Positions 1 through 56,474 of a DNA stretch of 56,474 bases are shown piece by piece. The notes below the pieces were generated by a model. The model made no database searches. It was not told the origin of the DNA and saw nothing but the letters and a program-made list of their open reading frames with translations. Origin of the DNA: Chloroflexota bacterium (GTDB lineage: Bacteria; Chloroflexota; Anaerolineae; Anaerolineales; Villigracilaceae); the NCBI GenBank assembly GCA_021824575.1, contig JAKAKJ010000086.1, positions 1 to 56,474 on the forward strand, read 5' to 3'. How positions within the stretch are numbered: position 1 is the stretch's first letter; each line of letters starts with the position of its first letter. The position numbers and the translations under genes were made by a program.

Positions 1-17
1 GCCTCCGACGGTGAGAT

Positions 18-539
18 TTGTATTTCAGCGATACAAAATCTACTACCTTCGGCGGCCCTTTGCTAGCCCTATTTTTTAAGGCTCAGTTCTTGTGCTCAAA
101 CACCCATTTTCCGACACGAACTAGCTATGGTCAAAAAACTGCTGGCGCTTCAAGACGATCTCCCGAAATTTTCGTTCCATTGAAAGCAAGGGACGAAGAC
201 CCTATCTTTTGGGGATGGCGGGCATTGTTTGTACAAGACCCTAAAAATCAAGACAAATATGATCGCCGCGATGTCAAAATGTTGATTCGCGGCAACATCG
301 AATCAATTAACATGATGACATGGCCTCTCAAACATGATTTTCGTTTGAGGAGCGAGTCTTTAAGACGTGGAGCAGAGATAGAGGACATTCTCAGAATTGA
401 ACGTTCTGATGGCACAGCAGGATATCAATATGTCGTTGAAGTGATTTCATCAACAGATCCAAATTACCCTGCCTTTTTAGCTCTCTGTTCTCACGAAACT
501 GGCAAACCCAATTCTCAAAAGAAATGGGGATACTACTAA
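18..539 (+). CDS. Probable restriction endonuclease, C-terminal part (possibly truncated)
   Basis: A 173-residue frame from a TTG at 18. The body contains a run rich in conserved-looking positions (RRSPEIFVPLKA, then DPIFWGW, then RNSKK-like NSQKKWGYY at the end), which I associate with the C-terminal DNA-recognition part of phospholipase-D-type restriction enzymes. That assignment is from memory of the family and is not proven here. No catalytic HxK motif is present, so if it is such an enzyme the nuclease half lies upstream. The same frame has a TGA at 12-14, so the gene is either interrupted, frameshifted or starts at the weak TTG (GGTGAG lies two bases before it). It faces two DNA methyltransferases across a shared terminator, which supports a restriction-modification role. 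Confidence 0.45.
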   Translation: MYFSDTKSTTFGGPLLALFFKAQFLCSNTHFPTRTSYGQKTAGASRRSPEIFVPLKARDEDPIFWGWRALFVQDPKNQDKYDRRDVKMLIRGNIESINMMTWPLKHDFRLRSESLRRGAEIEDILRIERSDGTAGYQYVVEVISSTDPNYPAFLALCSHETGKPNSQKKWGYY

Positions 540-544
540 AAATC

Positions 545-572
545 AAGCCTCTGTTTTTTGCGGAGGCTTTTG
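545..572. terminator. Terminator between convergent R-M genes
   Basis: A perfect 7-bp stem (AAGCCTC at 545-551 with GAGGCTT at 563-569), T-rich on the plus side and A-rich before it, so it can work in both directions. It sits in the 34-nt gap between the plus-strand putative nuclease and the minus-strand methyltransferase. Confidence 0.75.
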
Positions 573-573
573 T

Positions 574-2169
574 TTACTTCGGTTTTTGCACATCCAAAAT
601 AAATTCGGAAGCGACGGCATTTTTTCTGAAAATATCTCTGGAAACGAGCATTTCCATAGGCAAACTTTCCAAAGAGATAAAGCCAGCCGATTTCGCTAGA
701 TCAGAAAGCAGTGTGGTTGTCTCAATATCTACGCGCCTGTTTCCTGCAATCGTATGGTTATTACCAATCACTACATAAGCGTGAGAGCCAGGTTTTAGAG
801 ACAGGTATATGCCTTCAAAGACTTTTTGCATATCCAAAAAATATTTCCCTAACAAGGCAGAGAGATTTTTCCGCCTAAACCCTACATCCGAATTCCGATT
901 TAGTCTTTCGATTAAATCAACTGTTTTCACTATTGAAACAGGGAGTGCATTCTTGCTTTCTTCATAGTCAGCCCATAGTTTTCTGCGAATTCCATCGGTT
1001 ATTTCGCGGTTGCCAATCATACCCAAATTCTGTTCGGCTTGGTTTGAGCGTGAAAGTAAACCAAGATAACTTAGGCTTAAACGATCAGTATCAAGATATG
1101 GCAAAGCAGTCGCATAGGGAGGAGAAGTAATAATTACATCCACTTTACTGAGATATTTTTTCCAGTGGACGGGAATATCCAGAGCACTTCCTTCGAATAT
1201 TTGGTAATTGCCCAACTTGCTTTTTTGATTTTGATACAAAAAAGCCAAGACAATTCTTGCTGACCTTCCCAGTTCCTCTAGGAATTCTCGAATTGCGTCA
1301 AGGTCTGTATCAACCTTCATTTCTTTGCGAACTCGCAAATCACTTTCCTTTTGGTAAGAGACTGTCCGCAGGATGTTACTTAGTGCCACCAGCATAAAAT
1401 CACGAATTTTGGGATTTTCAATCTCGTCAATTCTTTGTTTAATCTCTTCCATATCAAACAAAACATGCTCGGCGAACCAGAGAGACAAATATCTCTGGTC
1501 ATGTTCAGGTAGCGACTTGAAATACTTCAAGCCAGATGGTTTGCCACTCGGTTTGGAGCGAAGTAAGGCGTCATGGATTTTCTTGTATTCCCGATTTAAT
1601 TCATCGGGCGCAACTTTCAAGATTTCGACTTTCGTCCGACTCATAAACGCTGATAAAGGATTGAGATCAATGCCAATCGCCGTTTGACTGGATAGAACAC
1701 CTTCTAGAATTGTTGTGCCACTTCCACACATAGGGTCAGCAACAATTCCTTTGTCAGTTGTCTTTGAAATGTTTATCAACGCCCTGACAAGTTGAGGGAA
1801 AAACCTGCCTCGGTATTCATGAATTCCATGAGAGCCATATCTCAATACACGACGATTAGGTAACGGAGCAGAACCATTGAACGGCAATTGACTTGCGATT
1901 TGTTCTGGCGAAACGCTATTTCTCACTACGTTTACAGTCGCCTCTCTAAGAACTTGGGTAGTTGCTTTGTTTTGTACTGATTCCCAGTAACTAAGTTTAC
2001 TGGCAAGAAAATTCTCACCCTCATTTGTTTTGATAGCATAATATTCGCCACCAATTTCACTTTCGGTTAGTGAGGGGGCAGAACCGCTTAAACTGGTTAA
2101 TTCCCTTATTGCCAGCATTTTTTCAAACGGTTGGATATAAGGCTTGATTTTGCATTTTAGAACAGCCAT
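574..2169 (-). CDS. SPPY-type DNA methyltransferase (second gene of pair)
   Basis: A 531-residue site-specific DNA methyltransferase. Seen in the sequence: HGIHEYRGRFFPQ followed by the AdoMet-binding motif ADPMCGSGTT near residues 115-160, and the catalytic motif TSPPYATALPY near residue 350. The SPPY form is typical of N4-cytosine methyltransferases, although some N6-adenine enzymes share it. Motif I comes before motif IV. I chose the ATG at 2169 because GAGG lies six bases ahead of it; a TTG at 2175 would overlap the previous stop. It directly follows the other methyltransferase, so the two are probably co-translated and methylate the two strands of one asymmetric site (inference). Codon use is visibly more AT-rich than in the housekeeping genes. 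Confidence 0.82.
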   Translation of the reverse strand: MAVLKCKIKPYIQPFEKMLAIRELTSLSGSAPSLTESEIGGEYYAIKTNEGENFLASKLSYWESVQNKATTQVLREATVNVVRNSVSPEQIASQLPFNGSAPLPNRRVLRYGSHGIHEYRGRFFPQLVRALINISKTTDKGIVADPMCGSGTTILEGVLSSQTAIGIDLNPLSAFMSRTKVEILKVAPDELNREYKKIHDALLRSKPSGKPSGLKYFKSLPEHDQRYLSLWFAEHVLFDMEEIKQRIDEIENPKIRDFMLVALSNILRTVSYQKESDLRVRKEMKVDTDLDAIREFLEELGRSARIVLAFLYQNQKSKLGNYQIFEGSALDIPVHWKKYLSKVDVIITSPPYATALPYLDTDRLSLSYLGLLSRSNQAEQNLGMIGNREITDGIRRKLWADYEESKNALPVSIVKTVDLIERLNRNSDVGFRRKNLSALLGKYFLDMQKVFEGIYLSLKPGSHAYVVIGNNHTIAGNRRVDIETTTLLSDLAKSAGFISLESLPMEMLVSRDIFRKNAVASEFILDVQKPK

Positions 2170-2171
2170 TA

Positions 2172-3329
2172 TCAACCTCGTTTTTGCAAAATCAGAATTC
2201 GCTCATCTCGAATCTTGCCAATTACAGGATTGAAGGCTTTTTTGGTGGCTTGCAATTCTCTGGACAAGCGAGCATGTTCAACAAAACCACTTTTAGATGC
2301 AATGTTAGAAAGCAATTCGGCATTGTCGATTTTTTCACCCTTGATGGTTGAATCACCAATTACAAAGCAGGCATATCGTTCACTTTTCAAATGCAGGTAA
2401 AGCCAATCGAAAATGGCTTGCATTTCCTTCTTGAAGGTCTCAATAGATGCGCCAACCTTACTATACTTTCTGTGTGAACCAATCTCGCGTTGCTTGAAAT
2501 CTTTGTAATCCATTCCAAGCCAAATCATTCGCGTCATGTGATAAAGATGATAACTGTAGGCATTAGGATAGGGTGGAGAGCAAACCATCAAATCAAATGA
2601 ACTAACTTCTGGAGCAGAAAGAATGTCAGAATGGTAGACCTTACAAAAGGTTCTACTATCTACTTGTTTTGTGAATTCTGAAACGGCACTCACCGATTTC
2701 AAGAGCGCATTAGCAAATTTTAGAAAAGTGTCTCCTGGTCGAATACCTTTTTCTCTACGAACATATCGGGTATCAGAGTCTTGTTTGGAGACAGTAATGA
2801 TAATTGAAGACAAAGCAGTAAGTGCAACTTGCTGACTAGTCTTTGTTGAGAGGTCTCTACACCAAGATAAAATTTCAGCCAATTCTTCAACTACAAACGG
2901 CTCAAACCAAAAAGAAAGAGCGTTATCATCTGGGCGGTATGCGCTCGATTTATAAGACTTCTTTTCAGGCAACATTCCGCGAAGCAACAATTCGCTAGAT
3001 AATCCTTGCGCTTGTTCTACCAATTTGCCCAACAAACTTTCATCGTTAGATTCAAAGCGTGTTGTCTTTGCTTCAGAAATCAGGCAAGCCAAAGGATTCG
3101 CGTCAATGCCAATTGCGTTTCTGCCCAATAAATTTGCTTCAACTAAAGTAGTTCCGCTTCCACAGAAAATATCAGCGACTGTTTCACCATACTTTGAGAG
3201 TTCCGAAATCAGCGAATGAGGAATCTGAGGAATGTATTTAGCAGGGTAAGGATGAAGACCGTGTGTTAGATAGGCGGTCTTGGCAGTTTTGAAATCCCAA
3301 TCTATTTGAATAAGGGTGTCGAGTGCCAT
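2172..3329 (-). CDS. SPPY-type DNA methyltransferase (first gene of pair)
   Basis: A 385-residue DNA methyltransferase. It opens with HGLHPYPAKYIPQIPHSLI, then the AdoMet motif ADIFCGSGTT with GIDANPLA downstream (about residues 25-80). The catalytic motif CSPPYPNAYSY is near residue 245. The overall architecture matches its downstream neighbour, but the sequences differ widely, so they are not a recent duplication. Its stop overlaps the start region of the next gene. The start ATG is only nine bases after a TATAAT, with no Shine-Dalgarno, so the mRNA may be nearly leaderless. The expected role is host protection against the nearby nuclease; an orphan or phage-defence role is also possible. 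Confidence 0.83.
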   Translation of the reverse strand: MALDTLIQIDWDFKTAKTAYLTHGLHPYPAKYIPQIPHSLISELSKYGETVADIFCGSGTTLVEANLLGRNAIGIDANPLACLISEAKTTRFESNDESLLGKLVEQAQGLSSELLLRGMLPEKKSYKSSAYRPDDNALSFWFEPFVVEELAEILSWCRDLSTKTSQQVALTALSSIIITVSKQDSDTRYVRREKGIRPGDTFLKFANALLKSVSAVSEFTKQVDSRTFCKVYHSDILSAPEVSSFDLMVCSPPYPNAYSYHLYHMTRMIWLGMDYKDFKQREIGSHRKYSKVGASIETFKKEMQAIFDWLYLHLKSERYACFVIGDSTIKGEKIDNAELLSNIASKSGFVEHARLSRELQATKKAFNPVIGKIRDERILILQKRG

Positions 3330-3338
3330 AACATTGAC

Positions 3339-3344
3339 ATTATA
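3339..3344 (-). promoter_or_regulatory. -10 box for methyltransferase operon
   Basis: TATAAT on the minus strand, nine bases upstream of the ATG at 3329. No convincing -35 was found at 17 bases. The spacing implies a 5' leader of only a few bases. Confidence 0.5.
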
Positions 3345-3466
3345 TCAGGAGATGTACAACTGTTCTATAAATAGTGACATTTTTTGTTCGCGCTTGCTTC
3401 ATGCAATCCGTCTTCTTCCACATAACCGCCCCTCCTGCATTGCCATCTTTTCCTTCGCCCATCAGT

Positions 3467-3472
3467 TATAAT
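3467..3472 (+). promoter_or_regulatory. -10 box for glyQS
   Basis: TATAAT about 37 bases before the glyQS ATG. No good -35 match at standard spacing. The bases before the ATG (CAATCCAAC) show no Shine-Dalgarno. Confidence 0.45.
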
Positions 3473-3509
3473 CCTATCACAATCCAAAATTAGAAACCGT
3501 CAATCCAAC

Positions 3510-6509
3510 ATGCCTCTCAACTTTCAACAAGTCATCCTCAGGTTACAAGAATTCTGGGCGGAGCGCGGCTGTGTGCTCTGGCAACCCTATTACACCCAAG
3601 TCGGCGCAGGGACGATGAACCCCGCCACCTTTTTGCGCGTGCTCGGACCCGAGCCGTGGAATGTGGCGTACGTCGAGCCGTCCATTCGTCCCGATGATGG
3701 ACGCTACGGCGAGAATCCGAATCGCTTCCAACAGCATTATCAGTTCCAGGTCATTCTCAAACCCGATCCGGGCAACCCGCAGGAAATCTATCTCGACTCG
3801 CTCAAAGCCATCGGCATTGACCCGCGCCAGCACGACATCCGCTTTGTGGAAGATAACTGGGAACAGCCCGCCATCTCCGCTTGGGGACTCGGTTGGGAGG
3901 TCTGGCTCGACGGTCAGGAGATCACACAGTTCACGTACTTTCAACAAGTGGGCGGCGTGACGCTCGATCCGGTCGCGGTCGAGATCACGTACGGACTCGA
4001 ACGCATTTTGATCGGCTTGCACAACGTCAAAGCCGCGTGGGATTTGCCGTGGAATGATTCGATCACGTATGGCGAAGTCCGCAAGCAGGAAGAGTTCGAG
4101 CACAGCAAATATTATTTTGAAGTCGCGGATGTGCAAGCCATGCGCGAAGTCTTTGAACGCTTCGAACGCGAAGCTGAGGCTTGTCTCGCGCAAGGGCTGG
4201 TCGTCCCCGCGCACGATTATGTTCTCAAATGCTCACACATCTTCAACACGCTCGATACGCGCGGCGCGGTCGGCGTCACCGAACGTCAGGCTTTCTTTCG
4301 GCGGATGCGCGATCTGGCGAGACGCGTCGCGGAAGCATACATCGAACAGCGCAAGCAGCTTGAATATCCGTTGCTAAGGCAAGGGAAAGGGGAAAAGAGC
4401 AAAGGGGAATTTGCGTTGCCCCTTATCCCTTCTTCCCCTCAGCCCTTCATTCTTGAAATTGGTGTCGAAGAACTCCCTGCCAGCGATGTGGACTCTGCTC
4501 ACGATCAACTTGTCACCCGACTCCCATCACTCCTCGATGAACTTCATCTTGAACATGGAGATGTGCGCGTCTTCTCGACCCCACGGCGGCTTGTTGCGTC
4601 AGTAGCGAGTCTCAGCCCGCGCCAACCCGACCGGGAAGACCTCGTCAAAGGTCCGCCCGCGGATAAAGCCTTCGATAAAAATGGAATCGCATCACCTGCC
4701 GCGATGGGCTTTGCCAAAAAGAATGGCGTTGAGACCAAAGATTTACAAGTTCGCGAACAAGATGGCGGCAAGTATGTCTTTGCCGTTGTGAAACAAACTG
4801 GTCGCCCAACGCCGGAAGTTTTATCCGAAGCATTACCAAAACTTGTTGAGAGTATTAAGTTTGAAAAATCTATGCGCTGGAATGAATCAGGTGTCGCATT
4901 CTCGCGTCCGATTCGCTGGCTGGTTGCATTGCTCGGCGACTCAGTGATTCCATTTGAATATGCTGGCGTCGCTTCTGGCAACGTCACGCGCGGACTGCGT
5001 CCATACGATTCACCTGAAATCAAAATTCTATCTGCTGATAAATATTTTGATATTGTCCATGAATCGGGCATCGTGTTGGATACTGAAGAACGCAAAGCAT
5101 CCATCGTTGAACAGGTCAAACAAGCCGCGGCCTTGGTCGGCGGTGAAGCCATGATTGATGACGATTTATTGGACGAAGTTGCGAATCTCATCGAAATGCC
5201 AACTGCGGTAATGGGCGAATTCAATTCGGAATTTTTACAACTGCCGCGCGATGTTTTGATCTCGGTGATGAAGAAGCATCAACGATATTTCCCCCTCACC
5301 CCAGCCCCTCTCCCTCAGGGAGAGGGAAAAGGGGTGAGGGATGGACTCCTCCCTCACTTCATTGCCATTCGCAACGGCGATGAAATGGGTGTTGACCTTG
5401 TCCGTCAGGGAAATGAACACGTGCTCGGCGCGCGTTTTGCGGATGCAAACTTCTTCGTCCGCGAAGATTTGAAACACAAGCTTGAAGAATTCCGCCCGAA
5501 ACTTTCGGGTTTGATCTTCCAAACCAAACTCGGCTCGATGCTGGAGAAGTCCGATCGTATGTTGAAGCTTGGCGCAGAGCTAACACCCATGTTTAGCATC
5601 AAAGATCCAACGATGATCAAGCATGTGGCGCGCAGTATCTACCTTGCCAAAGCTGACCTTGTCACTCAGATGGTCACAGAAATGACTTCATTGCAGGGCA
5701 TCATTGGACGTGAATACGCTGTGCGAAGTGGTGAACATGCGGATGTGGCATTGGCAATTGGCGAGCAATATCAACCTGTGCCAAAATCAAAAATTGGCGT
5801 CGTGGTCGCGCTGGCAGATCGAATCGATTCGCTGGTTGGCTTATTCGCCGCTGGTCTTGCTCCCACTGGTGCGAAAGACCCGTTTGGGTTGCGCCGTGCC
5901 GCGATTGGTGTTGTGCAACCTTTGATAGAGCATGGCATTTCATTTGATCTGCGTGAGGCTTTTAGCAAAGCCGCGAAGTTACAGCCGATCCCTGTGAGTA
6001 ATGAAGTTCAAAAACAAGCTTTGGAATTCATTGCCGGCCGCTTGAGCGTTGTGTTGAAGGATTCCGGTTACCGGTATGATGTTGTTGACGCAGTGTTGGC
6101 AGAACAAAGCGCAAACCCCGCGGCGTCTGCGGACGCGGTCAAACAGTTGCAGGCGTGGGTCAAGCGCAAAGATTGGCATGAGATTCTTCCCGCTTTCGCG
6201 CGATGTGTGAGAATCACCAGAGATCAAAAACAAACCTTCAGAGTGAATCCAAAGAACTTTGCCGAGAAACCGGAAGAGGCGTTGTTCAAAGCTCTGGAGA
6301 AAGCTGAGTCCGCTTCACGCCGGGAAGGAAGCGTGGATGATTTCCTGAAAGCCTTCGTCCCGATGATTCCCGCTGTCAACGAATTCTTCGATAATGTCCT
6401 TGTCATGGCCGACGACAAAGTCTTGCAGGAGAATCGTCTTGGACTGTTACAAAGAATTTCGGCATTGGCAGGCGGTGTAGCAGATTTATCGAAGCTGGAA
6501 GGATTCTAA
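3510..6509 (+). CDS. glyQS: Glycyl-tRNA synthetase, fused alpha and beta chains
   Basis: A 999-residue single-chain form of bacterial glycyl-tRNA synthetase, which charges tRNA-Gly in the cytoplasm. Residues 1-290 are the alpha (catalytic) chain, starting [21 protein letters not shown] and including [21 protein letters not shown]. Residues from about 312 on are the beta chain ([17 protein letters not shown]), including the HD-like and C-terminal anticodon-binding parts. Separate GlyQ and GlyS are the norm; fused forms are known in Chlamydia, for example. Two oddities: the linker (about residues 290-311) is encoded by an imperfect purine/pyrimidine inverted repeat, and residues about 595-610 ([16 protein letters not shown]) are the translation of a palindromic repeat sitting in frame in a surface loop just after KKHQRYFP. 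Single-gene unit closed by a hairpin terminator. Confidence 0.97.
4383..4446. repeat. Imperfect inverted repeat encoding the GlyRS alpha-beta linker
   Basis: A purine-rich arm (GGGAAAGGGGAAAAG...AAAGGGG) is followed by a pyrimidine-rich arm (CCCCTTATCCCTTCTTCCCC) that pairs with it imperfectly. It is read as a Gly/Lys/Glu then Pro/Ser-rich linker. Its composition is unlike the flanking codons. Confidence 0.6.
5293..5340. repeat. Palindromic (REP-like) element read in frame inside glyQS
   Basis: Nested perfect arms: CCCTCACCCC (5293-5302) pairs with GGGGTGAGGG (5331-5340), and CCCTCTCCCT (5306-5315) pairs with AGGGAGAGGG (5317-5326). Its outer arms match those of the element at 27266-27313 between nuoM and nuoN. 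It has 48 bases, exactly 16 codons, so the reading frame is kept. Confidence 0.85.
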
Positions 6510-6698
6510 CAACCACGGACGACGAACGACGGACAACAATGGCGGCGTGTGCGGCGCGTACGATACCATTCAAATCCGAACTTCAATAACGTTGGTTCGA
6601 GATAAAGAACGGCTGCCCTTTTGAACGCCGGAAACGCAGATTTTTTCTTTTTCATCAGCATACATCAGCGTTTTTTTGTATCTCAATTTCCTGGCTTT

Positions 6699-6727
6699 AT
6701 CCCTCCCGCAAACAGGGAGGGATTTTT
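6699..6727 (+). terminator. Terminator of glyQS
   Basis: A 9-bp perfect stem (ATCCCTCCC with GGGAGGGAT, 7-nt loop) followed by five T. The 180 bases between the glyQS stop and this hairpin hold no gene I can support. Confidence 0.85.
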
Positions 6728-6755
6728 CGTAATATCCCTCCCCTTTCATCGTTAG

Positions 6756-6761
6756 TATAAT
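6756..6761 (+). promoter_or_regulatory. -10 box, likely leaderless start of the ECF gene
   Basis: TATAAT ends seven bases before the GTG start codon at 6769, so transcription should begin at or next to the start codon. No Shine-Dalgarno is present. Confidence 0.55.
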
Positions 6762-6768
6762 TGAAAGA

Positions 6769-7347
6769 GTGGCGCCTTCCTCAACTGTCCGCAACGAACC
6801 CCCGATCCCGGATGAAGCCCACCTTGTTCGGCAGGCCCAATCCGGTGACGCAGACTCCTTCGCACGACTTTATGATGGCTATGTCGAGCGCGTCTATCGC
6901 TATGTATTTTTCCGTGTCTCGGACGATGAAATGGCAGAGGATATAACTTCACAGGTCTTTCTCAAAGCCTGGGAGAATCTTGATCATTATCACTCCGGCA
7001 GTTCGCCGTTTCTGGCATGGCTTTATACGATTGCGAGAAACCAGGTGATTGACCATTACCGTGCCCGCAAACAATCCGTCTCGATTGACGAAGCTGTTTC
7101 ACTGCCGGCAAAAGACGAGACGGTGGACGAACAGGTTCAATCCCGGTTCGAGTTGCAGGCCATGCGCGATGCCCTGCAATATTTGACAGAGGAGCAGCAG
7201 CAGGTTTTGACCCTGAGATTCATCGCGGGATTGGAGACCAGCGAAATTTCCGAGCGGATGGGCAAGGCTGAAGGTGCGGTCCGCGCATTGCAGATGCGGG
7301 CGCTGCAGGCGCTCTCGAAGATTATGACCGAGAAGGAATTGAAATGA
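6769..7347 (+). CDS. ECF-type RNA polymerase sigma factor
   Basis: A 192-residue group-4 sigma-70 factor that redirects RNA polymerase to a small regulon. Region 2 is visible at about residues 20-100 (ARLYDGYVERVYRYVFFRV, DDEMAEDITSQVFLKAWENL, then SPFLAWLYTIARNQVIDHYR). Region 4 is at about 130-185 (LQYLTEEQQQVLTLRFIAGL, SEISERMGKAEGAVRALQMRA). Start is GTG at 6769, close behind a TATAAT. Its stop overlaps the next start by 4 bases (ATGA), so the DUF5667 membrane protein is translationally coupled and probably its anti-sigma partner. Target promoters cannot be read with confidence. Confidence 0.92.
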   Translation: MAPSSTVRNEPPIPDEAHLVRQAQSGDADSFARLYDGYVERVYRYVFFRVSDDEMAEDITSQVFLKAWENLDHYHSGSSPFLAWLYTIARNQVIDHYRARKQSVSIDEAVSLPAKDETVDEQVQSRFELQAMRDALQYLTEEQQQVLTLRFIAGLETSEISERMGKAEGAVRALQMRALQALSKIMTEKELK

Positions 7348-8153
7348 ACGACTTCGAAATTGTTTTGGATGAATGTCTGGGCCAGATTGCCAGCGGCGCG
7401 TCCTCCGTGGACGAATGCCTGGCGCGTCATCCCGAACATGCCGTGCAGCTAAAGCCGCTCCTGCAAACCGCCGCACGGTTCGACGCCGCACGGGACGTCA
7501 AACCTTCTCTGGTCTTCAAAGCGCGCGCCCGCACACAACTGACAAATTACATGCAAGCTCATCCGCGCCGCCAGTCGCGGACGGCATCACCGCTCTGGCG
7601 CGTGGCGATCAGTTTGGCGGTATTAGCCGCCGCGTTCCTTGTCACGGGTACGGCGTTTGCTCAAGGCGCGCTGCCCGGACAGCCTTTGTACGCGTGGAAA
7701 TTATCCAGCGAAAATGTTTGGCGCGCGATTGCGCCGAATCCTGTCGCGGTGGATTTGGCTCTCGCCAACCGTCGAGTAGCGGAGATGACCGCGGTGGAGG
7801 GGAATGCCGCGGGAGAGTCTCAGGCGCAGAAAGGTTATCTCGAAGTGCTGGCCCGCTTGAAATCCGAGAGTGACACGCAGAATCAAATCTTGATTTTACA
7901 GACGCTCCAATCCCACCAGAAAAAATTATCCGGGGCTGGTATTTCCATCCCTGATTTGAATCAACTTCTTTCGCCGTCAGGCTCCAATTCCGTCGCCCCT
8001 GGTTCCAGCCCGGCCAAGCCGGCGAAGACGCCGCAGCCTGGACCGATTCTGCCGCCTCCGGCGCAAACTGTGATGCCAGACCTCCCGCCTCAGGCGCTGA
8101 CCGCCATGCCGAAGGGCATTTCAACTCCCCAGATTCCGCCTCCTGCCCCGTAA
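7344..8153 (+). CDS. DUF5667-domain membrane protein, putative anti-sigma factor
   Basis: 269 residues. An N-terminal cytoplasmic part (about 1-80) carries a motif of the kind LDECL..I..G..SVDECLARHPEHA..LKPLL. It is followed by one membrane helix (about 85-105), an outward segment beginning ALPGQPLYAWKLSSENVWRAI that resembles DUF5667, and a Pro/Ala-rich tail (about 207-269). One-helix topology plus ATGA overlap with an ECF sigma gene is the usual arrangement of anti-sigma factors. No zinc-binding HxxxCxxC motif is present, so it is not a ZAS-type protein. The regulatory role is inference from context. Confidence 0.7.
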   Translation: MNDFEIVLDECLGQIASGASSVDECLARHPEHAVQLKPLLQTAARFDAARDVKPSLVFKARARTQLTNYMQAHPRRQSRTASPLWRVAISLAVLAAAFLVTGTAFAQGALPGQPLYAWKLSSENVWRAIAPNPVAVDLALANRRVAEMTAVEGNAAGESQAQKGYLEVLARLKSESDTQNQILILQTLQSHQKKLSGAGISIPDLNQLLSPSGSNSVAPGSSPAKPAKTPQPGPILPPPAQTVMPDLPPQALTAMPKGISTPQIPPPAP

Positions 8154-8171
8154 CATTTTGCGTTTTGATTC

Positions 8172-8205
8172 GTCTCTTTTTTTAGAGACTCTATTGTAAG
8201 AGTCT
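8172..8205 (+). promoter_or_regulatory. Two mutually exclusive hairpins after the DUF5667 gene
   Basis: GTCTCT (8172-8177) can pair with AGAGAC (8184-8189) across a run of T. Alternatively AGACTCT (8186-8192) can pair with AGAGTCT (8199-8205). The shared strand means only one can form. A 14-bp palindrome CATTTTATAAAATG follows at 8228-8241, just upstream of the next gene. Confidence 0.4.
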
Positions 8206-8299
8206 GCCAGACCGATTTGAGGGTGTCCATTTTATAAAATGAACCCGCGGCGATGAATCGCGAAAGAACGGTTGGGCACTCTCCACTTTTGGAGGTACG

Positions 8300-8632
8300 A
8301 TGTTCAAGACTGGTTTATTGTTACTGCTGGGATTGGGGATTGGGTTATGGCTCGGCTTCAACCCGCAGGCGCATCAGAAGATGCTTCAAAATTGGGAACA
8401 GGCAAAATCCGGATACCTGAGGATGCAAGCCCAGGCGACGACGAAACTCAACGGATTGACTGTGCAGGTGGGATCGTCGAAGCAAAGCGCGTCCAGCTCC
8501 ACGCCAACGTGGATCAATACAGCGTGGCAGCAGCTTGCCTCGATCTTCAATACCATTTGGAGTTCCGTGCGCAGGTTCTGGCTGAGCATTTCAGTGGGCC
8601 TGAACTCGAGTCACCTGAGATTGAAAAAATAA
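8300..8632 (+). CDS. Small membrane-anchored protein of unknown function
   Basis: 110 residues. It starts with one hydrophobic helix (residues 3-20, Leu/Gly-rich), followed by a soluble region with Gln, Ala and Thr, then a Ser-rich stretch and a short Trp-containing amphipathic part ending in a basic tail. The start is chosen for the strong GGAGG located before the ATG (GGAGGTACG-ATG). A longer frame in another phase overlaps it but lacks a ribosome-binding site. It lies between the ECF/DUF5667 pair and a secreted protein with almost the same leader (GGAGGTACTATC-ATG), so all may belong to one regulon. I do not recognise a family. Confidence 0.65.
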   Translation: MFKTGLLLLLGLGIGLWLGFNPQAHQKMLQNWEQAKSGYLRMQAQATTKLNGLTVQVGSSKQSASSSTPTWINTAWQQLASIFNTIWSSVRRFWLSISVGLNSSHLRLKK

Positions 8633-8635
8633 CTC

Positions 8636-8673
8636 AAATCGAAGGCGGCCAAACGGCCGCCTTCGATTTTTAA
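8636..8673 (+). terminator. Terminator after the small membrane protein
   Basis: A perfect 15-bp stem (8636-8650 with 8655-8669) with an AAAC loop and a T run. Begins four bases after the stop codon. The 210 bases from here to the next gene show no further gene. Confidence 0.92.
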
Positions 8674-8883
8674 TTTGACTTTCATTTTGGCAAACGATTG
8701 GGAGTGTATAGATCTGCGATATGCGCGCGGGAAATTCATCAATCCATTTTGTTCCGTGCCCGAAATATTTTCCATTCATTTTGAGTTGGTGACCGCGCAA
8801 GCGTAATATTTGCGGCAGCGCCTCGTTATCTGAATTGAACGACCGCAACAAAGAAAGGTCGAATCCAACTCGGAGGTACTATC

Positions 8884-9327
8884 ATGAAAACGATCGCTCA
8901 AATCATTTTGTCCCTGGCGTTGAGTCTCGGCGTGACCGCCGGCCTCAATGGAAATGTTCGCAGCAAGGCTGAGCAGACTCTTCAGCGTGTGGAAGGCATT
9001 GTTGCTCAGGCCGCGGACTTTGGAATGCAGACCGCTTCGAACGCCTCGGCCAATGCGTCAACACAGGTTTCGGCAAATGTTGGCGCCAGCGCTTCGTCCC
9101 ATTCGCACAGTTCCGTTTCGAGTTCTGTTTCCGCATCTGGTAATGCCAACGGAGGAGCGAATCTCGGCACGATGTTGAAGAATCTTCTCAAGGACAATGG
9201 CCAGACAAATGCCGGCGCTAACGCGAACGCGCAGACCTCGGTCAACGCCACAGGCGACGGATTATTCCTGAATCTGCTCTTTGGCGGCCAGTCCGATTCG
9301 AATGCGGGCGTAAGCCTCGGCCACTAA
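8884..9327 (+). CDS. Secreted low-complexity Ala/Ser/Asn-rich protein
   Basis: 147 residues. A clear signal peptide (residues 1-22, MKTIAQIILSLALSLGVTAG) is followed by a mature part dominated by Ala, Ser, Asn, Gly and Val, with repeated short units such as NASANAS, SANVGASAS and GANANAQ. There is no cysteine and little charge. The start follows a GGAGG Shine-Dalgarno. Low-complexity exported proteins of this kind can be surface or matrix components, but no function can be assigned from sequence. It has its own terminator, and sits two genes downstream of an ECF sigma factor and its partner. Confidence 0.65.
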   Translation: MKTIAQIILSLALSLGVTAGLNGNVRSKAEQTLQRVEGIVAQAADFGMQTASNASANASTQVSANVGASASSHSHSSVSSSVSASGNANGGANLGTMLKNLLKDNGQTNAGANANAQTSVNATGDGLFLNLLFGGQSDSNAGVSLGH

Positions 9328-9348
9328 GTACCCTGTCCTCCTTTCGCC

Positions 9349-9383
9349 AGTAGGGACGGCCATTTGGCCGTCCCTACTTTTTT
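9349..9383 (+). terminator. Terminator of the secreted-protein gene
   Basis: A perfect 14-bp stem (9349-9362 with 9365-9378, 2-nt loop) followed by T residues. The right arm overlaps the last codon of the convergent YkoP-like gene. Confidence 0.9.
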
Positions 9384-9955
9384 CCGAACCGATCCAGAAA
9401 TTTTTCTCTTGTCATCCAAAACTCAGTGCGCTGCATTTTGAACATTTTTCTATACCGCGCACTGACAGGGTTATAAGCCCACATCAACCACCAGCCGTAA
9501 AAATTTTCCCAGAATTCGCCAAATGCTCCGAGTGTGCGATGATAAGGAAAGATCATAAAGCCGAGATGTTGAAACAACGCGCGTCCGCCGTCGGCTTGCT
9601 CGCGCGAAATGAAAGCTGTGATTCCACCGACAACTTGAATATCGTCCAAAGATGGATCGCTCTGAATGTGTTTGGCAATCAATTTCAAGGAATGGACAAT
9701 CAGCTTCTGGAATTTCAATCCGTAGGCAAGGTCCGGCCCTGTATCCGGGAGGACTGGCATGCGGTCATTCCAAAAATGGATGAAGAGCGCGCGTGAGTCC
9801 AGTCGAATAATTTGATCGGGAAAAGCGATGTCGTGATGAATCCGGCCGGTTTGAATCCGCATGATGCACTGCGGATCGCCCGTAAATGGCTCGACGCCTT
9901 CCACATGACTCAGCCAATCGTCAAAGCGGCGGATGATGGAGCGAAGAGGATTCAT
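9374..9955 (-). CDS. YkoP-like domain protein
   Basis: 193 residues without signal peptide or membrane helices. The central part (HDIAFPDQIIRLDSR, LFIHFWNDRMP, then LKLIAKHIQSDPSLDDIQVVGGITAF) matches the pattern I know from the YkoP-like domain, which is often attached to or beside polysaccharide deacetylases in Firmicutes and Chloroflexota. Its biochemical role is not established. The C-terminal part is Trp/Tyr/Phe-rich and basic (FWENFYGWWLMWAYNPVSARY), perhaps a membrane- or lipid-facing surface. It follows the EamA-like gene by 55 bases on the same strand. Confident as a gene, moderate for the domain. Confidence 0.72.
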   Translation of the reverse strand: MNPLRSIIRRFDDWLSHVEGVEPFTGDPQCIMRIQTGRIHHDIAFPDQIIRLDSRALFIHFWNDRMPVLPDTGPDLAYGLKFQKLIVHSLKLIAKHIQSDPSLDDIQVVGGITAFISREQADGGRALFQHLGFMIFPYHRTLGAFGEFWENFYGWWLMWAYNPVSARYRKMFKMQRTEFWMTREKFLDRFGKK

Positions 9956-10010
9956 CGTTTATTCTCACCACAAAGAGAAAGCTCCGTGCGCTTTGCATCT
10001 CTGTGGTGAA

Positions 10011-10388
10011 TTATCGTCGAATCAACCAGATGCCGATCACAACCGCCAGTGTTCCAAGCCATTGTCGTTCCGAGATCGGCTCGTGGAAAATCCAACTGGC
10101 CGCGACCATTTGAACGCCAAGCACTGTCAAGCCGGTCGTGAGCGGAAAGGCGATGCTCAACGGCATGTACTTCAATAACCAGGTCAATGTGATGACCGTG
10201 ACCAGCCCGGCCAGGTTGCCGACGATCTGCCAGATGAGCAATCCGCGCCATGTGGCGCTCAAAGCCGAAACGCGGAAACTGGCATTGGATAAAACGTTGA
10301 AAGCCAGGTTCACAACGATCAGCCAGAAAACCAGCAGGGATGTGCTATCAACTCTCGGAATAGATATGCCGCCAAAACGATTGAACAT
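10011..10388 (-). CDS. Small EamA/SMR-like transporter
   Basis: 125 residues with four predicted membrane helices (about 18-36, 48-70, 74-96, 104-123). The motif pattern SIAFPLTTGLTVLGVQMVAASWIFHEPISERQWLGTLAVVIGIWLI is typical of half-size EamA or small multidrug resistance proteins, which work as dimers in the cytoplasmic membrane. The substrate cannot be read. Good ribosome-binding site (GGAGG six bases before the ATG). Transcribed divergently from dnaG and together with the YkoP-like gene. Confidence 0.78.
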   Translation of the reverse strand: MFNRFGGISIPRVDSTSLLVFWLIVVNLAFNVLSNASFRVSALSATWRGLLIWQIVGNLAGLVTVITLTWLLKYMPLSIAFPLTTGLTVLGVQMVAASWIFHEPISERQWLGTLAVVIGIWLIRR

Positions 10389-10457
10389 GGTGTGCCTCCG
10401 AAGCCTATTTTATAAAACCCTGACGTTAACTTCAAGATTTGCCAGACCGTTTAAGGC

Positions 10458-10463
10458 TATAAT
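10458..10463 (+). promoter_or_regulatory. -10 box for dnaG-rpoD
   Basis: TATAAT ends 12 bases before the dnaG ATG; a TSS 6-7 bases further on leaves a leader of at most about 6 bases. No Shine-Dalgarno precedes the ATG. Confidence 0.5.
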
Positions 10464-10475
10464 TCTTTTATTCTT

Positions 10476-12383
10476 ATGCCTGTCACCGACGAAATCAAAT
10501 CGCGTATTGATATTGTTGACCTCGTCTCCGAGGCCGGCGTCAAGCTGCGTAAGACCGGAAAGAATTACACAGGCTTCTGTCCGTTCCATGCCAACAAGCG
10601 TACCCCGGCATTCGTCGTCTGGCCGGAAACTGGCACGTGGCGCTGCTTTGGCGAATGCAACGAGGGCGGCGACATCTTCAAATTCGTTATGAAGAAAGAG
10701 GGGATTGATTTCAAAGAAGCGCTTCAAAAACTCGCGGAGCGCGCGGGCGTGGAAGTTCCGACGTATCAGCCGGAAAAGCCGGAACAGAAGGAAGCGTATG
10801 ACCACCTGCGGAAATTGCTCGAAGACGCGCTGATCTTTTATCGCAGCCATCTTCGCAACACCCCGGATGTTTTAACGTATCTCCACGAAAAACGAAAATT
10901 GACCGACGCAACCATCGAGGCGTTCGGGCTGGGTTACGCGCCGCAGGGTTTCGACAATGCCCTGAAACATTTCACGCAGCGCGGCTACGCAGAGCAGGAT
11001 TTATTCGATGCGGGTTTGCTTTCCGAGAATGAAAGCGGCAAACGGTTTGATCGTTTTCGCCATCGAATTATGATTCCGATTCGTAATGAAAAAGGGGATA
11101 TGGCTGGTTTTGGCGCGCGTATCGTTGATCCGAACGATATTCCAAAATTTTTGAATTCACCCGAAACGCCGATTTTTTCCAAAGGGCGATTGCTCTATGG
11201 ATTGGACCGGGCGCGCAAGCCAATCCGCACTGCTGATCAGGCCGTCATCGTCGAAGGTTATCTGGATGTCATTGCTTTGCACCAGGCAGGCTACGAAAAT
11301 GTCGTCTCGCCGATGGGCACGGCGTTGACCGAAGACCAGCTGCGTTTGCTGAAACGATTCACGCGTCGCATTGTGTTGGCGCTCGATCCCGATACTGCGG
11401 GACAAAAAGCTGTGTTGCGCGGCCTCGACGCTGCGCGCGCCGCCATGGATCACGAGGGTGAGTTGGGCTTCGACGCGCGCGGATTGTTACGCAACGAAGC
11501 GCGTCTGCAAGCGGATTTGCGCGTGGCAACGATGCCTGACAATCTCGACCCCGATGAAATCGTGGCGCGCGATAAAGAGGAATGGCCGCGATTGATCGAG
11601 AATGCCAAGCCAATCGTCACGCATGTGATGGAGACGGTGGCGTCGGGCCGCGATTTGAAAGACCCAAAAACCAAGAATCAAATTGCATCGCAGGTCCTGC
11701 CGTTGATCGAAGATTTGCCCAACGCGATGGAACGCGACACATATCGCCAGCAGTTGGCGCGAATGCTGAGGGTGAGTGAGAGCGCGTTGATTGGCACGCA
11801 GGCTCAGGGTCCGCGCGCGAGGCGGCAGAGGCCAACGAGGCGGGAAACGGTTCGCGAATCCACGCCGGTTGCTGTGGCGGTACCGTCCAGTCAAAAGGTC
11901 GAGGCGTATCTCATCGGCGTTTTGTTCCGCAGGCCTGAACTGCTGTACCGGCTCGACCGCAAACTGGGGCAGTACGGACTTACTACTCTGTCGGCGCAGG
12001 ATTTCGAGTATACTGATTACCAAATGTTGTTCGGACTCATTCGTGAGGCCGTTGAGCAGGATCAGACCGAGCATCATGAGTTCGTTGTAGAAGCGCTGCC
12101 TGAATCGCTACGCGGTCTTTCGCGTGAATTGCTGGCACAGACCGAAAAACTCGATCCTGTGGAAGAAAAACTGGTCGAGGACCTGCTTCGCAGTGTGAAG
12201 AGAATACGCTTCGACGCTCTCAATCAAATGCTGACCCAATATCGGTTTTTGCAGCAGGAAGCGCAGGATAAGGGTGATAAGAATACCGTTGTACTTTATC
12301 AAAAGGAAGAAGTAAAACTTATGCAGATGAAACGCGTTTTGGACGAGCTGAATCATAAGATGTCATTGAAGCGGCTTGAATAA
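10476..12383 (+). CDS. dnaG: DNA primase
   Basis: 635 residues. Makes RNA primers at the replication fork with DnaB. N-terminal CHC2 zinc finger at about residues 35-70 (FCPFHANKRTPAF, then WRCFGECNEGGDIF; the last two Cys are separated by three residues, not the usual two). Then the primase core, and the TOPRIM domain (AVIVEGYLDVIALHQAGY, VVSPMGTALTEDQLRLL, LALDPDTAGQKA; about 250-320). The C-terminal part after about 455 should be the DnaB-interacting domain. It is followed by rpoD after 40 bases, the classic primase-sigma operon. Confidence 0.97.
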   Translation: MPVTDEIKSRIDIVDLVSEAGVKLRKTGKNYTGFCPFHANKRTPAFVVWPETGTWRCFGECNEGGDIFKFVMKKEGIDFKEALQKLAERAGVEVPTYQPEKPEQKEAYDHLRKLLEDALIFYRSHLRNTPDVLTYLHEKRKLTDATIEAFGLGYAPQGFDNALKHFTQRGYAEQDLFDAGLLSENESGKRFDRFRHRIMIPIRNEKGDMAGFGARIVDPNDIPKFLNSPETPIFSKGRLLYGLDRARKPIRTADQAVIVEGYLDVIALHQAGYENVVSPMGTALTEDQLRLLKRFTRRIVLALDPDTAGQKAVLRGLDAARAAMDHEGELGFDARGLLRNEARLQADLRVATMPDNLDPDEIVARDKEEWPRLIENAKPIVTHVMETVASGRDLKDPKTKNQIASQVLPLIEDLPNAMERDTYRQQLARMLRVSESALIGTQAQGPRARRQRPTRRETVRESTPVAVAVPSSQKVEAYLIGVLFRRPELLYRLDRKLGQYGLTTLSAQDFEYTDYQMLFGLIREAVEQDQTEHHEFVVEALPESLRGLSRELLAQTEKLDPVEEKLVEDLLRSVKRIRFDALNQMLTQYRFLQQEAQDKGDKNTVVLYQKEEVKLMQMKRVLDELNHKMSLKRLE

Positions 12384-12422
12384 ACATCATGGATTTTTGG
12401 GCAAGCCAGGGCGAAGGGAACA

Positions 12423-14030
12423 ATGACTATAAAGAAAAAGGCAAACCGCAAAACCAAAACTCAAACAGGCGGGACGCGAAAAAAGAATGCTGCGCCGGAA
12501 GCTTCGCGTGAAGGCAAGCGATCAGTCAAGGAACTGTTCGAAGAAGCCGACGTTGAGGAATTCGACGCAGAAGAAACTGCATCCGAGCCTGAACCGGATT
12601 TGGCGCAACCGGACGAAGATGAACTCGAAGAGGATCTGCTCGACGAGCGCCGCCCTGAGATCGCGGCAGAATTATCCGAAGACCCGGTGCGGTTATATTT
12701 GCGCGAGATCGGGCAGGTTAAACTCCTCGATGCCGATAGCGAATTTCGTCTCGCAACGATCATCGAAGCCAGCCGGTGGATTGGAACTTTCCGCCGGCGC
12801 CCGGTCCGCAAAGGTTTGCAGCCCGCGACGGCGGTATATCACAGCCTGCTTTCTGAATTGATTACAGCATGGAAGCGATTCGGTGAAGATGCAAAACGCC
12901 TCAGCACCGCACTGCCTGATCTATGTTCGACGTTGGCTGAGGCGCAATCCATTCATCATGGATGGGAGTTCGACCAGCCTTCGTATCTGCGCGCCTTCCT
13001 TGCCAACGACCGCTGGGGGCACGACCCGTTGTGGGACAGCATGGTGCGAAAAGCGTACAGCGTTTTTCTGTGCCTTTATCTTTTGCCAGCGGACTATGCA
13101 GATTGGCTTTCACGCTCCGTCACCGGTTGTCGAAAACTTCCGGTCTTGCGGACCCTTTACCGGAATCTGCCGAAGGAAAAGATTCTCATCAACGAGCTGG
13201 ATTCCGCGCAAGCCCGCGCTGAGGAAGCGAATCACGCGATCATTCGCGCCAACCTGCGATTGGTGGTCAGCGTTGCAAAGAAATATCTTGGGCGCGGCAT
13301 TTCACTCCTCGATTTGATCCAGGAGGGCAATCTCGGTTTATTGCGCGCGGTTGGCAAGTTCGATCCGCGCCGCGGCTTCAAGTTCAGCACATATGCCACG
13401 TGGTGGATCCGGCAATCCATCAACCGTTCGATTGCAGAGCAGGCGCGCACGATCCGCATCCCGGTGCATCTGTTCGAATCCATTTCGCGCATCCTGCGCG
13501 CACAGCGCGAGTTGACGCAGGAATTGGGCCGCGAGCCAACCAACAGCGAACTTGCGCTCGAAGTCGGCTACATGCACGCGGCGGATGTGCAATCCATTCT
13601 GCGCGCGCAGGCAGAGGAAAAGCCGCTCGATGCTTCATTGCAGCGTCGGCTTGAAGTGGCCACACAAAAGGTTGACCGCGTATTGCGTTCCGCCGAAGAG
13701 CCGGTTTCACTCGAAGGCCCGGTGGGTGATGAGGATTCGAGTCAACTAGGCGATTTCATCGAGGACGAAGACGCGCCTTCACCAATGGATGCCGCGGCGC
13801 GAGAGATGCTGCGCGAGCAAGTCCAACATGCGCTGGAAGGGTTGTCGGAGCGCGAGCGGCAGGTGCTCGAATTACGCTTCGGTTTGATGGATGGCAAAGA
13901 TCATACGCTTGAAGAAGTCAGCAGGTACTTCAATGTGACGCGCGAGCGCATACGTCAAATTGAGGCGAAGGCGCTGCGTAAACTGCGACATCCAAGCCGC
14001 AGCAGGACTCTGAAAGACTATCTGGGGTAA
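12423..14030 (+). CDS. rpoD: Primary sigma factor RpoD/SigA
   Basis: 535 residues. Region 1.2 begins near residue 86 ([22 protein letters not shown]). It is preceded by a basic then very acidic N-terminal extension rather than a recognisable region 1.1. A non-conserved insert of about 150 residues lies between regions 1.2 and 2.1. Regions 2.1-2.4 follow ([50 protein letters not shown], about 270-345), then regions 3 and 4, ending with the -35-binding helix ([20 protein letters not shown]). Expected to recognise TTGACA/TATAAT promoters, in line with the -10 boxes seen across the window. Good Shine-Dalgarno (GAAGGGAAC). Confidence 0.97.
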
Positions 14031-14037
14031 TGCTTCG

Positions 14038-14064
14038 GAGCAACTGGAAACGGTTGCTCTTTTT
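14038..14064 (+). terminator. Terminator of dnaG-rpoD
   Basis: A 7-bp stem GAGCAAC/GTTGCTC with an 8-nt loop, followed by five T, eight bases after the rpoD stop. Confidence 0.85.
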
Positions 14065-14104
14065 GTATCACATCCAAGATGACCATTATCATCTGTTTTT
14101 GTGA

Positions 14105-14144
14105 AATGTGACACATTGTCTATCCCTGACAGGCCTCTTATGAT
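14105..14144 (+). promoter_or_regulatory. Promoter of the nuo operon with an overlapping inverted repeat
   Basis: TTGTCT (14116-14121), 17 bases, TATGAT (14139-14144). The inverted repeat AATGTG-A-CACATT (14105-14117) overlaps the -35 box and resembles a CRP/FNR-family half-site pair. Placement over -35 fits a repressor or a class II activator. Confidence 0.6.
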
Positions 14145-14159
14145 ATACTTCATTGCCAG

Positions 14160-14180
14160 TGTGCAAGTTTGCACAACTTG
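14160..14180 (+). promoter_or_regulatory. Inverted repeats in the nuo leader
   Basis: TGTGCAA (14160-14166) and TTGCACA (14169-14175) form an operator-like repeat close to the expected start of transcription. CAAGTT/AACTTG (14164-14180) gives an overlapping alternative hairpin. The rest of the roughly 145-base leader before nuoA carries no gene and no riboswitch class I recognise. Confidence 0.4.
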
Positions 14181-14296
14181 GGCCTGTCCGAGGAAAAACG
14201 AGCCCGGCTGATTGGCGTCAAATTTAGACGATCTCCGCTGACTCCAGAATGCCATCGCCCCGATAGGCCTTAAAGCGTATTCTCTTTGAGGTGTCT

Positions 14297-14653
14297 ATGT
14301 TGCTCGAGTACATTGCCATTGGAGTTATGATCGCGTTGGCAACGGTCATTGCAGTGATTGCGATTGGTTTGGGGGAATTGTTCGGACCGAAGAAAAAATC
14401 CAGTGTCAAATCTGAGCCTTACGAATCGGGGATTGCACCCATTGGTCCCGGAACGCGGCGTATGCCCGTCCGCTTTTATTTGATCGCGGTGCTGTTCATT
14501 CTGTTCGATATCGAAGTCATCTTCTTCCTCCCATGGGCGGTCGTCTTCCGTCAGCTTGGATTGTTTGGTTTGATCGAGATGACAGTCTTTATCGTTATCT
14601 TGTTGATTGGTTACATTTACGCGTGGAAGAAAGGAGCGCTTGAATGGGAGTAG
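14297..14653 (+). CDS. nuoA: NADH-quinone oxidoreductase subunit A
   Basis: 118 residues, three membrane helices, membrane arm of complex I close to the quinone cavity. The conserved stretch [14 protein letters not shown] lies in the first loop, and [23 protein letters not shown] in the second helix. I chose the ATG at 14297 because GAGG lies five bases before it; a GTG at 14291 is possible. First gene of the fourteen-gene nuo operon; it overlaps nuoB by 10 bases. Confidence 0.95.
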
Positions 14654-15132
14654 AGCAAAAACTCGGCAACATGGGCGTGGTGACCACCACGCTCGAAACT
14701 GCTGTGAATTGGGCGCGCACAAATGCCATGTGGCCGATGTTATTCGGACTGGCTTGTTGCGCCATTGAAATGATGTCTGCACAGGCGGCGAGTTACGATA
14801 TGAGCCGCTTCGGGATGGAACTGATGCGCCCCAGCCCGCGGCAATCGGATTTGATGATCGTAGCGGGACGGGTCTCGCGCAAAATGGCGCCTGTCCTGCG
14901 CCGTTTGTATGACCAGATGCCCGAACCGAAATGGGTGATCGCCATGGGCGATTGCGCTTCGTGCGGCGGTGTGTTCAATAATTACGCCATTGTCCAGGGC
15001 GTGGACGAAGTAGTGCCCGTTGATGTTTACGTGGCGGGTTGCCCGCCGCGACCGGAGGCTTTGATCCACGGTGTGCTGACTTTGTCCGAAAAGGTCAAGG
15101 GCGAGAAGTTCAAGGATTTGACGAAAGCATAA
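14644..15132 (+). CDS. nuoB: NADH-quinone oxidoreductase subunit B
   Basis: 162 residues; carries the terminal N2 [4Fe-4S] cluster that reduces quinone. The cluster ligands are visible: the Cys pair in [18 protein letters not shown] and CPPRPEAL. The conserved [12 protein letters not shown] and [14 protein letters not shown] segments are present. Shine-Dalgarno AAAGGAG lies within the end of nuoA. Followed by a 34-bp perfect palindrome before nuoC. Confidence 0.97.
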
Positions 15133-15140
15133 ATATGAAA

Positions 15141-15174
15141 CAATGTAGTAGCGACTTAAGTCGCTACTACATTG
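15141..15174. repeat. Perfect 34-bp palindrome between nuoB and nuoC
   Basis: Both halves match exactly around the centre CTTAAG (core GTAGCGACTTAAGTCGCTAC). There is no T run, so it is not a standard terminator. It occupies most of the 55-base gap and resembles dispersed palindromic repeats seen in several bacterial genomes. Confidence 0.88.
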
Positions 15175-15187
15175 AGTAGGAAGTTTC

Positions 15188-15700
15188 ATGGACAATAAAC
15201 TCGAAAAGATCGTCCAAACTTTACAGGAAAAATTCGGCGCGACGTTTGAAGAGTTTCGCGGCGAGGCGCATGTCTTTGTCAAACCGGAACAAATCGTCGA
15301 AGCGCTGACGTTTTTGCGCGACCAGCATGAATTCGCACTGCTCTCCGCGATGACAGCGGTGGACTATTGGCCGCAAGAGAGTCCGCGTTTTCATGTGATC
15401 TATCAGCTTACATCGCTGACGCAGAATCTGTCAGTGCAGTTGAGAATCCCTGTGAACGGAAGCCAGCTCAAAGTCCCTACTGCGACCGGCGTGTTTGCGG
15501 TTGCGAACTGGCGCGAGCGCGAAATCATGGATATGTTCGGGATCGAATTCGAAGGTCATCCCGATCCGCGTCGTATTCTTCTGCCTGATGATTTGGATGG
15601 GCATCCGCTCCGCAAGGATTTTCCGCTGGGCTATGAAGAGCCGCAGTTTACATTCAACTTTGAAGAGATCGATGTGCGTAAACCGTATGTCAAGGAATAG
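15188..15700 (+). CDS. nuoC: NADH-quinone oxidoreductase subunit C
   Basis: 170 residues, the 30-kDa-type peripheral subunit that packs on NuoD. The family signature is visible as NWREREIMDMFGIEFEGHPDPRRILLPDDLDGHPLRKDFPLGY. It has no cofactor. It is separate from nuoD, unlike the fused NuoCD of E. coli. It is preceded by the operon-internal palindrome and has a weak AGGAAG ribosome-binding site. Confidence 0.97.
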   Translation: MDNKLEKIVQTLQEKFGATFEEFRGEAHVFVKPEQIVEALTFLRDQHEFALLSAMTAVDYWPQESPRFHVIYQLTSLTQNLSVQLRIPVNGSQLKVPTATGVFAVANWREREIMDMFGIEFEGHPDPRRILLPDDLDGHPLRKDFPLGYEEPQFTFNFEEIDVRKPYVKE

Positions 15701-15702
15701 TC

Positions 15703-16938
15703 ATGAGTGAATATCAACTGCAGGAGATTCCTGTCGGCCCGTACAAACATTTAGTTTCAGAACGCGCCATTTCGGGCGAGACCATGATCTTGAACATGGG
15801 CCCGCAGCATCCCTCGACGCATGGCGTTCTGCGCCTGGTGCTCGAACTGGATGGTGAGGTCATTGTCAACTGCGTTCCAGAGATCGGTTATTTGCACACC
15901 GGCGTTGAGAAGAACATGGAAGCCAAAACCTATCTCAAAGCCGAGGTGATGACCGACCGTCTCGATTACATGAACAACATGGGCAATAACCTTGCTTATG
16001 TAATGGCGGTTGAGAAATTGGTGGGACTCGATGTGCCGCCGCGCGCGCAAGCATTACGAGTGATCCTGACCGAACTTCAGCGTATTGCTTCGCATTTGGT
16101 CTGGCTCGGCACCACCGCGCTCGACCTGGCGGCCATGTCGGTCTTCCTTTATTGCTTCCGTGAACGCGAAATTATCCTCGACATCTTCGAGATGGTTTCC
16201 GGCCAGCGAATGATGGTGACCTATTTCCGCCCCGGCGGTGTATGGCGCGATGTGCCAGTTGAATTCGAAGCCGCGGTGCGCGATTTCATCAAGCTGCTCC
16301 CGAAACGCATTGATGAATATGAAGCTTTGTTGACAAAGAATCCGCTCTGGCTGGACCGGACAGTGGGCATCGGCAAACTCGACGCGGCTACCGCGCTTCA
16401 ACACGGTGTGACCGGGCCCATGTTGCGCGCATCTGGCATCAATTGGGATTTGCGCAAGGTGCGTCCGTACATGGGCTATGAACAATATGATTTCAATGTT
16501 CCGGTTGCGACTCAAGGTGATACGTATGCGCGTTATATCGTCCGTGTGCAGGAGCTGCGCGAATCGTTGAAGATCGTTGAGCAGGCGTTGAACAAATTGC
16601 CGATGGGACCCGTCCGCAGTGATAATCGCAAATTTGTCACGCCGCCGCGTTCGGAGATCGGGACGAGCATGGAGGCGCTGATCCACCATTTCAAGTTGTG
16701 GACGGAAGGTTTCCCTGCGCCGAAGGCTTCCATTTACAACGCCGTTGAAAGTCCGCGCGGTGAGTTGGGTGTGTACCTCGAAGGGGATGGCGGTCCCAAG
16801 CCATATCGCATTCACTGGCGTACACCTTCGTTTGATAATCTTTCCGTAGTGCCCCAAATCGTCAAGGGACATCTGGTGGCGGATTTAATCGCCATTCTCG
16901 CTTCCACTGACATCGTCCTCGGAGACATTGACCGATGA
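15703..16938 (+). CDS. nuoD: NADH-quinone oxidoreductase subunit D
   Basis: 411 residues, 49-kDa subunit forming the quinone-binding cavity with NuoB. Characteristic NMGPQHPSTHGVLRL near the N-terminus, PEIGYLHTGVEKNME, and the C-terminal DIVLGDIDR. The His and Tyr residues used for quinone binding in the family lie in the GPQHPSTHG loop and beyond. Starts three bases after nuoC; ATGA overlap with nuoE. Confidence 0.98.
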   Translation: MSEYQLQEIPVGPYKHLVSERAISGETMILNMGPQHPSTHGVLRLVLELDGEVIVNCVPEIGYLHTGVEKNMEAKTYLKAEVMTDRLDYMNNMGNNLAYVMAVEKLVGLDVPPRAQALRVILTELQRIASHLVWLGTTALDLAAMSVFLYCFREREIILDIFEMVSGQRMMVTYFRPGGVWRDVPVEFEAAVRDFIKLLPKRIDEYEALLTKNPLWLDRTVGIGKLDAATALQHGVTGPMLRASGINWDLRKVRPYMGYEQYDFNVPVATQGDTYARYIVRVQELRESLKIVEQALNKLPMGPVRSDNRKFVTPPRSEIGTSMEALIHHFKLWTEGFPAPKASIYNAVESPRGELGVYLEGDGGPKPYRIHWRTPSFDNLSVVPQIVKGHLVADLIAILASTDIVLGDIDR

Positions 16939-17441
16939 GTCTCGCAAAGAAATATCCAAAAGAAGTTAAACAAATTTTGGCGAAGTACCCCCCCGAACAC
17001 AAACGCTCGGCGGTCATGCCGCTTCTGTATCTTGCTCAACGCGAGGGTGGTTACATCACCAAAGAAGCGATGCAGGATATTGCCGATACGCTTGAGATCA
17101 GCGTCACTGATGTAGGCGCGGTGGTCGGCTTCTATACGTTGTATCATGATAAAAAAGAAGGCAAGTATCGTATGCAAGTCTGCACCGATTTGCCTTGCGC
17201 GCTGCGCGGTGCCGACCAATTCATGGAAACCTTGTGTGCCAATCTTGGGATCAAAGTCGGCGAGACAACGCCCGATGGACTTATCACGCTTGAAGCCGTG
17301 ACCTGCCTCGCGGCGTGTGACAAAGCGCCAATGTTCCAGATCCAAAGCGCAGAAGGCATCGAATATCACGAGGACATGACGGTTGATAAGACAATGGAAT
17401 TAATCGAGACCTTGAAGAAGGCAAACGTGGAGGTGAAATAA
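16935..17441 (+). CDS. nuoE: NADH-quinone oxidoreductase subunit E
   Basis: 168 residues, 24-kDa subunit of the NADH dehydrogenase module with a thioredoxin-like fold and an N1a-type [2Fe-2S] cluster. Cys ligands are in QVCTDLPCALRG and CLAACDKAP. The N-terminal helical part (YPPEHKRSAVMPLLYLAQREGGYI) is typical. Its presence together with NuoF and NuoG shows that this complex I takes electrons from NADH rather than only from ferredoxin or F420H2. Confidence 0.97.
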   Translation: MSLAKKYPKEVKQILAKYPPEHKRSAVMPLLYLAQREGGYITKEAMQDIADTLEISVTDVGAVVGFYTLYHDKKEGKYRMQVCTDLPCALRGADQFMETLCANLGIKVGETTPDGLITLEAVTCLAACDKAPMFQIQSAEGIEYHEDMTVDKTMELIETLKKANVEVK

Positions 17442-18706
17442 TGTCTTACGTTCTCCTCCGCCATCGCGATATTCCCGATATCAATACTTTGAATGTTTAT
17501 AAAAAGAACGGCGGCTTCGAAGCTTTCAAAAAGGTCGTAACGAAGATGAAGCCGGGCGAGGTGACTGACACGGTCAAGGCTTCCGGCCTGCGCGGACGCG
17601 GCGGCGCGGGATTTCCAACTGGCGTAAAGTGGTCATTCATTGACAACAAGATTTGGCCGCATTACGTGGTTGCCAACGCCGACGAGTCGGAGCCGGGTAC
17701 GTTCAAAGACCGCGAAATCATGGAAAGCAATCCCTTCCAATTCCTGGAGGGCGTTGCCATCGCCTCGTACGCGGTCGGCGCGAACGCCGCGTATGTTTAC
17801 CTGCGCGGCGAGTTCTGGCAGGTCGCGAAATTCCTCGATGAAAAGATCGCTGAGATGGAAGAAGCCGGTTATCTCGGTGAGAAACTTTTCGGCACCGATT
17901 ATTCGCTTCATATCTATACTCACCTCGGCGCGGGCGCGTACATTTGCGGCGAAGAGACGGCCATGCTCGAATCCATCGAAGGCAAACGCGGAATGCCGCG
18001 CATCCGTCCGCCGTTTCCGGCAGTCTATGGTTTGTACGGCAAGCCGACTGTTGTCAATAACGTGGAGACCTTGACCAACCTGCCGATGATTCTTGCCAAC
18101 GGCGCGGACTGGTATAAAAACATGGGAACGCCGGATAGCGCGGGCGTGAAAGTTTTTTCGCTTTCGGGCCGCATTCGCAAACCCGGGAATTATGAATTGC
18201 CTTTTGGTACAACCTTCCGCCAGTTGATCTATGAACACGGCGGAGGTGTTTTGGATGGACGCCCAGTCAAAGCGATCATGCCTGCGGGCGCATCGTCTTC
18301 GTTTATTGTTGCGGACGAAAAAGTCCTCGATATGCAAATGGACTACGCCACTGTCCGCACGCTTGGCGCGGACCTCGGGTCCGCTTCCGTTATCGTGATT
18401 GATGATACCGTCTCGATTGACTGGATCATCAACAAGACCATCCATTTCTTCAAACATGAATCTTGCGGCAAATGCACACCATGCCGTGAAGGTACCTATT
18501 GGATGATGCACCTGATCGAAGACATTCGCGATGATAAACATTCAACAGCCAATGTGGATTTATTGCTCAACGTTGCCAGGCAAATGCAGAACAAATGCCT
18601 CTGTCCATTAGGCGAATTCTCCACGATGGCAGTGGTCACGGGCATCGAAAGATTTCCTCAGGATTTCAAGGAAAGCAATAAGCAAGTTTTAACGGAGCCT
18701 GCATGA
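17441..18706 (+). CDS. nuoF: NADH-quinone oxidoreductase subunit F
   Basis: 421 residues, the 51-kDa NADH-oxidising subunit with FMN and the N3 [4Fe-4S] cluster. Visible are the glycine-rich nucleotide-binding GLRGRGGAGFPTGVKW, NADESEPGTFKDREIM, and the cluster motif ESCGKCTPCREGTYWM with the distant fourth Cys in CLCPLGEFS. Start overlaps the nuoE stop (TAATG). Full length for the family. Confidence 0.98.
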   Translation: MSYVLLRHRDIPDINTLNVYKKNGGFEAFKKVVTKMKPGEVTDTVKASGLRGRGGAGFPTGVKWSFIDNKIWPHYVVANADESEPGTFKDREIMESNPFQFLEGVAIASYAVGANAAYVYLRGEFWQVAKFLDEKIAEMEEAGYLGEKLFGTDYSLHIYTHLGAGAYICGEETAMLESIEGKRGMPRIRPPFPAVYGLYGKPTVVNNVETLTNLPMILANGADWYKNMGTPDSAGVKVFSLSGRIRKPGNYELPFGTTFRQLIYEHGGGVLDGRPVKAIMPAGASSSFIVADEKVLDMQMDYATVRTLGADLGSASVIVIDDTVSIDWIINKTIHFFKHESCGKCTPCREGTYWMMHLIEDIRDDKHSTANVDLLLNVARQMQNKCLCPLGEFSTMAVVTGIERFPQDFKESNKQVLTEPA

Positions 18707-21177
18707 CAAAACAAGTCACGCTCACAATTGATGGAAAGCAAGTCACCGTTCCTGATGGAATGCTGGTGGTGGACGCGGCGAAGGAAGTGGGCATTGATAT
18801 CCCGGTCTTTTGCTATCATCCAAAAATGGAACCGGTTGGCATGTGCCGCCAGTGCCTGGTCGAGATTGGCCGCCCGATGATGGACCGCGCCACAGGCAAA
18901 CCGATCCTCGATGATAAAGGCGCGCCCAAGCTTCAATTTCTCCCAAAACTCGAAACGGCCTGCACCAATCCGGTTTCGGATGGAATGGTCGTTTACACAC
19001 AGTCTGAAAAGGCCAAAGCGGGACAAAAAGCCAATCTTGAATTTTTACTGACATCGCATCCGCTCGATTGCCCGATCTGCGATAAAGGCGGCGAGTGTCC
19101 GCTTCAGAACCTGACGATGGCTCACGGTCCGGGGAAGAGCCGCTTTTTATATGACGAGAAAATGCACCTCGCCAAAAATGTTCCGCTCGGCGATTTGATC
19201 TTCCTTGATCAGGAACGCTGCATCCAATGTGCGCGCTGCATTCGTTTTCAGGATGAAGTCGCGGGCGACGCGGTTCTTGGCTTCGATGAGCGCGGCCGCT
19301 CGACCCAAATCGTCTCTTTATCGGACCCGGGATTTGATTCCGTTTTCTCGGGCAACACCACCGACATTTGTCCGGTCGGCGCGCTGACCACCGCGGACTT
19401 CCGCTTCGGTGCGCGTCCGTGGGAATTAAGTTCATCGGCTTCGATCTGCTCGCAATGCCCGGTGGGCTGCAACATCACTTTCAATACGCGCCGCGAGGCG
19501 ATGAGCGATGGCAGGATCGTCATCAAGCGCGTGATGCCGCGGCAAAATGAAGAAGTCAACGAGATTTGGATTTGTGACAAGGGACGTTTTGCTTATCACT
19601 ATGCGGAAAGCGAAAAGCGTTTGAGCAAGCCGCTGGTTCGCAAAGATGGAAAGCTATCGCGCGTGTCATGGGACGCGGCCGCGAGAGCCGCGGGCGAAGC
19701 AATTGCCAAAGCCAAAAAAGATTTGGTTGTACTGGCTTCGGGGCGTTTATCCAATGAAGATTTGTTCAACTTGAAGTCGCTGGCCGACCAAATGGAAGGC
19801 AAAGCGGTTTTGTACACGCACATGGGCGGCGGCGATCTGGTTTCACTGGTTGGAGTTGGTCAAGGGACAAACTTCGGTTCGATGGGCGAAGGCTCGACCA
19901 TCGTGGTTGTCGCGTCCGATTTATATGAAGAGGCGCCGATCTGGTATTTGCGAGTCAAGCAGGCGGCCCAACGCGGCGCGACGTTGATCGTTGCCAATCC
20001 GCGCGAAACCAAACTTGACCGCTTCGCATCTTTTGTGATTCGATATTCTTATGGCGATGAAGTCAAGACCGTTCATGACCTGACAAAGAAGGGCAAGATC
20101 GGCGATGCATTTGTCAAAGCCGAGAATGCTGTGATCTTGTTTGGAAGTGATGGTCTCGGCCTTGATGGTTCAACGGCTCTTGCTACCGCATGTGCACGTG
20201 TCTTGAGTGATACCGAACATATTGGCAAGCCGAATAACGGTTTGATCGGTGTTTGGCCGCGCGCCAATGACCAGGGCGCATGGGAAATTGGTTTCCGTCC
20301 CGAAGAGAATCTGGCGGGCGCGCTTAAAGGTAAGACGGTTTATGTCGTTGGTGCGGACCCGGCGGGCGATAATCCCGCGTTGGCCAAAGCTCTCAACGGC
20401 GCGGAATTTGTGGTGGCGCAAGATTTGCTTGAAACCGAGACTACGAAGCTTGCGGATATTGTTTTGCCCGTGCAGGCGTACACCGAACGCGAGGGCACAT
20501 TCACGTCCGGGGAACGACGCGTCCAGCGTTTCTATCCCGCCGTTCCTGCGCTGGATGGAACCAAACCTGATTTTGCAGTCACATCTCAAGTCGCAAAAGA
20601 AGCGGGTGTTATTCTCGAAGGCACATCAGCGTCGGTGGTGTTCGACATCATGGCCGAAGATGTTAAATCGTTTGCGGGTTTGAATTACGCAAGACTGGCC
20701 GAGGTCAAACCGCAGTGGCCGATTGTCGGTCGCGGCGATTTGTATTATGGCGGCACAACGTACGAGAACAAACATGGCTTGGGTGCGTGGTTATCGAGCG
20801 CCGCGGGCCGCTCGGAAAAGTTCACGCTGCCTCGCGTGCAGAAAGTCGAAGAACTTCGTCCGAAGGAAAAGAAATTGCTGGCGGTTCCCGTCACGAAACT
20901 CTATGACCGCGGCGTGACGGTCGAATCTGCAAAATTGTTGAATCAAAGAATCGGCGAGGCTTTCATTGCGCTGCATCCATCCGCTGCGGAACAATTCGGC
21001 GTCGAGGCGGGCGAGCGCGTGAAGCTGAGTCTCGATGGCGTCAGCGAAGATGTGGTTGTGAAGATTGATGAAACGATCTCGACCGGCGTGGTACTGGTGC
21101 CGCGCTCGATGGGATTGCCTATTTCCGCTCCGACCGAGGCCAGCTTGAAAGTCGCCAAAAAAGTTGCGGTGAGGTAA
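18703..21177 (+). CDS. nuoG: NADH-quinone oxidoreductase subunit G
   Basis: 824 residues, the largest peripheral subunit and electron wire. The N-terminal [2Fe-2S] ferredoxin domain has Cys in FCYHPKMEPVGMCRQC and CTNP. It is followed by the His-Cys3 cluster (HPLDCPICDKGGECPLQ), the two-cluster segment (CIQCARCIRF and TDICPVGAL), and a further Cys group SICSQCPVGCNITF that in some species binds cluster N7. The rest (from about residue 250) is a molybdopterin-oxidoreductase-like domain without cofactor function, somewhat shorter than in E. coli. ATGA overlap with nuoF. Confidence 0.97.
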   Translation: MTKQVTLTIDGKQVTVPDGMLVVDAAKEVGIDIPVFCYHPKMEPVGMCRQCLVEIGRPMMDRATGKPILDDKGAPKLQFLPKLETACTNPVSDGMVVYTQSEKAKAGQKANLEFLLTSHPLDCPICDKGGECPLQNLTMAHGPGKSRFLYDEKMHLAKNVPLGDLIFLDQERCIQCARCIRFQDEVAGDAVLGFDERGRSTQIVSLSDPGFDSVFSGNTTDICPVGALTTADFRFGARPWELSSSASICSQCPVGCNITFNTRREAMSDGRIVIKRVMPRQNEEVNEIWICDKGRFAYHYAESEKRLSKPLVRKDGKLSRVSWDAAARAAGEAIAKAKKDLVVLASGRLSNEDLFNLKSLADQMEGKAVLYTHMGGGDLVSLVGVGQGTNFGSMGEGSTIVVVASDLYEEAPIWYLRVKQAAQRGATLIVANPRETKLDRFASFVIRYSYGDEVKTVHDLTKKGKIGDAFVKAENAVILFGSDGLGLDGSTALATACARVLSDTEHIGKPNNGLIGVWPRANDQGAWEIGFRPEENLAGALKGKTVYVVGADPAGDNPALAKALNGAEFVVAQDLLETETTKLADIVLPVQAYTEREGTFTSGERRVQRFYPAVPALDGTKPDFAVTSQVAKEAGVILEGTSASVVFDIMAEDVKSFAGLNYARLAEVKPQWPIVGRGDLYYGGTTYENKHGLGAWLSSAAGRSEKFTLPRVQKVEELRPKEKKLLAVPVTKLYDRGVTVESAKLLNQRIGEAFIALHPSAAEQFGVEAGERVKLSLDGVSEDVVVKIDETISTGVVLVPRSMGLPISAPTEASLKVAKKVAVR

Positions 21178-22319
21178 TGATGGATCTTGCGCTGTGGATT
21201 GAATTTATCATCAAAGGGTTTATCCTGATCTTTGCCGTCCTCACTGGCTTTGCTTATCTGACTTTGTACGAGCGCCGCGCTCTGGCCCGCATACAAACCC
21301 GGATTGGCCCGAACCGCGCGGGGCCGCAGGGTTTCTTGCAGCCGATTGCCGACGCGGTCAAGCTGATCTTCAAGGAAGAGTTGACGCCGGCACGCGCAGA
21401 TAAAGTCCTGTTTGTTCTTGCGCCGATCATGACGGTTGTGCCGGCCATGATCCTCGCGGCGGTCATCCCGCTTGGGACGCAGTTTACGCTGCCGTTTCTG
21501 AATCGCCCGATCACACTATATGTTGCTGACATCAATGTTGGCGTGCTTTATCTGACTGCCATCGCCTCGATTGCTGTTTATGGAATTGTTCTGGCGGGTT
21601 GGTCATCCAATAACAAATACGCCATGCTTGGCGGAATGCGTTCGTCCGCGCAAATGATCTCGTACGAATTGTCTCTCGGACTTTGTTTTGTCATCGCGAT
21701 TTTGCTTGGCAATTCGATGAGCCTGCTCGATATTGTCGAAGCGCAAAAGGGCGTTTGGTTTGCAATTATCCAGCCGGTCGGCGCGTTGGTCTTCATGGTC
21801 ACAACGCTGGCGGAGGTCAACCGCGCACCGTTCGATATGCCCGAAGCGGAGCAGGAACTTGCAGCGGGTTATCACAGCGAATATTCCGGCATGAAGTTTG
21901 CATTGTTCTTCATGGCTGAATACGAAAAGATGATCGTCATCAGCATGATCGCGGCCACGTTGTATTTCGGCGGCTTCCGCGAATTTTGGTTCTTGCAGAA
22001 CACATGGTTCAGCGTGGATCAGCACTGGTGGCTTGGCCCGATCTACCTTCTGTTGAAGGTTGTCGTGTTGTTGTTCTTCATGATCTGGGTGCGCGCAACC
22101 TGGCCGCGCATTCGCTATGACCGGCTGATGGCTTTCGGCTGGAAAGTTTTATTACCGCTGTCACTGGCGTTGGTCTTTATCACCGCGCTCGGAATTTTGC
22201 TTGCGAACCAATTCGGCGCGGTCTACATTTGGATGATCCCTGTGCTCTCCATCGTTGCTGGTTTGTTTACAGCCTTACTGGTGAATATGTCACTGAGAAG
22301 GAAGGTGGCTCATGCTTAG
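21177..22319 (+). CDS. nuoH: NADH-quinone oxidoreductase subunit H
   Basis: 380 residues, eight or so membrane helices; forms the entrance of the quinone chamber. Family signatures [30 protein letters not shown] and [29 protein letters not shown] are complete, with the acidic residues of the proton path. The start codon overlaps the nuoG stop (TAATG); a second ATG follows directly. Confidence 0.98.
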
Positions 22320-22815
22320 AGAATTGACGCGCGGTCTCGGCACGACGCTCAAATCCATGTTTGAGCGGCCGGTGACCGTTCAATATCCGGAAGAGAAGCG
22401 GCCCGTCCGCCCGCGCTTCCGCGGACGTCACGTGTTGAAACGTTACGATAACGGACTCGAAAAGTGCATTGGATGCGCGTTGTGCGCGGCGGCCTGTCCC
22501 GCGGACGCGATCTTCGTCGAAGCCTCGGAGAACACGGATGAGAAACGCTTCTCGCCCGGCGAACGCTACGCGTCCACGTATGAAATCAACATGCTGCGCT
22601 GCATCTACTGCGGTTATTGTGAAGATGCCTGCCCGACGGAAGCCATCGTGCTTGGCGATAATTATGAGTTGAGTTTCACAGATCGCCGCGATGCAATTTA
22701 CGATAAGAACATGTTGCTCGAGCCCGCTCCTGCTGGAATGCAAACCACACCGCAGAAGACTCCATCGGGAGTGTTCACGCGTTCTGTCCCGGACATGAAG
22801 GATCCGCAGGATTAA
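22312..22815 (+). CDS. nuoI: NADH-quinone oxidoreductase subunit I
   Basis: 167 residues, 23-kDa subunit with two [4Fe-4S] clusters (N6a, N6b): [16 protein letters not shown] and [16 protein letters not shown]. It links NuoG to NuoB electrically. The tail beyond about residue 140 is Pro/Thr-rich and not conserved. It overlaps nuoH by eight bases. Confidence 0.97.
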
Positions 22816-22817
22816 TC

Positions 22818-23330
22818 ATGACACCCGATTTGATTGCCTTCTTTGTTCTTGCCCTGATTGCCATTGCCGCCGCATTAGGCATGTTGCTCAGCCGTAACGC
22901 GGTGTATTCGGCGCTGTTTCTCGTGCTGAATTTTGGTACGGTGGCGGTCTTTTACATCTTGTTGGATGCACCGTTCATTGCCCTGACTCAAGTCAGCGTG
23001 TATGCGGGCGCCATCATGGTTCTATTTCTGTTCGTCATCATGCTTCTGGGAACGGAAACATTGCCCGCATCGAAAGCGCTTCCGTGGCAGAGACCGCTGG
23101 CTTTTATTCTGGCTCTGATTTTGGCGGGCGAGGCGGGCTACCTGCTTTTCTTCCGCAATGTGACAAGCGGGACTATTCCTCAGCCGGTTCAGACCTTTGG
23201 AGGTCCGCAAGCGTTAGGTCAGGCGTTGTTCAATCAATACCTGCTGCCGTTTGAAATCACATCTGTTTTATTGCTGGTTGCCATGGTAGGCGCCGTTGTA
23301 TTGACGATCAAGAAGAAAGGAGAGCAGTAG
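22818..23330 (+). CDS. nuoJ: NADH-quinone oxidoreductase subunit J
   Basis: 170 residues, five membrane helices, membrane arm. Recognised by the helix containing YSALFLVLNFGTVAVFYILL and the third-helix segment FIALTQVSVYAGAIMVLFLFVIML, where the conserved pi-bulge helix of the family lies. The C-terminal region is short and ends in a basic cluster. Nothing unusual; starts two bases after nuoI. Confidence 0.95.
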   Translation: MTPDLIAFFVLALIAIAAALGMLLSRNAVYSALFLVLNFGTVAVFYILLDAPFIALTQVSVYAGAIMVLFLFVIMLLGTETLPASKALPWQRPLAFILALILAGEAGYLLFFRNVTSGTIPQPVQTFGGPQALGQALFNQYLLPFEITSVLLLVAMVGAVVLTIKKKGEQ

Positions 23331-23633
23331 ATGGTTCCAGTCAGCTACTACGTTGCGCTCTCTGCAATTTTATTTACCATCGGTGCGCTGGGCGTCTTGA
23401 TACGCCGCAACCCGCTGATCATTTTCATGTCCATTGAGTTGATGTTGAACGCAGCCAACCTGGCAATGGTCGCCTTCGCGCGCATCTACACTGTGCTCGA
23501 GGGCCAGATCTTTGTCTTCTTTGTGATGACGGTTGCGGCGGCGGAAGTGGCAGTTGGCCTCGCCTTGATCGTGGCGATCTTCCGCACGAAGCACAGCATC
23601 AACATTGACGAAATGAACAGCCTCAAGGGATAA
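23331..23633 (+). CDS. nuoK: NADH-quinone oxidoreductase subunit K
   Basis: 100 residues, three membrane helices, MrpC-like. Two membrane glutamates typical of the proton path are seen in [13 protein letters not shown] and [11 protein letters not shown]. The start abuts the nuoJ stop, with AGGAG in the end of nuoJ. Confidence 0.97.
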
Positions 23634-23635
23634 CC

Positions 23636-25717
23636 ATGACGTTCTTTTATCTTGCTCCCTGGATTGTCTTTTTCCCGGTCATTGGTTTGCTGGTCAATAT
23701 GATTTTCGGCGGCCGGTTCAGCGAAAAGGTGATTGGCACGGTCGCCAGCCTCGCCTCGGGACTCGCGTTTGTTTGTTCGGTCTTGTTGGCTTATTCATTG
23801 ACGGGACATCCCGAAGCATTCCGCTGGACGATTGGCGAATGGATCCATATCGGGACTCTGCAACTTGATTGGACATTCCGCGTCGACACATTATCCACGA
23901 CGATGATGCTGGTAGTCTCCGGCGTTGGAACACTGATCCACATCTATGCCATCGGATACATGCACGAGGATGTGCGCTTCAAATCGGACCTCAAGCGGTT
24001 CCGCCGTTTCTTTGTTTTCCTCAACCTGTTCATTGCCGCGATGATGATCCTCGTGGGCGGCGACTCGTACCTGATGCTTTTCGTCGGTTGGGAAGGCGTG
24101 GGACTCTGTTCCTTCCTGCTGATTGGCTTCTGGTATGAAATGGACACGCTCGCTCGTCCCTCGTGGGCCAATTCCAACGCGGCCAAGAAGGCCATGATTG
24201 CCAACCGCATCGGCGACTTCGGCTTTTTGATCGCGTCGTTCTTGATGTTCTGGGCGTTTCACAGCCTGCAATTCGATCAGGTATTCCAACAAGCGCCTGC
24301 GATTGCTGCAAGCAATCCCGGTTTGATCACAGCCATCACGCTTTTCCTGCTTCTTGGTGTGACCGGCAAATCGGCGCAGATTCCGCTCTTCGTATGGCTG
24401 CCTGATGCGATGGCCGGTCCGACCCCGGTCTCGGCCTTGATCCATGCCGCGACGATGGTGACCGCGGGCGTGTACCTCATTGCACGCTCCGCCGCGTTGT
24501 ACGTGACGGTTCCCGCCGCGCAATTCATCGTGGCGATGGTCGGCGCATTGACTGCGATCTTTGCAGCGACGATTGCCGTTGGTCAATATGACATCAAAAA
24601 AGTTCTGGCGTATTCAACAATCAGCCAGCTTGGATTTATGGTGGCTGGCGTTGGCATGGGCGCATTCGCGGCGGGAATGTTCCATCTCGTGACACATGCG
24701 TTCTTCAAAGCGTTATTGTTCCTTTCGGCGGGTTCGGTCATTCTGGGAATGGAACGCGGACATCATCATTTGGCTCACCACAAAGGTCACGATGAACATG
24801 GTGATCCTCATGAGGAAGTTTTCGACCCCAACGACATGCGGAACATGGGCGGACTTCGCAAGACCATGCCTGTTACATTCTGGGTTTATTTGATTGGTGC
24901 GCTGGCATTGGCAGGCATTTTCCCCTTTGCGGGTTTTTGGTCGAAGGATGAAATTCTCGCCAACGCACAGCAGGGCGGCTTTACCGCCGTTTACTGGCTG
25001 TTGGCGATTGCTGCATTCTTTACCGCGTTCTACATGGGCCGTCAGATTTGGATGGTGTTCTTTGGCGAGCCGCGTCACGAAGCCGCCGCACATGCAGAGG
25101 AAAGCCCGAAGGTTGTCACAGTGCCGCTGATGGTGCTGGCCGCTCTATCGGTCGTCGGAGGCGCGTTGAATCTGCCCGGCGTGGAGACGTTGACCAAATG
25201 GCTCGAACACACGGTTGAATTCATCAAACCAAGCGAGTTCATCATGAGCGTCGCGTTGATCTCCACCGCGCTGGCACTGATTGCCATTTTCATTTCCTGG
25301 CTTCTGTATGGACGCAAGCCGCTTAAAGCTGGCGAGGTTGATCCGCTCAAGAAAATGCTCGGCCCGATCTTTACCGGTATGGAACGCAGGTGGTTCGTGG
25401 ACGAAGGTTATAAGGCTTTATTTATTGATCGTTATGTGGACATCGCGCGCTTTACGGCAGACGTGATTGACTGGAAATTCTGGCACGATTGGTTCCACGA
25501 GAAAGTCATTGCTGGTACGTATAACTGGCTGAGCAATGTCATGCTCAACCGTTATGCGGATCAGCGCGGCATTGACGGGTTCTTCAACGGCCTCGGCGAA
25601 TGGACGAAGAATGCCGCCGCGGGTTTGCGCCGCTTCCAGAACGGATTTGTCCGCAGTTACGCGCTGTTTGTCCTCATCGGCGTCGTTGCAATTTTGGGAT
25701 ATTTGCTTTTCAAATAA
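23636..25717 (+). CDS. nuoL: NADH-quinone oxidoreductase subunit L
   Basis: 693 residues, the distal antiporter-like proton-pumping subunit. Typical LFVGWEGVGLCSFLLIGFWY, TGKSAQIPLFVWLPDAMAGP, IHAATMVTAGVYLIAR and the long C-terminal lateral helix and anchor. A His-rich cytoplasm-facing insertion (MERGHHHLAHHKGHDEHGDP, near residues 375-395) is also seen in some other NuoL proteins. Starts two bases after nuoK. Confidence 0.98.
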   Translation: MTFFYLAPWIVFFPVIGLLVNMIFGGRFSEKVIGTVASLASGLAFVCSVLLAYSLTGHPEAFRWTIGEWIHIGTLQLDWTFRVDTLSTTMMLVVSGVGTLIHIYAIGYMHEDVRFKSDLKRFRRFFVFLNLFIAAMMILVGGDSYLMLFVGWEGVGLCSFLLIGFWYEMDTLARPSWANSNAAKKAMIANRIGDFGFLIASFLMFWAFHSLQFDQVFQQAPAIAASNPGLITAITLFLLLGVTGKSAQIPLFVWLPDAMAGPTPVSALIHAATMVTAGVYLIARSAALYVTVPAAQFIVAMVGALTAIFAATIAVGQYDIKKVLAYSTISQLGFMVAGVGMGAFAAGMFHLVTHAFFKALLFLSAGSVILGMERGHHHLAHHKGHDEHGDPHEEVFDPNDMRNMGGLRKTMPVTFWVYLIGALALAGIFPFAGFWSKDEILANAQQGGFTAVYWLLAIAAFFTAFYMGRQIWMVFFGEPRHEAAAHAEESPKVVTVPLMVLAALSVVGGALNLPGVETLTKWLEHTVEFIKPSEFIMSVALISTALALIAIFISWLLYGRKPLKAGEVDPLKKMLGPIFTGMERRWFVDEGYKALFIDRYVDIARFTADVIDWKFWHDWFHEKVIAGTYNWLSNVMLNRYADQRGIDGFFNGLGEWTKNAAAGLRRFQNGFVRSYALFVLIGVVAILGYLLFK

Positions 25718-25733
25718 TTCGTACGAGGTTCAC

Positions 25734-27260
25734 ATGGAATTTATCCTCCAACCCCTCACGCTCATGACCTTCTTCCCGCTTTTGGGCGTGCTTGTTTTGC
25801 TGTTCATTCCAAGCGAAAAGAAAAATGCCATGCGTTGGACGGCGCTCATCGCATCGCTGATCACGTTCTTGATTTCGATCTGGGTGCTGACAATGTTCAA
25901 CGCATCCAACCCGGATTTACAACTGGTCGCCAAATATAATTGGATCACCGTCGCCGGATGGAACATTCAATATTATCTGGGCATAGACGGACTCAGCATC
26001 CTGCTGGTATTGCTGACAACGTTCCTCTCGCCCATTTCCATCCTTTCGACGTGGACGGCGGTTGAAGAACGCGTCAAGGAGTTCATGATCTTCTTCCTTC
26101 TGTTGGAAGTTGGCATGACGGGCGTGTTCCTCGCACAGGATTTATTCCTCTTCTATGTTTTCTGGGAATTCACCTTAGTCCCGATGTATTTCCTGATCGG
26201 CATCTGGGGCGGACCTCGCCGCATTTATGCTGCGCTCAAGTTCTTCCTTTACACGATGGCTGGCTCGATTTTGATGCTCTTGGCAATCTTGTGGCTCGGA
26301 ATTTATCAGGGCACGTTCTCGGTTCCCGATTTGATTACCAAGGGTGGTATTGATCCGCATACGCAGTTGTGGCTGTTCATCGCCTTCGCCGCCGCGTTCG
26401 CGATCAAAGTCCCGATGTGGCCGCTGCATTCGTGGCTGCCCGATGCCCACGTCGAGGCCCCGACCGCTGGTTCCGTCATCCTGGCTGGCGTTTTGTTGAA
26501 GATGGGAACGTACGGTTTCCTGCGCTTCAACCTGACTTTATTCCCGCAAGCCGCGGTTCAGGCCGCGCCGGTGATCGCAGTGCTGGCCGTGATCGGAATC
26601 ATTTATGGCGCGGCGGTTTCGTACGCGCAGGCTGATATCAAAAAATTGGTTGCCTATTCTTCAGTCAGCCACCTCGGCTTTGTGATGCTTGGTCTGTTCG
26701 CCCTCAACCCTCAAGGAATTCAAGGCGGCATTTTGCAGATGATCAATCATGGACTCAGCACGGGTGCACTGTTCTTGCTGGTCGGTATGGTTTACGAACA
26801 GACGCACACGCGCGAGTTCAAAGTCTATGGCGGCTTATGGAAGGTTACGCCGATCTTTGGAACGATCTTCCTCATCGTTTCGCTTTCTTCGATGGGCCTG
26901 CCTGGGCTAAATGGTTTCGTCGGTGAATTCACCATTTTGCTTGGCACGTTTGGCTCGACGGTTCTCCACTCGCCGTGGTATGCAGGCCTCGCTGCGTTGG
27001 GCGTCATCATGGCGGCGGTTTATATCCTGTACATGTTCCAAAAGATTTTCATGGGACCGGAAGGCTCCATTGTCGAAGAAGTCAAGAAACACGGACACGC
27101 TTTGCGCGATTTGAACTGGCGCGAGATCGTTACGATTGTTCCGCTGCTCATCTTCATCTTCTGGATCGGACTATATCCTGCACCGTTCTTCCATCTGATG
27201 GCTCCATCCGTGGATAAGCTCACTGCTGCCTTCCAGGCCGCCGCGCTGGCAATGAGATAA
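25734..27260 (+). CDS. nuoM: NADH-quinone oxidoreductase subunit M
   Basis: 508 residues, second antiporter-like proton-pumping subunit with about 14 helices. Lys and Glu of the proton channel lie in FFLLLEVGMTGVF and AFAIKVPMWPLHSWLPDAHVEAPTAGS. The start is ATG 25734, with GAGG ahead of it. A longer frame reaching back into nuoL is not used because that segment is nuoL coding sequence in another phase. It is followed by a palindromic repeat before nuoN. Confidence 0.97.
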   Translation: MEFILQPLTLMTFFPLLGVLVLLFIPSEKKNAMRWTALIASLITFLISIWVLTMFNASNPDLQLVAKYNWITVAGWNIQYYLGIDGLSILLVLLTTFLSPISILSTWTAVEERVKEFMIFFLLLEVGMTGVFLAQDLFLFYVFWEFTLVPMYFLIGIWGGPRRIYAALKFFLYTMAGSILMLLAILWLGIYQGTFSVPDLITKGGIDPHTQLWLFIAFAAAFAIKVPMWPLHSWLPDAHVEAPTAGSVILAGVLLKMGTYGFLRFNLTLFPQAAVQAAPVIAVLAVIGIIYGAAVSYAQADIKKLVAYSSVSHLGFVMLGLFALNPQGIQGGILQMINHGLSTGALFLLVGMVYEQTHTREFKVYGGLWKVTPIFGTIFLIVSLSSMGLPGLNGFVGEFTILLGTFGSTVLHSPWYAGLAALGVIMAAVYILYMFQKIFMGPEGSIVEEVKKHGHALRDLNWREIVTIVPLLIFIFWIGLYPAPFFHLMAPSVDKLTAAFQAAALAMR

Positions 27261-27265
27261 TCTTT

Positions 27266-27313
27266 CCCTCACCCTTGCCACTCTCCAACTTTGGGAGAGG
27301 GGTGGGGTGAGGG
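27266..27313. repeat. Palindromic repeat between nuoM and nuoN
   Basis: CCCTCACCC (27266-27274) pairs with GGGTGAGGG (27305-27313), and CTCTCC pairs with GGAGAG inside. Outer arms match the element inside glyQS. The right end runs into GGGAGGAG, the ribosome-binding site of nuoN. Confidence 0.85.
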
Positions 27314-27323
27314 AGGAGACGAT

Positions 27324-28763
27324 ATGCCACCTCTCAATTTCACTGTCATTCTTCCGCTTCTTGTTCTCACGATTTGGGCGTGCCTGCTTTTGCTGGTTGA
27401 CCTCTTCGTCAAAAACAAAGGCATCACCGCTTTGCTTGCCGCGCTGGGGCTTGCAATTTCACTCGGTGTCACGCTTTCGCAGGTCGGCGCCACCGGGACG
27501 AGTTTCAACAACATGGTCACGCTCGATGGTTTCTCGACCTTCGTCAATGCGTTGCTCCTCGTCTCCGGCCTCTTTGGCGTTGCATTGGCGTACGGTTATG
27601 TCAAACGCATGGGCATCGAGCGCGGTGAATATTACACACTTTTGCTCTTCAGCATCGTGGGCATGATGTTGATGGCGCAAGCCGCCGATCTCATCATCGT
27701 CTTCCTTGCGCTGGAGATGCTTTCGATTCCGCTTTACGTATTGGCAGCGTTTGCGCGTCCCAACGTTAATTCAGAAGAAGCGGGACTCAAATATTTTCTG
27801 TTGGGTGCATTCTCGACCGGATTTGTTGTTTATGGGATTGCGTTGGTCTTTGGCGCGACGGGGACAACATCGCTCGCGGGTATCGTTGCCGCCGCATCTT
27901 CCGGGACCTCGAGCCTGCTCCTACTTACGATAGGCTCGGCCCTCATCCTGGTCGGACTCGGCTTCAAGGTCGCAGCCGTTCCCTTCCACATGTGGACTCC
28001 CGACGTTTATCAGGGCGCGCCCTCCGCGGTGACGGCTTTCATGGCCGCGGGTGCTAAGATCGCCGGCTTTGCTGCGTTATTGCGCGTCTTTTCATTGGCA
28101 TTTCCTTCGCTGGCCTCTGATATCACTCCGATCATCGCAGTCATCTCCGCGTTGACGATGATTGTCGGAAACGTGATTGCCATCGCACAGACGAATATCA
28201 AGCGGCTCCTTGCATATTCGAGCATCGCACACGCCGGATACATCCTGATGGCTTTCGTGCCTTACGGACAGAAAGATGTAGTCGCAACTTCAGTCGCCGC
28301 CGGGCTTTTCTATCTCGTCTCTTACGTGTTGACCAACTTCGGCGCGTGGGCGGTTGTGATCGCGCTTGAAAAGGCGGAAGGCAAAGGGCTGGAGATTGCA
28401 GATTATGCTGGCATTGGACGAAAGTATCCCGCCCTCGCCGCGGCGATGACCGTCTTCATGCTTTCGCTCACGGGCATCCCGCCAACGCTTGGTTTTGTGG
28501 GTAAGTTCTATCTTTTCCGCGCTGCCATTGCCGGGCAGTTCTATTTGCTGGCGGTCATCGGCGTGTTGACATCACTCATCTCTGCATACTACTATCTGCG
28601 CGTGGTTGTGACGATGTACATGCGCGAAGGCGAACCTGAAACCACGAGCGAGCCGTGGCTCAACATCACGTGGGGACTGGCCGCATTGTTGACAGTGATC
28701 GTCAGTCTCGTCCCCGCGCCATTGTTTGATTGGGCAAGTCAGGCAGTGTTGAAGTTGTTTTAA
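27324..28763 (+). CDS. nuoN: NADH-quinone oxidoreductase subunit N
   Basis: 479 residues, third antiporter-like subunit, about 14 membrane helices. Typical FLALEMLSIPLYVLAAF, SEEAGLKYFLLGAFSTGF, LGFKVAAVPFHMWTPDVYQGAPSAVTAFM and LLAYSSIAHAGYILM. The start is ATG 27324, just after a GGGAGGAG sequence that belongs to the end of the upstream palindromic repeat. A longer frame from 27291 would translate the repeat itself and is rejected. Last gene of the operon; a pair of strong hairpins follows. Confidence 0.97.
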   Translation: MPPLNFTVILPLLVLTIWACLLLLVDLFVKNKGITALLAALGLAISLGVTLSQVGATGTSFNNMVTLDGFSTFVNALLLVSGLFGVALAYGYVKRMGIERGEYYTLLLFSIVGMMLMAQAADLIIVFLALEMLSIPLYVLAAFARPNVNSEEAGLKYFLLGAFSTGFVVYGIALVFGATGTTSLAGIVAAASSGTSSLLLLTIGSALILVGLGFKVAAVPFHMWTPDVYQGAPSAVTAFMAAGAKIAGFAALLRVFSLAFPSLASDITPIIAVISALTMIVGNVIAIAQTNIKRLLAYSSIAHAGYILMAFVPYGQKDVVATSVAAGLFYLVSYVLTNFGAWAVVIALEKAEGKGLEIADYAGIGRKYPALAAAMTVFMLSLTGIPPTLGFVGKFYLFRAAIAGQFYLLAVIGVLTSLISAYYYLRVVVTMYMREGEPETTSEPWLNITWGLAALLTVIVSLVPAPLFDWASQAVLKLF

Positions 28764-28784
28764 TTGTTGCATGTGTCAAAGAAT

Positions 28785-28819
28785 AGACTTCCGAAGTTTT
28801 GAGGAAAATTCGGAAGTCT
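28785..28819 (+). terminator. First hairpin after nuoN
   Basis: A perfect 11-bp stem AGACTTCCGAA/TTCGGAAGTCT with a 13-nt loop, but without a strong T run directly behind it. Confidence 0.7.
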
Positions 28820-28820
28820 G

Positions 28821-28860
28821 ATCAAAAATGAGATGGACGATGATCCATCTCGTTTTTGAT
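28821..28860 (+). terminator. Main terminator of the nuo operon
   Basis: A 17-bp stem (28821-28837 with 28844-28860, one G-U pair) containing an A-tract and the matching T-tract. Together with the preceding hairpin it closes the 14.5-kb operon. The next 170 bases hold only promoter-like sequence. Confidence 0.88.
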
Positions 28861-28988
28861 TCTATCGGCTTGAGATTAACACCTGTGTAACAGCAGGCAG
28901 CTGTTCCCTTGCACCCTGACATCTTTTGTTAATCAATGTTTTCTTCTTTGATTTTACAAATCCATCATCTGGGATTTAGGAAACTCCT

Positions 28989-28994
28989 TATAAT
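28989..28994 (+). promoter_or_regulatory. -10 box for the LLM oxidoreductase gene
   Basis: TATAAT about 40 bases before the ATG, followed closely by a second TATACT (28998-29003). No strong -35 is visible, so either could be used. Confidence 0.4.
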
Positions 28995-29034
28995 AGTTAT
29001 ACTTGCTTGAAATCGTATCTGGTTAGGAGCCCTT

Positions 29035-29967
29035 ATGAAATTCGGCATACACAATCCATCATGGCTGTTTGGTTCGGACCCATCTCAAATCTTCGATGAA
29101 GTCAAGCGCAAGGCGCAATGGGCGGAGATGCACGGCTTCACTTGGTTTTCACTGATGGATCATTTGATTCAAATCCGCGGTGTCGGTGAAGCGGATGAAC
29201 CCTTCATGGAAGGCTGGTCCACGCTTTCGGCGCTGGCGGCGGTCACCAGCAAGATTCGATTGGCGCCATTGGTCACATCCGTGGCGTATCGCAACCCGGC
29301 GCATCTCGCCAAGATCGCGGCAGGCGTGGACATCATCAGTCATGGCCGTTTAACATTTGGAATCGGCGCGGGTTGGAATGTTCAGGAATACAACCAATAC
29401 GGCTGGGATTTTCCCGAAAAGCCCGCCGTCCGTATCGCTCAGATGGAAGAAGCGATTCAAATTGCCCTCGCAATGTGGCGCGAACCGCGCGCTACTTTTG
29501 ATGGCAAATATTTCCACATCAAGGAAGCCATGCTTGAACCCAAGCCGGTTCAGAAACCGCACCCGCCCATCATGATCGGCGGCAGCGGCGAGCAACTGAC
29601 ATTGCGCGCCGTTGCTCGTTGGGGCGATGCCTGTAATATTTTCGGCGATCCGGATACCGTCAAACAGAAATTTGATGTCCTGAAAAAGCATTGTGACGCG
29701 GCTGGCCGCGATTACAACACCATCCAGCGCACAAATTTGACTGCAATGTTGATTGCAAAAAACGAAGCCGAACTCAAGGCCAAAATGGAGCATCTCGAAG
29801 CTCCTCAGCCGTTCCGCGGCTTTGCCGTGACTGTCGCACAGGCTGCTGATCTAATTGGACATTTTCAAGATATCGGCTCGCAGCTTTTCATCATGAGCGC
29901 CTACAAAAATGATTTCGAAACGCTCGAACTTCTTGCATCGGATATCATGCCGCATTTCAAAGAGTGA
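29035..29967 (+). CDS. LLM-class (F420- or FMN-dependent) oxidoreductase
   Basis: 310 residues, luciferase-like TIM-barrel flavin/F420 enzyme, cytoplasmic. Typical features: the N-terminal FGIHNPSW, the segment AQWAEMHGFTWFSLMDHL, RIRLAPLVTSV-like KIRLAPLVTSVAYRNPAHLAK, the DIISHGRLTFGIGAGWNVQEY motif of F420-dependent members, and PIMIGGSGEQLTLRAVARWGDACN. The substrate cannot be deduced. AGGAG ribosome-binding site. It is transcribed with the HAD gene three bases downstream. Confidence 0.9.
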   Translation: MKFGIHNPSWLFGSDPSQIFDEVKRKAQWAEMHGFTWFSLMDHLIQIRGVGEADEPFMEGWSTLSALAAVTSKIRLAPLVTSVAYRNPAHLAKIAAGVDIISHGRLTFGIGAGWNVQEYNQYGWDFPEKPAVRIAQMEEAIQIALAMWREPRATFDGKYFHIKEAMLEPKPVQKPHPPIMIGGSGEQLTLRAVARWGDACNIFGDPDTVKQKFDVLKKHCDAAGRDYNTIQRTNLTAMLIAKNEAELKAKMEHLEAPQPFRGFAVTVAQAADLIGHFQDIGSQLFIMSAYKNDFETLELLASDIMPHFKE

Positions 29968-29970
29968 ATA

Positions 29971-30627
29971 ATGTTCAAAGCTCTTATCTTCGATTTCGAC
30001 GGCCTTATCGTTGATACCGAAACGCCGGAAGTTCAAGCCTGGCAGAAAATTTATTCCGAATACAAACAGCCTTTTCCGCAGGACGAATGGGGCAAGATCA
30101 TCGGCGGTTATGGCATTTCCAATTTCGACGCGGCGGAGCATTTGCGCGATCAGATTGGGGACGTGGTCGAACTCGATGACCTGCGCGCCCGCCAGCGGTC
30201 CGAGAGCGACGCGCTGACTCTCCGCCAGCCGATTCTTCCGGGCGTCCTCGATATCATCCATAATGCGAAACATCGCGGAATCAAACTTGCCATCGCTTCG
30301 AGTTCGCCGCATTCGTGGGTGGATACGCACCTTTCCCGACTTGGATTGGCGCGCCATTTCGACAAAGTGATCTGTGCCGATGATGTGGCGCCGGGAGGCA
30401 CCAAACCGAATCCGGATTTGTTTCTGAAAGCATTACATGAATTGTGCGTCAATGCGAACGAGGCGATTGTCTTCGAGGATTCGCCCAATGGCGTGAAGGC
30501 CGCGAAGTCCGCCGGTATTTTTGTCGTGGCTGTGCCGAACCCAATCACATCTTTGTTAAAAATTGATGGCGCAGATTTGACTTTAAAGTCGCTTGCAGAT
30601 TTCAACTTACATAATTTTCTTCTTTGA
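29971..30627 (+). CDS. HAD-family phosphatase (beta-phosphoglucomutase-like)
   Basis: 218 residues. Catalytic motif I DFDGLIVDTE (nucleophile Asp8, acid/base Asp10), motif II in IASSSPHSW, motif III Lys in GGTKPNPDLF, and motif IV VFEDSPNGVKAA. A helical cap at about residues 20-85 places it in subfamily I with beta-phosphoglucomutase and phosphoglycolate phosphatase. The actual substrate is unknown. Coupled to the LLM oxidoreductase by a three-base gap. Confidence 0.9.
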   Translation: MFKALIFDFDGLIVDTETPEVQAWQKIYSEYKQPFPQDEWGKIIGGYGISNFDAAEHLRDQIGDVVELDDLRARQRSESDALTLRQPILPGVLDIIHNAKHRGIKLAIASSSPHSWVDTHLSRLGLARHFDKVICADDVAPGGTKPNPDLFLKALHELCVNANEAIVFEDSPNGVKAAKSAGIFVVAVPNPITSLLKIDGADLTLKSLADFNLHNFLL

Positions 30628-30630
30628 AAA

Positions 30631-30658
30631 AAGAGACCAGTCACTTGACTGGTCTCTT
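30631..30658. terminator. Bidirectional terminator between HAD and rubrerythrin genes
   Basis: A perfect 12-bp stem AAGAGACCAGTC/GACTGGTCTCTT with a 4-nt loop, with A residues before and T-rich sequence after, located between convergent genes. Confidence 0.88.
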
Positions 30659-30669
30659 GATTTCATTGC

Positions 30670-31167
30670 TTATATCAAAATAAATTTGTCGGGCTTGGTT
30701 CCGCAAGTGGGACACGGTTCCATTGGCTTTCCAAATTCGATCCGCCCGCAAACCGGGCAGATATAAAATTCAGTTTCGGTCAGGTCTTTGCCTTGAATCG
30801 CGGCTTCCAATGCGAGCTTGTATAACTTTGCATGAACTTCTTCCACCTCGAGTGCATAACCGAACATCCGCTTGGCTTTATGGTCCTCGGCCTTCGCTTG
30901 TTCGACCATCGGCGGATACATCTTGGTGTATTCGTATGTCTCACCCTGGATCGCGGCCTGCAAATTTTCGATGGTTGAACAAAGTTCGTCCATCGCCTTC
31001 AAATGTCCCTCCGCATGGATGCGTTCCGCTTCGGCGGTGGTGCGGAAGAGGCGAGCGATGTTGGGGTATCCATCCTGCTCGGCTTTCTTTGCGAAAGCTC
31101 GATATTTTTGATTCGCCTGGCTTTCCCCCGCAAAAGCTGTTTTCAGATTGTCAATTGTGTTTGCCAT
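30670..31167 (-). CDS. Rubrerythrin
   Basis: 165 residues, a non-haem di-iron peroxidase that removes hydrogen peroxide in the cytoplasm of anaerobes and microaerophiles. The N-terminal ferritin-like part has the Glu ligands (FAGESQANQKY, AEAERIHAEGH, QGETYEYTKMYP, EVEEVHAKLY). The C-terminal rubredoxin-like domain has Cys 137, 140, 152 and 155 (CPVCG and CPTCG). The start MANTIDNL at 31167 is chosen for the AGGAG six bases upstream; a longer frame reads through the leader and operator. Presence suggests exposure to oxygen stress. Confidence 0.96.
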   Translation of the reverse strand: MANTIDNLKTAFAGESQANQKYRAFAKKAEQDGYPNIARLFRTTAEAERIHAEGHLKAMDELCSTIENLQAAIQGETYEYTKMYPPMVEQAKAEDHKAKRMFGYALEVEEVHAKLYKLALEAAIQGKDLTETEFYICPVCGRIEFGKPMEPCPTCGTKPDKFILI

Positions 31168-31216
31168 ATCATTCTCCTTTTGAGATGAAATTTTTTGTGG
31201 ATTGATCTGGATTGGG

Positions 31217-31239
31217 AAATTTGTCACAAATTTATTATA
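31217..31239 (-). promoter_or_regulatory. Rubrerythrin promoter with operator-like inverted repeat
   Basis: On the minus strand TATAAT (31239-31234) is followed at once by AAATTTGT-G-ACAAATTT (31233-31217), two perfect 8-base arms around one base. The repeat covers the expected transcription start, a usual place for a repressor. Confidence 0.6.
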
Positions 31240-31264
31240 TCAAAGACGATAGCCCCAAAGTGAA

Positions 31265-31304
31265 ACAAAAAGAAACTGGTTTGGAATTGCCAGTTTCTTT
31301 TTGT
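31265..31304 (-). terminator. Terminator after the DHFR-like pair
   Basis: A perfect 15-bp stem (31265-31279 with 31290-31304). On the minus strand the distal arm is TTTCTTTTTGT, so it ends transcription from the upstream minus-strand genes just before the rubrerythrin promoter. Confidence 0.82.
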
Positions 31305-31355
31305 GATAGATATGCTTGGGCAACATGATCCTCATTGATGCTTTTTGGATATCGC

Positions 31356-31973
31356 CTACTCGACCACTCGAAACGTGAGATGGACGACCTCGGTTGTTGC
31401 ATTTGCCTCAATTATTTCCAAGCCCACAGGCTGAATTCCCAGATGATCGAACAACGGAATGCCACTAAAGAGCAGGGTTGGTATAAGGTCAATGTGGATT
31501 TCGTCCATTAGCCCTGCTTGGAGACATTGCTTCACGACGCTCGGCGCGCCGACCACAATGTTCTTATCCCCCGCGATTTTCCTGGCTGTTTTGATGGCAT
31601 TTTCAACCCCATCAGTCACGAACGTGAAAGGTGATCCGGGTTTGTTGACCCATTCTTGTGGGACGCGATGAGTGACGACAACGATTGGAACATCCATGGG
31701 ATGTTTGCCGCCCCAAGCGTGAGCGATGTCGAAAGTTCGACGCGCCGTCACCAATACTCCAGCCGATTGGCTCGCTTCCTGGACCATGTCCGCGCCTTCT
31801 TTTGACATCTTGAACGTGCGGTTGCCGCTTGGCACTTCATGCGTGGCATCACCGCTGAAATACCACTTGAAGAGCCGGTCGCCGCCATCACCCAAAGCAT
31901 TGTCAGGGCCGTCATTCGGCCCAGCAACAAATCCATCCAGCGACATTGAGAATCCGGTTGTGACTTTGCCCAT
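31356..31973 (-). CDS. Dihydrofolate reductase-like (RibD C-terminal) protein
   Basis: 205 residues of the dihydrofolate reductase / RibD C-terminal fold. Recognisable are the N-terminal TGFSMSLDGFVAGPND, GVLVTARRTFDI, and the C-terminal nucleotide-binding NIVVGAPSVVKQCLQAGLMDEIHIDLIPTLLFSGIPLF. Members of this superfamily bind NADPH, but most stand-alone members have no known substrate; folate or riboflavin synthesis should not be assumed. The start at 31973 (MGKVTTGF) is supported by GGAG upstream. Follows a related gene by 16 bases, so the two are probably co-transcribed. Confidence 0.87.
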   Translation of the reverse strand: MGKVTTGFSMSLDGFVAGPNDGPDNALGDGGDRLFKWYFSGDATHEVPSGNRTFKMSKEGADMVQEASQSAGVLVTARRTFDIAHAWGGKHPMDVPIVVVTHRVPQEWVNKPGSPFTFVTDGVENAIKTARKIAGDKNIVVGAPSVVKQCLQAGLMDEIHIDLIPTLLFSGIPLFDHLGIQPVGLEIIEANATTEVVHLTFRVVE

Positions 31974-31989
31974 GTTATTTCTCCATTGG

Positions 31990-32550
31990 TTATTTGGCAT
32001 CAGGCTCATAATAAAGCAGAATGTTCCCGTTGCCGAACATTCTGGTTCTCAGAAGCTTCAAATTGAATTTGTCTTTTGTTTGGAATAGCGGTGTGCCGCT
32101 CCCCAAAACCACCGGGTTGACCATGACGCGATGCTCGTCAATCAAACTCATCCGCATCAATTCGGACAGCAAATTTGCGCTGCCGAAAACGGCAAGGTCT
32201 TTGCCGGACTGCTGTTTCAAACTTGAAATTTCGTCGGCAACATGATCCTTGACCAGACGCGTGTTATTCCATTCGGCTTTGTTCAACGTTTTGGAAAAGA
32301 CGATTTTGGGAATTTGATTCATCAAGCCCGCGACAACTGGATCGTCCTTCAACGCATCAGGTGAGGACCAGTAACCGGCCATGCCCTCATACGTCACTCG
32401 CCCGAAAAGAAGTGTGCCGATTTCGTTGAGTTGGGCGATGGCGAATTCATTGAATTCTGCATCCACGTTGTGCCAGCCGAGGTCCCATTTTGATGAACCT
32501 TCAAAGAATCCGTCGAGCGACATCATATTAAATGAAAAAAGTTTTTGCAT
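31990..32550 (-). CDS. Dihydrofolate reductase-family protein
   Basis: 186 residues, same superfamily as its downstream neighbour but clearly diverged. N-terminal FNMMSLDGFFEGSSKWDLGWH, central TLLFGRVTYEGMAGYW and C-terminal DLAVFGSANLLSELMRMSLIDEHRVMVNPVVLGSGTPLF are typical of YyaP/YwjB-like proteins. Likely NAD(P)H-binding reductase of unknown substrate. Lies in a run with a SRPBCC protein upstream, an association common on environmental bacterial chromosomes. Confidence 0.87.
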   Translation of the reverse strand: MQKLFSFNMMSLDGFFEGSSKWDLGWHNVDAEFNEFAIAQLNEIGTLLFGRVTYEGMAGYWSSPDALKDDPVVAGLMNQIPKIVFSKTLNKAEWNNTRLVKDHVADEISSLKQQSGKDLAVFGSANLLSELMRMSLIDEHRVMVNPVVLGSGTPLFQTKDKFNLKLLRTRMFGNGNILLYYEPDAK

Positions 32551-32603
32551 GCCATTTACCTATAAAGCTCTATATTTTATGATTTGTCAAACTGCAAATT
32601 ATT

Positions 32604-33035
32604 TTACTTTTGTTCCACGAACTTCTTTAAACCTGTGAGCATCATCTCCCAATTCTGTTCTGAATGAGTGCGCTCTTCATCGTTTGCATTATTATCTTGG
32701 GTTAACAAGACGTGCGTTTGATTTCCGTTCGCTGACAACTCAACCGTTACCGTGTGATAATTTTCAGGTTTATCTGGGACGCCGGATAGGGGACTGAAGT
32801 GGCTGTATTGGATTTTTTGCCCCGGCTTGAATTGAAGGATCGTGCCTTTATCTTCGTATGGCTTGTCCTGCCATTCGCCTCTCCAGAAGATCGGGCTTCC
32901 TTCGTGCCAATCGGAAACAACGTTCGTGCCGAACATATATTGTTTGATGGATTGGGGATTGACCAGCGCGTCCCAGACTTTTTTGCTGGATGCATCGATG
33001 TTTATTGAGGCTTTGGCAATCAGATTTTGGCTCAT
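32604..33035 (-). CDS. SRPBCC (AHSA1-type) domain protein
   Basis: 143 residues with a START/Bet v1-like hydrophobic-ligand fold. Seen in INIDASSKKVWDALVNPQSIKQYMFG, VVSDWHEGSPIFWRGEW and the C-terminal helix TGLKKFVEQK. In many genomes such proteins are paired with small ArsR regulators; none is present here. The ligand is unknown. Shine-Dalgarno AAAGGAAC. The 217 bases between it and the lipA stop contain no gene that I can support. Confidence 0.85.
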   Translation of the reverse strand: MSQNLIAKASINIDASSKKVWDALVNPQSIKQYMFGTNVVSDWHEGSPIFWRGEWQDKPYEDKGTILQFKPGQKIQYSHFSPLSGVPDKPENYHTVTVELSANGNQTHVLLTQDNNANDEERTHSEQNWEMMLTGLKKFVEQK

Positions 33036-33191
33036 GATAAAGTTCCTTTCTGCACAACTTATAATTTTTGATTTGCTGAGTTCAGCAAATGCCAGGAAGT
33101 TGCCTTGTTTTAGAATATATGTTCTATATCGTCAAGCCGGTGGATTTTGACGCGTTGAAACAGTATTGCACAACAGTCTGAAAGAAAAATG

Positions 33192-33223
33192 AAAAGAGAC
33201 CGGCGAAAGGGCTAGCCTCTTTT
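33192..33223 (-). terminator. Probable terminator of lipA
   Basis: AAAAGAG/CTCTTTT arms (33192-33198 and 33217-33223) with a partly paired interior, followed on the minus strand by CATTTTTC, 30 bases past the lipA stop. Confidence 0.55.
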
Positions 33224-33252
33224 ATGATCTGCCTGATTGGATTTTTAAATGG

Positions 33253-34203
33253 CTAATTACTTCCAACCGTTTCCCCATATAACTTTCGATGCACAATGCT
33301 CAACGCTCGAACCTGCTCCGCGGCGTGATATGACGATCTTACCAGCGGCGCGGACTCGACCCATTTGAATCCGATCTCCAGGCCATAACGTTTTAACTCA
33401 ACGAATTCTTCGAGCGTGTAATAACGATCCATCGGCAAATGTTTCTTGCTCGGTTGCAGATACTGGCCGATGGTCAAAATGTCCACACCCCATGAGCGCT
33501 GGTCGCGCATCACGGCTTTGACTTCATCCATCGTTTCGCCGAGTCCAAGCATGATGCCCGATTTGGTCAGCACTTCGGGATCAAGTTTCTTGGCGTTCGA
33601 TAATGTGGCCGCGGCCCAATCGTAATTATCCTGCGGCTGGACTTGCTTGAACAATCTCGGCACGGTCTCGACGTTGTGATTCAAAATCTCGGGCCGCGCG
33701 TCCATCACGATCTTCAAGGCTTCGAGCGAGCCTTTGAAATCGGGGATCAAAACTTCAATCGAACAGCCGGGCAAGACTTCGCGAATGCGTCGAATGACCT
33801 TAGCGAAAATCGGTGAGCCGCCATCGCGGCGATCATCGCGGTTCACGGATGTGATCACTGCATGTTTCAGGTTCATGGACTTTACAGCTTGCGCCACGCG
33901 TTCGGCTTCGCCCCAATCCATCAACGTAGGTTTGCCATGTTTGATGTCACAAAAGCCACAGGTGCGTGTGCAAACATCGCCGAGCATCAGGAACGTCGCG
34001 GTGCCGGAGCCCCAGCATTCGCCCATGTTCGGGCACATGGCTTCTTCGCAAACGGTGTGCAAAGACTTCGAGCGCATCAATGTTTGAAGGCGCTCGTATG
34101 TTTCGCCCGATGGCGCGCGCACCTTGATCCATTCCGGGCGGCGCAGCGGGCGGGACTCTAAAGTTTCAGGGGTAACTCGATCTCGTGTAGGGGTAACAGT
34201 CAT
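33253..34203 (-). CDS. lipA: Lipoyl synthase
   Basis: 316 residues, radical-SAM enzyme that inserts two sulfur atoms into protein-bound octanoyl groups, making lipoyl cofactor for 2-oxoacid dehydrogenases and glycine cleavage. The auxiliary [4Fe-4S] cluster ligands are Cys52, 57 and 63 ([12 protein letters not shown]) with the C-terminal Ser in VRSSYHA. The radical-SAM cluster uses Cys78, 82 and 85 (CTRTCGFC). All motifs are intact and length is normal. LipB is not in the window. A dispersed palindromic repeat lies just upstream of its promoter region. Confidence 0.97.
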
Positions 34204-34235
34204 AAGTTCCAGTTTGAGACGCTATTTTATCATGC

Positions 34236-34313
34236 ATGTCATTGCGAGCGAAGCGAAGCAATCTCGTATTTTACAAGAAGATTGCTTCGGGAAGAACGCC
34301 CTCGCAATGACAT
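34236..34313. repeat. Dispersed palindromic repeat (GTCATTGCGAG type)
   Basis: Outer arms ATGTCATTGCGAG and CTCGCAATGACAT, inner arms GAAGCAATCT and AGATTGCTTC, about 78 bases in all. I recognise this sequence type as a repeat occurring in many unrelated bacterial genomes. It fills most of the gap between the NfeD-like gene and lipA. Confidence 0.85.
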
Positions 34314-35621
34314 TTAAACTTTTCGGACTTTCAATCTCAAGCCCTTGACCTCGACAACTTCAACATGGTCGCCCTTACCGATCGTCCCGGACCCGGGCGC
34401 GGGTTCCGCTGTCCAAAGCTCGGAGCCCACGAGAACCTGTCCCGTTAAACCAAAATCCGTTTTGGCGAATCCCGTTTTCCCGACGATGGCTTCGACGCCC
34501 ATTTGAATCGGCGCGTGCCGGACTCGCATGGCGAAACTAATGATTGCCGCGAACAATAATCCAATCGCGACGCCCACGCCAACGACCAGCGGCACCGAAA
34601 CGCGCTCGAACTGTGGAACGCCCGGCGAGTTGAATAGCACCAAGGCGCCAATGATAAATGACGCGACACCCGCCGCGGTCAGCGCGCCGTGCGTGGGTGT
34701 TTTTATGTCGAGGACGAATAACACGAAAGCGGTGGCGATGAAGATCAGCCCGAACCAGTTGACCGGAAGAAGACCGAGGCCGTAGATTGCCAGCGCCAGA
34801 CAAACGACTCCGACGAATCCGGGAATCCACGCGCCGGGATGCGATAACTCAATTTGCAGCGCCAGCACGCCCACCGAAAGCAGAATGAACACGAGATTGG
34901 AATCGGTCAGGATAAGTAAAAGCTGTTCGATCAAAGTCATATCCACATTCTCAGTGGTGGCGTTGGTCGTATGTAACGTGTGAACGCCATCTGGCATGGT
35001 GACTTGAAGGCCATTCAGTTGCCGAAGCACATCGCTCATGTCGGTAGCGGTGAAATCAATCAGGTGAGCCTGAAGCGCTTCGCTTGCAGAAACCGCTTTG
35101 GCGTTATCAATCATGTCCTGTGCGAGTTGAGTCGCCGCTGCGCCGCGCCGTTCGACCAGTGGTCGAATTGTCGCCTTCATGATTTCTTTTTGTTTTGTTG
35201 CGAGGGTCGAATCCAGATTTTGACCGCTGGCGTCAATCGGGCTGGACGCGCCAATGGCTGCTTCCGGGGCCATCGCGGAAACCTGCGCCGCGATGGTGAT
35301 CAGCGCGCCCGCGCTGCCCGCCATTGCACCGTTTGGCGCAACATAGATGACCACTGGGACGGTACTGGCGCGGATGGCCTGGATGATATTATCCATGCTC
35401 TGCAAATCGCCGCCCGGTGTTTGAAGCTGGATGATCAAGGCTTCAGCGTTTCGCTGTTCGGCAATGCTGATCCCGCGCTGAAAATATTCCTGCATGGCAG
35501 GCTCGATCGCCCCGTTCGCATTCATGATCAGAATCAGCGGCTGGCTGGTTTGTGCGTAAACGGTCTGAAAGGCGAGCAGGGCAATTGCCAGAAAGACCAG
35601 TAATAATCCAAGGCGTTTCAT
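34314..35621 (-). CDS. NfeD-family membrane-bound serine protease
   Basis: 435 residues. Signal peptide (about 1-23), then a ClpP-like protease domain (about 28-220) with TPGGDLQSM and nucleophile Ser103 in AMAGSAGALI. A general-base lysine is likely at 143 or 145 (ATKQKEIMK), about 40 residues on, as in the archaeal STOPP protease 1510-N. Four to five membrane helices (about 240-370) and a C-terminal OB-fold NfeD domain (VGKTGFAKTDFGLTGQVLVG to the end) follow. The usual partner, a stomatin/SPFH protein, is not adjacent. A TATAAT (35644-35639) and GGAGG lie upstream, so it can be transcribed independently of pstB. Confidence 0.9.
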   Translation of the reverse strand: MKRLGLLLVFLAIALLAFQTVYAQTSQPLILIMNANGAIEPAMQEYFQRGISIAEQRNAEALIIQLQTPGGDLQSMDNIIQAIRASTVPVVIYVAPNGAMAGSAGALITIAAQVSAMAPEAAIGASSPIDASGQNLDSTLATKQKEIMKATIRPLVERRGAAATQLAQDMIDNAKAVSASEALQAHLIDFTATDMSDVLRQLNGLQVTMPDGVHTLHTTNATTENVDMTLIEQLLLILTDSNLVFILLSVGVLALQIELSHPGAWIPGFVGVVCLALAIYGLGLLPVNWFGLIFIATAFVLFVLDIKTPTHGALTAAGVASFIIGALVLFNSPGVPQFERVSVPLVVGVGVAIGLLFAAIISFAMRVRHAPIQMGVEAIVGKTGFAKTDFGLTGQVLVGSELWTAEPAPGSGTIGKGDHVEVVEVKGLRLKVRKV

Positions 35622-35703
35622 ACGTGCCTCCGCCGATGATTATATCCCCAACGTTATTATTGGCGCGGTGGGGGCGCAGCACCGCTGTGTCCCTGCGTTG
35701 ATA

Positions 35704-36459
35704 TCAGAATTGTCCTTCAAGATATGCGCGTGTGCGCTCGTGCTGTGGATTGTTGAAGACTTCCTTTGCTTGCCCGGCTTCGATGACTTCACCGAGGTAC
35801 ATATAAATCACATAATCAGCGAGGCGTTTTGCCTGGCGAAGCGTGTGCGTTACCACAACAATAGTATATTGTTCCTTCAAATTCATTAACCGTTTTTCTA
35901 TATTCTGCGATGAAATTGGATCCAATTGGGACGTCGGTTCGTCGCCCAAAATAATTTCCGGTTCGACGGCCAATCCGCGGGCCAGGCACAGGCGTTGCTG
36001 CTGTCCAATCGAGAGGCTGGTGGCAGGATCGTGCAATCGTCTTTCGACTTCCTCCCACAAGCCGGCGATTTCCAAATAATGCCGCACCGCGGCTTTATAT
36101 TCCTTTCGATCTTTCTTCATGTGATGAATATGCATTCCGTACGCGACGTTGTCGTAAATGGACATCGGCAATGGCGACGGACGCTGTGCGAGAAGCCCAA
36201 TTTTTTTGCGGACTTCGGTCACTTCCACGTCGCGCTCATAAATGTTTTGACCATCCAAATAAACTTCGCCAGAGAGTTTTGTGCCATCGGTCAATTCGAG
36301 AAAGCGATTGAGAGTTTTGAGCAACGTTGACTTGCCGCACCCCGACGGCCCCATGATGACCGTGATTTGTTTTTTGGGAATCTCGATGTTGACATCTTTC
36401 AAGGCTCGTTGCTTGCCGTAAAAGGCGTTCATGTTACGGACTTGAATGTGCGCATCCAT
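35704..36459 (-). CDS. pstB: Phosphate ABC transporter ATPase
   Basis: About 251 residues. Powers high-affinity phosphate import. Walker A GPSGCGKST, Q-loop in KIGLLAQRPSPLPMS, signature LSIGQQQRLCLARGLA, Walker B IILGDEPTSQLDP and the switch His in VVVTHTLRQAKR. The start at 36459 (MDAHIQV) has GGAG five bases upstream. The alternative ATG at 36474 overlaps the pstA stop as ATGA but lacks a ribosome-binding site. No phoU follows; an NfeD-like gene does. Confidence 0.95.
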   Translation of the reverse strand: MDAHIQVRNMNAFYGKQRALKDVNIEIPKKQITVIMGPSGCGKSTLLKTLNRFLELTDGTKLSGEVYLDGQNIYERDVEVTEVRKKIGLLAQRPSPLPMSIYDNVAYGMHIHHMKKDRKEYKAAVRHYLEIAGLWEEVERRLHDPATSLSIGQQQRLCLARGLAVEPEIILGDEPTSQLDPISSQNIEKRLMNLKEQYTIVVVTHTLRQAKRLADYVIYMYLGEVIEAGQAKEVFNNPQHERTRAYLEGQF

Positions 36460-36470
36460 AATAACTCCGT

Positions 36471-37331
36471 TCATTTCACAGTGTATTTACTCAATCGACT
36501 CGAAGCCCAGCGCGAGCCGAGGCTGATGATCAAAACGATGATGGTCAATATCAATGCGGAGGCGTAGCCGCGTTGCTGGACTTCCGGATAAGGTGTGCCG
36601 AGTTGAAAGAAAACTGCCAATGGCAATGATGCGGTCGGACTCATCAGCGAGGTGGGGATGCGGTCGGTATAACCGGCTGTGAACAAAACCGAAGCCGCGT
36701 CGCCGATGCCGCGCCCAAAGGCGAGCAGGATGGCAGTGATGATCCCGGGGAGCATCTGCCGCGTCACAACCCGCAGAGCCACTTCCAGCTTGGTCGAGCC
36801 GAGGGCCAGCGCGGCCTGCTCGAGGTCCGCGGGCATGTGGCGGATCACTTCATCCATGGCGCGTACCATAATCGGCAATTCGACAAGTGCCAGCACGATA
36901 ATGCCTGCGAGCAATGAAGCGCGCAATCCAATCGCAAGCATGAGCGTAAATCCAAACGCACCGTAAACAATCGTCGGGATGCCCCACAAAACATCCAGTG
37001 AGAGGCGCACGTAATATCCCCATTTCGAATCGCCAAGATAGGTTTTGAGATAAAGCGCGATGGGCAGGCTGATAATCAGAGCCAGCAATGTTCCGCCGCC
37101 CGCAAGATAAAGCGAGCCGATGATGGCGTTTAGAACGCCGCCTTCCTTGCCCATGTAAAAACCGCCTTTGGGTGATTGCGTGATCATGCTCCACGTCAAG
37201 GATGGCAGGCCGCGAATAAGAATGGTAAACAAAATGGACCCAAGGCTGAAAGCCACTACGATCAAAGAAAAGATCATCAAGCCTTTTACGAAGGCTTCCA
37301 AGATGTGACGTCGTTCCCAGCGTTTTTTCAT
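36471..37331 (-). CDS. pstA: Phosphate ABC transporter permease PstA
   Basis: 286 residues, six membrane helices, the ABC-2-type permease loop EVIRHMPADLEQAALALGSTKLEVALRVV (EAA motif) contacting PstB. The start MKKRWERRHILEAF at 37331 is chosen because the longer frame would translate a palindromic repeat. Only a weak GGGAAA precedes it. Separated from pstC by 187 bases that hold two hairpin elements, so expression relative to pstSC may differ. Confidence 0.93.
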   Translation of the reverse strand: MKKRWERRHILEAFVKGLMIFSLIVVAFSLGSILFTILIRGLPSLTWSMITQSPKGGFYMGKEGGVLNAIIGSLYLAGGGTLLALIISLPIALYLKTYLGDSKWGYYVRLSLDVLWGIPTIVYGAFGFTLMLAIGLRASLLAGIIVLALVELPIMVRAMDEVIRHMPADLEQAALALGSTKLEVALRVVTRQMLPGIITAILLAFGRGIGDAASVLFTAGYTDRIPTSLMSPTASLPLAVFFQLGTPYPEVQQRGYASALILTIIVLIISLGSRWASSRLSKYTVK

Positions 37332-37373
37332 TAGACAATTTTCCCTATTGTCGCCCTGCCGTCTCGCACCGGC

Positions 37374-37490
37374 GTGCCGCCGCTGTTCGCGGCACGAATG
37401 GTGAGCGGAGTGTAGCAAAGTCGAAGGGCAAGTTTGAAATCGTTCTTACGCTTCGACTGCGCGGCGCTAGGCGCCGCTTCGCTCAGCGCG
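37374..37490. repeat. Composite palindromic repeats between pstC and pstA
   Basis: GTGCCGC/GCGGCAC (37374-37395) is followed by a longer imperfect inverted repeat (GTGAGCGGAG...AGTCGAAG with CTTCGACT...CTTCGCTCAG, 37401-37485) that contains a tight GCGGCGC-TAG-GCGCCGC palindrome (37461-37477). No T run. No coding capacity supported. Confidence 0.7.
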
Positions 37491-37518
37491 ATGATTCGAG
37501 TAATAAAAAGTTTTATAT

Positions 37519-38517
37519 TTATACCCAATTCCTTTTCAACATGCGTTGAAGCACGAGTGTCGAGAGAATATTGAAAAACAAGATGACGGTCAATAACACC
37601 AATGCCGCGCATAATAAGGCTGCGTCATAAAGCGGGATGGACATCATGTCGCCGTAGTTGTTGGCGATCAGTGCCGGGAGCGGATACGCGGCGTCGAAAA
37701 TGGATGTTGGGACTTTTGCCACGTTTCCGACAACCATCAACACGGCCATCGTTTCTCCAAGCGCACGCGAGGCCGCCAGCACAATTGCCGCAACAACGCC
37801 GGGAATCACGCGTGGAATCACAACGCGGCGAATCGTCTGCCATTGCGTGGCGCCAACCGCCAGCGACGCGTGCCGAAGATCGTTTGGAACAGTTGTAAGA
37901 ATCTCGAACACAACCGAGATAATCAACGGCGCGATCATCACCGCCAAAACGATGCCGCCCGCTAGGATGCTGAAACCGGTGGGCTGATTTACATCAAAGA
38001 TTGGAATAAAGCTCAGCCATCGCTTTGACAAAGGCGCCAATGTATCTTCCACAAATGGGACAATTGCCAGGAGTCCCCAAACGCCATAAACGACTGGAGG
38101 GATCGCGGCGAGCAAATCGAGAATCGGCTTGGCAAATGTCCGCGCGGCTGTATGGGCATATTCTGATAAATAAAGTGAAGTAAGAATGCACGGCGGCACG
38201 GCCAGAAAGATTCCAACAGCGGTCACCCAAAACGTGCCCGTTATAAACGGCCACAGACCGAACAAGCCAATGTCCGGTTTCCAGATAATCCCAAACAATA
38301 AATCTTTGAGCGAATAAATGCTCAGGATGGGCCAGGCGCGGACGATGAGTGCGATGGCGATTCCGATAATCAGTATCAGCGGCAAAAGGGTGATAACAAA
38401 AAATGTTCGTCTCGCTTGCTGATTCTGCCGATTGCGCAGCGATGCAGAAGGCCGGGTTTGCCGACCTTCCGCTTTAACGTTTGATACAAATTCGATGATT
38501 TGATTCTGATTGCTCAT
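37519..38517 (-). CDS. pstC: Phosphate ABC transporter permease PstC
   Basis: 332 residues, six membrane helices, with the N-terminal ~50 residues polar. Typical LAAIPPVVYGVWGLLAIVPF and the EAA loop PNDLRHASLAVGATQWQTIRRVVIPRVIPG. The start at 38517 (MSNQNQIIEF) overlaps the pstS stop as ATGA. Partner of PstA in the membrane channel. Confidence 0.95.
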   Translation of the reverse strand: MSNQNQIIEFVSNVKAEGRQTRPSASLRNRQNQQARRTFFVITLLPLILIIGIAIALIVRAWPILSIYSLKDLLFGIIWKPDIGLFGLWPFITGTFWVTAVGIFLAVPPCILTSLYLSEYAHTAARTFAKPILDLLAAIPPVVYGVWGLLAIVPFVEDTLAPLSKRWLSFIPIFDVNQPTGFSILAGGIVLAVMIAPLIISVVFEILTTVPNDLRHASLAVGATQWQTIRRVVIPRVIPGVVAAIVLAASRALGETMAVLMVVGNVAKVPTSIFDAAYPLPALIANNYGDMMSIPLYDAALLCAALVLLTVILFFNILSTLVLQRMLKRNWV

Positions 38518-39491
38518 TTGACTTTGGCAAGTGAAGCAGCCTGCTGATCGGGAGTCAATTGCACATATCCGGCCTTGTCGAGATATTTTTGACCGTCGGT
38601 CAAAATCCACGCGATGAACGTTTGAACGAGTCCGCTGGGCTTGCCTCGCGTAACCAGATTCTCGAAGCGAGCGGGCGGCGATGGATATTTGCCGCTGGCG
38701 ACTGCGTTGACTGCATCAGACTTGGTTTTGAAATATTCATCGGGATCAGCTTGACCGTTTCCATTCACGTCAATCGGCGGAACGATGATGCCCGCGACAA
38801 GTTTTCCGCTGGTCATATCGAACACACTGTTCAAGTTGCTATAGCCAATTCCCAATGAATCTTTGCCAACTGTGTCAATCAAAGCGGGTTCGCCATTTAC
38901 GCCAATGGCACCGGACAGAATGTCACCCTGGACTTTCCCGCCTGAAAATTGCGCCCACATTTCGGCGGCGCCGCATGAATCCGAACGCGTGTAAACATGG
39001 ATCGCATCCGTGACTTCGGGCTTGCCAATCACTTCTCCCCAGGTTTTGATTTCACCTGTGATGAAAATTTTGTTGAACGTGGATGGACTGATTCCTTTTG
39101 CAAGGATATCCGCCGCGGCCGGATTTTGTGCGCTGACGACTGGGAAGACCGCGTCTTTCGCGACGGAAACCCAGTACGCGCCTTTGGATTCTTCTTCGGG
39201 TTTGATCGCACGCGAAACCATGCCGATGTCCACCGCTCCGGCTAACGCGTCCGTCATGCCTTTGCCCGCGCCGCCAGCCTGGATGTCGAATTGAACGTTT
39301 GGATGAAGCTTCTGGAATTCATCCGCCCAGACGGTCATCATCGGGTAGAGGGCGAACGCGCCGGAGATGATGATCGTTCCTTTGAGCGGATCCCCGCTTG
39401 GGGCCGGGTTCGATGCGGGAGTCCCGCAAGCGGCGAGGAGCAGCCCTGCGATAACGAGAAAGACCGAAACAAGATGAAGTTTTTTGTACAT
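38514..39491 (-). CDS. pstS: Phosphate-binding lipoprotein PstS
   Basis: 325 residues. Lipoprotein signal peptide with lipobox LLAACG (Cys near residue 22), then a Thr/Pro linker and the periplasmic-binding fold. Phosphate-contact segments are visible as SGAFALYPMM, QAGGAGKGMTDALAGAVDIGMVSR and TRSDSCGAAEMW. A calcium-type loop DVNGNGQADPDEY (near residue 240) is found in several PstS relatives. Anchored outside the membrane and hands phosphate to PstCA. It has its own promoter, ribosome-binding site GGAGG and an operator-like site (39515-39531) shared with the neighbouring Rrf2 gene. Confidence 0.95.
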   Translation of the reverse strand: MYKKLHLVSVFLVIAGLLLAACGTPASNPAPSGDPLKGTIIISGAFALYPMMTVWADEFQKLHPNVQFDIQAGGAGKGMTDALAGAVDIGMVSRAIKPEEESKGAYWVSVAKDAVFPVVSAQNPAAADILAKGISPSTFNKIFITGEIKTWGEVIGKPEVTDAIHVYTRSDSCGAAEMWAQFSGGKVQGDILSGAIGVNGEPALIDTVGKDSLGIGYSNLNSVFDMTSGKLVAGIIVPPIDVNGNGQADPDEYFKTKSDAVNAVASGKYPSPPARFENLVTRGKPSGLVQTFIAWILTDGQKYLDKAGYVQLTPDQQAASLAKVK

Positions 39492-39514
39492 TCTTCCTCC
39501 ATTTAGGTTTATCT

Positions 39515-39541
39515 ATTATAAAGTCTATAATTTAAGTATAC
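39515..39541 (-). promoter_or_regulatory. pst promoter and operator-like inverted repeat
   Basis: ATTATAAAGTCTATAAT (39515-39531, arms ATTATA/TATAAT) is identical to the site in front of the Rrf2 gene. Its minus-strand TATAAT (39520-39515) is the likely -10 of pstS. The matching block extends to 39541 with 23 of 27 positions equal. Confidence 0.7.
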
Positions 39542-39552
39542 TTTTGAGCCGC

Positions 39553-39575
39553 GAAAAGAGCCGCTTGAAAGCGGC
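39553..39575 (-). terminator. Terminator between rrf2 and pstS
   Basis: A 7-bp stem GCCGCTT/AAGCGGC with a 2-nt loop (39560-39575) followed on the minus strand by TCTTTT. It separates the regulator transcript from the pst operon. Confidence 0.7.
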
Positions 39576-39584
39576 CAAACTGAA

Positions 39585-40037
39585 TCAAGTTTTCAACATC
39601 TCGCGGACTTTATCCACGCGGTTGTTCACATCTGCCAGCGATGTGCCGTCGAGCAGGGCCGAAATTGCGTTCCGCACATCGCTCATCACCAAACGCAAAC
39701 CGCAGGTTTCCTCATCAGGACACCCACACGGCTCATAAGCCATCTGGCTGACGCATTTGACCGGGGCAAGCGGGCCGTCCAGGACGCGCACGATTTGGCC
39801 GAGGGTGATTTCTTTGGCCGGCCTGGCGAGGTAGTATCCGCCGCCAACGCCCATTTTGCTGTGCAGCATTCCAGCATTCTTCAGCGCGAGCAAAATCTGC
39901 TCAAGGAATTTGGCAGGAATCTTCTCGCGCTGCGAGATTTCTTTGATCTGCACAATGGGAGGGTGGCCGTCTTCGGTCGGTGTTGCCATCAGGATCATGG
40001 CTCGTAAGCCGTATTCACCGCGTTTCGAAAGTCTCAT
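39585..40037 (-). CDS. Rrf2-family transcriptional regulator (probable Fe-S type)
   Basis: 150 residues. N-terminal winged helix (MRLSKRGEYGLRAMILMA, then SQREKIPAKFLEQILLALKNAGMLHSKMGVGGGYYLAR). Cys 95, 104, 106 and 112 (CVSQMAYEPCGCPDEETC) lie in the region that binds an Fe-S cluster in IscR, NsrR and RsrR relatives. The start at 40037 is chosen for homology to the family N-terminus. No iscS, suf or nitrite-metabolism gene is nearby; the downstream operon is pstSCAB, which has the same 17-bp site. Probably autoregulated. Confidence 0.92.
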   Translation of the reverse strand: MRLSKRGEYGLRAMILMATPTEDGHPPIVQIKEISQREKIPAKFLEQILLALKNAGMLHSKMGVGGGYYLARPAKEITLGQIVRVLDGPLAPVKCVSQMAYEPCGCPDEETCGLRLVMSDVRNAISALLDGTSLADVNNRVDKVREMLKT

Positions 40038-40042
40038 AGTAT

Positions 40043-40069
40043 GTCTATTAGAATTATAGACTTTATAAT
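40043..40069 (-). promoter_or_regulatory. rrf2 promoter with the shared operator
   Basis: On the minus strand TTGGTA (40082-40077), 18 bases, TATAAT (40058-40053). The 17-base site ATTATAAAGTCTATAAT (40069-40053) covers the -10. A second repeat GTCTAT-N7-ATAGAC (40043-40061) overlaps it. Confidence 0.7.
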
Positions 40070-40104
40070 CATAATATACCAACGGATGGATTCTGTCAAG
40101 CAGG

Positions 40105-40572
40105 TTAAATTAGTTGGACGATTTCGTATTCATTCAGGCCGCGTTGTAAATCTTTGCTTTTGAGGATGATGCCTGTATTTCGGATTCCCGACCCGATGGA
40201 AATTTCCTCCTCTTTCAGCACGCTCGGGTCAATCAGGACTTTGAGCGGACGCGCCAACCCGAACGGACTCACCGTCCCGATGCGGTATCCCGTAACTTCC
40301 AACACTTCCTCCTCAGTTGCCATGGTCAATCGCGATTGACCAAGATGCTGGCGAAGTTTTTTCCATGAGATTTGCGCCGGTCCCGCGACCAGCGCCATAA
40401 TAAAATCATTTTCGCCGATTCGAAATAAGATACTGCGGACGACTTGTTCGGGCCGCTGGCTGCGTTCGGACGCGGCTTGTTCCAGCGATGTGACTTGCCC
40501 GGCGTGGTGAAACACGCGGTGGGGAATTCCAAGTTTTTCTAAAGCAATGCTGACAGGAGGAATTTGATCCAT
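40105..40572 (-). CDS. YbaK/EbsC-type aminoacyl-tRNA deacylase
   Basis: 155 residues of the YbaK fold, related to the editing domain of prolyl-tRNA synthetase. Likely hydrolyses mischarged tRNA in trans. Typical [36 protein letters not shown], the [18 protein letters not shown] segment and [21 protein letters not shown]. The start MDQIPPVS at 40572 is preferred to a TTG at 40605, which lies in a palindromic repeat. The substrate amino acid cannot be read. Confidence 0.87.
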
Positions 40573-40581
40573 GATTTCACT

Positions 40582-40654
40582 AAAAGGCTTAACGCGAAAG
40601 CGCAAGGTCGCGAAGAAAAAAACCTTGCGGCTCCGCGACTTTGCGTTGAGCTTT
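40582..40654. repeat. Imperfect palindromic repeat upstream of the deacylase gene
   Basis: AAGGCTTAACGCGAAAGCGCAAGG pairs imperfectly with CCTTGCGG...GACTTTGCGTTGAGCTTTT around an A7 centre. Fills the gap between the endonuclease III gene and the deacylase gene. Confidence 0.6.
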
Positions 40655-40673
40655 TAAAAACATTCGCATTGAA

Positions 40674-41339
40674 TCACTTTGTCTTTGGTTCATAATCACA
40701 CAACTTAATGATTGGACACTTCGGGCAATCTGGTTTTCTTGCGTGACACACTTCGCGTCCGAGGCGGATCAGATTCAAATGCGCGGCGTAATACGTTTCG
40801 GGCGGAAATAATTTTTCGAGGTGCGGATGCGCCTGTTCGACGGTCATCTTTTCAGGGCGCAGACCAATGCGGCCCGTGACGCGATAAATGTGCGTATCTA
40901 CCGGGAATGCAGGACGATTGAGCGAAAAACATAAAACAATCGCCGCGGTCTTCGGGCCGACGCCGTTGAACTTCATCAGCCAGGTGCGCGCTTCTTCGAG
41001 CGGTAAATCTTTGAGAAACCGTAAATCTAAATTGCCGCGTTCTTTAGTGATCTCTTTCAAAACCTTTTGGATGCGTGGACCTTTTTGATTCGCCAACCCC
41101 GCCGGACGAATCGTCGCGATGACATCCTTTGTTTTTGCATCGCGCACTTCTTCCCATGTTGGGAATTTAGCGCGCAGAGCATTAAAGGCGCGGTCGCGGT
41201 TTGTGTCGTTTGTATTCTGGGAAAGGATCGTCGAAACCAATTCGTCAATGGGCGGCATTGGATTGCGCCAGATTGGTTTGCCGAAGGCTCCTAAAAGTTT
41301 CTCGTGGATTTTGAGTGCGCGCTTGGAAAGGTTATCCAT
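40674..41339 (-). CDS. nth: Endonuclease III
   Basis: 221 residues, base-excision repair glycosylase and AP lyase for oxidised pyrimidines. Helix-hairpin-helix FNGVGPKTAAIVL with catalytic Lys130, catalytic Asp148 in FPVDTHIYRV, and the C-terminal [4Fe-4S] loop Cys198, 205, 208, 214 (C-x6-C-x2-C-x5-C). All catalytic residues are present. Start as shown; no clear Shine-Dalgarno. Confidence 0.94.
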   Translation of the reverse strand: MDNLSKRALKIHEKLLGAFGKPIWRNPMPPIDELVSTILSQNTNDTNRDRAFNALRAKFPTWEEVRDAKTKDVIATIRPAGLANQKGPRIQKVLKEITKERGNLDLRFLKDLPLEEARTWLMKFNGVGPKTAAIVLCFSLNRPAFPVDTHIYRVTGRIGLRPEKMTVEQAHPHLEKLFPPETYYAAHLNLIRLGREVCHARKPDCPKCPIIKLCDYEPKTK

Positions 41340-41410
41340 AAATTCACTGCAGAGGAATATGGCTCAACAAGGATTCTGATTGATCTTCATCCGCGTTCAT
41401 CTGTGTTCGA

Positions 41411-42487
41411 TTAAGCTTCTTTTTGAAGTTTGAACACCGGCCTCGACTCGCCGACCACGATCCCGCGATGATTCTTTACGGGCAGGGTTGGACCGAACGC
41501 GGCAAGTTGTTTCATTTGTGAATCGTTGAGTGCGCTGAGCTGATGCAGGATTTCCAATGTCACTGCCGGGCGAACACGGGGCTTGGTTTCCAAATCATCA
41601 TTCATGCGTCCGGCATCGCCGTCCATCACTTTTAGCGCAATGCCGATGCCGCGCGATCCGCCATTGATCGCACCCGGCAAAAGCCCGATGGCTTGGAATC
41701 CTTCCGCGCCGCGCTTGGTGAGGATTTTTCCGTTCCCAACTTTCATCAACTCACAATCGAATTCGCCAAATCCGCTGACCATTTCGGAGTATGAGGTCAT
41801 CGCAGACGTAATCTTGCGGCAGGCGTCCGCACGGGCTTCGGGAAGAGACGAGGGGTCGCATAAACGGGCAAAGCCGAGAGCGGCGTTCCGAAGCGGAACC
41901 GCGAAGTTTGGCGCGGAACAACCGTCGGTGCCGAGTTCCACTTTCTCGCGTTCGATTCCACAGATCTCCGCGAAGGTCGTCAAAATGTCCTGCTGAATCG
42001 GATGAGCGCGTTCGAGGTACGTTTCGAGCGGCAGTCCGCGCATTTTAGCGTGAGCCAGCATGGCCGTATGTTTGCCGGAACAATTGTTGAAGTTTGCAGT
42101 CGGTGTGATGTGATGGATGATGACGTGCTTCAACATCTCCGCGTCGCTTGGCAAATGTGCACCGCATTGCAAGTCGCTTTCTTTGATGCCAATTTTTTCC
42201 TGCAACGCTTTTACAGCATCCAGATGAATCTGCGCGGTTTGATGCGATGCGCACGACAGTGCCAGTTCTCTTGGCGTAAAACCGAAATACTCCACGCCGC
42301 CGCGTTCAACGAACGGCAAAGCCTGAAACGGTTTGGCGGATGAGCGCAAAAAAGCGACCGTCTGCGGGTCGCCGTAAGAATACAAAAGTTTGCCGTGAGA
42401 GTCCACCACCGCGATCGCGCCGTAATGAATCGATTCGACAATGTTGCCGCGCGTGACCTCGAAGATGGGTTGAAAACGTTCAGTCAT
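41411..42487 (-). CDS. Asparaginase (asparaginase II family, PF06089 type)
   Basis: 358 residues, cytoplasmic. The N-terminal VTRGNIVESIHYGAIAVVD, LRSSAKPFQALPFVERG, CASHQTAQIHLDAV, NNCSGKHTAMLAHAK and ELGTDGCSAPNFAVPL are characteristic of this family, distinct from E. coli AnsA/AnsB. Expected to release ammonia from L-asparagine. Lies between a metallo-beta-lactamase-fold gene and nth on the same strand, separated by short repeats. Confidence 0.88.
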   Translation of the reverse strand: MTERFQPIFEVTRGNIVESIHYGAIAVVDSHGKLLYSYGDPQTVAFLRSSAKPFQALPFVERGGVEYFGFTPRELALSCASHQTAQIHLDAVKALQEKIGIKESDLQCGAHLPSDAEMLKHVIIHHITPTANFNNCSGKHTAMLAHAKMRGLPLETYLERAHPIQQDILTTFAEICGIEREKVELGTDGCSAPNFAVPLRNAALGFARLCDPSSLPEARADACRKITSAMTSYSEMVSGFGEFDCELMKVGNGKILTKRGAEGFQAIGLLPGAINGGSRGIGIALKVMDGDAGRMNDDLETKPRVRPAVTLEILHQLSALNDSQMKQLAAFGPTLPVKNHRGIVVGESRPVFKLQKEA

Positions 42488-42508
42488 TGGATTTCACCTG
42501 TAATTTTT

Positions 42509-42557
42509 ATCCGCAGATTTCACACACGAGATTTTGAAATCCGCTAAATCTGCGGAT
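42509..42557. repeat. Inverted repeat upstream of the asparaginase gene
   Basis: ATCCGCAGATTT (42509-42520) and AAATCTGCGGAT (42546-42557) are perfect 12-base arms; similar fragments (CATCCGCGTTCATCTGTG) occur near 41390. Could act as a hairpin terminator for the gene upstream, but there is no T run. Confidence 0.65.
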
Positions 42558-42559
42558 TG

Positions 42560-43414
42560 CTATTCTTCTGCCGCGCTGCCTAAATGGTAATGGCGCGTGT
42601 AATAGTGACGCAGTCCATATCGCAGACGCTGGACATATTGCTTGTGTTTTGCCGCTGAAGATTTGAACGTGCTGAGCGATGGCTCGATCAATTTTTCGGT
42701 GGCATCTGGCGATGTGCCGCGCGAAGCCATCTTTTCCAATTTGTCGTGGATTTGTTTGATCAGTTCGGCCTGCGCCTTGATGAGCGCACTTGAGACGGTT
42801 CCGCCGCGTCCGCTGATGAACGTGTAACCGCGATAGTCCGAGCTCATCAGAATATTGAGCGCCTCCAGCCACGACGGGAGGTCGGCGTGCGCCAAAAAGG
42901 GAGGCTGATTCTTCAGGACGAGGTCGCCGACGAAAACAACTTTCTCACTGGGAAGATTGACCCACATTGCCCCGGCGGATGGTCCGGGATGGTGTTCCAG
43001 GATTACCGGCTCTTCGCCCCAATGGAGAAACATCCGGTCGGTGAACGAAATTTCCGGCGGCGCCCATCGCACCGTGCCAAGCCCTGGAATGGTTTCCCAG
43101 TCTGCGCCGGTTTCAGTTCCCTGCGCTTTGAACGTGGTTGGACGCGAGCGGAAGACCTGCGCGGTTTTATCTTGAGCGATAACCGTGCAGTCCATGGAAC
43201 GCGCTCCAAGCGTCCGGTCCGGATGAGAGTCGAGGTTGATGAGCACGCGTTCCGGCCCGCTGCTGAAACTCATCAGCGCGGCGCGCCATGAACGGCTGTC
43301 CTCCGGCGAAGGCGGCGCATCAATTTGGATCAGTCCGCGTGGTTCCTGGATGACACCCAGTGTCGCGCCGAGATAATGGTCTTCGATAAAAACATTGTCA
43401 GCAATTGACTGCAT
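42560..43414 (-). CDS. Metallo-beta-lactamase-fold protein with degenerate metal site
   Basis: 284 residues. The fold is recognisable (GVIQEPRGLIQIDAPPSPEDSRSW, VLINLDSHPDRTLGA, VILEHHPGPSAGAMWVNL, VVFVGDLVLKNQPPF). The usual HxHxDH metal motif reads Asp62-Ser-His64-Pro-Asp66-Arg67, so two metal ligands are replaced. The later His and Asp (HHPGPSAG, GDLV) are kept. It may bind one metal or none, and hydrolase activity should not be assumed. Good AGGAG ribosome-binding site. Downstream of a histidine kinase by 78 bases. Confidence 0.82.
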   Translation of the reverse strand: MQSIADNVFIEDHYLGATLGVIQEPRGLIQIDAPPSPEDSRSWRAALMSFSSGPERVLINLDSHPDRTLGARSMDCTVIAQDKTAQVFRSRPTTFKAQGTETGADWETIPGLGTVRWAPPEISFTDRMFLHWGEEPVILEHHPGPSAGAMWVNLPSEKVVFVGDLVLKNQPPFLAHADLPSWLEALNILMSSDYRGYTFISGRGGTVSSALIKAQAELIKQIHDKLEKMASRGTSPDATEKLIEPSLSTFKSSAAKHKQYVQRLRYGLRHYYTRHYHLGSAAEE

Positions 43415-43492
43415 GAAAACTCCTGTGCCATTAACCGTTCCCGCTCCGAAGATGCCAAAGGCGGGATGTTTCAGGCGAGGGCTATTTTACTC

Positions 43493-45562
43493 TTATTCTT
43501 TGCCATCCATCACCGGCAAAGTGAACATGAATTTCGCGCCTTTGCCCTCTTCGCTTTCGACCCAGATGTTGCCGCCGTGAGCCTGCACAGCGATCCGGCA
43601 AAACGCCAATCCAATACCCAGCCCCGCGGGACGATTCTTGCCTTTGGCGCGCACGAACTTTTCGAAGATGCGTTTATTTTCAGACGAAGGAATGCCCGGG
43701 CCGGTATCCCGCACCCAAAACTCCACCCATTGGCCGTCCTTCTTTGCGCCAATTTCGATACTCGTTTCGGCCTTCGAGAACTTGATCGCGTTTTCCAGCA
43801 AATTGATGAGCACGCGCCGCATCATATCTGCATCCACCCAAACGTCCGGCAATTTGCCGGCGATCTTTGTTTCGATGGTCTGATGACGTCCGGCAGCAGA
43901 GGGCTTCACATCCTCAATCGAAGTCTGGATCAAAACCTGCGGGTTGACGTATTGCTGCGAGACGATGGCCTGTCCGGATTCGAGCCGGTTGATATCGAGC
44001 AGGGAATTCACCAATCGCTGGATGCGGTCCGTGGAACTGACCGCGATGTTCAGGATGGAACGCGTCGTTTCGTCCCCGCTGACCATGCCGTTCAAAACGT
44101 CGAGGCTCGAGACGATGTTTCCAAGCGGCGAACGCAGATCGTGGTAGATCATGGCCGTCAAATCTTCGCGCAGGGAATCAAGTTCCTTGCGTTCGGAAAT
44201 ATCGCGCAGAGTCCATTGGACGGATTCAGTATCTTCGAACTCCACGCGCCGCACGTGGACTTCGACCGGGACCGTGCCCGAATCGGCCTTGTGCAAGACC
44301 GACTCATAGACATTGCCATCGCGTTCGCGCAGATTCTCGAATTCGATGCCCACCTTGTTCCATTTGACTTCATGCAGCTGGTCAATGCTCATGCGGTGCA
44401 GGTCTTCGGCTTTGAAGCCGCTTAGTTGAATGGCTTCGCGGTTGGCTTCGATGATTTTTCCGTCCCAATCGGTGATGAAGATTGGATCAATGCTTTCTTC
44501 GAAAAGTTCGCGGTAACGCTCATGCGCCTTCTGCAATTGTTCGAAGAGTTCCGCATTGCGGATGGTCGTGCCAGCCAGGCTGCCGATACCGGTCATCACC
44601 GTCAGTGCGTCGGCGTCGAACGACTTTGAGATCGGGTTGATCGCTTCCAGCACGCCGATGATTTTGCCTTGCGATTGGATGGGCGCGATGGCGACGGCTT
44701 TGGCCTCGATGCCTGCAAAGCGGTCAATATCGGCATAACGTTTGTCTTCATTTACATTTGAGATCACAATGCCATGACCATCACGCGCCACCTGGCCGAC
44801 GAGTCCCTTGCCGCCGGGAACGCGCCGCTCGAGGATGCCTCCTGCATTATGTCCTGCCGCGGCGTGGAACACGATGCTTCCTTCCACGCCTTCGATCAAA
44901 CCAATGGCGACGGTTTCCACCTGCATGGCCTGCAAGGTCTGGTTGAGCACGCGCTGCCAGACTTCGCGCACCTCGAGCGACGCGCTGAAAATCGCCGCGC
45001 CGTCAGCCAATGCGGTCATGATGCGCGCCTGCCGCGAGCTTTCGGTATAAAGACGCGCGTTCAACACGGCGATGCTGGCCTGGTCTGCGATGGCCTGCAT
45101 CAATTCGAGATGATCGGGACCAAAAGCGTTCGGCGCGGGATGGACAAGGGTCAGCACGCCAACCAATTGGTCCCGCGCCAGGAGCGGAACGCAGAGCGCC
45201 GATTTCGCGCCGCTTTGCTCCTTTGAGTCATCCTGCCGTTTGAGCCAGCGTTCATCCTTGCTTGTGTCGGGAATCAGGACTGCTTCGCGGTGTTGGATCA
45301 CCCATCCGGCAAGGCCCCGATCAACCGTCTCGCGCAGTTGTTGTGTGGTATGTTCATGGAGGCTTTTGCCGTAGACGATGGTTGCGTCGATCGGCTTGCC
45401 TGCGTCATCGAGAACAACGATACTGCCGCGCTCTCCGCCGACATTCTGCAAAGCCGCGAACAATAAGCGCTGTAACACGGTGCGTAAATCGAGCGCCGCG
45501 GCAACTTCGCGGTTGATCTGAATGAGCAGTTCCAGTAACGGTCTTGCGCGGTCCTTGGTCAT
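43493..45562 (-). CDS. Hybrid-sensor histidine kinase (GAF-GAF-PAS-HisKA-HATPase)
   Basis: 689 residues, no membrane helix, so cytoplasmic. Two GAF domains (about 15-172 and 190-340), a PAS domain (about 350-455), HisKA with phospho-acceptor His474 (MIYHDLRSPLGNI), and an HATPase domain with N box LINLLENAIKF, G1 DTGPGIP and G2 GLGIGLAFCR. No receiver domain and no response-regulator gene nearby, so the partner lies elsewhere (orphan kinase). The ligand of the GAF domains is unknown; no conserved haem or chromophore Cys stands out. Confidence 0.93.
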   Translation of the reverse strand: MTKDRARPLLELLIQINREVAAALDLRTVLQRLLFAALQNVGGERGSIVVLDDAGKPIDATIVYGKSLHEHTTQQLRETVDRGLAGWVIQHREAVLIPDTSKDERWLKRQDDSKEQSGAKSALCVPLLARDQLVGVLTLVHPAPNAFGPDHLELMQAIADQASIAVLNARLYTESSRQARIMTALADGAAIFSASLEVREVWQRVLNQTLQAMQVETVAIGLIEGVEGSIVFHAAAGHNAGGILERRVPGGKGLVGQVARDGHGIVISNVNEDKRYADIDRFAGIEAKAVAIAPIQSQGKIIGVLEAINPISKSFDADALTVMTGIGSLAGTTIRNAELFEQLQKAHERYRELFEESIDPIFITDWDGKIIEANREAIQLSGFKAEDLHRMSIDQLHEVKWNKVGIEFENLRERDGNVYESVLHKADSGTVPVEVHVRRVEFEDTESVQWTLRDISERKELDSLREDLTAMIYHDLRSPLGNIVSSLDVLNGMVSGDETTRSILNIAVSSTDRIQRLVNSLLDINRLESGQAIVSQQYVNPQVLIQTSIEDVKPSAAGRHQTIETKIAGKLPDVWVDADMMRRVLINLLENAIKFSKAETSIEIGAKKDGQWVEFWVRDTGPGIPSSENKRIFEKFVRAKGKNRPAGLGIGLAFCRIAVQAHGGNIWVESEEGKGAKFMFTLPVMDGKE

Positions 45563-45798
45563 GGATTCGTTTCCATCCTGTGGTCCTCCCCTTGCGGACG
45601 ATTCTCAAAGGTATTTTAGCCCACTTCCGGTATTAAATAAAACCAAATTTTCCTTCAATAGGACTGGGACTCAGGTCATTTGATTTCGACCTGTACGCGA
45701 CATTTCCAGGCAATGATCGCTGCGTTCACAATCATTCAATATGCTTGCAGTTGCCGAAAGTATAGCACGCATCCCCAATTTATAACCGCGAAATCGAA

Positions 45799-45804
45799 TA
45801 CAAT
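45799..45804 (+). promoter_or_regulatory. -10 box for the HAD hydrolase gene
   Basis: TACAAT ends six bases before the ATG at 45811, again implying a leaderless start. The rest of the 248-base divergent gap (45563-45810) holds no gene. Confidence 0.45.
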
Positions 45805-45810
45805 TGGGTT

Positions 45811-46488
45811 ATGCCTCTCGACCTCCAACGCGTCCGCGCTCTGTGTTTTGACGTGGATGGAACCCTCAGCGACACGGACGATTATTATGTAAATAGATTG
45901 TCCGGTTTCTTTCGCCGTGCGCCCTTCGTTCGGGATCCCGAACGAGCCGCGCGCCGCCTTGTAATGTGGGGCGAATCGCCAGGCAACGCGTTGCTCGGAT
46001 GGACTGATACGATTGGCCTCGATGGGCCGATCATCCGTTTGATTGATTTCATGTATCGTCATCGTAAACATAAAGTTAGAAAATATTTGATCGTCCCCGG
46101 TGCGCAAGATATGTTGGCGCGGCTGAAGGAACATTATCCGATGGCAGTAGTCAGCGCACGGGATGAAGACAGCACGATGGCTTTTCTGGAACAATTCGAT
46201 CTGGTGAAATATTTCGATGCGATCATCACAGCATTGAGCGCCGAGCACACGAAACCTTACCCGGACCCGATCCAGCTGGCCGCGCAAAAAATGGATGTGA
46301 TGCCCGAGGCTTGTCTCATGACCGGTGATACCACAGTGGACATCCGCGCGGGAAAATCTGCCGGGGCACAGACCGTTGCCGTTTTATGCGGTTTTGGCGA
46401 AGAGCCTGAACTGCGTCGCAAGAGTCCGGATTTGATTTTGGAAAGCACGGCTGAATTGGATAAAGTATTACTAAAACGCCCTGAATAA
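45811..46488 (+). CDS. HAD-family hydrolase
   Basis: 225 residues. Motif I FDVDGTLSDT (Asp14, Asp16), motif II Ser in VVSARDEDS, motif III Lys in AEHTKPYPDPIQLA, motif IV MTGDTTVDIRAGKSAG. Similar to phosphoglycolate-phosphatase-like enzymes, with a cap of about 75 residues rich in Arg. Substrate unknown. Divergent from the histidine kinase and convergent with a large membrane protein gene 25 bases downstream. Confidence 0.88.
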   Translation: MPLDLQRVRALCFDVDGTLSDTDDYYVNRLSGFFRRAPFVRDPERAARRLVMWGESPGNALLGWTDTIGLDGPIIRLIDFMYRHRKHKVRKYLIVPGAQDMLARLKEHYPMAVVSARDEDSTMAFLEQFDLVKYFDAIITALSAEHTKPYPDPIQLAAQKMDVMPEACLMTGDTTVDIRAGKSAGAQTVAVLCGFGEEPELRRKSPDLILESTAELDKVLLKRPE

Positions 46489-46513
46489 ATGATCTTTGTT
46501 GTAAATTATCCGA

Positions 46514-48148
46514 TCATCTGGTGTTGCTGATAATAACGATTGAGCCGAATTTGTCGGCTGTTTCAGGCAATTCCTTGTAAACCGTTCCTAATTCATTCAG
46601 GAACGGATATGTTTCCAGGAAACCTGTGCGGGTTACCAGAATATCCCATTTCTTTTGAAAAACTTTAACCCTGTTGGCCCATATGCTTACCCCACGCTGA
46701 TGGTCACATATGGTTTTGATGTCATTCGTAATTTCAAGACTTGTGCCGTTGTCGCCGAATTGAAGCGATTGACACGGCGAATAGGTTCCATAGGTCCAAT
46801 AAATATTTAAATTTTCCGGTGACCGGCTAATGGATGCGCCATAGCTCTGAATGGCTTTCCAGGTTTGCGTTTGCGCACTTTGAATGCTGTCTGCATAATT
46901 ATTCCGAGTGAGGATGGATACTGAGAATGAAATCGCTAGGCCGCCTAAGAGGAGGATGGCGACGATTTGCCTGATGAGGTGGTTCAGCGCCGGATCATTT
47001 TGAAAAATATCCAGAATGGTTATCATCAGCACAGGCAGAATTGCATCCCCCGCCAGCATATAAATATCGCCGGGATGCTTGGTGACGGCTACGATTACAA
47101 GCACAAGCATAAGTGTTAATCCGCCTGCCATTGCCCACGTCCCCGGATTTTTATTAGCATCTTTTCGCCATCGTATCAATCCGTATGCGAATAGAATGAA
47201 CTCTAAAGCGGAAACTGCAAAAAGTACCGGAAGGTCCTGCACAAGTGTTGAAAAATTTCTGAGCATGAGGGATGGCGATGTGATGCCTGTCGCACCTTCT
47301 CCATAGATTCCCTGATGGAAAACCAACCCGGTCATCCAGTTTGCGAACGAGGAATATAGGTTTAGAACTGGCAGAGTTGCGAGCACAAATCCTGCAACGG
47401 AGGCGATGATGAGCATTGCGCCTGCAATGACTGTTTTTCTCCATGATAGTTTTAGTAATCGGTATAAAGTAATCAGAGCGGCGAACGCACCCGCAATCCA
47501 AGCGGCGAAGTAAATGGTTATCGAGGTTAAAACGCCAACTCCCAATCCCAGTCCAACAATTTTCCAAAGAGGGACCTCTGTGTTTCCTCGAAAAATCCTG
47601 AACTGGATAATCAAGAGCAGGGTTCCAAAAGCAAAATTAAATGAATTATGCGACCACAGCGTTAAGGTGATGAACGAGTCGGGGTGGATCACAAAGAACA
47701 TCATGGAAAGAGCTGCGGCAGCGAAAGCATCCTCAAGCTGTTTGGACGCCTTTGCAGTGTAGAAGAAAAACGTTGCACAAGCAAGGCTCAATAACATGAT
47801 GAAACCGCGCACCAATCCAAGGAATAATTCGGGATGTTGCAGATGATACAGGGCAAAACTTCCCTGGTGGTTTGGAAGAAATATGCGGGTTGCCAGTAGA
47901 ATGACAGTGCCTATAATTTCGAGCGGTGTCCCCGGGTGATCAATGTACGTGTAACTCCCGCCCCTCAGGATTGCCAGCGAATTCAGAAAGTATTGAAATT
48001 CCGGATCGTAGTCTTGGTAATAAGGTGAGATTGGCTTTAGAAAATTGCAATAGGACCAGTATCCGAGAATGGGAACAACAATAATGAGCAGTGGAATTAA
48101 CTGTTTTATTTTTATGCCGGCTGCTTGGAGACGATTTGGCTTTGACAT
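46514..48148 (-). CDS. Polytopic membrane protein, glycosyltransferase-39-like
   Basis: 544 residues, about 11-12 membrane helices. After the first helix comes an acidic loop SPYYQDYDPEFQYFLNSLAIL and DHPGTPLEIIG, resembling the first extracytoplasmic loop of GT-C enzymes (PMT/ArnT type), in which an acidic residue is catalytic. The C-terminal 120 residues form a soluble domain. Likely transfers a sugar from a polyprenyl-phosphate donor outside the membrane; donor and acceptor unknown. No good Shine-Dalgarno. Confidence 0.6.
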   Translation of the reverse strand: MSKPNRLQAAGIKIKQLIPLLIIVVPILGYWSYCNFLKPISPYYQDYDPEFQYFLNSLAILRGGSYTYIDHPGTPLEIIGTVILLATRIFLPNHQGSFALYHLQHPELFLGLVRGFIMLLSLACATFFFYTAKASKQLEDAFAAAALSMMFFVIHPDSFITLTLWSHNSFNFAFGTLLLIIQFRIFRGNTEVPLWKIVGLGLGVGVLTSITIYFAAWIAGAFAALITLYRLLKLSWRKTVIAGAMLIIASVAGFVLATLPVLNLYSSFANWMTGLVFHQGIYGEGATGITSPSLMLRNFSTLVQDLPVLFAVSALEFILFAYGLIRWRKDANKNPGTWAMAGGLTLMLVLVIVAVTKHPGDIYMLAGDAILPVLMITILDIFQNDPALNHLIRQIVAILLLGGLAISFSVSILTRNNYADSIQSAQTQTWKAIQSYGASISRSPENLNIYWTYGTYSPCQSLQFGDNGTSLEITNDIKTICDHQRGVSIWANRVKVFQKKWDILVTRTGFLETYPFLNELGTVYKELPETADKFGSIVIISNTR

Positions 48149-48189
48149 GGGTTCTTACTGCGCGATTGGTTTGGCTTTTGATGAAGCAC

Positions 48190-48954
48190 TCACCCCCGCA
48201 CAAAATAGATGATCGAAACCATGACTCCGATCACGACCACAATCCATCGCAATGTGGACGGTTTGACCTTGCCTGCCAACCTGCCGCCGAGCGCCCCGCC
48301 CAGCAAAGCGCCGACAGCCATCACTGCCGCAATGCCCCACCAAACTTGACCGGAAAAAACAAAGAATATTGCCGCGGCAACATTAACGGCAAAAGCAATT
48401 GCCTGTTTGATCGCGTTCAATCGTGTCAATGTGTCCTCGATGACCAGTCCAAGTGTGGCAAGAACGATGACGCTCAATCCCGCGCCGAAGTATCCGCCGT
48501 AGATTGCGGCTAATCCCACAGGCAGCGCGGCCCATCGTTCGGACGTTGTCGTTGATTGTTTTTTCTCGGCTCGACGCGTCAGCCAGCCTTTCACGGGGTC
48601 TTGAACAGCCAGGAGGAGCGATGCCATCAAGATCAGAAATGGCACCAATTCGCGGAAAACTTTTTCGGCGGTGTTCAGCAAAATAAAACCGCCGATCAAT
48701 CCACCAATGACTCCGGCCGGGATTGTGATCCACATGCGCGTTTTTTGTCCCTTCAAATCATCGGCTTGAGCCAGTGTTCCTCCGATATAACCGGGACACA
48801 GTGCAACAGTATTGGTCACATTGGCGGCCACGGCCGGAATCCCCAGCGCGACCAGCGTTGGAAACGTAATCAGGGTTCCTCCGCCAGCGAGTGCGTTGAT
48901 TGCACCCGCAGCGATGGCTGCCAAGCCAGCTAAAATGAAATTGATAATGGGCAT
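48190..48954 (-). CDS. TSUP-family permease (TauE/SafE type)
   Basis: 254 residues, about eight membrane helices. Two repeats begin with [33 protein letters not shown] and [18 protein letters not shown], the signature of sulfite/sulfoacetate exporters. The transported anion is unknown. Same strand as, and 41 bases before, the GT39-like gene. Confidence 0.88.
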
Positions 48955-49061
48955 CTTCGAGAGATCATCCTTTCGATGGGTTGCGAACGAACGGCGTAAC
49001 TATGCAGAAAGGCTCGAATGGAGTCAATCTGCCTTTAAGTCTGGAGATTTATTGCCTTTTA

Positions 49062-50399
49062 TTATCTGTCTTTCTTTATTGCTCGCGGCGCAAAAATCCA
49101 TAAGATGGCGAGAATGACTCCTCCAATGAAGAATGGCACGGGCGCGCCGAACCATTGGAATAATGACCCATAAAATAATGGGGCGATGGCATTCGCCGCG
49201 CTGTAAAACGCGGCGGAGATTCCGAGCATTCCGCCCACTTCGCTTTTGTCTGCGGACTTTGTAATCAAACTATTTACCGCTGGATGCAAAACGCCGCCTC
49301 CCAACGCGGCAGGGAAACTTGCAATCAAAAGCCAGACGATCCCAAACCATCCTTTCGCCGCTTCGGGCGGCAGCGGTACTTTGATGGTTTGCGTTGACAG
49401 GGCGATTGAACTTTGACCAGCAAGGCTTTCCAAAACCTTTGACTGGTTGTACCACGGCACCGGGATGCGCGGCGTGAGCGATGTTCCGATCAGACCGATG
49501 GCTAATGTTGAGACACCCAAGATGACAAGCCAGCGGTCGCCTCGTTTCCTGGACCAACGGCCAATGAGGCCGCCTTGGACGATCACAATAAAGATGCCTG
49601 CGATTGCAAACAGTCCCGCCGTGTCGGTGGCGTCCATACCAAGGCGCGTTAGTGTGAACAATGAAAAGAGTTGTTCATAACCGCCGAACGCAACTTGATA
49701 GAAGAACATGATGAGCAACAAAAAGCCGATGGCGGGGCGGCCTAATGCCTGCCACATCGCTCCAAATGAGAACGGAGATTTATAAGATGTCGCGGACGGT
49801 TTGTCGCTGGTGTGCGTCTCGTGGAACCAGAATGTCGTCAGCAGAATGGACGTCAGCGAGAAAAAGGCCGCGGTCAACGCGACCGCTTTATAGTCCCCGC
49901 CGGATGCGGCAAGCACGATGTATGCGATGATCGGACCGAGGATGAATCCAACACCAAACGCCGCGCCGATCAACCCGAGTCCCTGCGTGCGGGTCTTTTC
50001 GTTGGTGCTGTCTGCAATCGCGGCTTGCGCCGTGGACATGTTCGCACCGGAGAGTCCATCAATGATGCGCGAAACGAAAAGCAGCGGCAATGAATTTGCA
50101 AAACCTAGCAGAATGAAACCGGCCAGTGTTCCAAGCTGGCTGAATAAAAGAATCGGCTTACGCCCAAAGCGATCGGACAAACGTCCGAGGATGGGCGTGC
50201 CGAGAAATTGCGATAGTGGATAGCTTGCCTGCAGAATGCCAATGAGGAACGGCGATGCGCCAAAGCGGGCTGCGAAAAGTGGGAGTAATGGAATGATGAT
50301 CGAGAGACCCATCAGGTCAACAAGGACGATGACAAGAATGGGCAGAACGCGTTTGAAGTCCAGCTTTTCAGTTGGGATCGTAGTTTCAGCAGTTGTCAT
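49062..50399 (-). CDS. MFS transporter (drug-efflux type)
   Basis: 445 residues, 12 membrane helices. Motif A GRLSDRFGRKPILL after helix 2 and motif C-like GAAFGVGFILGPII mark the DHA1/TetA group of drug/proton antiporters. There is a larger than usual polar loop (about residues 315-350) between helices 9 and 10. Substrate cannot be inferred. It follows a small four-helix membrane protein by 31 bases and may share its transcript. Confidence 0.88.
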   Translation of the reverse strand: MTTAETTIPTEKLDFKRVLPILVIVLVDLMGLSIIIPLLPLFAARFGASPFLIGILQASYPLSQFLGTPILGRLSDRFGRKPILLFSQLGTLAGFILLGFANSLPLLFVSRIIDGLSGANMSTAQAAIADSTNEKTRTQGLGLIGAAFGVGFILGPIIAYIVLAASGGDYKAVALTAAFFSLTSILLTTFWFHETHTSDKPSATSYKSPFSFGAMWQALGRPAIGFLLLIMFFYQVAFGGYEQLFSLFTLTRLGMDATDTAGLFAIAGIFIVIVQGGLIGRWSRKRGDRWLVILGVSTLAIGLIGTSLTPRIPVPWYNQSKVLESLAGQSSIALSTQTIKVPLPPEAAKGWFGIVWLLIASFPAALGGGVLHPAVNSLITKSADKSEVGGMLGISAAFYSAANAIAPLFYGSLFQWFGAPVPFFIGGVILAILWIFAPRAIKKDR

Positions 50400-50430
50400 T
50401 TGTTAGATGCGAATTGAACTCTAGGTTTAA

Positions 50431-50826
50431 TTAGCGCCAGCCGTTGGGCACAATCGAAACGCCAATTATGATCAAGATGAGCGAACCGATAATGGCGAGA
50501 GCAGAATATTGAAAACGCAGTTTGTCTGTCAACGTCTTGAAGCGCGCCGGTAAATGCGCGGCTACAACAGCAAGGAACATGACGATGCCGTGAAAAATGC
50601 GATATATCGGAAAGCCGGTGACGGCAAAGCCGTTCCAAAAGAAATAAATCAAACCAAGCAGTATTTGCAAATCCATCAAACCGCTAAAGCCGGAAGCCAA
50701 ACCGCGATCCATTGCTTTGAATAAGCCGTTTCCTGCCCAGCCAATCGCGAATTTGATGATGGCAATCACGGCGACTGCGATAATCAGCCAGCGGATTATG
50801 GAATGAAAAGTTAAAATCAAATCCAT
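50431..50826 (-). CDS. Four-helix membrane protein with conserved His
   Basis: 131 residues with four membrane helices. The first helix starts with HSIIRWLIIAV; a second segment is LQILLGLIYFF; His residues recur in RIFHGIVMFLAVVAAHL. The arrangement resembles small proteins in Bacteroidota and Chloroflexota that are sometimes annotated as cytochrome B-like; haem binding is not shown. The start MDLILTFH at 50826 has AAAGGAG upstream. Confidence 0.7.
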   Translation of the reverse strand: MDLILTFHSIIRWLIIAVAVIAIIKFAIGWAGNGLFKAMDRGLASGFSGLMDLQILLGLIYFFWNGFAVTGFPIYRIFHGIVMFLAVVAAHLPARFKTLTDKLRFQYSALAIIGSLILIIIGVSIVPNGWR

Positions 50827-50942
50827 CTTGTTCTCCTTTGGAAAATGTCGGCACAATGGTAGCACAGTTTACTTTCTCGTGTAGAATCAGGTTTGGTTAA
50901 ACCGCAAAGGAAAATAAAAAAACCTGGTGCGCTTGGCGTGCT

Positions 50943-50993
50943 CACCTGCACTTGCGCGCACCCCACGCAGTTCGTGGGGCAGGTGCGCAAGTG
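50943..50993 (+). promoter_or_regulatory. Strong leader hairpin before the enoyl-CoA hydratase gene
   Basis: CCCCACG/CGTGGGG is enclosed by either CACCTGC/GCAGGTG (50943-50949 with 50979-50985) or CACTTGCGC/GCGCAAGTG (50949-50957 with 50985-50993). The two outer stems exclude each other. It ends about 17 bases before the GGAGG ribosome-binding site. Confidence 0.55.
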
Positions 50994-51021
50994 TTGCGGT
51001 TCGAAAAACAAAGGAGGCATT

Positions 51022-51795
51022 ATGTCGTACGAATTCGTTTTAACCGAAACGCGCGGCCGCGTTGGACTTGTCACGTTGAACCGCCCAAAGGCCATGAACG
51101 CGCTCAACAATCAATTGGTGCGCGAGCTGATGGACGCGCTCGAGGCTTTCGACAAGGACGACAACATTGGCGCGATGGTCGTGACTGGAAACGAGAAGGC
51201 ATTTGCCGCGGGGGCGGACATCAAAGAAATGTCGGATAAAAGCTTACAACAAATGATGGATAATGATTTGGTGGGTGGGTTTGGCCGCATGATGAAAATC
51301 CGCAAACCGGTCATCGCGGCGGTATCCGGTTACGCGTTGGGCGGCGGATGCGAAGTCGCCATGTCTTGTGACATGATCGTCGCATCGGAGACAGCCAAAT
51401 TTGCTCAGCCGGAAATCACGATTGGAGTCATCCCCGGTGCGGGCGGAACTCAACGTCTGACGCGCGCAGTCGGCAAAGCCATCGCAATGGAAATGATTCT
51501 CAACAACCGCACGCTGTCAGCGCAGGAAGCGCTTCAATTTGGCCTCGTCAACCGCGTTGTCCCGGTTGAACGAACTTTGGATGAGGCGTTGAAATTGGCG
51601 GATGAGATTGCATCGCGCGCACCGGTCGCGGTCCGCGTCGCGAAGAAGATGATCAATCAGGCTTATGAACTTGGTCTGACCGACGCGCTGAACCAGGAGC
51701 GTCAGGAATTTTATGATCTGTTCGCAACCGAAGATCAAAAGGAAGGAATGAAAGCATTCATCGAAAAGCGTAAACCGGATTGGAAAGGGAAATAA
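51022..51795 (+). CDS. Enoyl-CoA hydratase/isomerase family protein
   Basis: 257 residues, crotonase fold. Oxyanion-hole segments AFAAGADIKEM and GYALGGGCEVAM, and both catalytic glutamates, Glu111 and Glu131, at the 20-residue spacing of genuine enoyl-CoA hydratases. So it likely hydrates short-chain 2-enoyl-CoA (crotonyl-CoA) in beta-oxidation or butyrate-type pathways. The start at 51022 has a perfect AAAGGAGG; the longer frame upstream would translate the leader hairpin. Standalone in fatty-acid terms: no dehydrogenase or thiolase nearby. Confidence 0.94.
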   Translation: MSYEFVLTETRGRVGLVTLNRPKAMNALNNQLVRELMDALEAFDKDDNIGAMVVTGNEKAFAAGADIKEMSDKSLQQMMDNDLVGGFGRMMKIRKPVIAAVSGYALGGGCEVAMSCDMIVASETAKFAQPEITIGVIPGAGGTQRLTRAVGKAIAMEMILNNRTLSAQEALQFGLVNRVVPVERTLDEALKLADEIASRAPVAVRVAKKMINQAYELGLTDALNQERQEFYDLFATEDQKEGMKAFIEKRKPDWKGK

Positions 51796-51810
51796 TTTTC
51801 TGACACGTTG

Positions 51811-52605
51811 ATGAAGATCATCGTTTCATTCACGGACCTGCGCGCGGCTCTTTTCACATTGGGGCTTTCTCACACCCCGGTCATCGCTCACGCGTCACTG
51901 AGAGCTTTCGGCCACATTGACGGCGGCGCGGACACGTTGGTCCGCGCCGTTCTTGATTCTGTCGGTGCGCTGGTCATGCCAACGTTCACATATAAAACGA
52001 TGATTACACCGGAGGCGGGTCCGCCAAATAATGGAATCGCATACGGCAGCGATGCGAATCTGAATAAGATGGCCGAACCTTTCACGCCGGACATGCCAGC
52101 TGATAAACAAATGGGAATCGTCTCCGAAACTTTGCGACATCATCCACAAGCTAAACGGACGCGGCATCCGATCCAATCGTTTGCGGGAATCTACGCCGAA
52201 AAATTCCTTGCCGCGCAAACGATGCAAAATCCGCTGGGACCAATTGGCGCGCTGGCAGATGCAGATGGCTGGGTTTTGTTACTCGGCGTGGATCATACGG
52301 TCAATACCAGCATTCATTATGCGGAGAAACTCGCCGGGCGTAAGCAGTTTATCCGCTGGGCTTTATTGCCAGATCGAATCATCGAATGCCCCGGCTTCCC
52401 CGGTGATTCGACCGGCTTCGATGCGATTGCGCCTGATCTGATCAATGAAACGCGCACCGTGAAAATCGGCGATGGTATTGTGCAGGCTGTGTCTCTGAAA
52501 GCGTTGATCGCCGCGGTTATCCATCGGATAAAAGAGGATCCGCTGGCTTTGCTTTGTCAGCGGGAGGATTGCGAGCGATGCTTGGCGGTGAGAAACTCTT
52601 TATAA
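51811..52605 (+). CDS. AAC(3)-family N-acetyltransferase
   Basis: 264 residues of the aminoglycoside 3-N-acetyltransferase fold (Antibiotic_NAT). His27-Ala-Ser29 (VIAHASLRAFGHIDGGADT), VMPTFTY, GIVSETLRHHPQAKRTRHPIQSFAG and LLGVDHTVNTSIHYAE match family signatures. Many chromosomal members of this family do not act on antibiotics. The C-terminal Cys cluster (CQREDCERC) may bind a metal (speculative). ATG at 51811 preferred over the adjacent TTG. Ends three bases from the convergent gene, with no room for a terminator. Confidence 0.87.
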   Translation: MKIIVSFTDLRAALFTLGLSHTPVIAHASLRAFGHIDGGADTLVRAVLDSVGALVMPTFTYKTMITPEAGPPNNGIAYGSDANLNKMAEPFTPDMPADKQMGIVSETLRHHPQAKRTRHPIQSFAGIYAEKFLAAQTMQNPLGPIGALADADGWVLLLGVDHTVNTSIHYAEKLAGRKQFIRWALLPDRIIECPGFPGDSTGFDAIAPDLINETRTVKIGDGIVQAVSLKALIAAVIHRIKEDPLALLCQREDCERCLAVRNSL

Positions 52606-52608
52606 AAT

Positions 52609-54534
52609 TTACCTGGGCATAAGAATAGAAATGTACTTGGTCGTCATCACGACCTTATAGGCGGTTCCGTTAACGCTGAAGTTGTCCGTCGACAGTGGAT
52701 CGGCAACCAATACGGCACATGGGGTGAATTCTGGAAACTCCTTGTACTCTTTGGCCGATACATTTTCCACGTTGACGGCCTCGATACGGAAGTCGCTGCC
52801 GAATTCCTGCCGAAGCAAAACCCAAAGCGGATATTCCCAATCTCCGCCACCAAAATATAAGCCGATTTGTCTGCATTGATAATCGGCCAGCACGTTTGCT
52901 GCGCGAGGATAGACAAGCCACAATGAATGATTGTTGTGGAAGTATTGTTCAAGCCGGCCCGTGTTGAATATGTTTTGGTTGCCGATAAGCGGACGGGTTG
53001 CGTTGAAAAATACCCACGGCAGGGCCGCCAAAAAGAGGATGGTCATGGCTGCATTTGGAATCCATGCCCTTTTGATATTTGCCATCATAGTCCCGATGAG
53101 TGCGGACCAAAGGAGGAACAAAGGCAGTTCCAAACGATTATCCCAGGGCTGCCACCGCAAGTAAAAGCTGAACAACAGGAATGCCAGGATCAGAGACAGG
53201 CAATAAATGAATCTGTCCTTGTGCTGTTTCGGTTGTGTTATTACCAGCACAATGGCGACCGCGATAAGAATGACTTGAAGTAAATTTCCAGCCGAATCTT
53301 CGGAAAAAGAAGTCGGCACCACCGCAAAGTCCGTTTGGGGCCACGTTGTCCGTGGGTCGTTTGGAGAGAGCCCAATCACCGAATGAATCCAATCCACCCC
53401 TTGCTGTGTCATGCCATTTATGGAATCAAACGGCGTCCCCAGATTGGATGCGATATTCCGTACGCTGTTGGAAACAAGCGAAGAAAATGTGAAAATGTCA
53501 TTCGAATATTTGAAGATCTGGATTTGTCCGCCCGTGGAAAAAACATCTGCGGTAAGTCCCAGAGGATTGCCGAACAAATCATAGTTCCGAAGATAATGTC
53601 CAAAATTCAGTGATAAGCTGATGATTGCGATGATCCCTATTGTTTGTAAAGCTTTGCTCCATCCCGACTTGAAAAGTCCGATGCCGAGCCAGATCAAAAA
53701 AGGAACTGCAAAAATGTAAGCGGTTGCTTTTGCCAAAATTGCCAGTCCGAGGCTTGCGCCAGTTGCAAGAGCGTTCCACAGGGTTCGGTCTGTGCGTAAT
53801 TTGAATGTGAAATACACAAGACAAACCAGCCAGAATGTGACCACATAATCATTCTGCGTGCTTGAGCCTTGAAGGATTCCCATTGGGATTGTCATGCTGA
53901 CAACCGCGCTGAAGATTTGACCGCGGCGATCCGCACCAAGTTCCCTGGCGATCAATGGGACGCCGATGGCGCTTCCAACCATGCTGAACCATTGAACAAA
54001 ATTGGCAAAGTGGTCGCCGCCGCTCAAGGTTTGGAAATGCAGGATGATGAACTCGCTTCCCGGATTCATAAAGAGCTGCCTGACAATGTGCGTTGGATAA
54101 TCGGCCACGCTTCCATCCTGGATCCAGTGCATGACGCGCGCCATGTGATACGTCATCGAATCCCAAGTGTTTGGCGGTGCGATCAGAGCGATCAGCCCGA
54201 CCATGCCTGCGATGAATGCAATGCCGCCCAGGAGAAAAAGTTCGAAGCGGGAGACATCTGGCAATTTGAAATTGGCAGGAAGATTCTTTGGGTTGCCCGC
54301 CACTCTGATCCAATAAATCGCGAATGCAATGAGACAAAGGCTCCAGATTCCCAAAATGGGCCAGAATGAAATTGCTTTGAACAAGCTTAGAGTTTCAGTG
54401 ATGGCAGCTAATAGAACTCCCCAAATTACCGCTGCTGACAGGAAGGCTGCGCGCCATTCACCTTGTTTTTTATGGAAGATTTCCCACAGAAGCAGGAACG
54501 GAGCCAGAAGAACGATGGATGGAAGAATTTTCAT
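52609..54534 (-). CDS. GT39/ArnT-like polytopic glycosyltransferase
   Basis: 641 residues, about 12 membrane helices. After the fourth helix comes a loop APPNTWDSMTYHMARVMHWIQDGSVADYPTHIVRQLFMNPGSEF, a close match in style to GT-C enzymes where the acidic residue (Asp) is catalytic. A soluble C-terminal part has Asp/Glu/Tyr-rich segments. Likely a polyprenyl-phosphate-dependent sugar transferase for a cell-surface polymer. The MKILPS start at 54534 is preferred; a TTG at 54621 would overlap the divergent gene. Confidence 0.75.
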   Translation of the reverse strand: MKILPSIVLLAPFLLLWEIFHKKQGEWRAAFLSAAVIWGVLLAAITETLSLFKAISFWPILGIWSLCLIAFAIYWIRVAGNPKNLPANFKLPDVSRFELFLLGGIAFIAGMVGLIALIAPPNTWDSMTYHMARVMHWIQDGSVADYPTHIVRQLFMNPGSEFIILHFQTLSGGDHFANFVQWFSMVGSAIGVPLIARELGADRRGQIFSAVVSMTIPMGILQGSSTQNDYVVTFWLVCLVYFTFKLRTDRTLWNALATGASLGLAILAKATAYIFAVPFLIWLGIGLFKSGWSKALQTIGIIAIISLSLNFGHYLRNYDLFGNPLGLTADVFSTGGQIQIFKYSNDIFTFSSLVSNSVRNIASNLGTPFDSINGMTQQGVDWIHSVIGLSPNDPRTTWPQTDFAVVPTSFSEDSAGNLLQVILIAVAIVLVITQPKQHKDRFIYCLSLILAFLLFSFYLRWQPWDNRLELPLFLLWSALIGTMMANIKRAWIPNAAMTILFLAALPWVFFNATRPLIGNQNIFNTGRLEQYFHNNHSLWLVYPRAANVLADYQCRQIGLYFGGGDWEYPLWVLLRQEFGSDFRIEAVNVENVSAKEYKEFPEFTPCAVLVADPLSTDNFSVNGTAYKVVMTTKYISILMPR

Positions 54535-54585
54535 AAAGCAACCATATGTAACATAAGAGATGGGAACTGAAAAATCGAATACAAG

Positions 54586-54591
54586 TATAAT
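54586..54591 (+). promoter_or_regulatory. -10 box for the last membrane-protein gene
   Basis: TATAAT in the 86-base divergent gap, 29 bases before the ATG at 54621. Confidence 0.5.
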
Positions 54592-54620
54592 GTTTGTCAC
54601 CCTGTTATTGGAATAAGTCA

Positions 54621-56345
54621 ATGAAAAAACGCCTGGTTTCCATGCTGATGATCCTCTTTGGAGCGGCTATTGTTATGGCGGCCATCTTTGCTTCACAACT
54701 TGGTTTGGAACAGGTCGTTGGTTGGGGGAGAGGTCGCATCCTGGTTCTTGCAATTGGCCTATTTATCTCTGCCTTGTTTTTTCTCGACTTCAAATGGCTC
54801 CATAGTCGCTTTGTTGAACTCTTGTTTTTTGCGCGGCCAATCCGGACTTATGTGATGACGGGTATCTGTGTATTATTCGTAATTGCTGTTTATATTTGGT
54901 TTGTCAGTATTGGTCAATGGACGAGCTGGCCTCGAACCACTATTTACTACGATCAACTTGCCACCGCTTTCCAAAACGGACAACTCAATTTGCAGATCAA
55001 GGTTGATCCGCAATTACTGGCACTTTCCGATCCCTATGATCCCAACCAAAGAAGCAGTGTCCGAAGGGTTGACTATATCTGGGATATGTCCTTATATAAA
55101 GGCAAAGTGTATTTGTATTGGGGCCCCGTCCCGGCTTTCGTCCTGATTCCCCTGCAAATTATTTCATCTACAAAGGTTGGCGACGATGTTCTGAGCTTCA
55201 TCTTTTCAGCGGGATTGATCCTGTTTCAATCCTTATTGATGTTGAAAATCTGGAAACATTTTTTTTCATCCGTACCAGAGTGGACTGTTGCGCTTGGAAT
55301 TCTTGTTGCGGGATTGACCATCCCGATTTTGTATGTCTTGAGCTACGCGTCTGTTTATGAGGCTGCGATCACAGGCGCACAATTCTTCTTCATGGGCGGA
55401 CTCTATTTCGCGGTATTGGCTATTGATGACCAAAAGTTGTCTCTTTGGAAATTGACCCTCGCCGGAATCCTTTGGTCATGTGCTGTCAACTCACGCGCCT
55501 TTCTCCTACTCCCGGTTATTTTCATGGCTGTCATGGTATCTCTCTGGATCGTTCGAAATCTTTTTCGTGCGCGTGATATTGGGAAAACCCTGCAAAGGTT
55601 GTTGGCGCTCGGAATTCCGCTGGCTTTGGGAGCTATTGCCTTCGGCTGGTATAACTGGGCGCGGTTCGACTCGCCGCTTGAAACCGGCCTTCGTTATCAG
55701 ATCACTAATAATGATCTCAACCAGCTATATAGCCAGGTCTTTCAACCGTCTTATATCCTCCCTAACCTCCAGGCTTATCTTTTCAGAACCTTTGGCTTGA
55801 GCCGCGGCTTTCCTTTTATGACGATTCTCGAACAGGCCAGCCAAATGCGGTCCATGTTTGGCTGGCCCATCCCTCCTCTTTACATTGCATATGGCGGGAT
55901 AGGTATGATCGCAGGTGCGCCTTTTGTGTTGTTTGCCCTGATTGCTGTGACCACCTTTATACGCGATATTTTCAAAAAGAACAGCGGGCAAACGGATGAT
56001 CAAGATCAATACCAGTTTCGCTGGCTGTTCGTCAGCTTGTTTGGATCGTTCCTTCTGCCGTTTGGTGGGTTGTTGCTGCTTCTCAATTCCGCCATGAAGT
56101 ACATGCTTGACTTTATGCCTTGTCTCATCCTGCTTGCAATGATCGGACTTTGGCAAGGTTATCAACTTCTTGAAAAGAAGAAGCGGTTTCGTAGATTGTA
56201 TGCAACCTTGGTTGTTGGTGCCGGAGTCTATTCTTTTGTGACAAGCGCGTTGTTGGCCCTAAGCATCAACGCTCATAGGTTTCTCGATAAGAATCCAACA
56301 CTGTTCAATTCGCTGGTTAATTGGTTTGCAAAGTTCATAAAATAA
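54621..56345 (+). CDS. Large polytopic membrane protein, putative glycosyltransferase
   Basis: 574 residues, about 11-12 membrane helices. Two helices are followed by WFVSIGQWTSWPRTTIYYDQLATAFQNGQLNLQ and a loop SDPYDPNQRSSVRRVDYIWDMSLYKGKVYLYWGPVP, a style of loop seen in GT-C-like proteins with few known functions. Pairs divergently with another GT39-like gene. Weak ribosome-binding site GGAA before the ATG. The last helix ends with FLDKNPTLFNSLVNWFAKF. Confidence 0.6.
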   Translation: MKKRLVSMLMILFGAAIVMAAIFASQLGLEQVVGWGRGRILVLAIGLFISALFFLDFKWLHSRFVELLFFARPIRTYVMTGICVLFVIAVYIWFVSIGQWTSWPRTTIYYDQLATAFQNGQLNLQIKVDPQLLALSDPYDPNQRSSVRRVDYIWDMSLYKGKVYLYWGPVPAFVLIPLQIISSTKVGDDVLSFIFSAGLILFQSLLMLKIWKHFFSSVPEWTVALGILVAGLTIPILYVLSYASVYEAAITGAQFFFMGGLYFAVLAIDDQKLSLWKLTLAGILWSCAVNSRAFLLLPVIFMAVMVSLWIVRNLFRARDIGKTLQRLLALGIPLALGAIAFGWYNWARFDSPLETGLRYQITNNDLNQLYSQVFQPSYILPNLQAYLFRTFGLSRGFPFMTILEQASQMRSMFGWPIPPLYIAYGGIGMIAGAPFVLFALIAVTTFIRDIFKKNSGQTDDQDQYQFRWLFVSLFGSFLLPFGGLLLLLNSAMKYMLDFMPCLILLAMIGLWQGYQLLEKKKRFRRLYATLVVGAGVYSFVTSALLALSINAHRFLDKNPTLFNSLVNWFAKFIK

Positions 56346-56474
56346 TTGGTAGTGGTCAGGTAATAAGTGATAGGTTGTGATGGATAATAAACAGTCTGAT
56401 TACGATTTCGTGCATCGCATCGGATTTTGAAAATGAGAGTGTTTTTCGGACGAACCGCGCACACGATTGTCGCA
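56346..56474. other. Non-coding end of window
   Basis: 129 bases with no gene, hairpin or promoter that I can support. Confidence 0.6.

Follow-up and report, generated by a model that had tools for sequence, protein, structure and literature searches.

A Pst-family ABC transporter operon and an adjacent four-cysteine Rrf2 regulator gene sharing an operator in Chloroflexota: a probable importer of sulfate

Introduction

Among Rrf2-family regulators, NsrR is described as ligating its Fe-S cluster by Cys93, Cys99, and Cys105, and BsCymR as carrying no Fe-S cluster (PMC9338935), and an 11-3-11 layout is reported to characterize full Rrf2 sites (PMC5015018). A survey of sulfate transporters published in 2018 covers five families, and its main text contains the name “PstS” 0 times (PMC5840216). 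The sulfate permease CysP of Bacillus subtilis, a PiT-family protein in which key residues for phosphate are exchanged, provides a precedent for sulfate transport by a member of a phosphate transporter family (PMC5840216, PMC11535334). In the TauE family, a Pseudomonas homolog is reported to have restored sulfate uptake in an Escherichia coli cysA deletion, an Acidovorax homolog is linked to sulfate assimilation by mutant data, and sulfite and sulfoacetate exporters are also included (PMC11535334). Among the open-licence papers listed, none dealt, by title or opening of the abstract, with a Pst-type sulfate importer or Rrf2 control of one, and no open-licence paper joined PstS, sulfate transporter, and Rrf2, or PstS-like and sulfate, or Methanoperedens, sulfate transport, and phosphate ABC transporter.

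The window, by which we mean the whole stretch of 56,474 nucleotides analyzed here, carries on its minus strand an rrf2 gene (40037 to 39588) and, after it, the four genes of a Pst-like ABC transporter, which encode the binding protein, a pair of permeases, and the ATPase. These resemble PstSCAB in the gene order S-C-A-B, the fold of the binding protein, and the families of the permeases and the ATPase, but differ from it in that S, B, and (barely) A are below the phosphate cut-offs, Ala, Phe, or Lys replace the contact Ser/Thr, phoU is missing, and an Rrf2 operator and sulfur contexts are present. The regulator is like IscR, NsrR, and RsrR in its family, in having Cys in the cluster region, and in its apparent autoregulation, and like RsrR in its 11-3-11 operator (PMC5015018); unlike theirs, its regulon in this genome consists of the regulator itself and one transporter operon. 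Its C-X8-C-X-C-X5-C motif differs in spacing from the ligands of NsrR (PMC9338935). With CymR it would share the control of sulfur supply, but the CymR equivalog cut-off was missed and no cysK was seen at the window locus. As for the TauE sulfate uptakers (PMC11535334), a member of their family, a permease, takes the place of the ABC operon behind the operator in 11 of 30 loci; such uptakers are single-protein carriers unrelated to the ABC operon. CysP, in turn, is a secondary carrier of another family.

Results

Table 1. Genes and regulatory elements of the rrf2-transporter locus in the window
Feature	Position	Strand	Evidence
Rrf2-family regulator, 150 aa, Cys95/104/106/112 (C-X8-C-X-C-X5-C)	39588..40037	-	TIGR00738, PF02082, alignment
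PstS-fold lipoprotein, predicted sulfate-binding	38514..39491	-	TIGR02136 123.7 bits (cut-off 206.6); AlphaFold; contact-site changes
PstC-like permease	37519..38517	-	TIGR02138 252.1 bits, over cut-off 196.45; listed ORF begins 38610, start 38517 inferred
PstA-like permease	36471..37334	-	TIGR00974 193.2 bits, cut-off 193.45; start inferred within listed ORF
PstB-like ATPase	35704..36474	-	TIGR00972 331.9 bits, cut-off 343.2
25-bp 11-3-11 operator dyad of rrf2	40040..40064	-	sequence, family consensus, profile match 40042-40067
25-bp 11-3-11 operator dyad of transporter operon	39520..39544	-	sequence, family consensus, profile match 39517-39547
-10 TATTAT of rrf2	40071..40076	-	promoter scan; same layout in 25/27 scored upstream regions
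-35 TTGACA of rrf2	40094..40099	-	promoter scan
Likely -10 TATAAT of transporter operon	39515..39520	-	sequence; best two-hexamer match 8/12

The regulator scored 119.9 bits with TIGR00738 (cut-off 73.3) and 125.9 bits with PF02082, and both these HMM matches and an inverted-repeat operator of 11-3-11 form place it in the Rrf2 superfamily. It stayed below the equivalog cut-offs of IscR (75.2 versus 207.55 bits), NsrR (49.6 versus 182 bits), CymR (89.2 versus 195 bits), which is its second-best NCBIfam match, and likewise RirA. The statement of an earlier, sequence-only reading that the protein keeps four Cys extends to its relatives: Cys95, Cys104, Cys106, and Cys112 are invariant in 65 of the 65 aligned rows with at least 54% identity, several of which are one locus twice. 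The Rrf2 genes adjoining the operon in loci L178 and L198 encode proteins without the four Cys. Judging from this invariance, it is plausible that the four residues hold an Fe-S cluster. The Cys spacing of IscR is unlike that of the regulator. Upstream of rrf2 lie a YbaK-type tRNA-editing gene (40105-40572) and an endonuclease III-like gene (40674-41339), both of which keep that place in L042, L044, L045, L047, L054, and L065.

The sequence-only reading took a 17-bp repeat for an operator in front of both rrf2 and the transporter operon. A sequence scan found ATTATAAAGTCTATAAT exactly at 39515-39531 on the plus strand and at 40053-40069 on the minus strand, in a matching block of 27 bases of which 23 are identical, just as had been read; shuffled sequence gave a mean of 0.02 matches at up to 3 mismatches, and the genome (3.64 Mb, 98 contigs) holds ATTATAAAGTCTATAAT with up to 2 mismatches at 2 places only. 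Alignment of 30 orthologous loci, which are the best of those obtained by searching 101 genomes with the regulator (54-100% identity, window included), identified as the conserved unit a 25-bp dyad of 11-3-11 form, AAAGTCTATTA-NNN-TAATAGACTTT, which stands before rrf2 and before the next gene. The repeat is real, but the 17-mer, being a half-site plus flank, was rejected as the operator itself. With a profile built from 44 of the 60 upstream (UP) and downstream (DN) regions, the dyad scored at least 20 bits in 27/30 regions upstream of rrf2 and in 27/30 downstream regions, training sites included. The 16 regions omitted from the profile were L025 UP and DN (duplicates of L024), L018 UP, L029 UP, L031 UP, L034 UP, L035 UP, L036 UP and DN, L038 UP and DN, L039 DN, L040 UP and DN, and L041 UP and DN.

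Up to an E value of 10, the profile matched the source genome only at the two window sites. Matches at E 0.05 were obtained in 29 of the 101 genomes by a search whose stricter filters lose weak matches, and in 27 of these genomes the match falls at the rrf2 locus, if G024 with its cut rrf2 is included. The pattern ATTATA-N5-TATAAT, which occurs with up to 1 mismatch at nine other places in the source genome, was rejected as a regulon pattern; none of these is among the profile matches up to E 10. Weak profile sites in relatives (G011:C96, G072:C31, G053:C113, G037:C18, and G060:C28) were inspected and set aside. The weak operator-like site of G037:C18 (L113 3975-4004, E 0.026) is just before a minus-strand gene (2523-3956) for a sulfur-type enzyme with metallo-beta-lactamase and rhodanese domains; such a gene would fit a sulfur regulon and is a possible third member of it in G037.

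The best promoter match of rrf2, TTGACA-17-TATTAT at 40099-40071 (11/12), is upstream of the 17-mer, and a weaker match (10/12) has its -10 inside the 17-mer. At the transporter promoter, the likely -10 is within the 17-mer and the 25-bp dyad abuts TATAAT; no -35 is recognizable, and the promoter scan listed no promoter on this strand here. The proposal that the 17-mer covers the -10 box of both genes thus applies to the transporter operon but not to the best -10 of rrf2. A site was scored in 27 of the regions upstream of rrf2; 25 of them contain TTGAC(A/T) and a 17-nt spacer, with up to 2 mismatches over both hexamers, and in these the dyad starts 10-25 nt beyond the first base of the -10, an arrangement that fits autorepression of rrf2. 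For the transporter promoter, we favor repression by occlusion as the simpler reading over activation of a -35-less promoter. A terminator scan after rrf2 listed none on the same strand. A second palindrome, TTCAG-NNN-CTGAA or a close variant, occurs in 16 of the 30 loci (e.g., L016 and L024) no more than 170 bp before rrf2, and between -35 and -10 in several; it was not found in the window and is possibly the site of another regulator.

As a test, 80 loci were fetched by the binding protein, these being the best 80 of at least 573 relatives, and the 75 that remained after setting apart 5 with training sites were used as the test set. A site of at least 20 bits was found in 28/32 test loci with an Rrf2 orthologue (at least 54% identity) versus 9/43 without one (Fisher 7e-9); all 9 are Chloroflexota by record title, and their site precedes the binding-protein gene. 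Each of the sites of at least 20 bits listed for the 80 loci stands before either rrf2 or the binding-protein gene, and the archaeal and Bacteroidales loci among them gave no site of 20 bits. In L175 (Bellilinea caldifistulae), which has the operon together with a diverged Rrf2, no site reached 20 bits either. ORF calling left 10 of the 80 without a binding-protein label, and the operator test and the neighbor counts below use all 80. Two of the outcomes that the sequence-only reading had named as refuting its link between regulator and ABC operon could be looked for by computation, and neither was seen: the site is conserved before the operon in relatives, and, rather than occurring at many unrelated promoters, it is found at two places in the genome and few elsewhere in relatives. 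The regulator-operon link is, on these comparisons, well supported, and one Rrf2 protein very probably controls both its own gene and the neighboring ABC operon by way of the common operator. In L060 (about 8162-8800, G008), rrf2 has both operators and no transporter gene was found behind the downstream site; it was perhaps lost.

High-affinity phosphate import, the function that the sequence-only reading assigned to the operon, is not supported. Only the PstC-like permease passes its NCBIfam phosphate cut-off; PstA misses by 0.25 bits, and PstB and the binding protein, which also has 60.8 bits with a second phosphate-binding model (cut-off 205), are below theirs, so that the name pstS is not borne out. 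No pho genes were seen near the operon, as the sequence-only reading had noted; on another contig of the genome, however, there are pstS (299.1 bits, cut-off 205), pstB (404.3 bits, cut-off 343.2), and phoU (195.5 bits, cut-off 130.25) near a PhoB/PhoR-like pair of response regulator and kinase. A phoU gene was near 0 of 96 distinct window-type loci versus 20 of 22 canonical pst loci (Fisher p 1e-20), where the controls were not random, 20 being hand-picked from listed over-cut-off matches and 2 the first fetched, and the two without phoU (L203 and L215) lie on short contigs. An NfeD/ClpP-class membrane protease gene (34314-35621) adjoins the transporter; by eye, many relatives have at this position a 430-470 aa gene with a similar start. 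In four Bacteroidetes loci (L180, L185, L188, and L195), the Pst-like operon follows a conserved gene run ending, by eye, in a MoxR-like AAA ATPase, and no sulfur genes were seen near it there.

The AlphaFold model of the window binding protein (pLDDT 88.9) has the PstS fold. Its best rows by VIA-align are PstS entries, with Z up to 27.4 and an rmsd of 2.8 over 267 residues, and the tungstate-binding TupA has a Z of 14.9 versus 20-27 for the PstS entries listed. The phosphate-touching residues were placed by what we take to be the contact positions of E. coli PstS. In the alignment to phosphate-bound 4gd5, GST is changed into GAF, GSS into GAG followed by Lys, and DGSGT into DSCGA, and A45, A75, K77, and A175 are present in 47/47 family members (the window protein and 46 of 61 usable proteins). 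Going by this alignment, Ala, Phe, or Lys now stand where Ser/Thr would usually offer their hydroxyls for contact. The assignment to phosphate is unsupported because pstS, pstB, and phoU exist elsewhere in the genome, phoU is absent near the loci, and the contact Ser/Thr are lost, and the Pst-like operon is probably not for phosphate. Nor does the binding protein match TIGR00971, the model for the sulfate-binding protein of SulT (CysPTWA/Sbp) sulfate ABC transporters.

The genes that replace or adjoin the operon have to do with sulfur. Among the 30 loci, the gene set after rrf2 is a Pst-like operon, or as much of its start as the contig holds, in 18, a TauE permease only, as identified by PF01925, in 11, and neither in 1, and two of the 18 also carry a TauE permease. 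At E 1e-30, 14 of 15 TauE relatives in the 101 genomes are at an rrf2 locus, G024 with its cut rrf2 included. In L051 (8651-9502, minus strand) and L063 (1808-2671, plus strand), the TauE frame opens with about 40 residues that resemble the binding protein's lipoprotein signal, and the TauE domain starts at residues 44 and 49, respectively, as would be left by a deletion from S-C-A-B-TauE to TauE alone. Sulfate-activation genes adjoin the operon at four loci, for which the chance p is 0.001-0.05 depending on the assumed number of genes per genome. In Chloroflexota, L162 has the order cysC-cysD-cysN-rrf2-SBP-C-A-B, where cysC encodes APS kinase, and in L068 pstB is followed, 3 bp on, by a bifunctional Sat/APS kinase gene (NF004040 859.7 bits, cut-off 669). 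The ANME-1 locus L174 has SBP-C-A-B-cysD-cysN-like, with CysD over its subfamily cut-off and the CysN-like protein below that of CysN (280.3 versus 336.1), and in the Bathyarchaeota locus L181 a divergent sat lies beside the operon. No site of at least 20 bits was found before cysC in L162, and it is therefore doubtful whether the cys genes belong to the regulon at that locus.

Six further loci have nearby a homolog of a sulfate-binding-like protein, the query for which had 126.6 bits with TIGR00971 (cut-off 155.5). Any sulfur gene was found at 20/96 distinct loci (10 TauE, 4 activation, 6 sulfate-binding-like) versus 0/22 canonical pst loci (Fisher p 0.023), with queries drawn from these same loci after inspection and an E-value limit for neighbors stricter at window-type loci (1e-30) than at canonical ones (1e-10); in this count, most archaeal loci and the Bacteroidales loci had none of these neighbors. 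The neighbors, for which the statistics are modest, and the replacement by TauE point to sulfate as the cargo. The source genome encodes a bifunctional Sat/APS kinase (830 bits, cut-off 669) but nothing that matches TIGR00971, the canonical sulfate-binding protein, for which 4 of 61 genomes have a protein over the cut-off. As a correlate of the rrf2 locus, Sat proved weak, being present in 17/20 genomes with the locus versus 27/41 without. In L167, L169, L176, L158, and L226 the Pst-like operon is near a sulfate-binding-like protein, and in L167 the next gene is for a Na/Pi-cotransporter-like membrane protein, followed, by eye, by a universal-stress-like gene.

A different context was met in L119 (15851-16804, minus strand) and L225 (10490-11446, plus strand), where the binding-protein gene has no permease genes beside it and is the first of a cluster that by eye resembles formate hydrogenlyase and encodes molybdopterin oxidoreductase domains. 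This context hints that the cargo might be an oxyanion of Mo, W, or Se. In G028 the operator precedes the L119 protein, a second binding protein there (G028:C125, E 3e-4). The molybdopterin oxidoreductase frame of both loci seems by eye to be broken where selenocysteine would be expected, and in G035, the genome of L225, an over-cut-off sulfate-binding protein and ABC-type genes are close to the cluster.

Discussion

From the conserved sites and the way they accompany the regulator, the small size of the regulon, the divergence of the binding site, and the sulfur contexts, we infer that the locus is probably a two-promoter module in which a Pst-family importer of sulfate, or of a sulfur oxyanion, is controlled by an autoregulated and possibly Fe-S-binding Rrf2 sulfur sensor. 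An Rrf2 dimer would bind the 25-bp dyad just downstream of its own -10 to cause autorepression, and the second dyad would cover the promoter of the four-gene operon from about -36 to -12; this operon would import sulfate or a close sulfur oxyanion and not phosphate. The regulator would read sulfur sufficiency: an Fe-S cluster held by its four invariant Cys could become less occupied under sulfur shortage, and lower occupancy might alter DNA binding and thereby raise sulfate import. If sulfate is the cargo, it ceases to be strange that the regulator should sense sulfur or Fe-S clusters.

With the same cargo, the regulator might sense the cysteine or thiol state without a cluster, like CymR, its Cys binding zinc or acting as thiol switches. 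That CymR is the second-best match at 89.2 bits, that paralogues of about 45% identity are, by eye, beside an apparent cysK and Cys/Met genes (L070 and L072), and that the Cys spacing is unlike that of NsrR would agree with this idea, but the CymR cut-off of 195 was not reached, and BsCymR is described as a protein without a cluster (PMC9338935), whereas here four invariant Cys lie in the cluster-binding region. We regard this as rather unlikely, and, because it concerns the cluster step alone, its probability overlaps that of the sulfate importer with an Rrf2 sulfur sensor. Less likely still is another oxyanion (thiosulfate, sulfite, selenate, selenite, molybdate, or tungstate) under the same regulator. 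It could explain why a permease-less binding protein heads formate hydrogenlyase-like clusters in two genomes, with the operator in one, and it is in line with the sulfite and sulfoacetate exporters placed in the TauE family (PMC11535334); against it, sulfate-activation genes adjoin the operon at four loci, and TupA is structurally far from the binding protein. A true phosphate importer under an Fe-S- or redox-sensing Rrf2, which all four Pst-family proteins, the PstC score, the near miss of PstA, and the PstS fold would suggest, is very improbable in view of the over-cut-off pstS, pstB, and phoU beside a PhoB/PhoR-like pair elsewhere in the genome, the finding of phoU near 0/96 loci, the lost contact Ser/Thr positions, and the TauE replacement and cys/sat neighbors.

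The protein families involved are known, and what appears new is the proposed cargo and the very small regulatory circuit. Returning to sulfate as the favored cargo, we suggest more hesitantly, with confidence a little under even, that there is a class of Pst-type sulfate importers, not described before, in Chloroflexota, Methanoperedens, ANME-1, Bathyarchaeota, and Bacteroidales, and that its Chloroflexota members are under the control of a four-Cys Rrf2 protein that gauges sulfur via Fe-S occupancy, with a regulon of about two promoters and with ABC and TauE transporters interchangeable. If true, the five families into which the 2018 survey puts sulfate transporters (PMC5840216) would be joined by a Pst-type class. 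Family models label such Pst-like operons as phosphate importers in bacteria and archaea, including methane oxidizers; if they are sulfate carriers, the genes may be widely mislabeled, and both the phosphate and the sulfur physiology of those genomes would have been misread. The very small Rrf2 regulon would also offer a clean system for the Fe-S cluster as a sulfur gauge.
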